Assembly: GCA_945883795.1 (NCBI GenBank)
Contig: CAMCYC010000007.1
Location: 1 to 64,000, forward strand
Reading direction: 5' to 3'
Length of the DNA stretch: 64,000 bases
Source of the DNA: Sulfurimonas crateris
GTDB taxonomy: Bacteria; Campylobacterota; Campylobacteria; Campylobacterales; Sulfurimonadaceae
The position numbers and the translations under genes were made by a program. This document shows positions 1 to 64,000 of the stretch, one piece after another (the first letter of the stretch is position 1; each line of letters opens with the position of its first letter). The notes beneath the pieces are model-generated. The model was given only the letters and a program-made list of their open reading frames with translations, did no database searches and had not been told where the DNA came from.

Positions 1-570
1 TCTCGCCCTTTTGATGCAGACCGAGATGGTTTTGTCATGGGTGAAGGTGCAGCGGCTCTGGTCCTTGAAGAATATGAAGTTGCAGTGGCTCGTGGTGCAA
101 AAATTTATGGTGAAATTATTGGTTTTGGCGAAAGTGGTGATGCAAATCATATCACAACACCAAGTCTTGATGGACCATTTCGTGCTATGCGAGCAGCGTA
201 TAAAATGGCAGGTGAGCCAAAACTTGATTATGTCAATGCTCATGGAACAAGTACTGCAATTAATGATAAAAATGAAACAGCCGCTTTAAAACAATTACTT
301 GGTGGAAAAGAGAACTGTCCTCCAATGAGTTCTATTAAAGGTCAAATAGGACATTGTCTTGGTGCTGCTGGTGGTATTGAAGCTGTCACTTGTTTGATGG
401 CTATGCGTGATGGAATTATTCCTCCAACTATTAATTATACAACTCCAGATGAGAATTGTGATTTGGATATTGTTCCAAACAAAGCAAGACACGCTGAACT
501 GAATATAGTTATGAGCAACTCTTTTGGTTTTGGTGGAACAAATGGTGTTGTTATTTTTAAGAAAATTTAA
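1..570 (+). CDS. fabF: 3-oxoacyl-ACP synthase II (FabF), C-terminal part; 5' end outside window
   Basis: Open from base 1 ([26 protein letters not shown]); [30 protein letters not shown] and [11 protein letters not shown] are KAS II motifs; followed by accA. Confidence 0.96.
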
Positions 571-586
571 AGTTTAAGGATTTAAG

Positions 587-1522
587 TTGGCAATTTATTT
601 AGATTTTGAAAAGAAAATCAAAACAATTGAAGAAGATATTATATCTGCACAAGTTCGTCATGATGAGCAAGCTGAGGTTATCCATAAGGCTTCATTAGAA
701 AAAGAAGTTGCAAAAACATTCAAGAATTTGTCTGATTTTCAAAAACTTCAACTTGCTCGTCATCAAGATAGACCTTATGCACTTGACTATATTAATTTGA
801 TTGTACGGGATAAATATGAAATTCATGGTGACCGACATTTTAGTGATGATGCTGCTATTATCTGTTATATTGGTTATATTGGAGATGAAAAAGCTGTTAT
901 TATCGGTGAGCAAAAAGGGCGAGGTACAAAAAATAAACTTAAAAGAAATTTTGGTATGCCACATCCCGAAGGTTATAGAAAAGCTTTGCGTGCTGCAAAA
1001 TTGGCAGAAAAGTTTAAACTCCCACTTCTTATGCTTATAGATACTCCCGGTGCATATCCAGGGATTGGTGCAGAAGAAAGAAACCAAAGTGAAGCAATTG
1101 CAAGAAATCTTCTTGAACTTTCAGAGCTTGATACACAAACAATTTCTATAGTGATTGGTGAAGGCGGAAGCGGTGGCGCTTTGGCTATTGGTGTAGCGGA
1201 TAGACTTGCTATGATGCGATATTCTATTTTTAGTGTTATCTCTCCTGAGGGGTGTTCAGCGATTCTTTGGAATGACCCAACTAAAGTAGAAACTGCAACA
1301 AATGCGCTTAAAATTACGAGTCAAGATTTAAAAGAGCAAAAATTAATAGATGATATTGTTGATGAACCTCTTATTGGTGCACATAGAGATAAAGAGGGTG
1401 CTGCAAAAGCTATGGCTGATTATTTTTTAGCAGAACTTAAAACACTTCGTACTATGTCTAGTCAAGAGAGATTAGATGCTAGATATGAAAAATTAGTGAG
1501 TCTTGGTGCATATTCAGAGTAA
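587..1522 (+). CDS. accA: acetyl-CoA carboxylase carboxyltransferase subunit alpha
   Basis: TTG start; [55 protein letters not shown] motifs. Confidence 0.97.
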
Positions 1523-1542
1523 ACTTTACTCTGGATTTTTTT
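1515..1542. terminator. Hairpin terminator between convergent accA and DnaQ-like gene
   Basis: CAGAGTAAA-C-TTTACTCTG perfect inverted repeat followed by ATTTTTTT; contains the accA stop codon. Confidence 0.75.
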
Positions 1543-2323
1543 CTTGTAAGGGGTCAAATTTTGGTCTCTTTAATCTTTTCCCCTCTTTAGAAAATTTGAT
1601 AAGGTCTTCTGGATTATTGATACTTTCTGTACATTGTGCTAATGATAATTTAAAAAGCTCATAAGTTGTAATGACATCACTCATGGCTCTATGATGTGTT
1701 GCATTTGGATTGAGATTTAAGCTATCGTTGAGGTATGAGAGTGCATAGCGATAGGAGGTAATGGTGCGTTCTGCTAGTGCAATAGAGCATAAACTTCTGT
1801 TGAGGAGTGGTTCTAAACCAACTTTTTTGAGCATTGCTGATATGAACTTATAATCAAATTTAACATCATGGGCTATAAAAATAGTTTCTGCTAAAAAAGT
1901 TTTAAAAGAAAAAAGCACCTCTTTTAAACTAGGAGCATTTTTTGTATCTTCAAGTGTAATCCCTGTAATCATACTAATATGGTAATTTATCTCGTCACAT
2001 TTTACAAGTGATTCAAATCTATCTATAATTATCCCATTTTTTATTTTGAGAGCGGCTATTTCTATGATTTGATGTTTATCATGTTTGGAGCCATTTGTTT
2101 CAATATCAACGATACAAAATTCTGCTTCTTCCATGGCAATAAATTTGGTATCAAAAAAATATTGCCCTTTGCGTTTGATAATATTTAAGCCTTGCGCTCT
2201 CCAAATTTCTAACGATAAATCTAAACTTTCATTAATTTGCTCTTTGAGTGCTTCCATCGGCAAGCCAGAAGATGATAATTTAGATATGCTTTTGGCATCT
2301 AAGCTAAAATCATAACTTAGCAT
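1526..2323 (-). CDS. DnaQ/PolC-type 3'-5' exonuclease family protein
   Basis: FCIVDIETNGSKHDKHQIIEIAALK (ExoI), FIAHDVKFDYKFI (ExoII), HHRAMSDVITTYELF (ExoIII). Confidence 0.85.
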   Translation of the reverse strand: MLSYDFSLDAKSISKLSSSGLPMEALKEQINESLDLSLEIWRAQGLNIIKRKGQYFFDTKFIAMEEAEFCIVDIETNGSKHDKHQIIEIAALKIKNGIIIDRFESLVKCDEINYHISMITGITLEDTKNAPSLKEVLFSFKTFLAETIFIAHDVKFDYKFISAMLKKVGLEPLLNRSLCSIALAERTITSYRYALSYLNDSLNLNPNATHHRAMSDVITTYELFKLSLAQCTESINNPEDLIKFSKEGKRLKRPKFDPLQEKNPE

Positions 2324-2897
2324 TTTTGATAAACTCCGTAACTTTTAAAATATCTTTTTTCCCATGAGAAAATTCTACCCCACTGCTAACATCTACACCA
2401 TAAAATCCATATTTTTTTACAGATGCTACATTGTCTGGATTGAGTCCACCCGCTAAAATAATTTTTGAACAATCAATATCATTAAACCATTCTATATTTA
2501 ATCTTTTTCCTGCACCGCCATATGCCTCACAGTAAGCATCAATAAGTCTGTATTCATCACTAAATTGTAAAATATCTTTGAGCTCTTTTGCTCGTATAAC
2601 TTTTATGTAAGGGATTTGTAACGCTTCGTATAATGTAGCGTCTGCATCAAAATGGAGTTGAGCCAAAGTTGCCCCTACATTTTGAGATATAGAGTTGATA
2701 GTATCGGCATTAACATTAACAAAGAGAGCGACTTTTTCTACAAATGGCGGAAGTTGTTTTATTATCTCTTTTGCTTTTATGGGAGATATATATCGAGGAG
2801 AATGTTCATAAAATACAAATCCAAGAGCATCAGCACCTGAATTTATAGCATTCATGGCATCTTCATAGGATGTTATTCCACAAATTTTGACTCTCAT
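2310..2897 (-). CDS. trpF: phosphoribosylanthranilate isomerase
   Basis: MRVKICGITSYEDAMNAINSGADALGFVFYEHSPRYI; ILAGGLNPDNV; GVDVSSGVE. Confidence 0.96.
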   Translation of the reverse strand: MRVKICGITSYEDAMNAINSGADALGFVFYEHSPRYISPIKAKEIIKQLPPFVEKVALFVNVNADTINSISQNVGATLAQLHFDADATLYEALQIPYIKVIRAKELKDILQFSDEYRLIDAYCEAYGGAGKRLNIEWFNDIDCSKIILAGGLNPDNVASVKKYGFYGVDVSSGVEFSHGKKDILKVTEFIKNAKL

Positions 2898-3532
2898 TTA
2901 AGACTCTCTATAGCCTCTTTTTTACTTGCGTGGTTAAATACATAATTACCAGCCACAACAATATCCACCCCCGCATCTTTGAGCAATTGAATATTTTTAT
3001 TGCTGACGCCACCATCTACTTCTATAAGACAATTTGGATTCATTCTTTTTCTCATCTCATCGAGTTTTTTTGCTTTTGGAATTACCGTTTCTATAAAGCT
3101 TTGTCCACCAAATCCAGGATTAACACTCATTAAAAGTACCATGTCCAAATCTTGAAGGAGATATTCAATTGATTCAGGTGGTGTATGTGGATTTAAAACA
3201 ATAGCGGGTTTGATTCCAAGTGAGCGAATTTTTTGGATAAGTCTGTGAGGATGTTTTTCTTCTTCAATATGAAAAGAGATATATTCAGGTTTGAGTGGTG
3301 CAAAAAGTTCTACGAAAAAAGTGTTATTTTGTACCATGAGATGAATATCCAAAGGTTTTGTTGCAGCTTTTGCGATTGCTGAAACTACTACGGGTCCAAT
3401 TGTGAGGTTTGGAACAAAGTGTCCATCCATGACATCAACATGAACCAAATCACAACCCGCCTCACAAATTGCTTCAACATCTCTTTGCAGATTACCAAAG
3501 TCAGCAGATAAAACACTAGGAGCTACTTTCAT
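2894..3532 (-). CDS. rpe: ribulose-phosphate 3-epimerase
   Basis: APSVLSADFGNL, VHVDVMDGHFVPNLTIGP, LLMSVNPGFGGQSFI, EVDGGVS. Confidence 0.97.
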   Translation of the reverse strand: MKVAPSVLSADFGNLQRDVEAICEAGCDLVHVDVMDGHFVPNLTIGPVVVSAIAKAATKPLDIHLMVQNNTFFVELFAPLKPEYISFHIEEEKHPHRLIQKIRSLGIKPAIVLNPHTPPESIEYLLQDLDMVLLMSVNPGFGGQSFIETVIPKAKKLDEMRKRMNPNCLIEVDGGVSNKNIQLLKDAGVDIVVAGNYVFNHASKKEAIESLK

Positions 3533-3600
3533 TATTTTCCTTTTTATATAAATGATTTTTTATAAAACAATACTCTATTATTACTATTTAGAAGACACTT

Positions 3601-4992
3601 TTATCTTGTAAGAAAAAATAAGAATTTATCACCATTAAATGTTAAATCTACTTGTACACCTTTTCTTCTTGCTGACATTTCAATCAAGGAATCTATAGGA
3701 CTATAAGTTCGAGGAAGTGTTATATTTACAGATATCCCTTTGTCAGCTAAGAGCGATTTTACTTTTCCACCTATAATATTGACAAGTTCTGAAAGAGAAT
3801 CAAGAATCAAATCTTCATCATCTATCCCTTCGCCAATAAGTAATTCACAAGCTTTTTTAGCTATACCTTTTGGAAAAACTAAGATTATCATCCCATCTAT
3901 TTCACCATAAAATCCTATAGAACCAGCAATTTTATCTTTTTTATCTAGTACTTCTATGTCATGTATTTGAACACTTTTTTTGACTGCTGTAGAGTTTGTC
4001 ATCATCTCAATAATTAAAACAGTTGCATCAATAAATCGTGGAAGTTCACTCACTATAATTTTATTGAGTTGTCGTTTATTTACTACAGAAGTGCCACCAC
4101 CTCCAAGTTCTAGGAGTAACTCTTTGTCTTGTAAAATATCATCCATTTGATTAAAAAACATCATGCCAGAATCTTCCATCGTTTCTTTAAAAGCTATAGG
4201 CGTTTTTTCAAAGGTATAGCCCACAAAACAGATAGTTGCATTATATTCTGCAGCAGAACTAGCAAGTCTAGAAAAAAAGTTTAAGGCATGAACATTCATG
4301 CCAACTACTTTGTACGCATCAAATATAAAGAGTTTAAACCCTACATTTAAAGAATTGTTATGGTAATCAATGTTAAAAGTAGTTCCGAGGTCTACATCTA
4401 AAAAGGATTTAATAGTATAAATAATAGCGTTTCCTGCTACACGAGTAGCAATTTTTTGTCCCATTTGCCCTATATAACTATCTTTAATGATAAAATCATA
4501 AGCAGTTGGATGCGAACTTTTTTCTAAAAAATCATTTTCATTTACTGCTATTATTGGATTGTGACCATTATCATGAAGCTCAATTGCCATAGCAGATCGT
4601 TGAGATTTATCTTCATTGTACAATAGAACAGTTTTACTATTATCTTTAAAAGAGGAAGTAAAAAGTGATGCAATTTCGTATGTCTCATAAAGTGAAAAAG
4701 TAAGTTCGTCTTTATAGAATTTGTTAATTGTGTGAAACTTTTTTTTATCATAATCACAAAAACCAACTATAGCATGATTGGCTATACGAACTTTTTTAAA
4801 CATTTTTATAAAGGCTTCTAAACCATTAGGATTAAAAAATATAACTTTTTTAAGAGATACGAGAACCATATTTACCTTGAGTGCGGCAGTTGCTTGTATA
4901 TCCTCAATACTTAAAAATGCAGCTGAACTATTCCCATCCAAAAAACCTTGCGGTGTAAAGACGGCTATATTATCTTTGACTGTTGCTCTCAT
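3601..4992 (-). CDS. Multidomain STAS-like / degenerate receiver-like / STAS-like protein with C-terminal CheX-like domain
   Basis: C-terminal LILDSLSELVNIIGGKVKSLLADKGISVNITLPRTY resembles CheX/CheC; N-terminal VFTPQGFLDGNSSAAF is anti-anti-sigma (STAS)-like; middle KTVLLYNEDKSQRSAMAIELHDNGHNPIIA is REC-like. Confidence 0.6.
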   Translation of the reverse strand: MRATVKDNIAVFTPQGFLDGNSSAAFLSIEDIQATAALKVNMVLVSLKKVIFFNPNGLEAFIKMFKKVRIANHAIVGFCDYDKKKFHTINKFYKDELTFSLYETYEIASLFTSSFKDNSKTVLLYNEDKSQRSAMAIELHDNGHNPIIAVNENDFLEKSSHPTAYDFIIKDSYIGQMGQKIATRVAGNAIIYTIKSFLDVDLGTTFNIDYHNNSLNVGFKLFIFDAYKVVGMNVHALNFFSRLASSAAEYNATICFVGYTFEKTPIAFKETMEDSGMMFFNQMDDILQDKELLLELGGGGTSVVNKRQLNKIIVSELPRFIDATVLIIEMMTNSTAVKKSVQIHDIEVLDKKDKIAGSIGFYGEIDGMIILVFPKGIAKKACELLIGEGIDDEDLILDSLSELVNIIGGKVKSLLADKGISVNITLPRTYSPIDSLIEMSARRKGVQVDLTFNGDKFLFFLTR

Positions 4993-4993
4993 A

Positions 4994-5794
4994 TTATTTT
5001 TCTATCCCTATAATTGTTGAAAATTCTTCATAAATATCTTCTACATACTCGATTTGAAAATCGATAAAGTCATTGAGTCCTGCTTCTATAATTTGTGGTT
5101 TTGAGAGTTCATAAAATAATAAAAGATGCATCCATTTTCCAAGTTCATTAATTGTTGCATCATGTGAGGGTTTTATTCCTGAAGATGCTTGTAATATTTC
5201 CGAAATTTTATTTGGCATTTCCCATTTCTGGGCAATTTGTTCACAAATATCAAATAAATCTACATGACAAAGTCGTTGTAAAATTGTATTGTAATCAAGT
5301 GATTTTACACTTCTTAGAAGTTTAACCTCTTGTATTTTTTCATTGAAAAGTGCTTCTGTAATGATAATACTCGCTGGAAGGAGTGTTATAGCATTTTGGA
5401 TATCTACATCTTTGATGTTGAGATGGGTTAAAATTTTTTGCCATTGTATTGATAAATAATCTTGAAGTGAATGAAAACCTGAAGCATTGAGTTTAAATAA
5501 AACCCATTTTTTTGGAGAGAGTAAAGTTATCATGTAATTATAAACGGTTTGTTTAGAGCCAGCTACTCCCAATATTCCAAATATTTGCGAAATCTCACTC
5601 ACCTCATTTCTAAACCCATAAATAGGTTTATTAACAATGTTTTTAAGATATGTTTTTAATGCCAAATCAGTTTCGGCTACTTTAGCGGCTTTGGTTAATT
5701 CGCCCATGTTTAAAAACATTAAAGTTTCTTTCAATGCTTTTGGTGCAGGTGGAATTCGTTCTATGTAATCATCTATCTTATTTTTTGTAATCAT
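4994..5794 (-). CDS. HDOD domain-containing protein
   Basis: RIPPAPKALKETLMFLN, SEISQIFGILGVAGSKQTVYNYM, ICEQIAQKWEMPNKISEILQASSG typical of HDOD. Confidence 0.75.
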   Translation of the reverse strand: MITKNKIDDYIERIPPAPKALKETLMFLNMGELTKAAKVAETDLALKTYLKNIVNKPIYGFRNEVSEISQIFGILGVAGSKQTVYNYMITLLSPKKWVLFKLNASGFHSLQDYLSIQWQKILTHLNIKDVDIQNAITLLPASIIITEALFNEKIQEVKLLRSVKSLDYNTILQRLCHVDLFDICEQIAQKWEMPNKISEILQASSGIKPSHDATINELGKWMHLLLFYELSKPQIIEAGLNDFIDFQIEYVEDIYEEFSTIIGIEK

Positions 5795-5913
5795 AAGTAA
5801 AACATCGCTTCTTTGGGAAATTTTATATCTGGTTATTTTAACTTTAATTGTATTAAGATAGATATAAATTTAATAAATATTCTGACTTAAGTTGAAGTTT
5901 TGCTTTGAATAGG

Positions 5914-5919
5914 TATAAT
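5914..5919 (+). promoter_or_regulatory. Likely sigma70 -10 box for rpmB
   Basis: TATAAT about 35 nt upstream of the rpmB start. Confidence 0.5.
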
Positions 5920-5953
5920 TCGCAACTTTAAAAACCTACATAAGGAAGCTGAT

Positions 5954-6142
5954 ATGGCAAGAAAATGTGCTATTAGTGGCAAAGGCCCAATGAGCGGGAA
6001 CAATGTTTCTCATGCAAAAAACAGAACAAAGCGTCGTTTTTTATTAAACTTAAGAGCAGTTCGTATTACGCTAGAAGATGGTAGTACAAAAAAGATTAAA
6101 GTTTCTGCTAGAGAATTACGAACACTTAAAAAAAATTCGTAG
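5954..6142 (+). CDS. rpmB: 50S ribosomal protein L28
   Basis: [34 protein letters not shown]. Confidence 0.98.
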
Positions 6143-6158
6143 TTAAAAAGAGATAAAT

Positions 6159-7289
6159 TTGAATCTTTTACAAAGGATTCGTGAATTTATTCACTGGGAG
6201 TCTTCTCCCAAACCTGCTTATAACCTTTTACCAGAACTTTACTCTCAATTAAAACCTTTTCGCCTCCCACTTATTTTAACGGTTTTAACAATGCTAATTG
6301 GAACAATTGGATATGTTATTATTGATAATTTTTCATTAATGGATGCAATATACCAAACGGGTATCACTTTTACTACAGTTGGATTTGGAGAGATATCACC
6401 TATTTCACAAGCAGGTAGAATTTTTACGATTACCCTTATTATCGCTGGATTTGCAGTATTTTCTATTGCGTTGGGTATTTTAGTCGCAGAGCTCAATAGA
6501 GGAATTATAATTGTCATTTTAAAGGAGCGAAGAATGCTGTATAAAATTGCACGGTTGAAAAAACATTTTGTTGTTTGCTATCATAATGAATACACGATAG
6601 AAGTAACGAAGCAGTTGCGAGAAAATCATATCCCTTTTGTGGTTATTGACCCAAGACCTGAAATACATGCATGGGCTATTGAAAATAAATATCCAGTATA
6701 TTTACAAGCAGAACCCCATGCAGAGCTGAGTATGCTTAAATCACATTTAAGTTCTGCTAAAGGTTTGATTACTCTTTCTAGCTCAATTGCAGACAATATT
6801 GCCATTATTGCTTCAGTGCGTTTGTTTGAAAAAGAGCATTACTTGCCACACCCTTATTATGTGATATCTTCGGCTGATAGCATGAGTGATGTTGAAAAAC
6901 TCAAAAAATTAGGTGCAGATACTGTCGTGTCTCCAACAAAGCTCACAGCTCAACGGGTGAGTGCCATGGCGGCTCGCCCTGATATGGAAAATTTACTTGA
7001 AGAGTTTTTATATAAAAGTGATAATCCACTCGACATGGAGGAGATAGAAGTCCCTAAATATAGCTGGGCAGTTCTTAAAAAGTTAAAAGAAACTCATATA
7101 CGGGAGATTACAAATACATCTATTATTGGAATAACAAAAAAAGATGGTAAATTTGTGGCGATGCCCAAAGGTGATGTTTTGGTTACAAGTGAATGTAAAC
7201 TCCTTGTAATTGGAACTCGAAACTCAATTAATATAACAAGAGGCTTATTAAAAAGAAGAGAGAAGCCAAAGGAACTGAAATTTGTATAA
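6159..7289 (+). CDS. Potassium channel family protein with TrkA-N (RCK) domain
   Basis: TTG start; two TM segments flanking TGITFTTVGFGEISP filter; RCK-like VCYHNEYTIEVTKQL; C-terminal TrkA-C-like region. Confidence 0.9.
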   Translation: MNLLQRIREFIHWESSPKPAYNLLPELYSQLKPFRLPLILTVLTMLIGTIGYVIIDNFSLMDAIYQTGITFTTVGFGEISPISQAGRIFTITLIIAGFAVFSIALGILVAELNRGIIIVILKERRMLYKIARLKKHFVVCYHNEYTIEVTKQLRENHIPFVVIDPRPEIHAWAIENKYPVYLQAEPHAELSMLKSHLSSAKGLITLSSSIADNIAIIASVRLFEKEHYLPHPYYVISSADSMSDVEKLKKLGADTVVSPTKLTAQRVSAMAARPDMENLLEEFLYKSDNPLDMEEIEVPKYSWAVLKKLKETHIREITNTSIIGITKKDGKFVAMPKGDVLVTSECKLLVIGTRNSINITRGLLKRREKPKELKFV

Positions 7290-8469
7290 TATAATTAAAC
7301 TCGATAGCGGAGTATGCGCTAGTGAAGGCTTTTTTGCGGATGGTATTAGTGCAGGACTCAAACCAAATGGTGCAAATGACATGGCATTTATTTATAGTGA
7401 AGTTCCATGTGAAGTTGCCTCATCTTTTACAACGAATAAAATGACGGCTGCTCCAATTCGCCATTTTAGAGCAAAGGGTGAGTTTAAAACAAACTTTGTC
7501 ATGATAAACTCAAAAAATGCAAATGCCATGACTGGAACAAAAGGGATAGCAGATATTGATGAAATTTTAAGTGCAGTTACATCAATTCATACGCAACTTC
7601 TTAATCCTGTTATGAGTTCAACAGGTGTGATTGGGGTACGAATACCAAAAGAAAAAATTATTAATGGTGCGAAACTTTTTGATTTAAGTGTTAAAAATCC
7701 TCATGGTGCAGCAAAAGCTATTATGACTACTGATAGTTTTTCTAAAGAGATAGCGTTTAAAATAGAGCTAGAAGATGGACGCAGTTTTAACATGGGAGCG
7801 ATGGCAAAAGGTGCTGGGATGATAAATCCTGCTATGGCAACTATGCTTTGTTTTATTACAACTGACGCTACAGCAACGAAACAAGAGATGCAAGAGATTT
7901 TGGACAAAGCGATAATTACTACTTTTAATGCAGCAAGTGTTGATGGAGACACTTCTACAAATGATACTGTTATACTTTTAAGTAATGGTAAAAGTGGTGC
8001 ATTTCATAAAGAAGCTTTTGCAGAGGCATTGCATACAACCATGCTCTTTTTAGCAAAAGAGATGGTAAGAGATGGTGAGGGTGCAACAAAACTTGTCACT
8101 TATAAAGTAACTGGTGCAAAAGATGATTTAGAAGCACAAAAAGTAGCAAAAGCACTTTCAGATTCTCTTTTGGTTAAGACTGCATTGTATGGTGAAGACC
8201 CAAATTGGGGGCGTATTGCTTCAACCGTGGGTGCGAGTGGTGTAGAAGCGTATGAAGAAACTTTGAGTGTCTATTTTGATGAACTTTGTGTCTATGACAA
8301 AGGGGAACTTCTTTTTAATGATGCCATGGAAGAAAAAGCTGCAAAAGTGATGAAACAAAGCAGTTTTACTATCTCTTGTGATTTGGGTGTTGCAAATGGA
8401 AGTTTCACCGCTTATGGATGTGACTTAGGGCATGAATATGTCAAGATAAATGCAGATTACAGAAGCTAA
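7282..8469 (+). CDS. argJ: bifunctional ornithine acetyltransferase/N-acetylglutamate synthase
   Basis: MAKGAGMINPAMATMLCFITTDA, AASVDGDTSTNDT, TALYGEDPNWGRI. Confidence 0.97.
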   Translation: MYNIIKLDSGVCASEGFFADGISAGLKPNGANDMAFIYSEVPCEVASSFTTNKMTAAPIRHFRAKGEFKTNFVMINSKNANAMTGTKGIADIDEILSAVTSIHTQLLNPVMSSTGVIGVRIPKEKIINGAKLFDLSVKNPHGAAKAIMTTDSFSKEIAFKIELEDGRSFNMGAMAKGAGMINPAMATMLCFITTDATATKQEMQEILDKAIITTFNAASVDGDTSTNDTVILLSNGKSGAFHKEAFAEALHTTMLFLAKEMVRDGEGATKLVTYKVTGAKDDLEAQKVAKALSDSLLVKTALYGEDPNWGRIASTVGASGVEAYEETLSVYFDELCVYDKGELLFNDAMEEKAAKVMKQSSFTISCDLGVANGSFTAYGCDLGHEYVKINADYRS

Positions 8470-8479
8470 GGCTTCTGTA
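8458..8479. terminator. Hairpin shared by convergent argJ and metF
   Basis: TACAGAAGC-TAAG-GCTTCTGTA, 9-bp perfect stem; argJ stop codon TAA lies in the loop. Confidence 0.65.
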
Positions 8480-9391
8480 TTAACTTAAAATATCTTTTGC
8501 TATTTTAAACTGATTAGCTGTCATGAGATGAATTTTTGGATGTAAATCTTTTAAATCTTCAAAGAGTTTTTTACTAAGCTCAAATCCAACTTTATATTCT
8601 TCTTCTATCCCTTTAGCATTTGCAGTTCGTAATGCTTCAATCCAACTATTTGGTACATTTATCCCAGGAACATGGGCTGAGAGAAATTGAGCTGTTCTAA
8701 GTTTTGTAATTGGAAATATTCCAAAAATGAGTTCTGCTCTTTTTTGTTCTGGACAACACTCTTGATTTGCATTTTCTTTTAATTCCAAAAGCAGTTTTGC
8801 ATTTTCTAAGTCATAAACAGGTTGTGTAATAATTCCAATTGCTCCATGTTTTATCTTTTTTTGCATCTTTTTTTGAAGTGTTTTTGGATTTTTGGCATAA
8901 GAATTTATCACAGCAAAAGGGTAAATTTGTTGTGGTTGTACAGCTAAAGGTTTTCCTGCATAATTCATGCCAGAATTAAAAGCGGAGATAATATCAAGTA
9001 ACAAAGAACTATCCCCCTCAAAAACACCTTTGGCATGGGGTTGGTCTGAGATTGTTGCAGGGTCACCAGTGAGTGCTAAAATTGCTCTTACATCTACTTC
9101 GTTTGCACCTAAAAGGTCAGATTGCAAAGCAATTTTATTTCTATCTCTCATGCTCATCGTTGCAATTACAGGTTTATGGAATCTATCTTGTAACATTTTT
9201 GCTGCAAAAAGAGGATTATATTTTAGCTTTGCAAGGGGATTGTCTGTTGTTGAAAATCCATCTACAAGTTTATCAAGTTCTAACTCTGCTATTTTATCAA
9301 TAATAGGGGAAAAAATAGGCGAATGAGCCGGCGTAGTTTCGAGTGTTATGAATGTGCCATTATTTAATTTATCTATAAGTTTATCAAACAA
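8480..9391 (-). CDS. metF: methylenetetrahydrofolate reductase
   Basis: TLETTPAHSPIFSP, SMRDRNKIALQSDLLGA, VRAILALTGDP, GIITQPVYD. Confidence 0.85.
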   Translation of the reverse strand: MFDKLIDKLNNGTFITLETTPAHSPIFSPIIDKIAELELDKLVDGFSTTDNPLAKLKYNPLFAAKMLQDRFHKPVIATMSMRDRNKIALQSDLLGANEVDVRAILALTGDPATISDQPHAKGVFEGDSSLLLDIISAFNSGMNYAGKPLAVQPQQIYPFAVINSYAKNPKTLQKKMQKKIKHGAIGIITQPVYDLENAKLLLELKENANQECCPEQKRAELIFGIFPITKLRTAQFLSAHVPGINVPNSWIEALRTANAKGIEEEYKVGFELSKKLFEDLKDLHPKIHLMTANQFKIAKDILS

Positions 9392-9408
9392 AAAAAATCC
9401 TAAGTGGG

Positions 9409-9426
9409 TATAATTTCGAAATTATA
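9409..9426. promoter_or_regulatory. 18-bp perfect palindrome with -10-like TATAAT on both strands between divergent metF and serB
   Basis: TATAATTTCGAAATTATA, identical to its reverse complement. Confidence 0.55.
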
Positions 9427-9445
9427 ACTAAGAGAGTAAAAAACT

Positions 9446-10069
9446 ATGTTGAAATTAGCAGTATTTGATTTTGATTCTACACTTATGGATGGAGAAACGA
9501 TTGATTTTTTTGCAAAAGAGTTGGGTATTGGTGAAGAAGTGAGTCTTATAACAGAAGAAGCTATGAGTGGAAGAATTGATTTTTTTGAATCACTTCAAAA
9601 AAGAGTAGGGCTTTTAAAAGGGCTTGATTTTTCTGTAGTTGAAAAAATAAGTCATAATCTCCCTTACATGGTAGGTGCAAAAGAGACTATTGCAGAGTTA
9701 AAAAAAAGAGGGATGACTGTAGTTTGTTTTAGTGGTGGATTTAGAACTGCTACAACTTATGCCAAAGATATTTTAGGATATGACGCTGACTTTTCAAATG
9801 CTTTACATGTCAAAGATGGAAAGCTCACGGGTTTAGTTGGAGGTGACATGATGTTTAACTATTCAAAGGGTGATATGTTAGTAAGACTTCAGGGTTTACT
9901 AGGCGTAAGTTCAGAGGCAACTTTGGTGTGTGGAGATGGAGCGAATGATTTGAGTATGTTTGCACATGCTGGGACAAGAGTTGCATTTTGTGCAAAAGAA
10001 ATTTTAAAAAAAGAAGCAAATATAGTTATAGAAACTAAAGATTTGACGCAAATATTGGAGAAAATATAA
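9446..10069 (+). CDS. serB: HAD family phosphatase, phosphoserine phosphatase-like
   Basis: AVFDFDSTLMDGETID, CFSGGFRTAT, VCGDGANDLSMFAHAG HAD motifs. Confidence 0.85.
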   Translation: MLKLAVFDFDSTLMDGETIDFFAKELGIGEEVSLITEEAMSGRIDFFESLQKRVGLLKGLDFSVVEKISHNLPYMVGAKETIAELKKRGMTVVCFSGGFRTATTYAKDILGYDADFSNALHVKDGKLTGLVGGDMMFNYSKGDMLVRLQGLLGVSSEATLVCGDGANDLSMFAHAGTRVAFCAKEILKKEANIVIETKDLTQILEKI

Positions 10070-10390
10070 ATGTTAGAAAACAGTGTCTGGAGACAGTACA
10101 ATAGTGAAAATAATTTTAGAGAAAAACTTGTTACATTTTGTAATATTGAGAGTCTTAATTTAATTGAAGATGATAAAGATTTATACGCAGTGCTGAAATC
10201 TAAACTCACAAAAAAAGAGTTAAAACTTTTTGCTATGGATAGTGCAAGTTTGGCGGATGAAAAACTACAAGCTGAGCTTTCTCTTAATGATGAAGAGTTA
10301 CAAAAAGCAAAATTCAAGCTTTATAAAAAATTCAAACAAGATAAAATTCGTTTGGCTTTTAGAACTTTAGTTGAGATAAGCGATTCTTAG
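10070..10390 (+). CDS. hypothetical protein (106 aa)
   Basis: ORF immediately downstream of serB; ends at a terminator-like hairpin. Confidence 0.65.
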   Translation: MLENSVWRQYNSENNFREKLVTFCNIESLNLIEDDKDLYAVLKSKLTKKELKLFAMDSASLADEKLQAELSLNDEELQKAKFKLYKKFKQDKIRLAFRTLVEISDS

Positions 10391-10398
10391 TCGCTTAT
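10376..10398. terminator. Hairpin between convergent genes
   Basis: ATAAGCGA-TTCTTAG-TCGCTTAT 8-bp stem; stop codon in loop. Confidence 0.55.
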
Positions 10399-10444
10399 TT
10401 GGCATGCAGAAATAAAAAGAGAAGATAAACTTTTTCGTAATTAT

Positions 10445-12370
10445 TCAATTTATTAACATAATCTTAAATGAAACTTTTCGAGACATATTTCTATTTTCAA
10501 AACTATTTACTACAACTGCTTTAGCCGAACTAAAACCACTTCCTCTAAGTACACTTGAGAGCCATTCTTGGGTTTCTTTATTTTGCTTTTTAAATATATA
10601 ACTCATAACAGCATAAGCACGCTTCATGGAGAGTTCCTCATTTTTTAAATATCTATCACTAAAACTTACTCCCGCCCATTCGCTTGATGTGTGACCATTT
10701 ATTTCAAGAGAATCAATATTAGCTTTTTTAGTTGTTAAAAAAGGGATAAGTTTTTTAGAAAATCTTTCTAAAAACTTTTCTTGTGCAGGAGTTAATTCAT
10801 ATTGCTGTGCTTGAAAATAGAGTGAGTCATCAGTGAATTCAATTGTTAAATCTTTTTTTATGGAAATTTTCTTTGTACCAATTTCCCCTTTAAATAGAGT
10901 GCATAATTCATCATATACCATTGATGGTTTCAGGTCTTTTGTAATATTAAACGGCTCTGTATCATTGTTAGTTTTTACTAAAGGGGTACTTGTTGTTGGT
11001 GTAGTTACTATTTTTGCAATAGAAGTTTGATTAAAAGGGCTCATTTTTGAAGGCTCTGCTATTGTTTGAGGTTTTGAAATTTCTTGCTTTATAATAGGTT
11101 TTTGTTCTGCTATAACTTTTTGCTCAACAATAGGTTTTTGTGCCATAGTTCCATCACGATTGAGTTTGACAATCCACATGTTGGATTCTTGCGAATCTTT
11201 ATCTGTATGTATCCCAGCTGTAGCTATTTGAGAGTTATCTAAGATAGTAAGTGCATTAAACATATCAAAATTTTCATCACCATAATGGTCTTGACTTAAT
11301 AAAGAGAGTTGATTGTTCAGTAGCATTACTAAGCCATCTGTATCGTAAGCGTCTTCGACATAGCCAACTCCTATAAGTTTACTATCAGAAAACTCTTTGA
11401 TATCTTTAAGCACGCTTGAATAAGTTGTGTCAATACTTTTATCTAATAAAATATTGTTTTGTAAATCAACTTTCATTAGTCTAATTTGCTCTCTATGGAG
11501 TTCATTTTGTTGCGAAAGGGAGAGTAAAAAGTTACCATCTCGTAATTTTAAAATTTTATACGGTGTATTAAGAGTCTGTGATGGATAAGTGTTAAGCCAA
11601 ATTTTATCCCCATTTTCTGCTATTCTCATGAGAAGAACATCTTTATATTTTTCATAGGAACTCAAACCTAAAATCATCAGAGAGCCATCATCTGCTTCTG
11701 CTGCATCTATCCCTATGTCATCATTTTGTGTTCCGTATTTTTTACTCCATAACTTTACACCACTATTTGAAAATCGTGTAATATAAATATCATTGAGTCC
11801 CAGTCCTGATTCAAATAAAACATCTTTTTGGGACCTAGATGTTGTAGATGAGCCAACTGCCAACACGCCACCATCTTTAAGTGGTACAAGTTTACTCATT
11901 TTATCATATTTGGTAGTTCCAAATATTTTTGTAAAAAGTATATTTCCTGTTGCATCGAGCTGTAAAACTATTAAAGAACCATTGAGCGTATAGCCTCCAA
12001 TAAAATAACCACTTGAAGCCGTTTTTAATATGCTCACCACTTCATCTACATTTGTTAAAGTAAGATTTTTATTAAGAGTTATTTGGGCGGAACTATCAAC
12101 TTTTACAAGGGCAATTTGTGCGCCATTTTGAGTTTGAGTTGATGTACCACTTAGATAATCAAAAGCATTTGAGTATGTGATATTTGAAGTAGAGGTTTTA
12201 ACTTTATAGTGTTTGGCAATTCCAATAGCACTTATTTTTCTATCATAATCTTGAGTGATATCGAATAAAGCATTATTAAAAGGCTTCTCTATAATAATAG
12301 AAAAGTCTGTTGTTTTTGCATACAGTGAGCTAAGAAGTAGAAAGAAAATTACGATACCATTCATGTGCAT
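10445..12370 (-). CDS. Secreted/outer-membrane protein with repeat-rich region and C-terminal OmpA-family domain
   Basis: Signal peptide MHMNGIVIFFLLLSSLYAKT; repeated GYFIGGYTLNGSL.../GGVLAVGSS.../GSLMILGLSS propeller-like units; C-terminal IDSLEINGHTSSEW...NEELSMKRAYAVMSYI OmpA-like. Confidence 0.8.
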   Translation of the reverse strand: MHMNGIVIFFLLLSSLYAKTTDFSIIIEKPFNNALFDITQDYDRKISAIGIAKHYKVKTSTSNITYSNAFDYLSGTSTQTQNGAQIALVKVDSSAQITLNKNLTLTNVDEVVSILKTASSGYFIGGYTLNGSLIVLQLDATGNILFTKIFGTTKYDKMSKLVPLKDGGVLAVGSSTTSRSQKDVLFESGLGLNDIYITRFSNSGVKLWSKKYGTQNDDIGIDAAEADDGSLMILGLSSYEKYKDVLLMRIAENGDKIWLNTYPSQTLNTPYKILKLRDGNFLLSLSQQNELHREQIRLMKVDLQNNILLDKSIDTTYSSVLKDIKEFSDSKLIGVGYVEDAYDTDGLVMLLNNQLSLLSQDHYGDENFDMFNALTILDNSQIATAGIHTDKDSQESNMWIVKLNRDGTMAQKPIVEQKVIAEQKPIIKQEISKPQTIAEPSKMSPFNQTSIAKIVTTPTTSTPLVKTNNDTEPFNITKDLKPSMVYDELCTLFKGEIGTKKISIKKDLTIEFTDDSLYFQAQQYELTPAQEKFLERFSKKLIPFLTTKKANIDSLEINGHTSSEWAGVSFSDRYLKNEELSMKRAYAVMSYIFKKQNKETQEWLSSVLRGSGFSSAKAVVVNSFENRNMSRKVSFKIMLIN

Positions 12371-12391
12371 ACTTTTTTACCTTTGTATCTA

Positions 12392-12405
12392 GCAAAAAAC
12401 ATTCC
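12392..12405 (-). promoter_or_regulatory. Candidate sigma54 (-24/-12) promoter upstream of OmpA-domain gene
   Basis: Reverse strand reads TAGGAATGTTTTTTGCTAG: GG-N10-GC with GGAA and TTGCT context. Confidence 0.45.
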
Positions 12406-12515
12406 TACTATTATTTGTTACGCTAATTTGACTCTTTTTTAAGTGGTTTTGGTCTAAAAGTATCAAAAAAATATATTAGACATTTTTAATAATTACTTTT
12501 TAGGACGATTTAGGA

Positions 12516-12541
12516 ATCGAAAAATTTTTTTTCGATATAAT
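12516..12541 (+). promoter_or_regulatory. greA promoter region: inverted repeat overlapping -10 box
   Basis: ATCGAAAAA-TTT-TTTTTCGAT followed by overlapping TATAAT (12536-12541). Confidence 0.45.
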
Positions 12542-12574
12542 CGTGTAAAATAAAAAAGAGAAAAAGAGAATTGT

Positions 12575-13072
12575 ATGAAAAAAATTGAGCCTATGACACT
12601 GTTTGGATACAACAAACTTCAAGCAGAAGTAAAAGATTTAAAAGAGGTAAAAAGACCAGGAGTTGTAAAGGCTATTGAAGAGGCTTTGGAACATGGAGAT
12701 TTAAAAGAGAATGCTGAATACCATGCAGCAAAAGAGCAACAAAAACAGATTGACAACCGTTTGGGTGAACTCGCTGAGATTATTGGAAATGCACAGATTG
12801 TTGACCCTAGTGAACTCGAACATGCAAAGATAAGTTTTGGTTCAACAGTTGTTTTACTGGATTTGGATACGGATACAGAGATAACTTATGTTATTGTTGG
12901 TGGATGTGAGAGCAATCCTGATATAGGGTTAATCTCATTTGCTTCCCCTTTAGCAAAGCAACTCTTAGGCAGAGAAGAGGGTGATGATTTTAAAGCAAAA
13001 CTCCCAAATGGGGTAAAAGAGTTTGAGATTTTAGAAGTAAAATATCAGGAGATTGTGTTTGAGTGCAATTAA
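12575..13072 (+). CDS. greA: transcription elongation factor GreA
   Basis: MTLFGYNKLQAEVKDLK, ALEHGDLKENAEYHAAKEQQ, ISFASPLAKQLLGREEGDDF. Confidence 0.97.
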   Translation: MKKIEPMTLFGYNKLQAEVKDLKEVKRPGVVKAIEEALEHGDLKENAEYHAAKEQQKQIDNRLGELAEIIGNAQIVDPSELEHAKISFGSTVVLLDLDTDTEITYVIVGGCESNPDIGLISFASPLAKQLLGREEGDDFKAKLPNGVKEFEILEVKYQEIVFECN

Positions 13073-14063
13073 TATTGGCATCATAGGTGCAAGTGGATAT
13101 ACGGGTTTAGAGCTTTTAAAAATACTTATTAATCATCCAAGATTTCATTTACAATATGTTTCAAATTCTGAGGGTGGCACGACACTTAGCCAGTTACACC
13201 CGTCTTTGGCAAAAGTGTATGATTGTGATGTTGTAAAAGCAAATGTGGAAGAGATTGCAAAGAGTTGCGAGCTTGTTTTTTTGGCAGTTCCTCATCAAAC
13301 TGCGATGGCGTATGTTAAACCTCTTATGGCACTTGGGGTTAAAGTGGTTGATTTTTCCGCAGATTATCGACTTACACAAGATGTTTATGAAACATTTTAT
13401 TGTCCTCATACAGATATTGAGAATTTACAAAATGTAGTGTACGGACTTCCTGAACTTTTTCGTGATGATTTAAGAACTGCTTCATTGGTTGCCAATCCAG
13501 GATGTTTTCCAACCTCTGCGATTTTAGGTTTATTTCCTTTCATGTCAAAGAGAATTAAGCATACACCAGTAATTATTGATGCAAAAACAGGTGTGAGTGG
13601 AGCAGGTAAAAAGCTGAGTGATGTCACACACTTTGTAAATGTGAATGATAATCTTTTTGCGTATAATCCTTTAATGCATAGACATGCACCTGAAATTGCA
13701 GAAAAATTAAATATATCTTTTGATGAGGTACATTTCGTTCCACATTTAGTTCCAGTCACTCGAGGCATGATATCTTCTATTTATATTCAAGTTGAGGGCG
13801 AATTTGATGCTGTTGCAGTTTTGGAAGAGTTTTATAAAGATGAACCGTTTGTGCGTGTAAGTAAAAAGCCCGTCGATATGAAAAATGTAGCAGGAACAAA
13901 CTTTTGTGATATTTATGTCAAACAAAAAGGGAATATTCTTTTTATCTCAAGTGCGATAGATAATCTCTTGCGAGGTGCTTCTTCTCAGGCGGTTGTGAAT
14001 GCTAATATTATGATGGGATTTTCAGAGACTTTGGGTATCCCAAATATCGCTTATGTCCCATAA
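13059..14063 (+). CDS. argC: N-acetyl-gamma-glutamyl-phosphate reductase
   Basis: INIGIIGASGYTGLELLKIL, VANPGCFPTSAILGL; TTG at 13059 follows GGAGA and overlaps greA. Confidence 0.96.
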   Translation: MSAINIGIIGASGYTGLELLKILINHPRFHLQYVSNSEGGTTLSQLHPSLAKVYDCDVVKANVEEIAKSCELVFLAVPHQTAMAYVKPLMALGVKVVDFSADYRLTQDVYETFYCPHTDIENLQNVVYGLPELFRDDLRTASLVANPGCFPTSAILGLFPFMSKRIKHTPVIIDAKTGVSGAGKKLSDVTHFVNVNDNLFAYNPLMHRHAPEIAEKLNISFDEVHFVPHLVPVTRGMISSIYIQVEGEFDAVAVLEEFYKDEPFVRVSKKPVDMKNVAGTNFCDIYVKQKGNILFISSAIDNLLRGASSQAVVNANIMMGFSETLGIPNIAYVP

Positions 14064-14790
14064 TATAGAAATTAAAAAGGGTGCATTTGTTATTTCAGAT
14101 GCACACTACTCACACCATCGCCCACAACTTTTAGAGTTTTTAAAAGAGATTCACTCCAAAAAACTACAACCTTCTCAACTCATTCTCATGGGAGATATTT
14201 TTGATACTTTATTTGGTGGTATACCAAACACTCTCCATGTGAATATTGAAGCTATTAAACTCTTAAATGCTATCTCTTTGGAGATAGAAGTTATTTATTT
14301 AGAAGGCAATCATGATTTTAATCTGAGAAAAATATTTCCCCATGTAAAGCTATTTTCACTCTCTCAACAACCAGTGGCATGTGAATTTGATGGTAAAAAA
14401 GTATTTCTTGCACATGGGGATTTTGGGAGTAATTTAGGGTATAAAATGTATACTTCATGGATTAGAAGCTCTTATACTTTAGCTGTATTAAATATTATTA
14501 ATTTTTTGGGTTCAAATATAATTTTAAATAAATTAGATGGTTACTTAGGGAAAAAAGATGATTGTAAAGAGTTTATTGGTTTTAAAGAGTTTGTAGCGAA
14601 CCGTTTAATAAATAGATATGAATGTGAGTATTTTGTAGAAGGGCATTACCATCAAAATAAAACTATAGAATTTAAAAAGTTTAACTATATAAATTTAGGT
14701 GCTTTTGCGTGCAATCAAAGATACTTTGTTGTAGAATTCACCCAAGGCGTAAAGCTTTTGGAAGAGATTAAGTTCTCTAAGGAGATATAA
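14053..14790 (+). CDS. metallophosphoesterase, UDP-2,3-diacylglucosamine hydrolase-like
   Basis: FVISDAHYSHHRP, ILMGDIFDTLF, YLEGNHDFNLRKIF, FLAHGDFG, VEGHYHQNK. Confidence 0.85.
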   Translation: MSHNIEIKKGAFVISDAHYSHHRPQLLEFLKEIHSKKLQPSQLILMGDIFDTLFGGIPNTLHVNIEAIKLLNAISLEIEVIYLEGNHDFNLRKIFPHVKLFSLSQQPVACEFDGKKVFLAHGDFGSNLGYKMYTSWIRSSYTLAVLNIINFLGSNIILNKLDGYLGKKDDCKEFIGFKEFVANRLINRYECEYFVEGHYHQNKTIEFKKFNYINLGAFACNQRYFVVEFTQGVKLLEEIKFSKEI

Positions 14791-14793
14791 AAA

Positions 14794-15732
14794 ATGGCTG
14801 ACAATTCACTTAAAGTCGGTTCTAATGAGATGGAACTTGTTGACTTTCGTATATTAAAAGAGGAAGATGGCGCTATTTATGAGGGCATTTATGGTATAAA
14901 TGTTTCAAAAGTTCGTGAAATTATCCGCATTCCAAATCTAACAGAATTGCCCGGTACTCCAAATTTCATAGAAGGTATTTTTGACCTTAGAAATGTTGTT
15001 ATCCCTGTTGTAAACTTGGCAAAATGGATGGGAATTACCCCACCAGCATCAATAGAAAAAACATCAAGAGTTATCATCACTGAATTTAATAATGTACTTA
15101 TTGGTTTTGTGGTGCATGAAGCAAAACGGATAAGACGCATCAATTGGAATGATATAGAACCAGCAACATTTATAAGCTCACCTGCTAATGTTGATGGTGG
15201 TAAAATCACTGGTGTTACGAAAATAGAAAACGATAATGTCCTCTTGATATTGGACTTAGAAAGTATTGTGCAAGAGTTGGGTCTTTACAAACCAGATGTA
15301 GATGGTAGTGTAGAATCGTATGATGATTTTTCTGGATTAGCACTTATTTTAGATGATAGTACAACAGCAAGAAAAATAGTAAAAGATGCTCTGAAAAAAA
15401 TGGGATTTAGTGTTATTGAAGCTAATGATGGTGAAGAGGGTTTAGAGAAGCTAAATGAACTTTATGATTTATATGAAGATGACATTGCAAATCAATTAAA
15501 AATTATTATTTCTGATGTTGAAATGCCTAAAATAGATGGTTTTCATTTTGCTGCGAAGGTAAAAGACGATGGAAGATTTGATAATATACCTATTATATTT
15601 AACTCATCAATTAGTGATAGTTTTAGTGAAGGTAGGGGAAAAGATGCTGGTGGGGAAGCTTATCTAGTGAAGTTTCAATCAAGCTCATTTTATCAAGAAG
15701 TATCACGAATTGTTCGTGCACATATGAAGTAG
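14794..15732 (+). CDS. cheV: chemotaxis protein CheV (CheW-like + receiver)
   Basis: CheW-like N-terminus (VREIIRIPNLTELPGTPNFIEGIFDLRNVVIPVVNL) and receiver LALILDDSTTARKIV...IIISDVEMPKIDGF. Confidence 0.93.
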   Translation: MADNSLKVGSNEMELVDFRILKEEDGAIYEGIYGINVSKVREIIRIPNLTELPGTPNFIEGIFDLRNVVIPVVNLAKWMGITPPASIEKTSRVIITEFNNVLIGFVVHEAKRIRRINWNDIEPATFISSPANVDGGKITGVTKIENDNVLLILDLESIVQELGLYKPDVDGSVESYDDFSGLALILDDSTTARKIVKDALKKMGFSVIEANDGEEGLEKLNELYDLYEDDIANQLKIIISDVEMPKIDGFHFAAKVKDDGRFDNIPIIFNSSISDSFSEGRGKDAGGEAYLVKFQSSSFYQEVSRIVRAHMK

Positions 15733-15742
15733 GAGTTTAAAT

Positions 15743-18163
15743 ATGGATGAATTTCAAGAAATATTACAAGATTTTTTAGTTGAATCTTTTGAGCTTATAG
15801 AGCAGTTGGACCAAGATTTAGTTGAGTTAGAAAATACACCTGAAGATTTAGAACTTTTAAATGGAATTTTTCGTGTTGCGCATACGATTAAAGGTGCTTC
15901 TTCATTCTTAAACTTTGATGTCTTAACACATTTAACGCATCATATGGAAAATATTTTAAACCAAGCAAGACATGGTGATATTATCTTAGATGCAAATATT
16001 ATGGATGTTGTTTTAGAGTCTATTGACTTAATGAAAGCACTTTTATATAAAATTCGAGATACAAGTTCTGATGATGGGATAGATGTTACTGCGTGTGTTG
16101 CAAAACTTGATAAAATTAATGATGGAGAGGAAATTGAAGCTCCTGTCGTAAAAGTAGCACCTGTAGAAAAAGTCAAAGTGGTTGAACCAGTTATAGTAGA
16201 TGAACTTGATTATGACAATATGAGTGATGATGATGTTGAAGCAGAAATACAAAGACTGTTAACACAACGACAAGATGAAGATAAAATGAAAAGAGCTAAT
16301 AAAATAGCTGCTGGAGAGAGTGTTCCAAAACCACCGCCTGAACCAGACGAAGATATAGTAGAAGAAAAAAAGGTGGAGCCAAAATCAAAACCAGCTACTC
16401 CTCCACCAGCTCCAGCACCAGTGCCGGTTCGTTCTACGCCACAGCCAACGCCTTCAAGAGCGGTAGATATAGATGATGAAGATGCAAAAGCAGCTGCACC
16501 AGCAAAAAGAGCGCCTGCAACAGTTGAGCAAACTATCCGTGTTGATGTAAAAAGACTTGACCATTTAATGAATTTAATTGGAGAACTTGTTCTTGCAAAA
16601 AATCGTTTGATTAAAATTAATGTGGATGTTGAGGAGCGATACGAAGGTGAGGAATTTTTAGAAGAACTCAATCAAGTTGTATCAATTGTTTCTCTTGTAA
16701 CTACAGATTTACAAATAGCTGTTATGAAAACGAGAATGTTACCAATTGGCAAAGTATTTAATAAATTCCCAAGAATGATTCGTGATTTAACTCGTGAACT
16801 TAACAAAAAAATGGAACTAGAGATTCATGGGGAAGAAACAGAACTTGATAAATCAATTGTTGAAGAGATTGGGGACCCTTTAGTTCACATTATTAGAAAC
16901 TCCTGCGACCATGGTATTGAGATGCCAGATGTTCGTATTGCTGCTAAAAAGCCAGAATCAGGAACAGTTATCCTCAAAGCATATAACGAAGGAAACCATA
17001 TCGTTATTCAAATTGATGATGATGGAAAAGGTCTGGATGCTAATATGTTAAAAAGAAAGTCAGTAGAAAAAGGTGTCATTACTGAAAAAGAAGCTGATTC
17101 TATGACTGAAAAAGAGGCTTTTGCACTTATTTTTAAACCTGGATTTTCTACAGCTGCAACAGTTACCAGCGTTTCGGGTCGTGGCGTTGGGATGGATGTT
17201 GTAAAAACAAACATCGAAAAACTCAATGGTATTATTGATATTGAGAGTGAAGTGGGTGTTGGAACCTCTATTAAATTAAAAATCCCTCTAACACTTGCGA
17301 TTATTCAAGCACTTCTCGTTGGTGTTCAAGAGGAACATTATGCAATTCCACTCGCATCAGTTTTAGAAACAGTGCGAATTTCAAGAGAAGAAATTTATAC
17401 GGTTGAGAATCGCTCTGTTATGAGACTTCGTGATGATGTTTTATCTTTGGTTCATATTGGCGATATTTTTGAAGTTGAGCGAATCTTAGATGGAAGCGAA
17501 CATGCGTATGTTGTTGTTTTAGGTTTGGGTGCGAGTAAACTTGGACTTATTGTTGATTCTCTTGTTGGTCAAGAGGAGATAGTTATTAAATCTCTTGGTG
17601 ATTATTTAACAGGAATCGAAGGAATTGCAGGTGCAACTATTCGTGGAGATGGTGGAGTAACTCTTATTGTGGATGTAGCAGCGCTTATGCACATGGCAAA
17701 AGGTGTCAAGGTAACCGCACTAGCAGAGAGAGGCGGTGGAGCCGGTAGTGTGAGTAAAGAAAAAACTAAGGCAAGTGATTATACTGTTTTAATAGTAGAT
17801 GATTCTAAAACAGATAGAATGATTATGCGTAAATCGTTAGAGCCATTAGGTGTTACTTTAGTGGAGGCTGCTGATGGACAAGAAGCACTAAATTTATTAA
17901 AACAGGGTGATAAACATTTTGATGCAATGCTTATAGATATTGAAATGCCTAGAATGGATGGATATACTCTTGCGTCTGAGATTAAAAAATACAATAGATA
18001 CAAAAATTTACCTCTTATTGCAGTAACTTCAAGAACAGGTAAATCAGATAGAATGAGAGGCGTTGAATCTGGCATGGTAGAGTATATTACCAAACCATAT
18101 TCAGCTGATTATTTATCAAGTGTTGTACAAAGAAATGTTAACTTTAAATCGGAGTTTTTATAA
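15743..18163 (+). CDS. cheA: chemotaxis histidine kinase CheA with C-terminal receiver (CheAY)
   Basis: Hpt AHTIKGASSFL; HATPase DPLVHIIRNSCDHGIEMP; CheW-like domain; C-terminal TVLIVDDSKTDRMIM...MLIDIEMPRMDGY; Pro-rich linker. Confidence 0.97.
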   Translation: MDEFQEILQDFLVESFELIEQLDQDLVELENTPEDLELLNGIFRVAHTIKGASSFLNFDVLTHLTHHMENILNQARHGDIILDANIMDVVLESIDLMKALLYKIRDTSSDDGIDVTACVAKLDKINDGEEIEAPVVKVAPVEKVKVVEPVIVDELDYDNMSDDDVEAEIQRLLTQRQDEDKMKRANKIAAGESVPKPPPEPDEDIVEEKKVEPKSKPATPPPAPAPVPVRSTPQPTPSRAVDIDDEDAKAAAPAKRAPATVEQTIRVDVKRLDHLMNLIGELVLAKNRLIKINVDVEERYEGEEFLEELNQVVSIVSLVTTDLQIAVMKTRMLPIGKVFNKFPRMIRDLTRELNKKMELEIHGEETELDKSIVEEIGDPLVHIIRNSCDHGIEMPDVRIAAKKPESGTVILKAYNEGNHIVIQIDDDGKGLDANMLKRKSVEKGVITEKEADSMTEKEAFALIFKPGFSTAATVTSVSGRGVGMDVVKTNIEKLNGIIDIESEVGVGTSIKLKIPLTLAIIQALLVGVQEEHYAIPLASVLETVRISREEIYTVENRSVMRLRDDVLSLVHIGDIFEVERILDGSEHAYVVVLGLGASKLGLIVDSLVGQEEIVIKSLGDYLTGIEGIAGATIRGDGGVTLIVDVAALMHMAKGVKVTALAERGGGAGSVSKEKTKASDYTVLIVDDSKTDRMIMRKSLEPLGVTLVEAADGQEALNLLKQGDKHFDAMLIDIEMPRMDGYTLASEIKKYNRYKNLPLIAVTSRTGKSDRMRGVESGMVEYITKPYSADYLSSVVQRNVNFKSEFL

Positions 18164-18663
18164 TGAGTAATGATAAATTAAAGCAGATTATTAGTAGACA
18201 AGCAAAACAATCGTCAGAATCGTTGATTGATCATTCAAATGATATAGTGCAATTAGTTGGATTTGTGATTGGAGAAGAGGAATATGCTGTGCCAATTTTA
18301 AGCATTCAAGAGATTATTAAACCTATCTCATGGACAAGAGTGCCTCAAACTCCAAAATATATTTTGGGTGTATTTAATCTTCGTGGTTCAGTTATCCCTT
18401 TGATTGATTTGCGGACAAAATTTGGACTTCGCCCTAAAAAACACAATGAAGAAACTCGCTTTTTTGTGCTAAAAGAAGGAGACGATGTTGCTGGATTTGT
18501 AATAGATAGATTAACTATGGCTTTGAGAATTAGTAAAAAAAATATAGGACCTGCACCTGATACCATGGCTGGTGATGAAAGTGTTATAGATGGTGTTGGA
18601 AAACAAGCTGACAGAATTTTAACTATCCTTAAAGTGAATAAATTATTAGAAAGAGATTTCTAA
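18163..18663 (+). CDS. cheW: chemotaxis adaptor CheW
   Basis: QLVGFVIGEEEYAVPILSIQEIIKPISWTRVPQTPKYILGVFNLRGSVIPLIDLR. Confidence 0.96.
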   Translation: MSNDKLKQIISRQAKQSSESLIDHSNDIVQLVGFVIGEEEYAVPILSIQEIIKPISWTRVPQTPKYILGVFNLRGSVIPLIDLRTKFGLRPKKHNEETRFFVLKEGDDVAGFVIDRLTMALRISKKNIGPAPDTMAGDESVIDGVGKQADRILTILKVNKLLERDF

Positions 18664-18668
18664 TAATT
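18641..18668 (+). terminator. Strong hairpin at end of cheV-cheA-cheW
   Basis: AATTATTAGAAA-GAGA-TTTCTAATAATT 12-bp perfect stem; cheW stop codon lies in the 3' arm. Confidence 0.6.
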
Positions 18669-18676
18669 TCTTTGAC

Positions 18677-19798
18677 ATGAACCAGCCTTTACTTCATATT
18701 GTGCAAACAGATAGCACACTCTCTTTAACCTTTTTGGGGGAATGTACTTTATTTGTACTCTCAAAATACAACAAACAAATTGAAAATATTGACTCTTTAA
18801 AAGTTAAAAAAGTTATTTTTAATTTAGAAAAATTATTATTTTTGGATACAGCCGGAGCTCTTTTTATAAATTCAATTTTAGAAAGATGTAGTGCAAAAAA
18901 TATAGAGGTTTTTATTGAGTGCCAGAATACAGATATTTTAGGCACGCTTGAACTTATTAAAAATCAAAAACGGACTTCAAAGCATATTCCACATGAAGAA
19001 GAAACAAGCACTTTATATCAACTTGGAGTTCTAGTCTATTCCCATTATAAAGGGTTTACCTCTTTTATGTCATTTATTGGGATGCTTTTTTTAACTTCTG
19101 CCCATTATCTCAAATCAGTGAAAAATATACGGTTCAAAGAGATAGCGTTTGAGATAAATGAGAGTGCAATTAAGGCTATAGGGATTGTTTCTTTGACAAG
19201 CTTTTTACTTGGACTTGTCGTTGCCTATCAGTCCTCTTTTCAGTTAAAAATATATGGAGCAAATATTTTTATTGTAGATATGCTTGGTATCTCCATGCTT
19301 CGAGAACTTTCTCCTTTGATTACTGCTATTATTATTGCAGGAAGAAGTGGTTCTGCATTTACTGCACAAATAGGAGCGATGAAAATTACTCAAGAGATAG
19401 ATGCCATGAGCACTATGGGATTTGACCCTTATAAATTTTTGGTACTTCCCCGTATTTTGGCTTTGATGCTCAGTATGTCGGTTTTAATTTTTATCTCTGA
19501 TATCATGGGTGTTCTTGGAGGAATGGTTGTTGCAAATTTGGATTTGAATATCTCCTCACAGCTATTTTTGGAACGCTTTAATGAAGTGGTTGCAGTAAAA
19601 CACTTTTATTTAGGAATTGCAAAAGGACCATTTTTTGCCTTTTTAATCGCCTCTATTGGGATATATAGAGGGCTTATGGTAAAAGATGATACACAAAGTA
19701 TAGGATTTAACACCACAAAAAGTGTGGTTGAATCAATTTTTGCCGTCATTGTTTGTGATGCTCTTTTTTCGATAGCCTTTACAAGTTTGGGGATATAA
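18677..19798 (+). CDS. mlaE: ABC transporter permease MlaE family with N-terminal STAS-like domain
   Basis: VIFNLEKLLFLDTAGALFINSIL STAS-like; ELSPLITAIIIAGRSGSAFTAQIGAMKITQEIDAMSTMG MlaE signature. Confidence 0.93.
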   Translation: MNQPLLHIVQTDSTLSLTFLGECTLFVLSKYNKQIENIDSLKVKKVIFNLEKLLFLDTAGALFINSILERCSAKNIEVFIECQNTDILGTLELIKNQKRTSKHIPHEEETSTLYQLGVLVYSHYKGFTSFMSFIGMLFLTSAHYLKSVKNIRFKEIAFEINESAIKAIGIVSLTSFLLGLVVAYQSSFQLKIYGANIFIVDMLGISMLRELSPLITAIIIAGRSGSAFTAQIGAMKITQEIDAMSTMGFDPYKFLVLPRILALMLSMSVLIFISDIMGVLGGMVVANLDLNISSQLFLERFNEVVAVKHFYLGIAKGPFFAFLIASIGIYRGLMVKDDTQSIGFNTTKSVVESIFAVIVCDALFSIAFTSLGI

Positions 19799-20526
19799 TG
19801 AAACCAATTATAAAAGTAGAGGGTGTTAAAACTTTATTTGATAAAAGAGTTATTCATGATGGTCTAGATTTGAGTATCAATCAAGGTGAAATATATGGTT
19901 TGCTTGGACCGAGTGGTTGTGGTAAAACAACACTGCTTCGTGAGATGGTGATGCTTCAACCTTATGATGGTGGAAATATTGAAGTCTTAGGGCATAGTTT
20001 AAATGGTATTCGTGATAATACGGCTCAAAAATTACGCCAAAATTGGGGTGTTTTATTTCAAGCTGGAGCTCTTTTTTCATCTTTGAATATTGCTCAAAAT
20101 ATAGCCTTACCTTTGGTTGAATACACCAATTTATCAACTAAAATGATAGATGAAATTATCGAGTTTAAAATCAGTCTTGTGGGCTTAAAAGCGAGTGATG
20201 CACTTTTGTATCCTTCACAAATTAGTGGAGGTATGAAAAAAAAAGCAGGTCTTGCAAGAGCGCTTGCCATGGACCCAAAACTTCTTTTTTTAGATGAGCC
20301 AACAAGTGGACTTGACCCAATTTCAGCCAGAGATTTTGATGCACTTATCCTTAAATTACGCTCACTTCTTGGGCTTACAATTGTCATGGTCTCACATGAT
20401 TTACAATCAATTTATGATACACTAGACCGTGTTGCGATTATTGAAAATAAAAAGATAGCGTATGAGGGGACTCTGAATGAGGTTACTTCAGCCAAAAGTG
20501 GATTTATACAAACATTTTTTAAATAG
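19798..20526 (+). CDS. mlaF: ABC transporter ATP-binding protein MlaF-like
   Basis: LLGPSGCGKTTLLREM Walker A; QISGGMKKKAGLARALAMDPKLLFLDEPTSGLDP. Confidence 0.95.
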   Translation: MKPIIKVEGVKTLFDKRVIHDGLDLSINQGEIYGLLGPSGCGKTTLLREMVMLQPYDGGNIEVLGHSLNGIRDNTAQKLRQNWGVLFQAGALFSSLNIAQNIALPLVEYTNLSTKMIDEIIEFKISLVGLKASDALLYPSQISGGMKKKAGLARALAMDPKLLFLDEPTSGLDPISARDFDALILKLRSLLGLTIVMVSHDLQSIYDTLDRVAIIENKKIAYEGTLNEVTSAKSGFIQTFFK

Positions 20527-20538
20527 GAACTCGGTTAC

Positions 20539-21579
20539 ATGAATAATAAAGTAAATTATAGTCTCGTAGGATTTTTAGTTATTTTAGGATTTACTTTAAT
20601 GATTGGTTTTAGCTATTGGCTTTTAAAACCATCAGTAGAGGACGAAAATACAAATTATTTAATCTATTTTCAAGAATCTGTATTGGGATTAAATATTGAT
20701 GCTGCTGTAAAATACAGAGGTATTAGTGTTGGAAAAGTTTCCCGTTTGAGAATCAATCCTAGAAATTCAGAAGAGGTTGAGGTTCTTATCACTATTTTAA
20801 AATCAACTCCAATCAAATCAAGTACAGTTGCGAAATTAACATCGCAAGGTATTACGGGGCTTAGTTATATTAATCTTAATCTAGGTGATAATGGTGCGCC
20901 CTCTTTAAAGGCAGAAGATGGACAACTTTACCCAGTTATAAAATCAGAAGCTTCGTTTCTTGAGCGATTTGGACAATCTCTTGACAGCGTATCAGAGAAG
21001 TTATCAGGCACTTTAAGCGGAACAGAACAACTTTTAAATGATGAAAATCAAAAACAATTCGCTCTTATTTTGAATAAAACTGCAATCGTCATGGATAAAC
21101 TTGATAGAGTTTTAGATGAACAAACGATAGAAAATATACATAAAGGTGTGAAAAATTTTGAATCTACCTCTGCAAAAATGGATGAAATTATGCCAAATGT
21201 AGCTATTTTGCTCAATAAAAGTATCGTTTTTCAAGAGGAGATAGGTAAATCCTTAACAGAAAAAATCATGCCAAATGTGAACTCTTTGGTGAGTAAAAGT
21301 ATAGTGTGGGAAGAGGAGATAGGCAAATCTTTCACATCTATTATGGAAAGTTATTTAGGGATGAGAAGCTCTGCAGATCAAGTCAAAAAGTCGCTTGAAA
21401 ATGGAGAGTTTAATCTCAAGGCGATAGCAGGAGATAGTGTTCCTACCATCAATTCTACACTTCTGGAGATGCAACAGCTAATGATAAAAATACAAGATGC
21501 TGTGAACCATTATGAGAGAAGTCCACAAGATATTTTGTTCCAATATGAAGAGATTAAAAAAGGTCCGGGGGAAAAATAG
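20539..21579 (+). CDS. mlaD: MlaD/MCE family protein
   Basis: N-terminal TM, VLGLNIDAAVKYRGISVGKVSRLRINPRNSEEVEV, SQGITGLSYINL MCE motif. Confidence 0.92.
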   Translation: MNNKVNYSLVGFLVILGFTLMIGFSYWLLKPSVEDENTNYLIYFQESVLGLNIDAAVKYRGISVGKVSRLRINPRNSEEVEVLITILKSTPIKSSTVAKLTSQGITGLSYINLNLGDNGAPSLKAEDGQLYPVIKSEASFLERFGQSLDSVSEKLSGTLSGTEQLLNDENQKQFALILNKTAIVMDKLDRVLDEQTIENIHKGVKNFESTSAKMDEIMPNVAILLNKSIVFQEEIGKSLTEKIMPNVNSLVSKSIVWEEEIGKSFTSIMESYLGMRSSADQVKKSLENGEFNLKAIAGDSVPTINSTLLEMQQLMIKIQDAVNHYERSPQDILFQYEEIKKGPGEK

Positions 21580-22176
21580 ATGTATCATTTTTTTATTGTC
21601 ATAGCAATTTTTCTTTTTTCTGCATGTAGTGTAAAAAAAACAGCTATAACTGAATATACGATTAATACTCATATTCATAAGAGCGAGCTAAATGCTACCA
21701 AATGTATTGATAAATCGCTAAAAATTTCACAAGCATTTAGCTCAAGTGAATTGATGTCACTCAAAATGAATTACAAAGAAGGGGATTATAAGCAGTTTTT
21801 TTATTCACAATCTCAATGGGCTGATTCTCCAAATAGGGTAATTACAACTCAAATAGTAAAACTTTTAAGGGAATCAAAACTTTTTCAAAGCGTCCAAACA
21901 GATAAATCACGAACTAATTCTGAATATATTCTTGAAACAAATATCGAAGATTTCATGCAATACTTTTCTAAAAATTCTAAAGATTCATTTGTAAATATTG
22001 TTATGACTATCACTTTACTAGATGCACAAACAAGTATGATTGTTGCAACAAAAACATTTAGCGTAGAAATGAAATCAGATACACTTGATGCAGAGGGTGG
22101 TGTGAGTGCGCTTAACCAAGCATTTGAAGATATTTTAGTGCAAATGCGTGGTTGGTTGAGTGGAGTTTGCTCATGA
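21580..22176 (+). CDS. lipoprotein, ABC-type transport auxiliary component (PqiC/LptE-like)
   Basis: Signal plus lipobox FLFSACSVKK; last gene of mla-type operon. Confidence 0.7.
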   Translation: MYHFFIVIAIFLFSACSVKKTAITEYTINTHIHKSELNATKCIDKSLKISQAFSSSELMSLKMNYKEGDYKQFFYSQSQWADSPNRVITTQIVKLLRESKLFQSVQTDKSRTNSEYILETNIEDFMQYFSKNSKDSFVNIVMTITLLDAQTSMIVATKTFSVEMKSDTLDAEGGVSALNQAFEDILVQMRGWLSGVCS

Positions 22177-23462
22177 TAGAAGAGGGTGAGTATAAAAAAC
22201 GCAGAGATACATTTAGTAAGGTGTTGCAAGATAATTCAGTTGCAGTTTTACTGAGTGCTGAATTTCAAACTCGCTCAAACGATACAGAGTATCCATACAG
22301 ACAAAATAGCAATTTTTATTATTTGACAGGTTTTAAAGAGGATAATGCTTTTCTTGTATTTGTAAAAGTAAAAAAGAAATTGAGAACTATTTTATTTGTG
22401 CAAGAAAAAGATGAAAAGATGGAACTTTGGAACGGAAAGAGGCTAGGGGAGCAAAAAGCCAAAGAGTTATTTATGGTGGATGAGGTGTATTCAAGCAAAG
22501 AGTTTAAGACAAAATTTGAAGAATTTGTAAAAGATATAAAGTTTATCTTTTATGATTTCGCTGAAAAGTATGAAAAAGTAAAGTTTATTTACACTTATGC
22601 CAAACAACTCTCTGCTTATGAAAATCTTGCACCTCTTATCAATAAAATGCGACTTATCAAATCTTCTACAGAGATAGATTGCATTCAAAAAGCGATTGAT
22701 ATTACACAACAAGCGCATCATCAAGTGATTTGTTTGAATAAAATAGGCAAGATGGAATATCAACTTCAAGCTGAGATAGAGTATATCTTCAAGTCTAAAG
22801 GTGCTTATAGTGATGCGTATATTTCTATTGTTGCATGTGGAAACTCTGCAAATACCTTGCATTATATCTCTAATGATAAATCCTTGGAAGAAAATGAGCT
22901 TATTTTAATAGATGCTGGGTGTGAGTACCAATATTACGCAAGTGATATTACGAGAACAATCCCCGTAAGTGGAAAGTTTAGCGAACCTCAAAAAGAGCTT
23001 TACGAGATGGTTTTGGATGTACAACTCCAAATCATGCAACTCATAGCTCCAAAAATAAAACGGAGTTATTTACAAAAGCGTTCCGAAGAGCTTCTTTGCA
23101 TGGGATTAGTAAGGCTAGGTATTTTAAAAGGGAGTATGAGAAAACTGCTCAAAGAAAAAAAACATAAAAAATATTATCCACACGGAATAGGGCATTGGAT
23201 GGGACTTGATGTGCATGACCAAGCACCTTATAAAGATGAAAAAGGGAAAGAAATTTTACTCCAAGTAGGGATGCTTCTCACGATTGAGCCTGCAATATAT
23301 ATAGACAAAGATGATGAAACTGTCCCAGAAAAATATCGTGGTATTGGGATACGAATCGAAGATGATATTTTAGTTACGCAAGAAGGACATAAAAATTTAT
23401 CACAAGGGATTGCTAAAACTATTGCTCAAATAGAAAAATTGTTTGATTATGAGAGAGACTAA
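22173..23462 (+). CDS. Xaa-Pro aminopeptidase, M24 family
   Basis: LIDAGCEYQYYASDITRTIPVSGKFSEPQKELYEMVL, PHGIGHWMGLDVHD, TIEPAIYI; ATGA overlap with upstream gene supports start at 22173. Confidence 0.95.
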   Translation: MIEEGEYKKRRDTFSKVLQDNSVAVLLSAEFQTRSNDTEYPYRQNSNFYYLTGFKEDNAFLVFVKVKKKLRTILFVQEKDEKMELWNGKRLGEQKAKELFMVDEVYSSKEFKTKFEEFVKDIKFIFYDFAEKYEKVKFIYTYAKQLSAYENLAPLINKMRLIKSSTEIDCIQKAIDITQQAHHQVICLNKIGKMEYQLQAEIEYIFKSKGAYSDAYISIVACGNSANTLHYISNDKSLEENELILIDAGCEYQYYASDITRTIPVSGKFSEPQKELYEMVLDVQLQIMQLIAPKIKRSYLQKRSEELLCMGLVRLGILKGSMRKLLKEKKHKKYYPHGIGHWMGLDVHDQAPYKDEKGKEILLQVGMLLTIEPAIYIDKDDETVPEKYRGIGIRIEDDILVTQEGHKNLSQGIAKTIAQIEKLFDYERD

Positions 23463-23522
23463 TAAAGAACTTGTGGAAGCTGATAGATGTAGCATTTTTG
23501 GATGATGAAAACGAGAATGAAT

Positions 23523-25595
23523 TCAATCGAGTATATCTTTGAGTACCAAAGCACGATACGCTTCATCTTTTGGAACTAGCCCTGCTTCGTATAAAAATTG
23601 AGATGGGATAAAATTTGCTTTTTTGACTTTATCATATTTTGCAAAACTGAGATATAAAATATCTTTTGCTCTTGTGACTGCGACATAAAAAAGTCTTCTC
23701 TCTTCATCTAAAGAGCCACCTCTTTGCATCAGTTTTCTATTGGGAAATCTTCCATCCATCAAATCTACTACATACACCTCTTTATATTCCAAACCTTTTG
23801 AAGCATGTACACTTAAAAGATTGACCCCTTCGCCTTGTGTTAAATCAGATGAGCCTAAAATCATGGCATTTAAAAATCGTTCATGTTCCGTATATGGCTT
23901 TGAAAGCTCTTCTAAGAGTAATGTTTTTCTGACTATTTTCGTGAGTGATTCTGCTTTTTGTTTTTCATCTATACTGCCATCTTTGAGTGTTGCTCTTTTG
24001 GTGGCAAGAACATCGGCAATGTGTTTAAAAAGTGATGAAGTAGCAATTTTATTTACAATAGTTCTAGGTTGTTTCACCCCTTTTAAATCACGGTATAAAA
24101 GATAAAAATCATGTAAAAAAGAAGCTCCATCTTTTGTAAGCTTTGGATGTTTTAAGATATTGTTTTTCATAAACTTCTCTTCAAACCCTAGCTTTGCAAA
24201 TTTTCCAATTGCACCAAGCTCTATAAAATCATCAAACAAACCCAACTGATAGCTTACTTTTCTTTTTTCAAAAGGGTTTAGGATTGAAACATCTGGAGCA
24301 TAAAGTCCATAAAAAATAGAGCCATGCCCTAAAGTTTTTAGAGCGATATAAATCTCTTTTGCCATGGCAGTTCCTATCCCTTTGGCAAACTCAACCAAAT
24401 GGATAAAAGCCATCATGTCGGCTTCATTCACAAGTAAAGTGTACAAATCCAGAATTGCTTTTACCTCTTTGGAGTCAAAAAAGCTTGTGCCACCTTTTCT
24501 TTTACATGGTATTCCAAGTTCTCGCAATCCAACTTCAATTCCATCTGCTGAAGAGTTATTTCTAAAAATAACAGCAATCTCCTCTTTTGGAGTTTGTGAG
24601 TCCCGTATTTGTGCCGCCATCGCATGGTATTGGTCAAAAAGTTCATCGTAAGTTAAAAGCTTTGGCGATTGTGATGGTTGTACTCTTGTGACTTCAAGTT
24701 TTTTAGGATAAATTCGTTCATTGTGTTCAATCACCCTCATGGCAAGTGAAAGTATTGGCAAAGTAGAGCGGTAATTTTTGGTAAGTGTATGCACCTTTGC
24801 ATTAGGAAACTTTGTTGCAAATGAGCCTATAATTGAAATATCTGCTCCATTAAAAGCATAAATACTTTGGTCATAATCGCCTACACAAAAAAGTGAAGGT
24901 GGTTTCATGGCATCTATAAGTGTCCCTTGAAGAGCATTTGTATCTTGGTATTCATCGACTAAAACTTCTTTGTATCCCAAATTTTTTGTTTTGCAAATGT
25001 CTCTAAAATTTAAAAGTAAATCATTAAAATTTACAAAACCATACTCTTTTTTAAGCGCTTCAAATTCATCTACAATATCTCCATAAATCATGGCAAAAGA
25101 ATCATGCTCTGGATATTTTTCTATTATCCAATTCTCAAAATCTCTTTCTAACTCTGTATTTTGGTAAAAGGAATAAATATCATAAAGATAATTGCCACCG
25201 TATGGAGATATATCTGCTACAACATTGATAAAAGAGCGTTTTTCAAAAACACTTCTAAAGAGAGTTTTAAGTTCTCGTTGCTGTTTTAAAACTACTCTTT
25301 GTTCAAGTTTTTTAAGCCATCTATAACTTACAGCATGAAAAGTTCCTGCGTCAATTTTAGAAGCAATCTCTTTTCCAAAATATTGTGCTATCCGCTCCAC
25401 CATCTCTGCTGCGGCTTTATTTGTAAAGGTAAGGAGTAAAATCTCATGAGGCTTTATTCCAGACTTGAGTAAATACCCTATTCTTCCAACAATTGTAGAA
25501 GTTTTTCCTGTTCCTGCTGAGGCAATAATAAGATTTTGGGAATATGAAGAAGTTGCTGCAGCGTATTGTTCTGCATTAAGACGAGATAATGGCAA
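23523..25595 (-). CDS. UvrD/Rep family superfamily I DNA helicase
   Basis: LNAEQYAAATS, IIASAGTGKTSTIVGRIGYLL, LLLTFTNKAAAEM, VDEYQDTNALQ, VGDYDQSIYAFNGA, NYRST, VNLLSVHASKGLEYKEVYVV. Confidence 0.95.
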   Translation of the reverse strand: MPLSRLNAEQYAAATSSYSQNLIIASAGTGKTSTIVGRIGYLLKSGIKPHEILLLTFTNKAAAEMVERIAQYFGKEIASKIDAGTFHAVSYRWLKKLEQRVVLKQQRELKTLFRSVFEKRSFINVVADISPYGGNYLYDIYSFYQNTELERDFENWIIEKYPEHDSFAMIYGDIVDEFEALKKEYGFVNFNDLLLNFRDICKTKNLGYKEVLVDEYQDTNALQGTLIDAMKPPSLFCVGDYDQSIYAFNGADISIIGSFATKFPNAKVHTLTKNYRSTLPILSLAMRVIEHNERIYPKKLEVTRVQPSQSPKLLTYDELFDQYHAMAAQIRDSQTPKEEIAVIFRNNSSADGIEVGLRELGIPCKRKGGTSFFDSKEVKAILDLYTLLVNEADMMAFIHLVEFAKGIGTAMAKEIYIALKTLGHGSIFYGLYAPDVSILNPFEKRKVSYQLGLFDDFIELGAIGKFAKLGFEEKFMKNNILKHPKLTKDGASFLHDFYLLYRDLKGVKQPRTIVNKIATSSLFKHIADVLATKRATLKDGSIDEKQKAESLTKIVRKTLLLEELSKPYTEHERFLNAMILGSSDLTQGEGVNLLSVHASKGLEYKEVYVVDLMDGRFPNRKLMQRGGSLDEERRLFYVAVTRAKDILYLSFAKYDKVKKANFIPSQFLYEAGLVPKDEAYRALVLKDILD

Positions 25596-25708
25596 AGTGA
25601 GTTGCTCCTATTTTTAAAGAGTGCGATTATACCGCCTTAAGTTCTGTAGTAAGATTAAAAAAGCAAACTTGTGATAAACTTCAAAACTTCATTATTAGAG
25701 AGTTGTAT

Positions 25709-26299
25709 ATGAATAAAGATAATCTTAAAAAGCAACTTAGCAGCTTAGCTTTATCAATGTTTAGAAAAGATTTTTTTGGTATTTATCATGGTTCTCTCTC
25801 TGCTAAAACAGAAACAAACCGTTTTATAATTAATACAAGAGATGCTGTTTTTGATGCTTTGAATGAGCATAATTTAATAGAGTTATATTATAAAAAAGAT
25901 TATCGTTGGAATCAAGCGAGTATTGACGCAAGTATCCATTACAGTATTTATTCCCAAATCTCAGATGCAAAATTTATCTCTTTTACCATGCCACCATTTA
26001 CGACAGCTTATTCACTTGACCACAATATGATTATTCCAAAAGATTATTTTGGATACAAAGAGATTGGTTCAATAAGCATTATTAATCCTAAAAAATTTGA
26101 TGACTGGTATGACAGAGCAAAAAGTGAAATAGCCTATTATCTTCAAACCAACAACACAGATATTATGGTTATCAAAGGGTATGGAGTCTATTCATTTAAC
26201 AGAGACCTCAACGAGATGGCAAAAAAACTGGCAATCTTAGAAAAAAGTTGCAGACTTTTAATGCTCGATAGCTATAATCATGATTATAGTATCGAGTGA
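25709..26299 (+). CDS. class II aldolase/adducin-like protein
   Basis: LALSMFRKDFFGIYHGSLSAKTETNRFIINTRDAVFD, VIKGYGVYSFNRDLNEMAKKLAILEKSCRL. Confidence 0.6.
   Translation: MNKDNLKKQLSSLALSMFRKDFFGIYHGSLSAKTETNRFIINTRDAVFDALNEHNLIELYYKKDYRWNQASIDASIHYSIYSQISDAKFISFTMPPFTTAYSLDHNMIIPKDYFGYKEIGSISIINPKKFDDWYDRAKSEIAYYLQTNNTDIMVIKGYGVYSFNRDLNEMAKKLAILEKSCRLLMLDSYNHDYSIE
26266..26294. terminator. Palindromic hairpin between convergent aldolase-like gene and bioA
   Basis: CGATA-G-CTATAATCATGATTATAG-TATCG; 18-bp perfect palindrome core inside the last codons; no clear T-tract, so function is less certain. Confidence 0.4.
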
Positions 26300-26303
26300 A
26301 TTC

Positions 26304-27599
26304 TCAAATTCTTTTTATCGCTTCATAGGCAGTATCCATTATTTTATCTATCTCTTCAAAAGTGATAATGTATGGAGGCATAAAATAGATAACATGTCCA
26401 AGCGGTCTCAGTAAAACACCATTTTTAAGCCCATATTGATACACTTTAAGCCCTATTCTTAGTTGAGAATCATACCCTTTTAAGTCTATCGCACAAATCA
26501 TCCCAGTTTGTCTAATAGAATCTACATTTTTAAGCTCCAAAAATCTTTGAAGTTTTTCGCCCATGTATTTTGCAATATTTTTATTTTTGTTTATCACATC
26601 ATCATGTTCAAATATATCAAGTGTTGCATTTGCCGCAGCACATGCCAAAGCATTTCCAGTATAGCTATGTGAATGTAAAAATGCTTTATGCTCACTATAA
26701 TCACAATAAAATTTTGCATAGATTTCATTGGTTGTAAGCACGACAGAAAGAGGTAAATAGCCACCTGTTAAACCTTTTGAGAGGACTAAAAAATCTGGAG
26801 TTATATTGGCATGGCTACATGCAAATAATTCTCCAGTTCTTCCAAAACCAACCATCACCTCATCGGCTATAAAATGGATATTATACTTATCACATATTTT
26901 TCGTACATGGAGTAAAAAATCTGGATGATACATGTGCATAGAACCCGCACCTTGCACCAAAGGCTCTAAAATAATTGCACTTATCTCCTCTGCTCTTTTT
27001 TGGCACAACAACTCAAATTCATGTGCTGCTTCATAGGCTGATTCTTGACTCATATCTTTTGGAACGGGAGTTTGAAGGGTTTTGAGTAAAAGTGGTGCAT
27101 AAGTATCTTTATATAATTCAACATCACCAACGCTCAAAGCACCAATTGTTTCTCCATGATAGGAATTTGTAAGAGAAACAAAAATAGTTTTATTTTTGCC
27201 ATCATTTTTATGTGCATGGTAACTCATCTTGAGTGCGACCTCTACAGCACTTGAACCATTGTCTGAATAAAAACATTTTTCAAGCCCTTTAGGTGTTAAT
27301 TTTACAAGCCTCTCTGAAAGGCGAACAACCGCTTCATGGGTAAACCCAGCCAAAATAACATGTTCGAGTGTGTCTAATTGCTCTTTTATCCTCTCATTGA
27401 TATATTTGTTTGTATGTCCAAAAAGATTCACCCACCAACTGCTAATAGCATCAATATAAATATTTCCATCAAAATCTTCCAAATACACACCATGTGCCTT
27501 TTTTATTGGAATCAGAGGTAAAGTTTCATGGTCTTTCATCTGCGTACATGGATGCCATAAAACATCTAAATCTCTATTTTTTAACTCTAAATTATTCAT
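26304..27599 (-). CDS. bioA: adenosylmethionine-8-amino-7-oxononanoate aminotransferase
   Basis: LWHPCTQMKDHE, ISSWWVNLFGHTN, FYSDNGSSAVEVALKMS, SLTNSYHGETIGALSVG, FIADEVMVGFGRTG, VLSKGLTGGYLPLS. Confidence 0.97.
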   Translation of the reverse strand: MNNLELKNRDLDVLWHPCTQMKDHETLPLIPIKKAHGVYLEDFDGNIYIDAISSWWVNLFGHTNKYINERIKEQLDTLEHVILAGFTHEAVVRLSERLVKLTPKGLEKCFYSDNGSSAVEVALKMSYHAHKNDGKNKTIFVSLTNSYHGETIGALSVGDVELYKDTYAPLLLKTLQTPVPKDMSQESAYEAAHEFELLCQKRAEEISAIILEPLVQGAGSMHMYHPDFLLHVRKICDKYNIHFIADEVMVGFGRTGELFACSHANITPDFLVLSKGLTGGYLPLSVVLTTNEIYAKFYCDYSEHKAFLHSHSYTGNALACAAANATLDIFEHDDVINKNKNIAKYMGEKLQRFLELKNVDSIRQTGMICAIDLKGYDSQLRIGLKVYQYGLKNGVLLRPLGHVIYFMPPYIITFEEIDKIMDTAYEAIKRI

Positions 27600-27685
27600 A
27601 TTCAGTCATCCTGTAATTTATTTAATCAGTATAATTTTAGCAATATAATTATAAGATTTTCATCTTTTACACTAAAGGTTCAATT

Positions 27686-28258
27686 TTGAAAACTACACTC
27701 TTTAAATCTATTGGTATTGTGCTTCTTTTTATCTCATTTATTGCACTCTCTTTTTTTGGTTCATTTTATTTTGCTTCTCAAACAAAAGGTGGTATCGAGG
27801 TTAATAAAAGAGTAAATGCCGATTTTATTGTCAGTGATAAAAAAAATATTCTATTGTTCTTTGGATATTTTGGATGTAAAGATGTTTGCACTCCAATACT
27901 TCAAGAACTTGCTACACTTTATGAATCACAAGAGTTTGCTACAATCAAAAAAGATGTTGCAATCTTGTTTATAAATCTGACACCAGCTACACAACCACAA
28001 CAAGTCGATTTATTCGCAAAATTTTTTAATAATAATTTTCAAGGCATCTATCTCTCGCAAAAAGAACTTCTCAATATTGATAGAACTTTTGGTGTCTATT
28101 TTTCACAAAGTTTAAACGATAAAACAGAATTTAATCATACAGATTACATCTATTTACTAGAAAACACAACTGATACCAAGATTTTGAAAAAGATTTATTC
28201 CGCTCATCCCTTACAAATAAAACAACTCATAAATGATATAACTTTACAAAATAAATAG
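27686..28258 (+). CDS. SCO1/SenC family thioredoxin-fold protein
   Basis: ILLFFGYFGCKDVCTPILQEL (CxxxC), FINLTPATQPQQVDLFAKFF. Confidence 0.85.
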   Translation: MKTTLFKSIGIVLLFISFIALSFFGSFYFASQTKGGIEVNKRVNADFIVSDKKNILLFFGYFGCKDVCTPILQELATLYESQEFATIKKDVAILFINLTPATQPQQVDLFAKFFNNNFQGIYLSQKELLNIDRTFGVYFSQSLNDKTEFNHTDYIYLLENTTDTKILKKIYSAHPLQIKQLINDITLQNK

Positions 28259-28375
28259 CTCAAAATAATTTAATAAACTTCCTTAAAAATAGCCAATAGA
28301 AGTGCTTATATTTATCAAGGTTTAATACGAATTTCCCTAAAATGGCGTAAATATAACAATGAAGGTTTCAAAGCA

Positions 28376-29842
28376 ATGATTACATGGATGCAAAGACATA
28401 AAAAATATCTTATTATTACCATTTGGGTTTCTACTATAGCCTTTGTTGGTGCTGGTTTTGTTGGCTGGGGTCAATATAGTTATGGAGATAAAGCGGGTGC
28501 CGTTGCAAAAGTTGGTGCTATAGAAATATCAATGGGAGAACTACAAAAAGGGTATTCCTCACTTTATAACCAATACAATAAAGTATTTCAAGGTAATTTT
28601 GATGAGGAAAAAGCAAAAACTTTTGGTTTAAAAACTCAAGCACTTAATCAACTCACACAACAAGCTCTTATACTCAATTTGGCGGCTTCGTATGATTTAG
28701 AAGTAAGTTCAGCTGAACTCTTAGCAGAGATTACCGCTCAAGAATATTTTTTTAAAGATGGCTCTTTTAACAAAGAACTTTATAAAGAGGTTTTATTTAG
28801 AAATAATATCACTATCCAAGAGTATGAACAAGATGTCAAAAAAGAGCTTTTGATTAGAAAAACACTTCAATTAATTCCTGTAAAAGAAAATGCACAAGAA
28901 TCTGAAATTTTTAATACAGTGATGAACATTGCAGATAAAATTAACTATAAAGTTTTAAGTGATAAAGAAATTTCTCTTGATACATCAGATACTGCATTAA
29001 AAACTTTTTGGGAAACAAGAAAACAAAACTTCATGGGTGAAATAAGTTATGAACTAAGTTTTATTAAACAAGAAGTAATTCCAAGTAGTTTTGATGAAAA
29101 TCAAATCAATGAATACTATACACTCAATAGAAACCATTTTAAAGATAAAGATGGAAAAATTTTAGAACTTGTAGATACTAAAGACGATGTTATAAAAGAG
29201 CTTAATGCAAAAGCCACAAAAGATTTAGCACTTAGAACTTATATATCTTACAAAAAAGAGAAATTGACTCCTGAAATAAAAGTATCCAATATAACTATTT
29301 CCCAATCAAAAAATCCATACAATGAAGATGTTTTAAAAGAGATTACAACATTATCACCAACTTCCCCTTTTCTTAAACCAATTTTATTTAAAAATGAATA
29401 CTATATTTTTAAATTGAATAAGATAAACCCTTCAGAAGTAAAAACTTATGAAGAAGCGAAAAAAGATTTGTTAGCTTTATATACAAAAGAGAACAAAAGA
29501 GAGAGTTTACTTAAACTCGCACAAGATTCTATTAGCACTTTCAATGGTACAACAACTGATTTTCTAACAAATGCTAGTGATACTAAACTCGATGGTTTAG
29601 ACCAAAATCAAACAACTGAATTTTTGGGACAACTCTTTAATGAACAGCAAAAGAAAGGGTATATCTCTTTAAAAGATGGACAGATTGTTTTGTATAATAT
29701 TTTGGAACAAAAATTGCTTTCTAAAGTAAACGAAAATCAAGCTGATTCAATCATACAATTGAAAAGTGCTATGTTTAATGAAGGATTAATAAAAGAGCTT
29801 CAAAACAAGTACAAAACAGAGATATTTATCCAAGGACTCTAA
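28376..29842 (+). CDS. PpiD/SurA-like periplasmic chaperone, SurA N-terminal domain
   Basis: MITWMQRHKKYLIITIWVSTIAFVGAGFVGWGQYSYG TM anchor; VAKVGAIEISMGELQKGYSSLYNQY. Confidence 0.85.
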   Translation: MITWMQRHKKYLIITIWVSTIAFVGAGFVGWGQYSYGDKAGAVAKVGAIEISMGELQKGYSSLYNQYNKVFQGNFDEEKAKTFGLKTQALNQLTQQALILNLAASYDLEVSSAELLAEITAQEYFFKDGSFNKELYKEVLFRNNITIQEYEQDVKKELLIRKTLQLIPVKENAQESEIFNTVMNIADKINYKVLSDKEISLDTSDTALKTFWETRKQNFMGEISYELSFIKQEVIPSSFDENQINEYYTLNRNHFKDKDGKILELVDTKDDVIKELNAKATKDLALRTYISYKKEKLTPEIKVSNITISQSKNPYNEDVLKEITTLSPTSPFLKPILFKNEYYIFKLNKINPSEVKTYEEAKKDLLALYTKENKRESLLKLAQDSISTFNGTTTDFLTNASDTKLDGLDQNQTTEFLGQLFNEQQKKGYISLKDGQIVLYNILEQKLLSKVNENQADSIIQLKSAMFNEGLIKELQNKYKTEIFIQGL

Positions 29843-29843
29843 A

Positions 29844-31202
29844 TTGAGCAAAACTATTTTAACTATAGATATTGGCTCTACGAAAATATGTGCGATAATT
29901 GCTCAAGTGAGTGATGATAATTCTGTTGCAATAATTGGCGCAGGTATCACAAAAGCACAAGGTTTAAAACGGGGGAGTATTACAAATATAGAATTAGCTG
30001 CAAAATCAATAAGGATAGCAGTCTCTGATGCAAAAAGAGTAGCTGGAAGTGACATTAAAAGTGCGGTAGTTTCTATCTCTGGAGCTTATACAAAAAGTTT
30101 AAATGCCAATGGTATTGTTAATATCCCAAATAAAGAGATTAGTTTTAAAGAAATTGAACGGGTTATGCAAACCTCTTTATATAATGCGAATATTCCAAAT
30201 GAATATGAAGTGTTACATGCACTTCCGTTTAATTTTAAAGTAGATGACCAAGATTATATTGAAGACCCATTAGGCATGAATGCTTCAAGACTTGAAGTGG
30301 AAACACATATTATCACTACCCAAAAATCAAATCTTAATAATCTAAGAAAGGCAGTTAGAGGTGCTGGTATAGAAGTTGAAAATATAGTGCTAAGTGCTTA
30401 TGCTTCTTCTATTGCAACTTTAAATGATGATGAAAAAGAGATAGGTGTTGCCGTCATAGACATGGGTGGAAATACGAGTAACATAACTATTCATTCTGGA
30501 AATTCTATTAAATACAATGACTTTTTGGGTGTTGGTTCAAACCATGTGACAAGTGATTTATCTATGGCTTTACACACTCCGCTTAATATTGCAGATGCTG
30601 TAAAGCTTAAATATGGTTCACTTTTAGAACCTTCAAATGAGCTAATAGAACTTCCCGTCATAGGGGATGAGCATAGAACTCAAGCTGTTTCTTTAGAAGT
30701 TGTTCATAATGTAATTTTTGCAAGAGTTGAAGAAACGCTCATGATTTTGGCACAGTTTATTGAAAATAGTGGACTCAAAGATCAGATTGGTGCGGGAGTT
30801 GTTCTCACAGGTGGTTTTTCACAAATGGAGGGGATGAGAGATTTAGCTATCGCAACTTTTGGTTCTATTCCTGTTCGTCTAGCCCGTCCAAAAGAGATGC
30901 ATGGATTATTTGATACACTCAGAGCGCCAGAATATTCAACTGCAATTGGACTTGTGATGTATAGTGTGTCTGCTTATACTCCTTATGAGATTGATGTAAA
31001 TAAAAAAGTACGACATTCCAATGAAATACCAGCATTAAATAGTAGTGTTCATTTTGAAAATCATCTAGAAATACCTACTCTGCAAGTTGAGAATGAACAT
31101 AAAAGAGAAAAAATGGTTACAATAGCACCACAAAAAGCCAAAGAAGGTGAAGAAGCTGGATCTTTTAATAAGTTTTGGAACTGGGCGACCCAGTTATTTT
31201 AA
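29844..31202 (+). CDS. ftsA: cell division protein FtsA
   Basis: TILTIDIGSTKICAIIAQV, AVIDMGGNTSNITI, VVLTGGFSQMEGM; followed by ftsZ. Confidence 0.97.
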   Translation: MSKTILTIDIGSTKICAIIAQVSDDNSVAIIGAGITKAQGLKRGSITNIELAAKSIRIAVSDAKRVAGSDIKSAVVSISGAYTKSLNANGIVNIPNKEISFKEIERVMQTSLYNANIPNEYEVLHALPFNFKVDDQDYIEDPLGMNASRLEVETHIITTQKSNLNNLRKAVRGAGIEVENIVLSAYASSIATLNDDEKEIGVAVIDMGGNTSNITIHSGNSIKYNDFLGVGSNHVTSDLSMALHTPLNIADAVKLKYGSLLEPSNELIELPVIGDEHRTQAVSLEVVHNVIFARVEETLMILAQFIENSGLKDQIGAGVVLTGGFSQMEGMRDLAIATFGSIPVRLARPKEMHGLFDTLRAPEYSTAIGLVMYSVSAYTPYEIDVNKKVRHSNEIPALNSSVHFENHLEIPTLQVENEHKREKMVTIAPQKAKEGEEAGSFNKFWNWATQLF

Positions 31203-31215
31203 GGAGTAGAAGATA

Positions 31216-32331
31216 ATGAAAATGGAAGCATTCGTAATAGAAGAAACACAAGTTATAAATAGAGCTAGGATTATAGCTGTTGGTGTTGGTGGTGGTGGTG
31301 GCAATATGATTGGACATATGATAAGAGAAGGTGTGACTGGCATAGAAATGCTACTTGTCAATACAGATGCTCAAGTTTTGTCAGAATCAAGCAGTGCTAC
31401 AAAAATACAAATAGGTACAAAATTAACAAAAGGTCTTGGCGCAGGAATGAAACCATCTATTGGTAAAGATTCTGCATTAGAGAGCTATGATGAGATTAAA
31501 GCAGCACTTGAGGGTGCTGATATTGTATTTATTTCTGCTGGATTAGGTGGCGGAACTGGAACTGGTGCTGCTCCTATAGTTGCTCAAATTGCCAAAGAAG
31601 TTGGTGCTTTAACGATTTCAATTGTGACAAAACCTTTTATGTTTGAAGGAAAAAAACGGCTTAAACTTGCCGAAGAGGGTCTTGCGGAACTCAAAAAAGA
31701 GAGTGATTCTATCGTTGTTATTCCTAATGACAAACTCCTTTCTATTATTGATAAAAATCTCGGTATAAAAGAGAGTTTCAAAATTGTAGACCGTATTTTG
31801 GCACAAGCTGTGAGTGGAACTTCAGGTGTTATCCTCTCAAGTGGTGAAAATGATATCAACCTTGACTTTGCTGATTTAGAAACAGTTATGAGTCATAAAG
31901 GGATGGCACTTATGGGTGTTGGTGAATTTGAGGGTGAAAATGCTGCTTATGAAGCGATAAAAGCAGCAATAGAATCTCCACTTTTAGACAACATGTCTAT
32001 TAATGGTGCTATGGGTGTTCTTGTTCACTTTAACATGCATCCTAAATTTCCTATGATGGAAATTTCAGAAGCGATGAATGTTGTACATGAAAGCGCACAT
32101 GAAGATGCTGATGTTATTTGGGGAACATCAACAAATGATAAAATACCAGAAAATTATATAAAAATTACAATTGTTGCTACAGGTTTTGAAAAAAATCTTA
32201 CTAATAATGAAGATTTTATAAGTGACACTCCTACCAAGAAAGCTTCATCTCGCATCAAAATTGTAGTTGGTGGTGACTATAGCAGTGACTATTTAGATAT
32301 TCCTGCTTTCATGAGACAACAACAAGATTAA
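31216..32331 (+). CDS. ftsZ: cell division protein FtsZ
   Basis: VGVGGGGGNMIGHMI, FISAGLGGGTGTGAAPIVA tubulin signature. Confidence 0.99.
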   Translation: MKMEAFVIEETQVINRARIIAVGVGGGGGNMIGHMIREGVTGIEMLLVNTDAQVLSESSSATKIQIGTKLTKGLGAGMKPSIGKDSALESYDEIKAALEGADIVFISAGLGGGTGTGAAPIVAQIAKEVGALTISIVTKPFMFEGKKRLKLAEEGLAELKKESDSIVVIPNDKLLSIIDKNLGIKESFKIVDRILAQAVSGTSGVILSSGENDINLDFADLETVMSHKGMALMGVGEFEGENAAYEAIKAAIESPLLDNMSINGAMGVLVHFNMHPKFPMMEISEAMNVVHESAHEDADVIWGTSTNDKIPENYIKITIVATGFEKNLTNNEDFISDTPTKKASSRIKIVVGGDYSSDYLDIPAFMRQQQD

Positions 32332-32342
32332 GAAAAAATTCT

Positions 32343-32636
32343 TTGAACTACTCCTTTAGCCAAATCATAAAGTCCAAATCACTCCTTGGGCTTCGTGAAA
32401 CTTCCTCTTTACAAGAGATAAAACAGAAATACAAAAACCTTATGAAACAATGGCATCCAGACAAACATAAAGATGACACCCAAAAAGCGACTCAAATCAG
32501 TATGCAAATTAATGAAGCGTATCAAATTATTATGGATTATTGCACTAACTATGAATACCCATTTGATGAAGAGAGTATAAAGAAAAAAACTTACTCCCCT
32601 TCAGAATGGTGGCATGATAAATTTGGAAATAGATAA
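32343..32636 (+). CDS. small J-domain (DnaJ-like) protein
   Basis: LGLRETSSLQEIKQKYKNLMKQWHPDKHKDDTQKATQISMQINEAYQII with HPD. Confidence 0.85.
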   Translation: MNYSFSQIIKSKSLLGLRETSSLQEIKQKYKNLMKQWHPDKHKDDTQKATQISMQINEAYQIIMDYCTNYEYPFDEESIKKKTYSPSEWWHDKFGNR

Positions 32637-32638
32637 CT

Positions 32639-33598
32639 TTACAGCCAAACACCATTTTTTATAAAATAAATAATTGGGTATAAACTCAATGTAACCACTA
32701 ATAAAAAATTTAATATCAATGAGACTTGAAACTGTTTTACTCTCTCTTCGTATAAAGATGGAATAAATCCTACAATGATTCCATACAATGTTCCCCCAAA
32801 AAGTAAAATGTAAATAGCATAACCTATGTAATTATAATCCTTTTCTAAAAAGCAAAATGGGCAATGATGGGTTGGGAGTTGGTATATATATGTTCCAAAA
32901 AATGCGATAATAGAGATGAGCGATACAATAATAAATAAAATATTACTTATTGCAAAAAGGTATCTATTTTTCAAAAAATAAAAAAGAGTTATCAACAAAA
33001 AATTTCCATAAAAAAGAGTTAAAAGTGTGGGAGTATTTATCAAAAAAATAGTGGCTATGTAAGAACTTGCAGAACTTGAATACAAACTTCCACAACAATT
33101 TACGAGTTTATCACCATCTATCGCACCAAACATTAAACTCTCTACAATCACCTCGCCTAAAAGCAAAAAAAATGCAATACTAAAAAGCCCAAACTTTTGT
33201 TTTGTATAAGGCTGTGTTTCATCTTTTATATCCTGATTATGTAATACTAACCAATACGCAAAAAGATATAAATTCATAATTTTTAAAATCAAAAGAAAAC
33301 TTCCATATACAGTAGCATCCACAACTCCAGCAGCACACATGGCACCATTGAGTAGAAGAGAGAGTTTATCAAGTGTAAAGATAAAAAAAAGAAAAAGTGG
33401 AAGTTTTATAACAAAGATATATTTAATAATTATTGCAGCTAAATAACTCTGCTTTTCAAGTTTATATTGCATTTGGGTAGTTGCGTTTAAATCCCATTTT
33501 AAAAATATCTTTAAACTCAAAATAAAGGCAATAATTGCAAAGAAGATAAAAATAAAATTCAAGATAAAAATTGTTAAAACTTCAGGACTAAGAATCAT
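32639..33598 (-). CDS. multi-pass membrane protein with CCG and HHCPFCF cysteine motifs
   Basis: Many TM segments; DGDKLVNCCGSLYSSS and LPTHHCPFCFLEKDYNYIGY; overlaps ABC ATPase gene. Confidence 0.7.
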   Translation of the reverse strand: MILSPEVLTIFILNFIFIFFAIIAFILSLKIFLKWDLNATTQMQYKLEKQSYLAAIIIKYIFVIKLPLFLFFIFTLDKLSLLLNGAMCAAGVVDATVYGSFLLILKIMNLYLFAYWLVLHNQDIKDETQPYTKQKFGLFSIAFFLLLGEVIVESLMFGAIDGDKLVNCCGSLYSSSASSYIATIFLINTPTLLTLFYGNFLLITLFYFLKNRYLFAISNILFIIVSLISIIAFFGTYIYQLPTHHCPFCFLEKDYNYIGYAIYILLFGGTLYGIIVGFIPSLYEERVKQFQVSLILNFLLVVTLSLYPIIYFIKNGVWL

Positions 33599-34275
33599 GA
33601 CACTATTTTCCCATTGTGAATCTCTATCTCACGACTTACAAAATCAAGTCCAAAAAAGAGTGGGTCATGCGTAGCGATAATAATGGTTTTTTTTTGCGAG
33701 TGCAACTCGTGCATCATATCAATAAAATGTAAAGAGAGTTTTTCATCAAGATTTGCAGTTGGTTCATCTGCTAAAATTATTTTTGGATTGTTAACATTGG
33801 CTCTAGCAATTGCAACCCGCTGTTGCTCACCGCCTGAGAGATTACGAACAATTGTATTTTGTTTGTGTGCAATATGAAATCGCTTCATCACAGATTGAAT
33901 TTTTTCATCTACCTTAGAACCATTTAGATTAAGAGGAATAAGTGGGAGTAAAATATTTTCCTTCACACTCAAATTTGGAATAAGATTATACTTTTGAAAA
34001 ATAAAACCTATATTATCTCGCCGATAAATGGATGCAAAATTATCAGGAAGTTTTGATATTTTTTTCTCCTCGACTAGAACCTCACCACTTGTAGGTTTAC
34101 TTAAAGCTGCAATAAGTGAAAGAATTGTACTTTTACCACTTCCACTTACACCTTTTAAAATTATAACTTCACCCTCATCAATCTTTAAATTCACATTCTC
34201 TAAGGCCTGTATTCTCTCATGCTTTCCCACTTCATATATTTTAGTTATCTCTTTTAACTCTATAATTTTAGACAA
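33595..34275 (-). CDS. ABC transporter ATP-binding protein, LolD/MacB type
   Basis: LKGVSGSGKSTILSLIAAL, NLSGGEQQRVAIARANVNNPKIILADEPTANLDE. Confidence 0.93.
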   Translation of the reverse strand: MSKIIELKEITKIYEVGKHERIQALENVNLKIDEGEVIILKGVSGSGKSTILSLIAALSKPTSGEVLVEEKKISKLPDNFASIYRRDNIGFIFQKYNLIPNLSVKENILLPLIPLNLNGSKVDEKIQSVMKRFHIAHKQNTIVRNLSGGEQQRVAIARANVNNPKIILADEPTANLDEKLSLHFIDMMHELHSQKKTIIIATHDPLFFGLDFVSREIEIHNGKIVS

Positions 34276-35251
34276 CTAAATCAACCTCTTGAAGTGTCCC
34301 TACTCCGCTTCCATCCTCTTTGGCATAGATAGAACTCTCTTTTAAAAATGCTTCCATTTTAGCACCATTTTTTATATCAAATTGAGTGTCTGTTTTGCCA
34401 AGGTAGAGTGCTCCAACATTTTTCTCTTTGAGTGAATAAAGATTTTCTGCCCCTGAACTATCTTTTGTCCAAATAAGTAACTTCTCAAATACTGTATCAT
34501 TTTCATCAATCCACCCATTTTTATCCCCATCATAAGCAGATAACTCGGCAAAACCGTTCCCTTTAGTTGGACCAAAAAGTTCACTTCCATTATTAATAAT
34601 TCCATCACTATTTTTATCCAAAGCCAAAAAGCCACTCCCCTCACCTACAAAAGAAAACTGCTCATTTTTACCATCCATGTTTAAATCAAAATCTTTTTTC
34701 ATATTACTAATGGTTACAGTATCCGCTCCAAAATTTAAAACTAAAGGGTCGATAAGTGCATCGCCTGCTTTAAAAGAGGTACTTTCATACAATTGAGTAT
34801 GTGATTTCATCTCAAATGCCAACGCAAAATCTATAGATTTTCCATCTTGCGATTTTATATTTCCACTTGCAGAAAAAGTAAGTGCTTCATCGCTTATTTC
34901 ACTTCGCTCTTTTGTATAGCGAATCCCCCAACCAACTCTTCCATCAGTAAGATTAGTGGTCGATGGCTCTTTTTTTATTCCAGCAATATTTATCTTTTGT
35001 CCAGTAAGTGCTTCAAGAGTACGCACTATACTCATCAGTTTTGGGTCTAGCATCTGCTCGTCTGAGAGTTCTTGTACTCCTTGCATCCCATTTTTATTAA
35101 AATTTTTATACTCCTCTGAGAGAAGTAATCTATCACCATTTTTTGATAATGTTTTAGAGGAATCCCACATCTCTAAAGACTCATTTTCAACTACCTCATT
35201 GCTTTTTTTATGTGAAGAAAAAAGTGAAACACCCGATTGCTCAATTTTCAT
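34268..35251 (-). CDS. conserved hypothetical protein with DxDxDG/EF-hand-like calcium-binding motifs
   Basis: DLNMDGKNEQ, DKNSDGIINNGSELFGPTKGNGFAELSAYDGDKNGWIDENDTVFEKLLIW; overlaps ABC ATPase gene by 8 nt. Confidence 0.75.
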   Translation of the reverse strand: MKIEQSGVSLFSSHKKSNEVVENESLEMWDSSKTLSKNGDRLLLSEEYKNFNKNGMQGVQELSDEQMLDPKLMSIVRTLEALTGQKINIAGIKKEPSTTNLTDGRVGWGIRYTKERSEISDEALTFSASGNIKSQDGKSIDFALAFEMKSHTQLYESTSFKAGDALIDPLVLNFGADTVTISNMKKDFDLNMDGKNEQFSFVGEGSGFLALDKNSDGIINNGSELFGPTKGNGFAELSAYDGDKNGWIDENDTVFEKLLIWTKDSSGAENLYSLKEKNVGALYLGKTDTQFDIKNGAKMEAFLKESSIYAKEDGSGVGTLQEVDLVV

Positions 35252-35297
35252 AATAACTCCTTTTATGCAAAAAATATCGGCAAATATTTAAAATTAT

Positions 35298-36509
35298 TTA
35301 TCGTATCACCTCATCAGCTTCAAGTGTTGCCACTCTCCATGAAGGGATAAGCGTTGCAGCGATATAAATGGGAACGCTTAAAAAAAAGACTAAAAAAAGT
35401 GTTTGCATGTCAAAAACAAAAGGTAATTCAAAATCTGTTTTTAACTGAGAATATCCCACAAAAATATCTCGAAGAATTGGAGCATTCAAAAGATACACAA
35501 ACCCAAGAGAAAGCCCTACACCTAAACTATACGAAAAAAACGAGATTATAAATGACTCATAAAACTTCTCTTTTAACACATCATCCACTTTCCAACCAAC
35601 TGCTTTGAGTATCCCTATCTCTTTTTTTTCTTCACTTGAGAGACCACTTGATTTATCATAGATAATAATAAAAAATGTAAAAATACTCACAATAAAAAGT
35701 GCCAAAAAGATTCCGCTTTTATAATCAAAAATATTTTGATAACTCACTTTTAAATCATTTGTTGTAATGATTCTAGTATCTGCAAACATAAGTTTTATTT
35801 TTGACGCAACTATTTGTATCTCTTTTGGATTTGCAACTTTTACTACTATATCTGTTGCTTTTAATGGGTCAAAATCAAAAATTTCTCTTACAAGCTCTTC
35901 GGGCATAAGTATCATGTCATTTGATTCTAAATTTGTATCCGCATCAAAAATACCTCCAATAGTTACTTTTTTAAGCGTTCCATCTGGTTTTATAAAATTA
36001 AAATACTCTTTATAATAACTATTACGCATCACTTGCATCACTCCACAACCGACAACCATGGAGGAATTTTCTTTGAGCTGTTCAAAATCAAATTTTTCTG
36101 TCACTTTTGCAAAACTATTTTTATACTGATTTTCATATTGTGCAATCCCTACAATACTGAAATTCACACCTGCATTTTCAAAATAGTAATACCCCCAAAC
36201 ACGAGCAATGGCATCACTCACGCCTGAAATTTCCAAAATTTTATCAACTCTTGCGACCTCAATATCATAACCTTTTCCAGCTTTCACTTTTTGGACAATA
36301 ATTTGGGGTAAGGCGTTTACAGTCGAATCAAGTTCAAAGCGGATGGAGTTTGTAATAAAAAATACAGAGGTTAAAAGAAAAGTTAAAAAAGTTAAAATCA
36401 TGAAAATAAAGAAATTTTTATACTTTTGTCTAAGCATTGCATTGATTGCATATTCTATTAAATAAAGATTAATTGTATTTCTCCATTTTATGAGAATGTG
36501 ATATTGCAT
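35298..36509 (-). CDS. ABC transporter permease, FtsX/MacB type
   Basis: FFIFMILTFLTFLLTSVFFITNSIRFELDS; EEKKEIGILKAVGWKVDDVLKEKFYESFIIS; LFLVFFLSVPIYIAATLIPSWRVATLEADEVIR. Exact start uncertain (36542, 36509 or 36437). Confidence 0.85.
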   Translation of the reverse strand: MQYHILIKWRNTINLYLIEYAINAMLRQKYKNFFIFMILTFLTFLLTSVFFITNSIRFELDSTVNALPQIIVQKVKAGKGYDIEVARVDKILEISGVSDAIARVWGYYYFENAGVNFSIVGIAQYENQYKNSFAKVTEKFDFEQLKENSSMVVGCGVMQVMRNSYYKEYFNFIKPDGTLKKVTIGGIFDADTNLESNDMILMPEELVREIFDFDPLKATDIVVKVANPKEIQIVASKIKLMFADTRIITTNDLKVSYQNIFDYKSGIFLALFIVSIFTFFIIIYDKSSGLSSEEKKEIGILKAVGWKVDDVLKEKFYESFIISFFSYSLGVGLSLGFVYLLNAPILRDIFVGYSQLKTDFELPFVFDMQTLFLVFFLSVPIYIAATLIPSWRVATLEADEVIR

Positions 36510-36786
36510 AAGTAGTAGGAAAATATTCTCGCAAAGTCCCATCCTCTTTATAAATCGAAGAGATAGTTGCTAAACTTCTATGTCTTATGTAGGTTGTTTC
36601 TGTGGCAATTGCCAAATCTGGAATTCCAGAGAGTTTTATAAAAGACAATTTTTTTTCAATTTTTAAAAGGGTGCTAGATTTTTGAGAGATTAAATAAAAG
36701 CTTTCTATTAATAAAAAAGAGAATAATCCAGAAAATACATACAATAAAAGATATGTTTTTTTTCTATAAGTTATTTTGCTATTCAT
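36469..36786 (-). CDS. small membrane-anchored hypothetical protein
   Basis: One N-terminal TM; sits between NosL-like and permease genes with overlaps on both sides. Confidence 0.6.
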   Translation of the reverse strand: MNSKITYRKKTYLLLYVFSGLFSFLLIESFYLISQKSSTLLKIEKKLSFIKLSGIPDLAIATETTYIRHRSLATISSIYKEDGTLREYFPTTYAISHSHKMEKYN

Positions 36787-37453
36787 CTAATTTATAAATT
36801 TCCTCTTGCGTGATATTTGTAAATTTTACGATTTTTGCTCCCTTATGGTCCATGTAAAAAGTTTTAGCATCTTTTTCAAACTCAAAAGGGATAAGTTCAT
36901 CGCCCATAGCTCCATACACATCACTTCCTATCACAAAATATGCTTCTCGTGCTTCTATACTCTTTTGGGAATAATAATCACTCACTAAAATTTTTGAAAT
37001 TCCTTGTTCATGTTCAAAATAGTATTTCATTAAATCTTTGACACCATCAAAAGAATAGTGTGTAGTTTGATAAAAAATTTGTGCTGCCCAGCGAGGATAT
37101 TTATACACAAACATACCACAAATTGGACATTTTTCATCTTCTGCGACTTGAATATGTTCTGTTGTTTTTAATGGCAAAGCAACTCTTTTGACATCCCACA
37201 AATACAATGCTACAGCTTCAAGATGATTTTCTTTCATAGGTTTACAAAGATTGGCATGTGTCAAAGAGTTTTGTAAATCATTGATAGTTACATATTTTGT
37301 AAAATCTATATTTTGATTACATAACTTGTTATAAATTTTTTCACCCATCGGATAAATTTTTTTTTGCTTTGTGGTTTGGCTTAATACCTCTTGAGCAATT
37401 AAAGAGGTATTAAAGAGGAGAATGAGAGTAAAAAAAATAGAGTAAAAAGACAT
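36779..37453 (-). CDS. NosL family protein
   Basis: Signal peptide; EDEKCPICGMFVYKYPRWAAQIFYQTTHYSFDGVKDLMKYYF. Confidence 0.88.
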   Translation of the reverse strand: MSFYSIFFTLILLFNTSLIAQEVLSQTTKQKKIYPMGEKIYNKLCNQNIDFTKYVTINDLQNSLTHANLCKPMKENHLEAVALYLWDVKRVALPLKTTEHIQVAEDEKCPICGMFVYKYPRWAAQIFYQTTHYSFDGVKDLMKYYFEHEQGISKILVSDYYSQKSIEAREAYFVIGSDVYGAMGDELIPFEFEKDAKTFYMDHKGAKIVKFTNITQEEIYKLDE

Positions 37454-37507
37454 TTAATCACCTTCTGATTGATAATTAAATAGTAGCGTATTCGTGTTAA
37501 ATTAGCG

Positions 37508-37987
37508 TTAAGCTCTTCTTAAAAGCATCAATCTTCGTACAAATAATACTAAAAGTGCAACTGCTAAAATTTTAAAATCAATCTCACTTGCCAAATGAAT
37601 ATTATGAAATGTATCGCTTTGTGTTGCTTCTACGCCAATAGCTTGCATGTCCAAAATTTTTGGAACATAAACGCTACTAAACATAAGTGAGGCAAATACA
37701 ATAATAGTTGCACTTGCAAAAGAGATAGCATCTCTTTGACCTGTTTTGTATTGAGCGGATTCATAGAGTGTCACACCAAATGCTACAAAGTATATCCAAT
37801 AAGAAAATCTATGAAAAATCTCACCCATGATAATACCTGCGTTGTAGTTATCCATAACCATATCTACTAGCACTTTTTCAGAATGAAATATCACAGGAGC
37901 AGCTATTGCACCCAAAACCATAACAGCTCCAAATGTTGCCGCTAACATGATTAAATAACCAAAATCTATATAAATTCTTTTGCTCAA
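37508..37987 (-). CDS. DUF4149-like integral membrane protein
   Basis: Four TM pattern; GAIAAPVIFHSEK, AGIIMGEIFHRFSYW. Confidence 0.65.
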   Translation of the reverse strand: MSKRIYIDFGYLIMLAATFGAVMVLGAIAAPVIFHSEKVLVDMVMDNYNAGIIMGEIFHRFSYWIYFVAFGVTLYESAQYKTGQRDAISFASATIIVFASLMFSSVYVPKILDMQAIGVEATQSDTFHNIHLASEIDFKILAVALLVLFVRRLMLLRRA

Positions 37988-38003
37988 ACTGTTTACCTCA
38001 ATG

Positions 38004-38834
38004 TTATAATTTCAATGTAAAACCTCTATCAAAACCGCTAAGGTCTTTATAGAAATTTAAATTCTTGAATGTTGCCTTTTTTAAAAAGTTCATAATCTTA
38101 TCTTGTTGGTCATAACCTATTTCACATGTAAAAAAGTTAATTTTTCGCTTTAATACCTCGTTAAGAAGCTCTTGAATTATCTCATCACCAATGGTTCCAC
38201 CAAAGAGTGCATTTTGAGGTTCATACGATAAATTTGATTCCAAATAAGCATCATTTGCAATATAAGGGGGATTTGAAACCAAATAATCTACTTGTTCATT
38301 TATAGGTTCTAAAAGTGAGCCAAGACGCAACTCTATTTGGTTTGAAAGTCCAAATTTTTCTATATTTATTTTTGCAATCTCAAGTGCAGCTGGTGAAATA
38401 TCTACAGCGATAAATTTAGCATTTACGAACTCTTTGGCAAGCATGATAGAGATAATTCCACTCCCAACACCAACCTCTACAAAAGTCATTGTTGTGTTTT
38501 TATCAGGTACATTTTGTATCACCTCATCTATAAGCAATTCCGTTTCAGGACGGGGAATAAGTGCACCATGAGAGATATAAAAATCTTCACTATAAAAACT
38601 GACACTTTGTGTAATATATTCAAGTGGTTCATTTTTTGCTCTTCGCTCTACCCACTCAAAAAGTGTTGCAACATCTTCGACATGCGTATTTTTATGTGTC
38701 ATAAGCCAAAGTTCATCTTGATGTACATGGTGCATCAAAAGAAGTTGTGCTTCTCTTGATGCTCGTGGAATAAGCGGATTTAAAATTTTCGTTATCTCGA
38801 CAAGTATATCTTTAACTAAAGTACTTCTTTCCAT
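38004..38834 (-). CDS. prmC: peptide chain release factor N5-glutamine methyltransferase
   Basis: LIPRPETELLIDEV, EVGVGSGIISIMLAKEF, VSNPPYIA. Confidence 0.96.
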   Translation of the reverse strand: MERSTLVKDILVEITKILNPLIPRASREAQLLLMHHVHQDELWLMTHKNTHVEDVATLFEWVERRAKNEPLEYITQSVSFYSEDFYISHGALIPRPETELLIDEVIQNVPDKNTTMTFVEVGVGSGIISIMLAKEFVNAKFIAVDISPAALEIAKINIEKFGLSNQIELRLGSLLEPINEQVDYLVSNPPYIANDAYLESNLSYEPQNALFGGTIGDEIIQELLNEVLKRKINFFTCEIGYDQQDKIMNFLKKATFKNLNFYKDLSGFDRGFTLKL

Positions 38835-40078
38835 GTTCCCTCTAAAGCACTTTTATCTATCCCATGGATATCAACACCAAGTGCTTTGAGTCTTTCTAAA
38901 ACTGGCGGATGGGTGTAATGAAAAAAGATATACACAGGATGAGATAGTGGGAAACTTTTATTTTCAGTCACTAACTTTTGAAGTGCATTTGCAAGTTCTA
39001 TTGCACCCGCTGGACCACCAAGTTCACTTCCCATTTTGTCTGCTGCATATTCATTGCTACGACTTACTATCCCCATAATAGGCATCATGATAAAACCTAA
39101 AACAGGCATAAAAAGAAGTAATAAAATCATGACAACAGAGGGTGATTCACTTAAACCCATTTGCAAATATAACGCTTCTGGCAAGTTTCCAAAAATAGCA
39201 AACATCACAAAAAGCATCCCTCCGAGCATAGTAATATTTTTATAAATATCCCCATGAGCAAAATGTCCCAACTCATGCCCTAAGACTGCAAGTAACTCTT
39301 TTGTTGTGAGTTTTTTTATCAAAGTATCAAAAAGTACAACCCTTTTTGTTTTACCCAAACCACCAAAATAAGCATTAAGTCGTGAATCACGCTTACTCGC
39401 ATCACTAATAAAAACACCTGAACTTGTAAATCCTGTTTTATCCATGAGAGTTTTTATCTGCGTATTTAATTCAACATCATCAAGCGGAGTGAGCTTATCA
39501 AAAAAGAGTGCTCGCACTGTTGGAAAAAGCATATTAATCCCAATTACAACACCAAAGATGAAAACAAAACTCCAAAGCCACCAATTTTCAAAACTCACCA
39601 TGATTTCATAAATGCCCCAAACAACCAAAGAACCTATCACAAGAGTCAAAACAAAAGAGATAGCAGAATCTTTGATGTATTGTAGTTTTGTTGATTTGTT
39701 AAAATGAAATTTTTCATCCAAAACAAATTTTTGATAGTAAGAAAAAGGGAGAGAAATAAGAGAGTTAATAACAACAAAACTCATAACCATCACTACATTC
39801 ATAAGTGCCACATCTTGAAAAAAGATGTTTTGTGACAAATAAGAAAGTCCAAAACCCATCCATGCCACAAAAATCAAATACTCTATAAAAGCGCTAACAA
39901 TAGCAAATCTCTCTTTTGAAATTGCATAATTAGCAGCCACAATAAACTGCGATTCTGATAACAAAACTGCTGATTTCCTTTTGGCTTGATTGATATACCC
40001 TATTTGCATGACACTCGTATAAATAGATATCAAAACATATAAACTATACACCCCCATGATTGTTGTTAACATATACAC
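38816..40078 (-). CDS. M48 family metallopeptidase (Ste24-like)
   Basis: Multi-TM; LLAVLGHELGHFAHGDIYKN zinc motif; SNEYAADKMGSELGG. Confidence 0.93.
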   Translation of the reverse strand: MYMLTTIMGVYSLYVLISIYTSVMQIGYINQAKRKSAVLLSESQFIVAANYAISKERFAIVSAFIEYLIFVAWMGFGLSYLSQNIFFQDVALMNVVMVMSFVVINSLISLPFSYYQKFVLDEKFHFNKSTKLQYIKDSAISFVLTLVIGSLVVWGIYEIMVSFENWWLWSFVFIFGVVIGINMLFPTVRALFFDKLTPLDDVELNTQIKTLMDKTGFTSSGVFISDASKRDSRLNAYFGGLGKTKRVVLFDTLIKKLTTKELLAVLGHELGHFAHGDIYKNITMLGGMLFVMFAIFGNLPEALYLQMGLSESPSVVMILLLLFMPVLGFIMMPIMGIVSRSNEYAADKMGSELGGPAGAIELANALQKLVTENKSFPLSHPVYIFFHYTHPPVLERLKALGVDIHGIDKSALEGTWKEVL

Positions 40079-40081
40079 ACC

Positions 40082-40294
40082 TTAATTAAAATTTTTGCTG
40101 GTAATACTGCTGGGAAGTTTATCTATTTTTTCTTTAACTTCAATTGTGTCTTCTTTGTTGTCATAAATTTTTCCAGCAATAGCATAAATACCACCCATGA
40201 TAAGTCCAGCAAATATCACCGCAAGTACAACTCTCTTTTTTTCACCTTGTAAAGTGTCATAATCACTTATACTTTCTAATGTTGGTTCACTCAT
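40082..40294 (-). CDS. hypothetical small membrane protein (70 aa)
   Basis: One TM (VVLAVIFAGLIMGGIYAIAG); upstream AAGGAGAA. Confidence 0.6.
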   Translation of the reverse strand: MSEPTLESISDYDTLQGEKKRVVLAVIFAGLIMGGIYAIAGKIYDNKEDTIEVKEKIDKLPSSITSKNFN

Positions 40295-40437
40295 TTTAGT
40301 TCTCCTTGTATATTTTATTTTTGCATCTTAACAAAAGCTTGGTATACAAATAGTACACTCTCAAAATTAATTAGACGGATTAAGTCGTTTTTTTAGATTG
40401 TTTATTCGTCAGTAGATTTAAAAAGAGAAGAGATACA

Positions 40438-40503
40438 ATGATAGATGAAAAGATAGCTAAAGCGCTTCTTAGTACAATCATGCGAGAATACGCTAAAAAA
40501 TAA
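40438..40503 (+). CDS. possible 21-aa microprotein MIDEKIAKALLSTIMREYAKK
   Basis: Short ORF with purine-rich RBS (AAAAAGAGAAGAG) 8 nt before the wHTH-like gene. Confidence 0.35.
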   Translation: MIDEKIAKALLSTIMREYAKK

Positions 40504-40511
40504 GGCTAAAA

Positions 40512-40844
40512 ATGAAATATCCTCCTAAAAAAAATTATTCTGATGTTAAAACAAAACCTCACAATAGTCAAAGAAAATCTTCTCCAAAAAAGAACCTCTT
40601 AGATATCGCTCCTAAAAAAGAGGTTAAAGAGATGTTTATGAGTTGGTTTAAAAAACATAATATTGTTGGTCAAATTATGACAAAACAAGAAGTAGTTAGA
40701 AATATTTTGACAAAACTCGATTCAAAACAAAACAGTGCTTTGGAAGAAGCTATGAAAGATTTAAAACATGAAGGGTGGATTGAGATACAAGAAGATGGCG
40801 TGACCTTAGTTTTGACTCAAAAAGGTACAGAATATGCTCATTGA
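40512..40844 (+). CDS. hypothetical protein with C-terminal winged-helix-like region
   Basis: Basic N-terminus; MTKQEVVRNILTKLDSKQNSALEEAMKDLKHEGWIEIQEDGVTLVLTQKGTEY. Confidence 0.65.
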   Translation: MKYPPKKNYSDVKTKPHNSQRKSSPKKNLLDIAPKKEVKEMFMSWFKKHNIVGQIMTKQEVVRNILTKLDSKQNSALEEAMKDLKHEGWIEIQEDGVTLVLTQKGTEYAH

Positions 40845-40869
40845 CTCACTTCAATTGCTTGAAATGAGT
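40844..40869. terminator. Hairpin between convergent wHTH-like gene and hisD
   Basis: ACTCACTTCAA-TTGC-TTGAAATGAGT, 11-bp stem with one mismatch. Confidence 0.55.
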
Positions 40870-40878
40870 TTGGAAATT

Positions 40879-42171
40879 TTACTGATTCAATCGAACTCTT
40901 ACTGATTGTTCATGGGCGGTTAAGCCTTCTGTATTTGCTATTAATGCACATGCTTCTCCTATTTCATTGATAGCTTTTGAACTAAATGAGATAATTGAAG
41001 TTTTTTTCATAAAGTTTTCAACTCCAAGTGGAGAGTAAAACTTCGCTGTGCCACCTGTTGGGAGTGTATGGTTTGGACCCGCTACATAATCGCCTATTGC
41101 TTCTGGAGTGTTATGACCTAAAAAAATTGCACCTGCATGTTTAATAAATGGCAATAACTCAAATGGAGAGTTTGTTGCAACTTCTAAATGCTCTGGAGCA
41201 ATTTCGTTCATGAGTTTTATTGCTTCAACCATATCATGCGTTACAATAATAGCTCCCCGTTCCTCTATCGACTTTCTGGCAATTTCTTGACGAGGTAATT
41301 TTAAAAGCCAATTTTCAATCTCTACTTTTACCTCATCAGCTAATTTTTGTGAAGGGGTAATTAAAATTGAACTTGCCATCTCATCATGTTCTGCTTGTGA
41401 GAGCATGTCAATTGCCAAATGATTTGCGTTTGCACTTTCATCTGCAAGGATTCCTATTTCACTAGGTCCTGCAATCATGTCAATATTTACTTCACCAAAA
41501 ACCATTTTTTTTGCAGTTGCCACAAAAATATTTCCCGGACCTGTTATCACATCCACTTTTGGAATATTTTCAGTTCCATACGCCATAGCAGCAATTGCAC
41601 TAGCGCCTCCTACTTTATAAACATGTTTTACTCCACACAAATGACACGCTGCGAGTAAAAGCTCATTTGGCTCATTTTCAGGTGTAGGAGTACAAACTAC
41701 AATATTTTCTACACCCGCAACTTGAGCAGGAATTACATTCATAAGAAGTGAAGATGGATATGCTGCTTTTCCCCCTGGAATATAAAGCCCTGCACTATCC
41801 ACTGGAGTCACTTTTTGCCCCAAAATTGTTCCATTTGATTCTGTGTCAAACCAACTTTTTGGCTTTTGTTTTTCGTGATACAGTTTAATTCTATCGTATG
41901 CTAAATGGAGAGCTCGTTTGAGATTATCATTAAGATTCTCATATGCTTTTTGCATCGATTCTAATGAAATTTTTAAATCTTCATCACTTTGAGGTGTCCA
42001 TTTATCAAACTTTGCGATATGTTTTTTGAGTGCAACATTTTTATCTTTTTTTATCTCATCAATAATAGTACCTACAATCATACTGACATTGGCAATATCC
42101 ACTTTACCACGCCCTAAAAGTTCTTCAAATTGGGTACTAAAATTTGTATCTGTTGTTTTTACAAAAATCAT
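40879..42171 (-). CDS. hisD: histidinol dehydrogenase
   Basis: PGGKAAYPSSLLMNVIPAQVAGV, DVITGPGNIFVATAKK, GPSEIGILAD, AEHDE, VAGPNHTLPTGGTAKFYSPL. Confidence 0.98.
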   Translation of the reverse strand: MIFVKTTDTNFSTQFEELLGRGKVDIANVSMIVGTIIDEIKKDKNVALKKHIAKFDKWTPQSDEDLKISLESMQKAYENLNDNLKRALHLAYDRIKLYHEKQKPKSWFDTESNGTILGQKVTPVDSAGLYIPGGKAAYPSSLLMNVIPAQVAGVENIVVCTPTPENEPNELLLAACHLCGVKHVYKVGGASAIAAMAYGTENIPKVDVITGPGNIFVATAKKMVFGEVNIDMIAGPSEIGILADESANANHLAIDMLSQAEHDEMASSILITPSQKLADEVKVEIENWLLKLPRQEIARKSIEERGAIIVTHDMVEAIKLMNEIAPEHLEVATNSPFELLPFIKHAGAIFLGHNTPEAIGDYVAGPNHTLPTGGTAKFYSPLGVENFMKKTSIISFSSKAINEIGEACALIANTEGLTAHEQSVRVRLNQ

Positions 42172-42173
42172 AG

Positions 42174-42599
42174 CTATTTTGCCTTTTTTGAAGTTGTATC
42201 AAAATCTTCTTTTACAACTACTAATGCTTTTAAAAGATTCTCTGCATCCATGGCTCCTAAAAGAGGCTGATACATAGCTTCTCCATTTGGAAGTAAAAAC
42301 CAAAGTGCTGGAGTTGCTGAAGTCAAAAGTTCTTCTGGCGTGTAATCATGTTCATCTGAATAAGAGATGATAGAGATAAAATTTTTATTTAAAGTAGAAA
42401 TAACTTTTTCGTCTTTAAATGTAGTGTTGTCTAACATAACGCAATACTTGCATGTATGACGAGATAAAACAAATAAAACTGGTTTATTTTGCATTTTTGC
42501 TTGTTGCATGCCACTTTGATAATCTGTAGCCCATGCTATCTGCGAACCAAATAATGATGATGCAAAAAGCAACATCCCCAATACTAATACTTTAATCAT
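42174..42599 (-). CDS. thioredoxin-fold family protein, exported
   Basis: Signal MIKVLVLGMLLFASSLFGSQ; KPVLFVLSRHTCKYCVMLDNTTFKDEKV. Confidence 0.85.
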   Translation of the reverse strand: MIKVLVLGMLLFASSLFGSQIAWATDYQSGMQQAKMQNKPVLFVLSRHTCKYCVMLDNTTFKDEKVISTLNKNFISIISYSDEHDYTPEELLTSATPALWFLLPNGEAMYQPLLGAMDAENLLKALVVVKEDFDTTSKKAK

Positions 42600-43107
42600 T
42601 TTTTTTCACCTTTTCTAAAAGTTCTCTTGAGCACTCAAAAGCGCTCTTATTGGTCACATCAATGACAACATCAGCCAAAGCCAAATACTCAGGTCTTCGA
42701 AGTTTATACAACTCTTTGGCATTTTTAATATTACTCAGCAACGGTCTTTTTTTGAGCTTGCTTGCTGAATTTGGGTGTTTTTTTATTCTCTTGATAATCT
42801 CATCAAAAGGGGAATCTAAAAAAATAATTGTACCTATTTTTTTGAGATTTTCTACTTTATAAAACCCACCGCCTGTAGATATTAGAGTATTTTGTACACT
42901 ATTTTCAAGCCATAAACCAATATCTTTTTCAAGTTTTCTAAAATAAGGTTCTCCATCCTCTTGAAAAATATGTTTAATTTTTTTGTTCGCCATGCTCTCA
43001 ATCAAATCATCTGTATCAATAGTGACATAATCGGAATGTTTTATCACCTCTCTAGCAACGCTTCCCTTGCCTACACCCATAAAACCTATGAGAATAACAT
43101 TATTCAT
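42592..43107 (-). CDS. aroK: shikimate kinase
   Basis: NVILIGFMGVGKGSVAREV, IDTDDLIE, ISTGGGFYK, RRPEYLALADVVIDV. Confidence 0.92.
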   Translation of the reverse strand: MNNVILIGFMGVGKGSVAREVIKHSDYVTIDTDDLIESMANKKIKHIFQEDGEPYFRKLEKDIGLWLENSVQNTLISTGGGFYKVENLKKIGTIIFLDSPFDEIIKRIKKHPNSASKLKKRPLLSNIKNAKELYKLRRPEYLALADVVIDVTNKSAFECSRELLEKVKKND

Positions 43108-43262
43108 AAAAACTTTCCTTTCCTTTATATGTAGCATTATTATAGCTATTTTATGGTTTAAGGAAAAAGAAATAAAAAGGAGTTTCAAAAGTTCTTAGTT
43201 TATTATTTATTTTGTAGACATTAATGTATAATTAAAATATTCAAATCAAAAGGTATCGAAAA

Positions 43263-44198
43263 ATGATTCAAATGCTTATAACTTTAGGATTGTTGCTACA
43301 TATAAATTTGTTGGCTGATTTAGTCGCTGATGGAATCAAAGCATATGATAAAGGGAATAAACAACAAGCACTTAAACTATGGACAAAAGCTTGTAATAGT
43401 GGAGATATGGATGGTTGTAGCAATTTAGGTCTTCTCTATGATGATGGAATTGGAGTTAAACAAGATAAAATTAAAGCTAAAGAATTTTATACGAAAGCTT
43501 GTAATGGCGGAAAAATGAGAAGTTGTAGTAATCTCGGTGTTTTGTATGAAACTGGTGATGGAATAGAACAAGATAAAATGAAAGCTAAAGAACTCTATAC
43601 GAAAGCATGCGATGGTGGAGAGATGCGGAGTTGTAGTAATCTGGGAGTTCTCTATGAAACTGGAGATGGGATAAAACAAGATAAAACTCAAGCCAAAGCG
43701 CTCTATGACAAAGCTTGTAAGGGTGGTGAGATGCGAAGTTGTAGCAATCTGGGGCTTTTATATGATGATGGAAATGGGGTTAAACAAAATAAAAATAAGG
43801 CTAAAGAATTTTATACCAAAGCTTGTGATGGTGGACATATGAGTGGTTGTTATAATTTAGGTTTTTTATATGATGATGGAAATGGTCTAAGACAGGATAA
43901 AACTAAAGCCAAAGCATTTTATACTAAAGCTTGTGATGGCGGGAATATAGGCGGTTGCTACAATTTAGGAATTTTATATTTTAATGGCGATGGCGTAAGA
44001 CAAGATAAAACTAAAGCTGGTGAGTTGTTTGCTAAAGCCTGTGATGCTGGAAATATAGGTGGTTGTTATAATTTAGGAATTTTATATTTTAATGGCGATG
44101 GCGTAAAACAAGACAAAAGTAAAGCTAAAGAGTTATTCGGTAAAGCTTGTGATGGTGGAAGCATGGGCGGTTGTAAAAACTATAAAATATTAAATTAA
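43263..44198 (+). CDS. secreted cysteine-rich Sel1-repeat protein (Hcp-like)
   Basis: Signal peptide plus eight 36-aa units KAC-x7-C-x-NLG-x-LY. Confidence 0.95.
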   Translation: MIQMLITLGLLLHINLLADLVADGIKAYDKGNKQQALKLWTKACNSGDMDGCSNLGLLYDDGIGVKQDKIKAKEFYTKACNGGKMRSCSNLGVLYETGDGIEQDKMKAKELYTKACDGGEMRSCSNLGVLYETGDGIKQDKTQAKALYDKACKGGEMRSCSNLGLLYDDGNGVKQNKNKAKEFYTKACDGGHMSGCYNLGFLYDDGNGLRQDKTKAKAFYTKACDGGNIGGCYNLGILYFNGDGVRQDKTKAGELFAKACDAGNIGGCYNLGILYFNGDGVKQDKSKAKELFGKACDGGSMGGCKNYKILN

Positions 44199-44204
44199 TG
44201 GTGA

Positions 44205-44247
44205 GAAATTTACAGGCTTTCCCAAGCAGCGGGGAAAGTAAATTTCC
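44205..44247. repeat. Imperfect inverted repeat/hairpin
   Basis: GAAATTTAC-AGGC-TTTCCC ... GGGAAAGTAAATTTC arms with a 4-nt bulge. Confidence 0.6.
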
Positions 44248-44256
44248 AATATGATT

Positions 44257-44354
44257 CTTTTAGTGCCTGACACCCTTTTGTCTTTTATTGTCTTTTAGTG
44301 CCTGACACCCTTTTGTGTGACACCCTTTTAGTCTTTTTGACACCCTTTTGAATT
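44257..44354. repeat. Cluster of four TGACACCCTTTT repeats (two extended as CTTTTAGTGCCTGACACCCTTTTGT)
   Basis: Exact 12-mers at 44268, 44303, 44318, 44338. Confidence 0.9.
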
Positions 44355-44399
44355 TAAAGTACATGAAAGGGTTTGTTTAAAACTACATCAGAGTAAATG

Positions 44400-44828
44400 C
44401 TAATTGTAACTATAACTCCAACCCGTAAGACTTTTTACTTTTGCTTCATCATAATTATCTGAATCTGCTAAAAAGTCTATCACATGCATGAGGGCGTAAG
44501 GGATAGACCTTTGGTCTGCAGGATTCACTAAAAGCATTGGCATAGGTGTTTCTTGTATGCTCATAGCAAAGCCAACAGGCATAATTTGACTCATTACCTC
44601 TATAGGGTTTATAATTTCGTATTCTTGCAAAAACTTTGTCAACACGAGTGGTTTTATCTCCTCTGGTAGAGATACGCTTGTATTTAAAAAAATTGTAAAA
44701 TGGATTGGGTTGTTTTTGAAATGTTCTGGAGAAGGTGTTGCCATGAAAATGTAGTCTACATTCTCTAAATATTTTTCTATCTCTTGTACTTTTAAATATT
44801 CATTTGTTTTTATCGCTTGGACTTGCAT
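44400..44828 (-). CDS. hypothetical protein (142 aa)
   Basis: Long ORF with plausible codon use; family not recognised. Confidence 0.6.
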   Translation of the reverse strand: MQVQAIKTNEYLKVQEIEKYLENVDYIFMATPSPEHFKNNPIHFTIFLNTSVSLPEEIKPLVLTKFLQEYEIINPIEVMSQIMPVGFAMSIQETPMPMLLVNPADQRSIPYALMHVIDFLADSDNYDEAKVKSLTGWSYSYN

Positions 44829-44903
44829 TATAATACCTCTTTTATGTTTTTTAAATGAATTTTATCATATAGTTGTCTGTTTTTATAAATTTAAAAAAAT
44901 TTC

Positions 44904-44929
44904 ACTAGCATGGAATATAAATTGCTAGT
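44904..44929 (+). promoter_or_regulatory. Candidate sigma54 promoter inside an inverted repeat, upstream of GGDEF gene
   Basis: ACTAGCA-TGGAATATAAAT-TGCTAGT; GG(44912)-N10-GC(44924). Confidence 0.4.
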
Positions 44930-44994
44930 AGGAATTGATTAAATACCTTATGGTTGAATAAAAATATAATATTGTTATAAATTTGGAGATATAT

Positions 44995-46266
44995 TTGTAT
45001 TTCATCGAAACTCTCAAGCTTAGACAAAAGCTTTTTTTTCTTTTTATTTTAATTACACTTGGGCTTATTCTTGTTGGTACTATGAGTGCTTTAAACATTA
45101 ATTCTATGAAAAAGCATATAGATTCAGTTTACTTTGGTTCTTTAATCCCAGTGCATGAACTGAATGAAATATTGCAAACCTATCATGGAAGTTTGGTAGG
45201 TAGCGTGTATTCGATAAAAAGTGCTGGAAAAAGTAAAAGTGAAATTAATTCTGACATAGTATCTTCGATAGCTAAAATAGAGAAAATTTGGAAAAGTTAC
45301 GAAACCCATTTTAAGCGTGATGAAGAACTTGCGTATATTGATTATGTATCTTTAGAGATACAATCTATAAATACCTATTTTTTAAAAATTCTTAAGGCTT
45401 CAGATGAGGGTAAAGATTTGACTCTTATCTCTATTAACTCTCTTGAAAAACATATGTTACAAATCCATGCAGTTCTCAAAAAACTTATAAATTATGAAAT
45501 TGAGATAGCAGAATACGAAAGGAAAACTTTTTTATCTACTTATAATGTCACAATGATTCAGGTAGGGATTATATTTGCTTTTATAATTATAGGCGTTTTA
45601 TTTATCTCTTTTTATGTTTTTAGAAGTATTCAAAAAGACCATTCACACCTTGAAATAGCAACGAGAAAACTTAAAATTGTAAATAAAAAATTAGAAAATG
45701 TTTCCTATACAGATTCTTTAACTACACTCCATAATAGAAGATATTTTAATCTTATCTGTGAGAGAGAACTCAAACGAGCCCAAAGAATTAATAGTTATAT
45801 AACTTTTATGATGTTAGATATAGATTATTTCAAGCAATACAATGACACTTATGGTCATCCTCAAGGGGACGAAGCGCTTAAAGCTGTTGCAAAAGTTTTA
45901 AAAGATAATCTTAAACGACCAAGTGATTTTGTCTTTAGATTAGGTGGAGAAGAGTTTGGTGTTTTACTTACACAGACAAATGTAGAAGATAGTGTGACTT
46001 TAGCAAAAGAGATTTGTAGTGCAGTTAGAAAAGAAGAGATTGAACATGAAGGTTCTAAAGTACATCAATTTTTAACTATCTCTATTGGTGTTGTTTGTTG
46101 TATAGCAGATGAAGCACTTCTAGAAAATATTTTAGTATCTCGTGCTGATGCGATGTTATATAAAGCCAAAGAAAATGGGCGTAATAGTTGTGAAGTAAGC
46201 ACCTATATCACTGAAGCTACTCCTCAGATTGTAGCAAAAAAAGAGGAAAAAAAACTCAGTGCCTAG
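44995..46266 (+). CDS. diguanylate cyclase with N-terminal 4-helix-bundle-like membrane sensor
   Basis: TM-flanked sensor; DSLTTLHNRRYFN...FRLGGEEFGVLL (GGEEF); TTG at 44995 follows GGAGA. Confidence 0.94.
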   Translation: MYFIETLKLRQKLFFLFILITLGLILVGTMSALNINSMKKHIDSVYFGSLIPVHELNEILQTYHGSLVGSVYSIKSAGKSKSEINSDIVSSIAKIEKIWKSYETHFKRDEELAYIDYVSLEIQSINTYFLKILKASDEGKDLTLISINSLEKHMLQIHAVLKKLINYEIEIAEYERKTFLSTYNVTMIQVGIIFAFIIIGVLFISFYVFRSIQKDHSHLEIATRKLKIVNKKLENVSYTDSLTTLHNRRYFNLICERELKRAQRINSYITFMMLDIDYFKQYNDTYGHPQGDEALKAVAKVLKDNLKRPSDFVFRLGGEEFGVLLTQTNVEDSVTLAKEICSAVRKEEIEHEGSKVHQFLTISIGVVCCIADEALLENILVSRADAMLYKAKENGRNSCEVSTYITEATPQIVAKKEEKKLSA

Positions 46267-46270
46267 AAAT

Positions 46271-46292
46271 AAAAATTAAATAATTAATTTTT
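46271..46292. terminator. AT-only hairpin between convergent genes
   Basis: AAAAATTAA-ATAA-TTAATTTTT. Confidence 0.45.
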
Positions 46293-46298
46293 GATTCC

Positions 46299-46643
46299 TT
46301 AATGCCCATGTTTAAAGCGAAATCCATCAGCAACTAAAAGTTCCCGAATTTTTTCTTTTATTTCCCCTTGAAACTCCATCCAACCATCCTTGAAAGTGCC
46401 ACCACATCCTAGCTTTTTTTTAAGATTTTTAAGAGTTGTTGTAATCTCTTGAGAAGAGATATGAAACTCTCCAACTAAAGTGACTGTTTTACCTCTTCGT
46501 TTCTCTTTTTTAAAAAATAAAAAGTGTTTTTGAGGCTCTAATAATTCAACTAAAGTGCTACTCTTTTTTCCATCTTCCACAACTGCCCAATCTTGGTTGA
46601 TATTTGCACCAATAAAAATATCAAGTTTTTTACCTCGGTTCAT
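46299..46643 (-). CDS. SUI1/YciH family translation initiation factor-like protein
   Basis: RRGKTVTLVGEFHISSQEITTTLKNLKKKLGCGGTFKDGWMEFQGEIKEKIRELLVADGFRFK. Confidence 0.9.
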   Translation of the reverse strand: MNRGKKLDIFIGANINQDWAVVEDGKKSSTLVELLEPQKHFLFFKKEKRRGKTVTLVGEFHISSQEITTTLKNLKKKLGCGGTFKDGWMEFQGEIKEKIRELLVADGFRFKHGH

Positions 46644-46653
46644 GTGTAAATCC

Positions 46654-47532
46654 TTAATGAACTTTTTGTGCTAAAACACTCATATTTTTTGCATCATAAA
46701 TTTGCTTTTCTACTAATTTAAAAATATCATCAGAACTATTCTTTTTTTTATCATAAACAATAATAATAACTTCATCACCAAGTTGTAAAAAAGTTTTTTC
46801 TCCATAAGAGGTGTATCTTGTTGCACCAATACTAATAATTGCTTCTTTTGGATTACCACATGCTAAAAAATATTCTTCAAGTGATTCAAGAGGTCCAAAG
46901 TCTTCTTGAGAAGTGATTTGATTGACCATCCAATCAAGAAGTTTTTCATAAAAGTAGCTATATCCCAAAAGTTCCACATCTTCACCATAGAGATGAATTT
47001 GATTATCTCTGCGTAAAAAACTTGAAATTGCATAAGTGTCCATAATACCACCTTCACTAAACTTATCGAGTTTTATGAGCGTATTACTTAGTCCTTTGGA
47101 TTCTTCGCCCCAATTTTTTTTATCACTAATTTTTTCTGCACCCGCTACTCGAATGGAACAATCATTATATGCTCCAAAATAAGTTGGGATAATTTTTGAG
47201 AGTTTCCCTGCTGTATATTCAAGTTCACAAATAAGTGCCACTTCAGGTTCAGGTTGAATTTTGGAAGTGGCATTTGGAAGTTTAATATTTGAAGTGGAAA
47301 GTGGATAAGTTTGTAAAATTTTTTTGGCTCTTAGCGGTGTACCTTCAAGTTCTGCTTTTGGAAGATAAAAAGGAAACATCCCTTTAGGTGCTGCTTCATC
47401 TGCTGTAATAATATTTTTGAAATCTTCGAGTTCTCCAGCTTGTGCTAAATGCAAAGCAAAGTTTCCAGCAATTCCAAGACCAATAAATTTTTTATATTTT
47501 GCCATTCTTGTTCCTAATGTTGTTCTGGGCAT
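46654..47532 (-). CDS. DUF5718 family protein (fumarylacetoacetate hydrolase-like)
   Basis: MAKYKKFIGLGIAGNFALHLAQAGELEDF; recognised as a conserved family, unverified. Confidence 0.65.
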   Translation of the reverse strand: MPRTTLGTRMAKYKKFIGLGIAGNFALHLAQAGELEDFKNIITADEAAPKGMFPFYLPKAELEGTPLRAKKILQTYPLSTSNIKLPNATSKIQPEPEVALICELEYTAGKLSKIIPTYFGAYNDCSIRVAGAEKISDKKNWGEESKGLSNTLIKLDKFSEGGIMDTYAISSFLRRDNQIHLYGEDVELLGYSYFYEKLLDWMVNQITSQEDFGPLESLEEYFLACGNPKEAIISIGATRYTSYGEKTFLQLGDEVIIIVYDKKKNSSDDIFKLVEKQIYDAKNMSVLAQKVH

Positions 47533-49136
47533 TAAATATGCCCATTTTCCTTAGCTTCTGCAAACTCTTCATAAGTTCCTTTGAAGTCTGTATAAGTGCC
47601 ATCGTCATGGAGTTCAATCACACGATTTGCATACGCATCGAGTAATTCACGGTCATGAGAAACACAAATAACATTTCCTTTGAATTGGTGCAAACCTTCA
47701 CCAAGTGCCACAATAGCCTCAAGGTCAAGGTGGTTTGATGGCTCATCGAGAACCAAAAAGTTTCCACCCTCTAGCATCATTTTACTAAGCATCATTCTGT
47801 GTTTTTCACCACCTGAAATACTTACAACTGATTTTTCTTGCTGTTCACCATTAAAAAGCATACGCCCTAAACAGTTTCTAATTTCAGCAATATCCCGTTT
47901 TGGGTCAAAACCTCTGAGCCAATCATAAAGAGTTCCGTCACCTTTAATTGTATCAGCGGTATCTTGTGGGAAATAACTATTTTCAATAGTTGCACCCCAA
48001 TGAACTGCACCAGAAGTTGGTTTTATCTCTTCCATGATAATTTTAAGAAGTGTTGATTTTCCTACACCATTTGAGCCAATAAGTGCTACTTTTTCCCCTG
48101 GCTCAAATTTAAGAGTGATATTTTTCAAAACTTCTTTATTTCCATAAGAGTGGTTTATATTTACAATACTAAGTGCTTCATCACCCATAGTTCTTGCAGG
48201 TTTAAAAACAATACTTGGGTCTCGACGAGAAGATGGTTTGATATCATCAATGACAAGTTTATCAAGTTTCTTTTGTCTTGAAGTTGCTTGTTTTGCTTTA
48301 GAAGCATTTGCACTAAATCGGCGAACAAACGCTTCAAGCTCATCTTTTTCTTTCTCTTTTTTAGCGTTATTAAGTTCAAGTTGTTTTGCAATAACATTTG
48401 CCGCAATGTACCAATCATCAAAATTACCAGTAAACTCACGAATTTTTTGGTAATCCACATCTAGGATATTTGTTACAACAGCATTTAAAAAGTGTCTGTC
48501 ATGGGAGATAACAACCATAGTTCCTTCATGGCGTTTGAGCTCATTTTCAAGCCAACTAATAGTTTGAATATCAAGGTTGTTTGTAGGTTCATCAAGGAAT
48601 AAAACATCAGGTTTTGGATAAAGCACTTGAGCCAAAAGCACTTTGAATTTATCAGCACTATCGAGTGTACTCATGAGTTGATTATTATCTTCTGCAGGGA
48701 TACCAACATTTGCTAAAATTTTTGCAATATTTACATCATATTCATAAGTTGGGTCCTCTTCCACACAGATTACTTCCAAATCAGCAAGACGATTATTCGT
48801 TGCTTCATCTTCAAAATCAGCTGTCATGTAAAGCTCTTCTTTTTCTTTTATCGCATCATAAAGTCTTTTATTGCCATATAAAACTGCATCCGCAATAGTG
48901 TAATTTTCAAAAGCAAATTGATTTTGCCCCAAAACTCCGACTTTAAGACCTGGAGCTACTCTAATATCTCCCTCATATTCGTTAATCTGACCACTCAAAA
49001 TTCTTAAAAAAGTAGTTTTTCCAGCACCATTAGCACCGATAAGACCATATCTTTTATGACGGTCAAGTTTAAGGTTTATATCTTGAAAGAGAACTCTACT
49101 TCCATAACGCATGATTAATTTTTGTACTGTTACCAT
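47532..49136 (-). CDS. ABC-F family ATPase, YbiT-like
   Basis: Two ATPase cassettes (GLIGANGAGKTTFLRIL; ALIGSNGVGKSTLLKII), LFLDEPTNNLDIQT, VLDEPSNHLDLEA. Confidence 0.95.
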   Translation of the reverse strand: MVTVQKLIMRYGSRVLFQDINLKLDRHKRYGLIGANGAGKTTFLRILSGQINEYEGDIRVAPGLKVGVLGQNQFAFENYTIADAVLYGNKRLYDAIKEKEELYMTADFEDEATNNRLADLEVICVEEDPTYEYDVNIAKILANVGIPAEDNNQLMSTLDSADKFKVLLAQVLYPKPDVLFLDEPTNNLDIQTISWLENELKRHEGTMVVISHDRHFLNAVVTNILDVDYQKIREFTGNFDDWYIAANVIAKQLELNNAKKEKEKDELEAFVRRFSANASKAKQATSRQKKLDKLVIDDIKPSSRRDPSIVFKPARTMGDEALSIVNINHSYGNKEVLKNITLKFEPGEKVALIGSNGVGKSTLLKIIMEEIKPTSGAVHWGATIENSYFPQDTADTIKGDGTLYDWLRGFDPKRDIAEIRNCLGRMLFNGEQQEKSVVSISGGEKHRMMLSKMMLEGGNFLVLDEPSNHLDLEAIVALGEGLHQFKGNVICVSHDRELLDAYANRVIELHDDGTYTDFKGTYEEFAEAKENGHI

Positions 49137-49234
49137 TGTGTCTTCACTTTTTTAGACAGATAAAACTGCCTATTATTTTTATGGAATTTTAGCAGAGAGA
49201 TGTTTAAAAGAGAATATCATGTAGTTTTGACTCC

Positions 49235-52222
49235 TTACCAATCTCCCAAAACAAATTTTTTAGATTCCTCTTTGAATTCAGGAATCTCTTGTTCTTGGAA
49301 TTTAAGCTCTAATCCATTGGATGTCATGACAAATCCGTCTACTTTTATTTTTCCATCATGGATTTGATTATGATGCTCTTTGCAAAGTGGGACAAGATTA
49401 TGTTTGTTATTTTTATGAAAGTGTCCTATAAAACCAGTGGTGTCTGCTAATGAACGCTCATGAATATGGTGAATATCTTCTGCCATAGCTCCACAAATTA
49501 TACATTTGGTAATATATAACTCTTTATTGTATTTACTCTTTTTTTTCTTAACAAGAAGCTCTAGCTCATCAAAATCATTTGCCAAACGCTTGCGAATAGT
49601 GTTGGCAGTATCCAAAAAATCTGTATCCATGTGGAGTGATTTTGCAAATTCCAAACCATAAATACTACTTCCACTTCCAGCTTGTAAAATTCTATTAAAG
49701 AGGAGTTTATCTTTTTTTTCATCATACTCCACGCTTAGATGCAAATTGACAACATTATCTAAAGTAGTAATCTCTTTCATAGTTGAGAGTTGATGCAGGT
49801 GAGTTGCAAATAAGAAGATTGAACGGTGTTTTGCAAGTTTGATAATAGCACTTGCTACGATTGCTACACCTGAGAGCGTTTCCGTTCCATGGCTTATCTC
49901 ATCTCCCAAAACAAGTGAGCGGATTGTGGCACGGTTGAAAATATTTTTAAGTTCGAGCATCTCAATTGCAAAGGTTGAAAGCCCTTTTGCAAGGTTATCT
50001 TTTGAGACAATTCTTGTAAAAAGAGAATCAAAAAGGGAAAACTTCATAACACTTGCACTCACAAAAAAGCCAGATTGTGCCATAAGTGTAGCTATTGCAA
50101 TACTTTTCATTAAAGAGCTTTTTCCGCTAGAATTAATTCCATAAAGCAAGACACCATGGATTGAATGCCCCTCATGCACATTCACATCAACCATAACAGT
50201 TGTTGGGTGAGGCACATCCATGTAATCACGATTTCCCATCACAATATCATTTGGGATATAAATTCCACCTCTTTCTTGTATCTCTATGAGTGGATGTCGC
50301 AGTTGCATGATTTGCATAAAATTCTCATCTTTTTTGACATCAATAATCATAGGTCTTGCATGTTTAAACTCTTGAGCCACTTTAGCAGAGCTAACGCCCA
50401 CATCCAAATCAGCGATATAGCTTATGACTTTATCAAAAAGAAGGGTGTATCGTTTATCATAAATAGTTTGGAGTTGTATATATTTTTCTTTGACAAGTGC
50501 AACAATTTTACGCCTATTTTTTAGAATATTATCTGAAATTTTATCTGTAAATTCCGAAGTTATTTTGACATTATTGGTGAGTTTTTTGACACTAAATTTT
50601 GAAAACTCTGCATCACTTTTAAACTCTTTTTCTATCATGGAAAATCTATTTTTGCTCAAAGAGATATAATAACCCTCTTTTTCAAGAAAGCCCAAACCAA
50701 CAAGACGGCTTGAGCCATTTGCCTTATTTGTTTCGAGTAAAGCTTCAATCTTGAGAATAATATCTTCAAAACCTACAAGCATGGTTGCATTGGTTTTTAC
50801 CAAAGTATCTATCGCTTCATCTACTCCACTCATCAAAAAGTTTTCATCTACGGTGTTTATGGTAAAACGGCGAGAAACATCAAGATTTATTGTTTTTCGT
50901 ATATCCCTTAAAAATTCTTCTACTTCACTCTCAAGAAAAGGTGCATTTTGAATTTTTTGTTTTTTGATATACGCCATTAATGTTTTGACACTGAGCATTG
51001 AAGCGTAAATATGGTTCATCTCAAAAGGGTGCAATCGTGCCAAAGCAAGGCGACGGGAGAGGCGTTCTAAATCATAAATCCCACGCATATTTTCATCAAG
51101 ATAGCGTACATGAGAAGATACTTTTTCTATCAGGTCATATCGTCTTTGAAGCTCATTTTTATCTATAATTGGATTAAGTAATCGCTCTTTTAAAAGTCTT
51201 TTACCTATAGCTGTAGCACTTTTATCAAGCATCTTCAGGAGTGTAAACTCTTTTTTATCTTTTGAGATAATCCCGACTTGCTCTAAAGCATTATTACCAA
51301 GATACATAAAACGGCGGTTATCTATAATTTTTGGATGGTCAAGTTTTTGTACAATATGCATGTCATGCTCTATCACAAACTGAATCAAAATAGCTAACGA
51401 TTCGCTAATCATGGGGTTTCTCTCTAAATCCAGATGCTCTATGGGAGAAAGGAGTGAATATATCTGATACACATTTTTAAACAGCTGATTTTGAAAATCA
51501 ATTCTTGGTCTTTCATGATTGATACTATAATGGTAATGCTCTGCAATTTCCAAATATTGCAAAACATGTTTTTGGTCAGTTATGCCGTTCAAAAATGTGA
51601 TAACAATTTCACTTGTACGGTAAACATTTAAAAGATTAAAGATTTCATCAAGCCCATAAGCTGGGTCTTCGCTTGTGCCATGTGTTTCATAAAGCCAAGT
51701 TTTCCCTGTTGTGACATCTATCGCTGAGAAACCAACATTATAAATTTCTCGATATTTATCTACCAAAATAGAAACAATAAAGTTATCATCATTATCAATA
51801 ATATAGTCAAAATTTGTTCCAGGAGAGATAATTTGAGAGATATATCTACTAATTTTTGGAGGAGTTCCTTTTTGCTTTACAATAATAACAGTATATTTTT
51901 GCTCCGCAATCAAACGGTTTAAATAACGCTCAAACGAAACAGTCGGCACTCCTGCTAAAAGAGGATTTTTGTAAGAATTTTCTATAATATTCTTGTTTTT
52001 TTTAGTCAGTTGAATATTTAAAAGTTCTGCTATCTCTTTTGCTTTACCAATTTGCACTTCATCATTATTGACCTCATAAACCTCAAAAAAACTCCCTATT
52101 TCAATAAAAACAACACTATTGTGACCATATTTTTCTTCAAAATATTTTTGTAATTCAAAGTAAGTTTGAGACAATAATTGCTCTTTATTATTTAAAATAG
52201 AATCTATATCTGATACATGCAT
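49235..52222 (-). CDS. MutS family protein with C-terminal HNH endonuclease domain (MutS7-like)
   Basis: N-terminal EIGSFFEVYEV (FxE); Walker A LLYGINSSGKSSLMKSIAIA; LVLGDEISHGTETLSGVAI; C-terminal CIICGAMAEDIHHIHE...HNLVPLCKEHHNQIH. Confidence 0.95.
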   Translation of the reverse strand: MHVSDIDSILNNKEQLLSQTYFELQKYFEEKYGHNSVVFIEIGSFFEVYEVNNDEVQIGKAKEIAELLNIQLTKKNKNIIENSYKNPLLAGVPTVSFERYLNRLIAEQKYTVIIVKQKGTPPKISRYISQIISPGTNFDYIIDNDDNFIVSILVDKYREIYNVGFSAIDVTTGKTWLYETHGTSEDPAYGLDEIFNLLNVYRTSEIVITFLNGITDQKHVLQYLEIAEHYHYSINHERPRIDFQNQLFKNVYQIYSLLSPIEHLDLERNPMISESLAILIQFVIEHDMHIVQKLDHPKIIDNRRFMYLGNNALEQVGIISKDKKEFTLLKMLDKSATAIGKRLLKERLLNPIIDKNELQRRYDLIEKVSSHVRYLDENMRGIYDLERLSRRLALARLHPFEMNHIYASMLSVKTLMAYIKKQKIQNAPFLESEVEEFLRDIRKTINLDVSRRFTINTVDENFLMSGVDEAIDTLVKTNATMLVGFEDIILKIEALLETNKANGSSRLVGLGFLEKEGYYISLSKNRFSMIEKEFKSDAEFSKFSVKKLTNNVKITSEFTDKISDNILKNRRKIVALVKEKYIQLQTIYDKRYTLLFDKVISYIADLDVGVSSAKVAQEFKHARPMIIDVKKDENFMQIMQLRHPLIEIQERGGIYIPNDIVMGNRDYMDVPHPTTVMVDVNVHEGHSIHGVLLYGINSSGKSSLMKSIAIATLMAQSGFFVSASVMKFSLFDSLFTRIVSKDNLAKGLSTFAIEMLELKNIFNRATIRSLVLGDEISHGTETLSGVAIVASAIIKLAKHRSIFLFATHLHQLSTMKEITTLDNVVNLHLSVEYDEKKDKLLFNRILQAGSGSSIYGLEFAKSLHMDTDFLDTANTIRKRLANDFDELELLVKKKKSKYNKELYITKCIICGAMAEDIHHIHERSLADTTGFIGHFHKNNKHNLVPLCKEHHNQIHDGKIKVDGFVMTSNGLELKFQEQEIPEFKEESKKFVLGDW

Positions 52223-52317
52223 GTACTGTCTACCTTTATTGTTTTTTGAAAAGAATTTGAGATTTTTCCATGTAAGGGATTGTCAACTTGATTGTACAAC
52301 ATCTATTTTTAAATCGG

Positions 52318-52338
52318 CTTTAACGAATCTTTAAACGA
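52318..52338 (+). promoter_or_regulatory. 11-bp-spaced direct repeat upstream of histidine kinase -10 box
   Basis: CTTTAACGA-AT-CTTTAAACGA; TATAAT at 52348-52353. Confidence 0.35.
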
Positions 52339-52375
52339 TTTTTTTCATATAATGGTATGAAGAACTCATAAATCT

Positions 52376-53608
52376 ATGTATAATCAGAAGATGAAAAAAG
52401 TATTATTTTTAAAAAACATGACAATAAAACAAGCTAATATTTTTACAGTTATTATTGTATTTATTTTTACAACTATCTTTGTTGTTTTACTTGTGGACGA
52501 GGTCTATAAAGATTATGAAATCTCTTTAGAAAATAGTAGTTCTATTAAAAATAATAATCTTACTGTAGAGCATGTAAACGATAAAAAAACAAAAAAATTA
52601 AAGTCGCTTTTAATAAAAACTATCCTTGTGATTGTTACTTTATCTTTTATTATTTTTAGCGTTACTCTTGCCATTTATAAAATTTTTTATACCTTTTTAG
52701 AGCAAGATATTGAAACTTTTCTCCGTTTTTTTCAAGAATCTGCAATAAAAAAAGAGATTATTAATCCTGAAATTATCTTTTTTAAAGACTTTAAAATAAT
52801 GGTTGAGTATGCAAATGAGATGGTTGCAACTATCAAGACACAGCAAAAAAATTTACAAGAACTTAATCAAAAACTTGAAGACAAAGTAAAAGCAAAAACA
52901 GCAGATTTAGAGCAGATAAATCAAAATTTACTCCAAGAAAAAAACTTTTCACAAGATTTACTCAATTCCCAAAAAGAGTTTTTACGCTATACGGTGCATG
53001 AAACAAATACGCCTTTGAGTGTTATTTTAACAAGTATTGAACTCTTTGTAATGAAAAATAAAAAAGATAGGCAACTCTCCAAAATAGAAGCGGCTGTGAA
53101 AAATATTTTTAATATTTATGATGATTTGAGTTATTTGGTTAAAAAAGACCAAGTGGATTACCCAAAAAGTGTTTTAGATATTGGAGCATTTTTAAACTCA
53201 AGAGTTGATTTTTTCTACGAGGTGGCAGAGCTTTCTAAAATTAGATTTATAAATGTTCCTCATGGAGAAAATTTATATATTTACTTTAATGAAACGAAAC
53301 TACAACGAGTGATAGACAACACTTTGACAAATGCTATCAAATACACTTTGCCAAATGAAGATGTTTTTATTGAACTCAAACAAGAAAGCACCTATATCTA
53401 TTTCTTAGTTGGAAGTAAATCAAAAGAGATTAAAGATACAAAAAAAATCTTTGATTCTTTTTATAGAGAAGAAAAAAATCGTGAAGGATTTGGAATAGGT
53501 TTACGACTTGTAAAAACAATTTGCGATGAAGAGGGCATACAGATTTTAATTGATTCAAACGATAAAAAAACAACTTTTACATATAGATTTAAAATGATGG
53601 GCGAATAG
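52376..53608 (+). CDS. membrane sensor histidine kinase
   Basis: Two TM helices, coiled coil, H-box FLRYTVHETNTPLSVILT, N-box VIDNTLTNAIKYT, EGFGIGLRLVKTICDEEG. Confidence 0.92.
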   Translation: MYNQKMKKVLFLKNMTIKQANIFTVIIVFIFTTIFVVLLVDEVYKDYEISLENSSSIKNNNLTVEHVNDKKTKKLKSLLIKTILVIVTLSFIIFSVTLAIYKIFYTFLEQDIETFLRFFQESAIKKEIINPEIIFFKDFKIMVEYANEMVATIKTQQKNLQELNQKLEDKVKAKTADLEQINQNLLQEKNFSQDLLNSQKEFLRYTVHETNTPLSVILTSIELFVMKNKKDRQLSKIEAAVKNIFNIYDDLSYLVKKDQVDYPKSVLDIGAFLNSRVDFFYEVAELSKIRFINVPHGENLYIYFNETKLQRVIDNTLTNAIKYTLPNEDVFIELKQESTYIYFLVGSKSKEIKDTKKIFDSFYREEKNREGFGIGLRLVKTICDEEGIQILIDSNDKKTTFTYRFKMMGE

Positions 53609-53858
53609 TCAAGACCTAAAAAGTTGGGATGATAATATCAAATTTAAAAACTTTTGGTAGTTCTCAAGCTCTATTGCATCACCTCTTGAGCTTTATATTG
53701 TTCTCTTAAAAGGAATGCTACAATGTGGCAAAAAAGAACTAAGGCATTGAATGACAAAAAAAGATAGAGAAATATACAAGTGAACATAATCTGTTTTTAA
53801 AAGAGTTGGGGCTGGATTTACTTCCTAATTAAGCTTTTGGTATCTGTTTTGAAGGTTT

Positions 53859-53885
53859 GTCATTGCGAGTGAAACGAAGCAATCT
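53859..53885. repeat. Dispersed-repeat-like element GTCATTGCGAGTGAAACGAAGCAATCT
   Basis: Matches the widespread GTCATTGCGAG...CGAAGCAATCT motif with ATTGC/GCAAT inverted ends; single copy noticed here. Confidence 0.6.
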
Positions 53886-53945
53886 ATTATTGTTTATAAG
53901 GTGTATCGAACAAATATTGTAAAATAATTCAAAAAGGAGATGGTT

Positions 53946-54035
53946 ATGTGTACCATACAAAGAAAACAGCCTAATTACCAATTCCTCTTCGCCCAAATCA
54001 AAGATTATGGACGAAATATCTTTGGTGGTGTGTGA
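53946..54035 (+). CDS. possible 29-aa leader/upstream ORF MCTIQRKQPNYQFLFAQIKDYGRNIFGGV
   Basis: AAAGGAGA 6-12 nt upstream of ATG; stop TGA overlaps the response regulator ATG (TGATG). Confidence 0.3.
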   Translation: MCTIQRKQPNYQFLFAQIKDYGRNIFGGV

Positions 54036-54691
54036 TGAAAATATTATTACTAGAAGATGAAGTGATGTTAAATGAATCAATCCAAGAGTTTTTGGAGGGA
54101 GTTGGGCATATGGTTGAGAGCTTTTTTGATGGTTTGGAGGCTTATGAGGCAATCAAAAAAAATTCATATGATTTATTGATTTTAGATATTAATGTGCCAA
54201 ATATGGATGGACTTACTTTTTTAGAACGCCTTCATGAGCTTAAAATACATATTGGAACTATTTATATTAGTGCTTTGGTAGATATTGAAGATATCTCAAG
54301 AGCTTATAATCTAGGATGTTATGATTACTTGAAAAAACCTTTTCATCTCAAAGAATTGGCTTTACGACTTGATAGGATTATACTCTCTAGCGAAGTCCCA
54401 CGAGTGCAACTGAGGCTTTCAAAAAATTATAGTTACGACCAAGAACACAGCACACTTTTATTGAATGGAATACCTCAAACACTTACAAAGAGACAATCTC
54501 AAATTATGGATTTACTTGCAAGAAATCGTGGACGGGTTGTTGATTTTGAGCAATTTAGCACTTATATTTGGGATGATATAATTGTGGATAATGCAACAAT
54601 TCGTGCTGAAATCAATAGACTTAAAAAATTTTTACAAGAGGATGTAATAAGCAATGTCAGGGGCATGGGTTATATGATTGATAAACCATAA
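54032..54691 (+). CDS. OmpR-family response regulator
   Basis: KILLLEDEVMLNESIQEFL, LLILDINVPNMDG, LKKPFHLKELALRL; C-terminal winged helix LTKRQSQIMDLLARNRGRVV. GTG at 54032 or ATG at 54035. Confidence 0.94.
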   Translation: MMKILLLEDEVMLNESIQEFLEGVGHMVESFFDGLEAYEAIKKNSYDLLILDINVPNMDGLTFLERLHELKIHIGTIYISALVDIEDISRAYNLGCYDYLKKPFHLKELALRLDRIILSSEVPRVQLRLSKNYSYDQEHSTLLLNGIPQTLTKRQSQIMDLLARNRGRVVDFEQFSTYIWDDIIVDNATIRAEINRLKKFLQEDVISNVRGMGYMIDKP

Positions 54692-54720
54692 ATTCATTTT
54701 TTTAAATTTTTAATAAAATT

Positions 54721-54734
54721 GGAACTATATTTGC
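54721..54734 (+). promoter_or_regulatory. Candidate sigma54 (-24/-12) promoter upstream of lytic transglycosylase
   Basis: TTGGAACTATATTTGCTAA: GG-N10-GC, close to Campylobacter/Helicobacter RpoN consensus. Confidence 0.55.
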
Positions 54735-54763
54735 TAATGAAAAAGTAATAGGAACTATTTTAT

Positions 54764-55381
54764 ATGGAGAAATTAAGAATAATGAGAAAAATTTGGCTGT
54801 TATCAATATTTTTAGTTATACAAGCTAGTGCAAATATGTGGATTAGTGCTGGTCAAGCCTACGGAATTGAGCCTCGATTACTTTATGCAATTTCTAAGGT
54901 TGAGAGCAATGTTCGTCCATGGGTTATTTCTGTTAATTATAAAAAACTTTCATCATCTCAGAGTAAAAAGCTTTATTCTATGTTGCGAACTAAAAAGATT
55001 TTTTACAATACTTTTACAAAAGTAATCGAAATTGATAACCAAGATATTAATCAAGCTAAAGGAGTTATCAGCTTTTTAGATAGCAATCACTATCCATCTT
55101 TTGATATAGGATTGATGCAAATAAATAGCATTCACAAAAAAACCCTTGCAAAAAATGGGATAACACTTGATGCACTTTTAGATGAAAATTGCAATCTTCA
55201 TGTGGCTGCTGGAATTTTATGGAATTGTTACAAAAAACATAAATCAACTCACAAGGCAATAAATGCTTACAATGGTAAAACAGTTGGAAACCCATATTAT
55301 TCTAAAGTGTTCAGCATACTTAATAACCTTCTTCTTCCTACTGAAGATGTTTCAAAACGATTATTTTATTGTGTGATTTAA
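54764..55381 (+). CDS. lytic transglycosylase (SLT domain) protein
   Basis: Signal; AGQAYGIEPRLLYAISKVESN, FDIGLMQINSIHKKTL, LHVAAGILWNCYKKHKSTHKAINAYNG. Start may be ATG at 54782. Confidence 0.9.
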   Translation: MEKLRIMRKIWLLSIFLVIQASANMWISAGQAYGIEPRLLYAISKVESNVRPWVISVNYKKLSSSQSKKLYSMLRTKKIFYNTFTKVIEIDNQDINQAKGVISFLDSNHYPSFDIGLMQINSIHKKTLAKNGITLDALLDENCNLHVAAGILWNCYKKHKSTHKAINAYNGKTVGNPYYSKVFSILNNLLLPTEDVSKRLFYCVI

Positions 55382-55524
55382 TCTCACTCTTTTTACTTTA
55401 AGCTTTTCTATTCGTGTTACTTATATTCACACTTTTTTAAACTATTACATTTTTATATACAAATTTTTTCTTTTGCTATGTTCATGCTATTCTTATATTC
55501 TACTATTAATGTTGAAAATTAATT

Positions 55525-56904
55525 TTGGAGAGTTATATGAAGAAAAAACTTTTATTAAGCTCATTAACAATTGGACTTTTAAGTTCAGTAAATGTTTATG
55601 CAGTAGAAGATTTGAGTGCAATGTTTTCTGAGGGTAAAGCAAGTGGACAGATTAGAGAGTTTAGTATTTCTAGGGCTTATAAATATACAGATTCATCAAA
55701 AGATTATACTCGTACTGCAAATGCAGTTGGTGGTTATCTTAAATATGAAACAGCTTCATTAGAGGGTTTAAGCTTAGGAACGGCATTTTATACTACAAAT
55801 GGTTTTGGGCTTGGTGGAAATAAGGCGATAAATAAAGAGGTTGACCATACTTTACTTGGTAAAGATAACGAAGGATATTCAATTTTAGGGGAAGCATATT
55901 TACAATATAAATATGGCAATACAACATTCAAAGGTGGTCGTCAAAAACTTGATACTCCTTTAGCAGGAACTGATGACGCAAGAATGATACCTAACCTTTT
56001 TGAGGCGTATGTATTAAGTAATACAGATATTACTAACACAACTTTACTTCTAGCACATGTAACTAAATTTGCTCAAGGAACATTTGGACGAGTTTATTCA
56101 GGAAGTCCAGAAAGTCCTACAAATCAAATTTTAGCTGCTACTTCAGGTTATTCCGCAGTTGATGACCAAAATCAAGTAGGTGATTTTGTAAACATGGGTA
56201 ATTATGCAATTGGTAAAACAACCGATGGTGTAACTGCAGGAGCTGTAATTTATAAACTCAATGACAACATGAACATGCAACTTTGGGATTATTACGCTTA
56301 TGATATTTTAAATGCCATGTATGGAGAAATAAATTTCAAATGGAATTGTCTCTTAAGTGACACTGTACACCCATTTTTCTCTGCTCAAGCTATTAAAGAA
56401 AATGAGATTGGAGATAAGCTTTTAGGTAAAGTAGAAGGGATGTATTGGGGCGCTAAATTTGGTGCCGATATTGAAAACTTTCAAGCGTATCTAGCGTATT
56501 CACAAGCAGATGAAAATGGTGCAACAGAAGCCTCAACCCAAAACGCAATCATCACTCCATGGGGTGGAATGCCCGCTTACACTCAAGGGATGGTAACTCG
56601 ACATCAATTTTTAGCTGGAACAAAAGCTTCAAAAATAGCATTGGCTTATAATTGGAAAGGGTTTGGTCCAGACCTTGCTACTTCGGTTTATTATACTAAT
56701 TTTGAGATGGCAAAGTACAATGGATATACAGCAGATGAAGATGCTTCAGAAAGTGGATTTGATGTTATTTACAAACCAGAGCTTGTACAAAATTTATCAC
56801 TTCGTGTTCGTGCTAATTTTACAACAGATTATAATGTAAACATCACATCTAAAAATACCATTAGCTGGGATGAATATAGATTTATAGCAAACTATAATTT
56901 CTAA
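55525..56904 (+). CDS. OprD-type outer membrane porin
   Basis: Signal peptide; GKASGQIREFSISRAY, GLGGNKAIN, YGNTTFKGGRQKLDTPLAGTDDARMIPNLFEAYVL, C-terminal RFIANYNF. Confidence 0.88.
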   Translation: MESYMKKKLLLSSLTIGLLSSVNVYAVEDLSAMFSEGKASGQIREFSISRAYKYTDSSKDYTRTANAVGGYLKYETASLEGLSLGTAFYTTNGFGLGGNKAINKEVDHTLLGKDNEGYSILGEAYLQYKYGNTTFKGGRQKLDTPLAGTDDARMIPNLFEAYVLSNTDITNTTLLLAHVTKFAQGTFGRVYSGSPESPTNQILAATSGYSAVDDQNQVGDFVNMGNYAIGKTTDGVTAGAVIYKLNDNMNMQLWDYYAYDILNAMYGEINFKWNCLLSDTVHPFFSAQAIKENEIGDKLLGKVEGMYWGAKFGADIENFQAYLAYSQADENGATEASTQNAIITPWGGMPAYTQGMVTRHQFLAGTKASKIALAYNWKGFGPDLATSVYYTNFEMAKYNGYTADEDASESGFDVIYKPELVQNLSLRVRANFTTDYNVNITSKNTISWDEYRFIANYNF

Positions 56905-56919
56905 AAAAAAGGAAAAAAT

Positions 56920-57234
56920 ATGAAAAAAGAGCTCGTAGAAAAAATCAAGAGAAATCCTGATTATATAGCATTGGTTTCAAAAAGAAGTAGTTTTGCTATT
57001 AAGCTAAGTATTTCAATACTTGTAGTTTATTTTGCATTTATTCTCACAATTGCGTTTGAGCCATCACTTTTGGGTACTCCATTGTCTGAGGGTTCTGTGA
57101 CAACTATCGGTATTCCTATTGGCATGGTTGTAATTGTTTTTGCTTTTGTCTTGACTGGCATATATACAAAAAGAGCAAACAGTGAATTTGATGATTTAAC
57201 AAATAAAATCAAAAAATCAATTAAAGGACAATAA
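56920..57234 (+). CDS. DUF485 family membrane protein
   Basis: ALVSKRSSFAIKLSISILVVYFAFILTIAFEPSLLGTP...; precedes actP. Confidence 0.92.
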   Translation: MKKELVEKIKRNPDYIALVSKRSSFAIKLSISILVVYFAFILTIAFEPSLLGTPLSEGSVTTIGIPIGMVVIVFAFVLTGIYTKRANSEFDDLTNKIKKSIKGQ

Positions 57235-58899
57235 ATGAATAGAATATTTTTATTTTTAATTCTAAGTACGATTGCGATTTTTGCCTCAGGTGCAATTGAG
57301 GGTGAAGTACAAAAACAAGCACTTAACATGTCAGCGATTGTCATGTTTGTTATCTTTGTTGGTGCTACTTTGGGGATTACTTATTGGGCTGCAAAAAGAA
57401 CAAAAAGTGCAAAAGATTTTTACACAGCAGGTGGTGGAATTACAGGCTTTCAAAATGGTATGGCGATTGCAGGTGACTACATGTCAGCAGCTTCGTTTTT
57501 GGGGATTTCTGGGCTTGTATATGCAAAAGGATATGATGGACTTATCTATTCTATCGGTTTTTTAGTTGGTTGGCCAATTATTCTTTTCATGATTGCAGAG
57601 CCTTTGAGAAACTTAGGAAAATACACTTTTGCGGATGTTGCTTCTTACAGATTGCGTCAAGGACCTATCCGTACTTTGGCGGCTTCTGGTTCAATTGCAA
57701 CCGTTATTTTGTATTTGATTGCTCAAATGGTTGGTTCAGGAAAACTTATCCAACTTTTATTTGGTCTTCAATATGAAGTAGCTGTTATCTTAGTTGGTGT
57801 ACTTATGATTTTATATGTCACTTTTGGCGGTATGCTTGCAACAACTTGGGTTCAAATTATCAAAGCATTTTTATTACTTTCTGGTGCAACATTTATGGCA
57901 ATTGCTGTTATGGCACATTATGATTTTAGTTTTGGTGCATTATTTGCACATGCAACGGAGCTTAAAGGTATCGCAATTATGAGTCCAGGTGGATTGGTTT
58001 CAGACCCAATTTCTGCAATATCTTTAGCAGTGGCACTTATGTTTGGAACAGCTGGTTTACCACATATCTTGATGAGATTTTTTACCGTAGCAGATGCAAA
58101 AGAAGCGAGAAAATCAGTTTTCTATGCTACAGGTTTTATTGGTTATTTTTATATTTTGACTTTTATTATCGGTTTTGGTGCGATTGTTATGGTTTTCAAA
58201 AATCCACAATATTTAGATATGGCAAAAGATGCAATTGAGGGTGGTTCACCAATTTTGGGTGGCAATAATATGGCAGCAATTCACCTCTCACATGCAGTTG
58301 GTGGCGATTTCTTCTTAGGCTTTATTTCAGCAGTGGCTTTTGCAACAATTTTAGCAGTTGTTTCAGGGCTTACTTTAGCGGGTGCAAGTGCAATTTCTCA
58401 TGACCTTTATGCTTCAGTGTTTAAAAAAGGGAATGTTGATGGAATTAAAGAGATGCAAGTATCAAAAATTGCAACTGTAGTTCTTGGTGTAATTGCTATT
58501 ATCATGGGTATTATGTTTGAAAAACAAAATATTGCTTTCGTGGTTGGTCTTGCTTTTGCTATTGCAGCATCTGCTAACTTTCCAATTCTTTTTCTCTCCA
58601 TGTATTGGAAAAAACTTACAACTCGTGGTGCTGTAATTGGTGGTTCTTTGGGACTTGCAACTGCCGTAATTTTGGTTATTCTCGGACCAACAGTTTGGAT
58701 AGACCTTTTGGGAAATACAAAAGCAATTTTCCCTTATCAATATCCAGCACTGTTTTCTGTGACCGTAGCATTTTTAGGTATTTGGTTTTTCTCTATTACA
58801 GATAACTCTCATGAAGCAGCGTTAGAGCGAGAAGCGTTTGAAGCTCAATATATTAGAAGTCAAACAGGTATTGGTGCAGAAGGTGCATCAAGTCATTAA
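57235..58899 (+). CDS. actP: cation/acetate symporter ActP
   Basis: [73 protein letters not shown]. Confidence 0.96.
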
Positions 58900-58901
58900 T
58901 C

Positions 58902-58925
58902 TTTTACCCTCTTTTGGGGGTAAAA
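58902..58925. terminator. Hairpin downstream of actP
   Basis: TTTTACCC-TCTTTTGG-GGGTAAAA; 3' T-tract weak. Confidence 0.4.
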
Positions 58926-58950
58926 AAATATTTTGTTTGGGAAATTATTT

Positions 58951-60759
58951 ATGAGTATTTTAGACCAAAGAAAACTTATCGCATCTATTCACCCTTTTGA
59001 ACTTTTGAGTTCAAATACACTTGATAATCTTATGCAAAAAATTGATATCGCTTATTATCCAAAAGAGACGCTTCTTATCTCTAAAAATTTACCATCTATC
59101 GCATTTTATATTGTCATAAAAGGTTCAGTTGCTGAATTTATTGATGCAGAATTACATAATGTGTATAGTTCAGGAGATAGTTTTGATGCTGATGCTCTCA
59201 TATATAATAAATCTCAAAGTAGATTTGTTGTTGATGAAGATTTAATTTGTTATGAGATTAAAAAGAATGATTTTCTGGATTTAATGCAAAATAAAGAGGT
59301 GCAAAGTTATTTTTTACAAGATTTTATCACCCGTCATCAACATCTCAAAAATTATCATGCACAAAGTGAATTAACCCCATTTTTAATCTCAAAAGTATCA
59401 GATATGTTTTTACATAAGGCATGTATTGTTGATAAAAATGAAACAATATATAACGCTGTAGTAAAAATGAAAGAGTTAAAAACAAGTGTGGTAATTGTTA
59501 AAAAAGAGAGCGGTAATTTTGTTGTAACCGATACAGATTTACGAGATAAAGTAGTTTTAGGCAACATGCAAACCTCAGCACCAATAGATACAATCGCTTC
59601 GAGCCGTATGATTAGTATTGAGAGTCATGATTTTTTATTTAACGCACTTTTGCTTATGACACAAAACGCAATAAAACGATTAATTGTGATGGAAGACAAT
59701 CAGATTTTGGGCGTTTTAGAACAACTTGATTTACTAAGTTATTTTGCAAATCACTCCTATTTGGTAGCAGTGCAAATTGATAAAGCAAAAAATATTGAAG
59801 ATTTAAAAAATATCCAAAGCGATTTTAAAAATCTTATTCTTACTCTGAGTTCTAAAGGGGTAAAAGTTCGTTATATCACAAAAATGGTTGCAACGCTCAA
59901 TACTAAAATATATAAAAAAGTTTTTGATATGTGTGTCGATAAAACACTTCAAAATCAATGCGTTTTGGTTGTCATGGGTTCTGAGGGGAGAGAAGAACAA
60001 ACACTTAAAACAGACCAAGATAATGCACTTATTATCAAAGATGGAGTGGATGTGAGTCTTTTTTACGAACCCATGATGCAACTGAATCGCTCTCTTTTGG
60101 AGATAGGTTTTCCTGTTTGTAGCGGTCAAGTCATGGTGAGTAACCCATTTTGGAGAAAAGAGGTCAAAGAGTATAAACTCCTTATTGATGATTGGGTTAC
60201 AACTCTTAATGAGCAAAATTTACAAAATTTGAGCATATCTCTTGATGCAAAATATGTAGCAGGAGATAAAAGTTTACTTGAAGAACTTAGCACTTATTTA
60301 TACCAAAGTTTTCATAATCGTGATGATGTTTTAGCCCATATTGCTAAGGGAGTTTTAAGTTTTGAAACACCTTTGTCACTTTTTTCAAGTTTTGTTTTAG
60401 AAAAAAGTCATGACAACAAATTAGACCTTAAAAAAGGTGGTATTTTTGCTCTTGTGCATGGTGTGAGAACTTTATCGTTGCAATATGCAATCCGTGAGAC
60501 AAATACAATTAATAGAATCAAAGAATTAAATAATAAAGGTGTCATAGATAAAAATTTTGCAACAGAGCTTATAGAGAGTTTTGATACTTTATCGACTATC
60601 CGTTTACATGCAATGCTTGAATCTAAAAATTCAGATAACTATATTAATCCTAAAAATCTCCAAAAAATTGAGATGGATTTGCTCAAAGATAGTTTTAAAG
60701 TGATAAATAAATTTAAAAAATTTATGAGTTTTCATTTTCATCTTGAGATGGTTCGTTGA
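58951..60759 (+). CDS. cNMP-binding/CBS pair/DUF294 nucleotidyltransferase-like protein
   Basis: N-terminal cyclic-nucleotide-binding-like fold, two CBS motifs, VLVVMGSEGREEQTLKTDQDNALII nucleotidyltransferase motif. Confidence 0.9.
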   Translation: MSILDQRKLIASIHPFELLSSNTLDNLMQKIDIAYYPKETLLISKNLPSIAFYIVIKGSVAEFIDAELHNVYSSGDSFDADALIYNKSQSRFVVDEDLICYEIKKNDFLDLMQNKEVQSYFLQDFITRHQHLKNYHAQSELTPFLISKVSDMFLHKACIVDKNETIYNAVVKMKELKTSVVIVKKESGNFVVTDTDLRDKVVLGNMQTSAPIDTIASSRMISIESHDFLFNALLLMTQNAIKRLIVMEDNQILGVLEQLDLLSYFANHSYLVAVQIDKAKNIEDLKNIQSDFKNLILTLSSKGVKVRYITKMVATLNTKIYKKVFDMCVDKTLQNQCVLVVMGSEGREEQTLKTDQDNALIIKDGVDVSLFYEPMMQLNRSLLEIGFPVCSGQVMVSNPFWRKEVKEYKLLIDDWVTTLNEQNLQNLSISLDAKYVAGDKSLLEELSTYLYQSFHNRDDVLAHIAKGVLSFETPLSLFSSFVLEKSHDNKLDLKKGGIFALVHGVRTLSLQYAIRETNTINRIKELNNKGVIDKNFATELIESFDTLSTIRLHAMLESKNSDNYINPKNLQKIEMDLLKDSFKVINKFKKFMSFHFHLEMVR

Positions 60760-61373
60760 TGTTCTCTTTTTTTAAGAATTTGCAACGAAATTATAGTTTA
60801 TCGAAACTCAAAAATGAAAATTTTAAGTTTTTGTTTGAGCCAAATACAAGTGATGAATATGTTGTTTTTGATACCGAAACAACAGGTCTTAATCCAAAAG
60901 AGGATGATATTCTCTCTATTGGAGCAGTTAAAATCAAAAATAACAAGATTTTGACTTCTGAGACTTTTGAGGTTTTTATTAAAAACACCCAAAAGATAAG
61001 TTCAAAAAGTATCGAAATTCATCAAATTCGCCCTTGTGACCTTGAAAATGCAAAAGAGATGCAAGAAGCGATTGAGAGCTTTTTATATTTTATTGGCTCA
61101 AGACCTTTGGTCGGATATTATTTAGAGTTTGATGTCAGTATGATAAATAAATATCTTATCCCTATGTTGGGCATTAAATTGCCAAATAAGATGATAGAAG
61201 TTTCAGAACTTTATTATGATAAAGAGATTGCTTTTATCCCTCAAGGAAATATAGATTTGAGATTTGATACCATTCTCAAAAAATACAATCTCCCCAACAT
61301 GGGAGCGCACAATAGTGTCAATGATGCCGTCATGACGGGGATGATTTTTTTGAAATTAACACAGGGTAAATAA
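60756..61373 (+). CDS. DnaQ/PolC-like 3'-5' exonuclease
   Basis: YVVFDTETTGLNPKEDDILSIGAVKI, LVGYYLEFDVSMINKYLI, AHNSVNDAVMTGMIFLKL. Confidence 0.92.
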   Translation: MMFSFFKNLQRNYSLSKLKNENFKFLFEPNTSDEYVVFDTETTGLNPKEDDILSIGAVKIKNNKILTSETFEVFIKNTQKISSKSIEIHQIRPCDLENAKEMQEAIESFLYFIGSRPLVGYYLEFDVSMINKYLIPMLGIKLPNKMIEVSELYYDKEIAFIPQGNIDLRFDTILKKYNLPNMGAHNSVNDAVMTGMIFLKLTQGK

Positions 61374-61377
61374 TTTG

Positions 61378-62583
61378 ATGGTAAAAGTATTGGTAATTGG
61401 TGGCGGTTATGGTGGGCTTAGGACGGTTGAGAGTTTATCTAACCATAAAAATATAGAGATAACACTTGTAGACCAAAATGCTTATCATTATCTTCAAACT
61501 GAAGCGTATGGATATATAGCAGGGAAATTTGATGTTCATGAGATAGCTATCAATTTAAGTAATTGGGCTTTAGGATTTGAGCGGGTTACATTTTTGCAAA
61601 CAACTGTCACTTCGGTTGATTTTGAAAACAGATGTATAGATTTTAATGATACAAAAATCTTTTTTGATTATGTGGTAATTGGTGTTGGTGCAAAAACAAA
61701 CTTTTTTTCTTTTATAGAGGGATTACGAGAAAACAGCTATGGGGTGAAAAGTTTATATAGAGCTTTTAATTTTAGAAAAGATTTTGAGAATTTAATCTAT
61801 AAAAAGCTTGAAAACAAAGAAAATGAAAGTTTTGATACTCTTAATATTGCTATTGGTGGAGCGGGTTTGAGTGGTGTTGAGGTGGCGGCCGAGATGGCGT
61901 ATGTGATAAAAAATTATGCCAAAACAATAGGTAATCGTGCCAAAGATATAAAAATTTATCTTATTGATGCAAGTGATACTATTTTACCTGGAACAAGCAA
62001 GTATATTATTCAAAATACTACCAAACGGCTTCAAGATTTGGGTGTAAAAATTTTGACAAATGCGTTTATTTCAAAAGTTGAGCCAAATCTTATCCATTTT
62101 AAAAATGGGGAGATGTTGCAATATGCTTTTATGATATTTACAGGTGGTATTAAAGCCTCTGCTTTAAACGAAGCTTTGTCATGTGAAAAAAATAGACTTA
62201 ATCAACTTATAGTCGATAAAACACTCAATATTGCAGGATATAAAAATGTGTTTGCAATTGGGGATTGTATTGAAATGAGAGATGCAAAAGGGGATATTTT
62301 ACCACCAACTGCACAAAGTGCAGAGCGAAGTGCCGAGTATGTAGCCAAAGCAATTAAAGCTCGAATAGATAAACAAGAGCCAAAGCCTTTTAGTGCAAGT
62401 TCTATGGGAATGTTTGTCGCACTTGGTGGTAAATATGCAGTTGGTGAAATTTTTAAGTTTATAAAAGTGAGAGGTTATAGTGCATTTCTTTTAAAAAAAG
62501 GGATAACTTATGGTTATTATCTAGGGCTTCGTCTTAGAATTAACACAGGGTTTAAAAATAGAGTAAACAAGGCTGATATGTAA
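61378..62583 (+). CDS. NADH dehydrogenase type II-like FAD oxidoreductase
   Basis: VKVLVIGGGYGGLRTVESL, VVIGVGAKTNFF, IAIGGAGLSGVEVAAEMAY, VFAIGDCIEM, PPTAQSAERSAEYVAKAI. Confidence 0.92.
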   Translation: MVKVLVIGGGYGGLRTVESLSNHKNIEITLVDQNAYHYLQTEAYGYIAGKFDVHEIAINLSNWALGFERVTFLQTTVTSVDFENRCIDFNDTKIFFDYVVIGVGAKTNFFSFIEGLRENSYGVKSLYRAFNFRKDFENLIYKKLENKENESFDTLNIAIGGAGLSGVEVAAEMAYVIKNYAKTIGNRAKDIKIYLIDASDTILPGTSKYIIQNTTKRLQDLGVKILTNAFISKVEPNLIHFKNGEMLQYAFMIFTGGIKASALNEALSCEKNRLNQLIVDKTLNIAGYKNVFAIGDCIEMRDAKGDILPPTAQSAERSAEYVAKAIKARIDKQEPKPFSASSMGMFVALGGKYAVGEIFKFIKVRGYSAFLLKKGITYGYYLGLRLRINTGFKNRVNKADM

Positions 62584-62709
62584 AGAAAAAGTAATTCTAA
62601 AACATATTTTAAAAATAAATTTGATTTTTTATAAAAGCTAAAATTGATTTTTCTTAGCTATAATTTTTTCAAATTCAACACAAACAAAACAATTGAAAAG
62701 GAAGTATAA

Positions 62710-64000
62710 ATGTCACAAATAGAAGCAAAACCAGTTTTTCAACCAAACAAAGAGTTTAGCAAAACTGCTAGAATTAAAAACATGTGTGAGTACAAGGCAC
62801 TTCAAGATGCTGCTACTGAAGATTATGAAGGTTTTTGGGGTGGTTATGCAAAAGAAAAACTTGATTGGATTGAGCCTTTTACAAACACTTTAGATGAGTC
62901 AAATTTTCCATTTGTGAAATGGTTTGGAGGTGGAAAACTCAATGTCTCCGCACAATGTATTGACCGCCATTTAGAGTTTCGCAAAAATAAAGCGGCAATT
63001 ATTTTTGAGGGCGATAGAGGAGATAAACAAGTTATCACTTATTTAGATTTATATTACAAAGTAAATAAATTTGCAAACCTTTTAAAAGAGGATTTTGGTG
63101 TCAAAAAAGGGGATAGAGTTGTAATTTATATGCCTATGATTCCAGAAGCTGCGTATGCGATGCTTGCATGTGCTAGAATTGGTGCAATTCACTCTATTGT
63201 TTTTGGTGGATTTTCTAGTGAAGCATTAAAAGATAGAATTGAAGACGCTGAGGCAAAAGTGGTAATTACAGCAGATGGAGCGTATAGAAAAGATAAACCA
63301 TACATGCTCAAACCCGTAGTCGATGCTGCAATTGATGCAAATTCTCCTGTAAAAAAAGTTTTGGTAATTGAGCGAAATAACGAAGATGTAACTTGGGTTG
63401 CAGGACGAGATTACTCTTATAATGAACTTATCAAAAGCAAATCTGGAAAATGTGAACCTGAAGTGATGGACGCTGAAGACCCACTCTTTTTACTTTACAC
63501 TTCAGGTTCAACAGGCAAACCAAAAGGGGTACAACACAACTCTGCAGGGTATATTCTTTGGGCGCAAATGACTATGGAATGGGTATTTGATGTCAAAGAA
63601 AATGATACTTATTGGTGTACTGCCGATGTTGGTTGGATTACAGGACACACTTATATTGTATATGGTCCACTCGCCATGGGTGCGACAACTGTTATGTTTG
63701 AAGGCGTTATCACCCATCCAGATGCAGGGCGACCATGGAAAATGGTAGAAGAGCATAAAATAAATCAGTTTTATACCGCTCCAACTGCGATTCGTGTTTT
63801 ACATAAAATGGGTGAACATGAACCTTTAAAATATGACCTTTCCTCTCTTAAAGTATTGGGAACTGTAGGTGAACCAATTGACCCACCAGCATGGAAATGG
63901 TACTATGAAGCAATTGGTGGTTCAAAATGTGCAATTGTTGATACTTATTGGCAAACAGAAACAGGTGGGCATATCGTATCTCCAATTCCAGGAGCAACTC
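62710..64000 (+). CDS. acs: acetyl-CoA synthetase, 5' part; continues beyond window
   Basis: [75 protein letters not shown]. Confidence 0.97.

Follow-up and report, generated by a model that had tools for sequence, protein, structure and literature searches.

Truncated short repeats in an intergenic cluster of Sulfurimonas crateris as a probable orphan mini-array of recognition sites of a RAYT-like Y1 transposase

A cluster of short repeats between two genes of Sulfurimonas crateris is probably a small orphan array of the sites recognized by a RAYT-like tyrosine transposase, a Y1 (HUH) enzyme of the TIRYT, or TnpA_Y1 subclass 2.1, type. The cluster lies in a 64,000-nucleotide stretch of contig CAMCYC010000007.1, here called the window. 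The link between the repeat family and a TIRYT-like Y1 transposase is well supported by comparison with related genomes.

The exact 12-mer TGACACCCTTTT occurs four times in the window, starting at 44268, 44303, 44318, and 44338, just as a sequence-only reading of this DNA had described. Allowing one mismatch gives five matches, a number reached by 0 of 100 dinucleotide shuffles (mean, 0.46). Read on the minus strand, all four copies share the starting edge AAAAGGGTGTCA and differ in their end points, with two running on to AAAAGGGTGTCAGGCACTAAAAG and two ending early; the earlier remark that two copies are longer than the 12-mer is borne out by an identical 26-nt stretch, TCTTTTAGTGCCTGACACCCTTTTGT, at 44256 to 44281 and again at 44291 to 44316. 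All parts of the cluster are assigned to the minus strand. A full-length copy, AAAAGGGTGTCAGGCACTAAAAG (44257 to 44279), and a second full-length copy, AAAAGGGTGTCAGGCACTAAAAGAC (44290 to 44314), are recognized by their sequence and as members of the identical 26-nt family; they are separated by a partial tail copy, AATAAAAGAC (44280 to 44289), that belongs to direct-repeat family D3, in which the partial copy measures 13 nt. Two truncated copies follow, AAAAGGGTGTCACAC (44315 to 44329, with the 12-mer at 44318 to 44329) and AAAAGGGTGTCA (44338 to 44349, the 12-mer itself), and between them lies an 8-nt piece, AAAAGACT (44330 to 44337), which by its letters resembles the tail of a full copy. 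Since the copies follow one another and some are cut short, a small array describes the cluster better than a single element does; with that correction, the proposal of a nonautonomous or relic element fits the failure to find a transposase of the RAYT-like kind in this genome. The T-rich flanking pieces might point toward mere coincidence in the placing of an A/T-rich 12-mer, but genome counts refute this reading: the shuffles, a reversed control that is zero in 99 genomes, and the presence of the same core beside transposases elsewhere all speak against it.

The cluster is intergenic. It sits between a Sel1-repeat gene (43263 to 44198, plus strand) and a convergent gene for a 142-aa protein (44400 to 44828, minus strand), and no open reading frame (ORF) of at least 80 aa lies over it, in line with the earlier statement that no ORF explains the repeats. 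A strong hairpin at 44205 to 44247, directly 3' of the Sel1 gene stop codon, is probably an ordinary terminator; the DNA fold of 44198 to 44250 has −10 kcal/mol (z, −3.4), and the left arm is unique within the genome.

The earlier suggestion that the motif be counted genome-wide was followed in the S. crateris assembly (2.41 Mb in 126 contigs, with the window on a 65.8-kb contig). One further exact 12-mer is found (C17:376-387), and a search with GTGCCTGACACCC allowing up to two mismatches returned 17 matches, against 2 when the sequence was reversed as a control; the motif is therefore scattered through the genome, and the cluster is not its sole site. About ten dispersed related copies are present; nine of the ten that we checked overlap no ORF of at least 80 aa, and the tenth overlaps an 82-codon ORF. 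A transposase from a relative, used as a query, found no matching-type enzyme in this genome, and the Y1_Tnp domain (PF01797) is represented only by three short C-terminal fragments: C7:65721-65828 (L010), which reaches the contig end and has an ending like that of an IS200-type TnpA, C5:24579-24668 (L011), and C125:161-259 (L012). With no matching transposase found, sequence alone ties the window cluster to such an enzyme; since the assembly is fragmented, an unassembled transposase copy may exist. IS200/IS605 was considered as the source of the repeats and rejected, given these short fragments and an IS200 model score of about 23 bits for the transposase linked to the motif in relatives.

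Positions 44355 to 45000, used as a query to follow the locus in relatives, have a match in 110 of the 135 genomes from this genus. In 19 relatives whose loci we inspected over about 1.5 kb on each side, the 142-aa gene was found with neither the cluster nor the Sel1 gene next to it. Identity at this gene reaches only 76% in the best relative, and thus the exact insertion boundary could not be drawn. These data bear on the idea that the repeats work within transcripts, for instance as terminators or as RNA-stability hairpins between convergent genes, with no link to a transposase. Such a role would suit the almost exclusively intergenic position of the copies in this genome and the location of the cluster between convergent genes. 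However, the cluster was not found beside the 142-aa gene in the relatives inspected, the motif is missing from most of the 99 genomes compared, the full window copies fold weakly, and the copies in relatives concentrate around a transposase. We regard this explanation as very unlikely.

The transposase linkage comes from those 99 genomes, comprising S. crateris itself and its relatives. The 13-mer RGTGCCTGACACC is present in 10 of them, and the reversed 13-mer, used as a control, in none. Copy numbers range from 63 in G092 through 12 in G036, 11 each in G037 and G039, 8 in G040, and 6 in S. crateris (G000) down to 2 each in G041 and G057 and 1 each in G004 and G011. Six genomes (G004, G010, G037, G039, G040, and G092) encode a close subfamily of Y1 transposases of ∼250 aa, 58 to 100% identical to the G040 protein, and five of these six contain the motif (hypergeometric P = 2e-5, with the kinship of the genomes ignored). 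In the four genomes with complete coordinates, the distance to the transposase gene is at most 10 kb for 27 of 31 motif copies, versus 0.27 expected. The nearest upstream copy is 55 to 62 bp from the transposase gene at 10 of 13 loci, 85 bp at two, and 639 bp at one, and its orientation matches that of the gene at all 13, although these loci are partly nonindependent (L114 equals L090, on the same G092 contig; L092 shares the contig of L110; L117 and L118 come from one MAG). The proposed association with RAYT-like transposases, which was to be checked by linkage to Y1_Tnp genes, is thus supported in relatives, the genome of the window offering just the three fragments. Two genomes depart from the pattern: G010 has a 58%-identical transposase and zero copies of the 13-mer, and G036 has 12 motif copies and no close transposase that we could find in a genome that is 85% complete. 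The association extends to 56 Y1 genes from a genome scan, related to the linked transposase, around which (up to 1 kb) we counted 116 GTCAGG-type heptamers versus 4 in reversed controls; at least two such heptamers occur at 35 of the 56 loci versus none for the control.

Four of the arrays in relatives (L091, L116, L117, and L154) lie directly 3' of genes whose large protein products contain DUF4214, RTX calcium-binding repeats, or both, and the region downstream of such genes is perhaps a common insertion place. Near another Y1 transposase gene (L134, 5141 to 8200), there are 47 repeats with a period of ∼66 bp; we rejected these as relatives of the motif, as they form an unrelated CRISPR-like array. 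No relatives of the linked transposase were found in a scan of viral_contigs for phage carriage, and plasmid matches to it are only partial and below 60% identity.

What kind of enzyme is the linked transposase? Its residues N58, H59, Y60, and H61 and Y118...N122 P123 are invariant in both alignments, and it carries the two motifs expected of TnpA_Y1 subclass 2.1/TIRYT, namely the HUH motif NH[YF]H or NHVH together with Y...NP; the published YIELNP reads YIERNP in the consensus of the linked transposases. The NCBIfam REP_Tyr_transpos (RAYT) model is the best family, at 72, 72, and 68 bits for three members, below its cutoff of 80, and the IS200 TnpA model gives 23 bits for two members versus a cutoff of 55. 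HTH_23 and other HTH models match the C terminus, all below their cutoffs, and the predicted structure (mean pLDDT, 87) has C-terminal helices. The best structural match of the predicted fold is 4er8, an Escherichia coli RAYT with a REP hairpin, followed by the ISDra2 and IS608 TnpA proteins. By its motifs, the linked transposase appears to fit TnpA_Y1 subclass 2.1/TIRYT rather than the canonical RAYTs, which corrects the earlier naming of REP-associated tyrosine transposases.

A profile of the repeat was built from 94 copies chosen by an exact GTGTCAGGCAC core, so that conservation of the core is built in and that of the edge is not. The consensus consists of an A-run, GG, TGTCAGGCAC, and a T-rich right side. 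Information content drops steeply at the step between −8 and −9 and declines more gradually on the right, giving a sharp left edge (the A-run and GG) and a softer, T-rich right side. The GT[AG]G foot of canonical REPs, GTAG or GTGG, is not found in the 94-copy profile. A perfect variant, AAAATGGTG-TCAGG-CACCATTTT, folds at −7.5 kcal/mol, and both full window copies form weak folds. The hairpin arms do not covary between copies (mean, −3.52 kcal/mol for the real copies versus −3.60 with the arms re-dealt), and support is thus limited to a short inner stem. On the upstream side of the 13 loci, the repeat nearest to the transposase carries GGTGTCAG or GGGTGTCAG, not GGGGWSAS.

Truncated tandem copies are also found around the transposase genes of relatives, at a larger scale. 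At L115, four fragments of the 5' end of the transposase gene come before the full gene, each starting at or just past a motif, and similar head-anchored fragments occur at L116 (two), L154 (two), L112 (one), and L091 (one). The right ends of these copies differ by hundreds of bases, while the left edge is fixed, and the window cluster shows the same forms in miniature. Partial motifs exceed chance, too: of 94 full motifs, 13 have a left-half copy up to 34 nt upstream (shuffle mean, 0.46; maximum, 3) and 9 have a right-half copy up to 40 nt downstream (shuffle mean, 0.09; maximum, 1). Tandem duplication with a fixed left breakpoint and a variable right breakpoint explains the truncated copies. 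Nesting of the transposase element into itself was rejected; it would have left 3' remnants downstream, but only two transposase fragments lack the 5' end, versus about ten 5' ends.

That the tandem copies are anchored at the head and truncated at the tail suggests a fixed cut site at the left edge of the repeat. In the mechanism that we envisage, single-stranded DNA carrying the short hairpin GTG-TCAGG-CAC would be bound by the transposase, which may cut at this edge, after which the motif-headed strand would be copied or joined to another end. Repeated rounds could produce head-anchored, tail-truncated tandem copies: short ones of a few bases, as in the window, and long ones that include hundreds of bases of the transposase gene, as in relatives. 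In S. crateris, the enzyme may have been lost, may lie in an assembly gap, or may have acted from elsewhere. The main rival holds that the repeats once spread with the transposase and that slippage during replication, at the short hairpin and the A/T runs, formed the local cluster, with no transposase acting here. Slippage would account for left-half and right-half copies alike, whose breaks frequently fall within or close to the loop, A-rich junctions would place short microhomology on hand, and no transposase is found in this genome. However, simple slippage does not predict a fixed left edge with right ends that lie hundreds of bases apart, as seen in relatives. We think slippage a real but lesser possibility and favor an array produced by the transposase.

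Several relatives have genes for hydrophobic microproteins in alternation with the repeats; the proteins form two families of ∼75 to 87 aa and one of 32 to 45 aa and, from their sequences, look like tiny membrane proteins. When fragments of one gene are tallied separately, of the 50 microprotein ORFs that have a motif no more than 1 kb away, 49 are oriented as the GTGTCAGGCAC strand and one is opposite. The same families also occur in other genomes without the motif, and they are absent from the genome of the window. Two motif-free cases have neighbors that we could name by eye: in G077 (L234), gene pairs stand in tandem behind an apparent secretion-ATPase gene, and in G065 (L236), they stand beside an apparent Rhs-core C terminus. 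Our guess is that the microproteins at these two loci are immunity proteins; PADLOC gave no match that would link microproteins to defense, and PHROGs gave only weak matches, to families of unknown function. It is possible that the arrays captured the microprotein genes. More speculatively, the Y1 transposase and its repeat could form an integron-like platform in relatives, in which repeats head movable units with tiny membrane-protein gene pairs that are gained and lost as single-stranded DNA, and the window cluster could be a remnant of the platform or of its repeats; we consider this rather unlikely. If microprotein genes do move with the repeat, a class of transposases known for tiny selfish repeats would serve as a platform for gene shuffling as well.

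Among the papers listed for TIRYT in Sulfurimonas and for RAYT with cassettes, none describes such arrays, and none of 20 of the 393 matches to the repeat sequence is relevant; these searches covered open-licence papers only, so the negative result is weak evidence. The arrays of relatives resemble integron cassette arrays in their small same-orientation genes, the repeated site between them, and an adjoining recombinase-type gene; they differ in that the enzyme is a Y1 transposase and not an integron integrase, the same microprotein genes also occur repeat-free, and unit mobility is hypothetical here. With IS200/IS605, the linked enzyme shares a related HUH Y1 fold, IS608 and ISDra2 TnpA being among its structural matches. 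Unlike in IS200, which has Y...Q, its Y motif ends in NP, and the IS200 model score is far below the cutoff. Canonical RAYT/REP systems (Nunvar et al. 2010, PMC2817692; 4er8) are closer: they also combine a dispersed, intergenic, short palindromic repeat with a Y1 transposase, and the E. coli TnpA_REP 4er8 is the best structural match of the enzyme. Here, however, no GTAG or GGAG foot is seen, the RAYT score is below the cutoff, the outer stem lacks covariation support, and the genome of the window has far fewer copies. Many dispersed intergenic copies tied to a Y1 gene, as in REP-like sequences, are found in relatives; S. crateris has about ten copies, with no transposase found.

The closest likeness is to the TIRYTs and TIRtrons, in which terminal inverted repeats with GGGGWSAS flank the gene (Di Nocera et al. 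2013, PMC3733652), and to TnpA_Y1 subclass 2.1, a group equated with TIRYT by Quentin et al. (2018, PMC6006769). Shared features are an HUH Y1 protein of ∼240 to 250 aa with NHYH and Y...NP, flanking repeats that seem related to GGGGWSAS (near distant relatives GGGGTCAG, and GGGTGTCAG in the present case), and the occurrence of repeats as dimers and clusters; the weak C-terminal HTH match, below the cutoff, may be a further likeness. Unlike TIRYT repeats, those described here appear to lie mainly in a single orientation rather than as terminal inverted repeats and alternate with microprotein genes in the relatives studied. Quentin et al. found no REP-like repeats for subclasses 2.1 and 2.3 in automatic and manual searches (PMC6006769); the hairpin-type core and the GTCAGG-type repeats beside subclass 2.1-like enzymes contrast with that survey. 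Judging from the enrichment around the 56 Y1 genes (116 versus 4), the repeat, e.g., AAAAGGGTGTCAGGCACTCTTTT, is a candidate DNA substrate for subclass 2.1-like enzymes.
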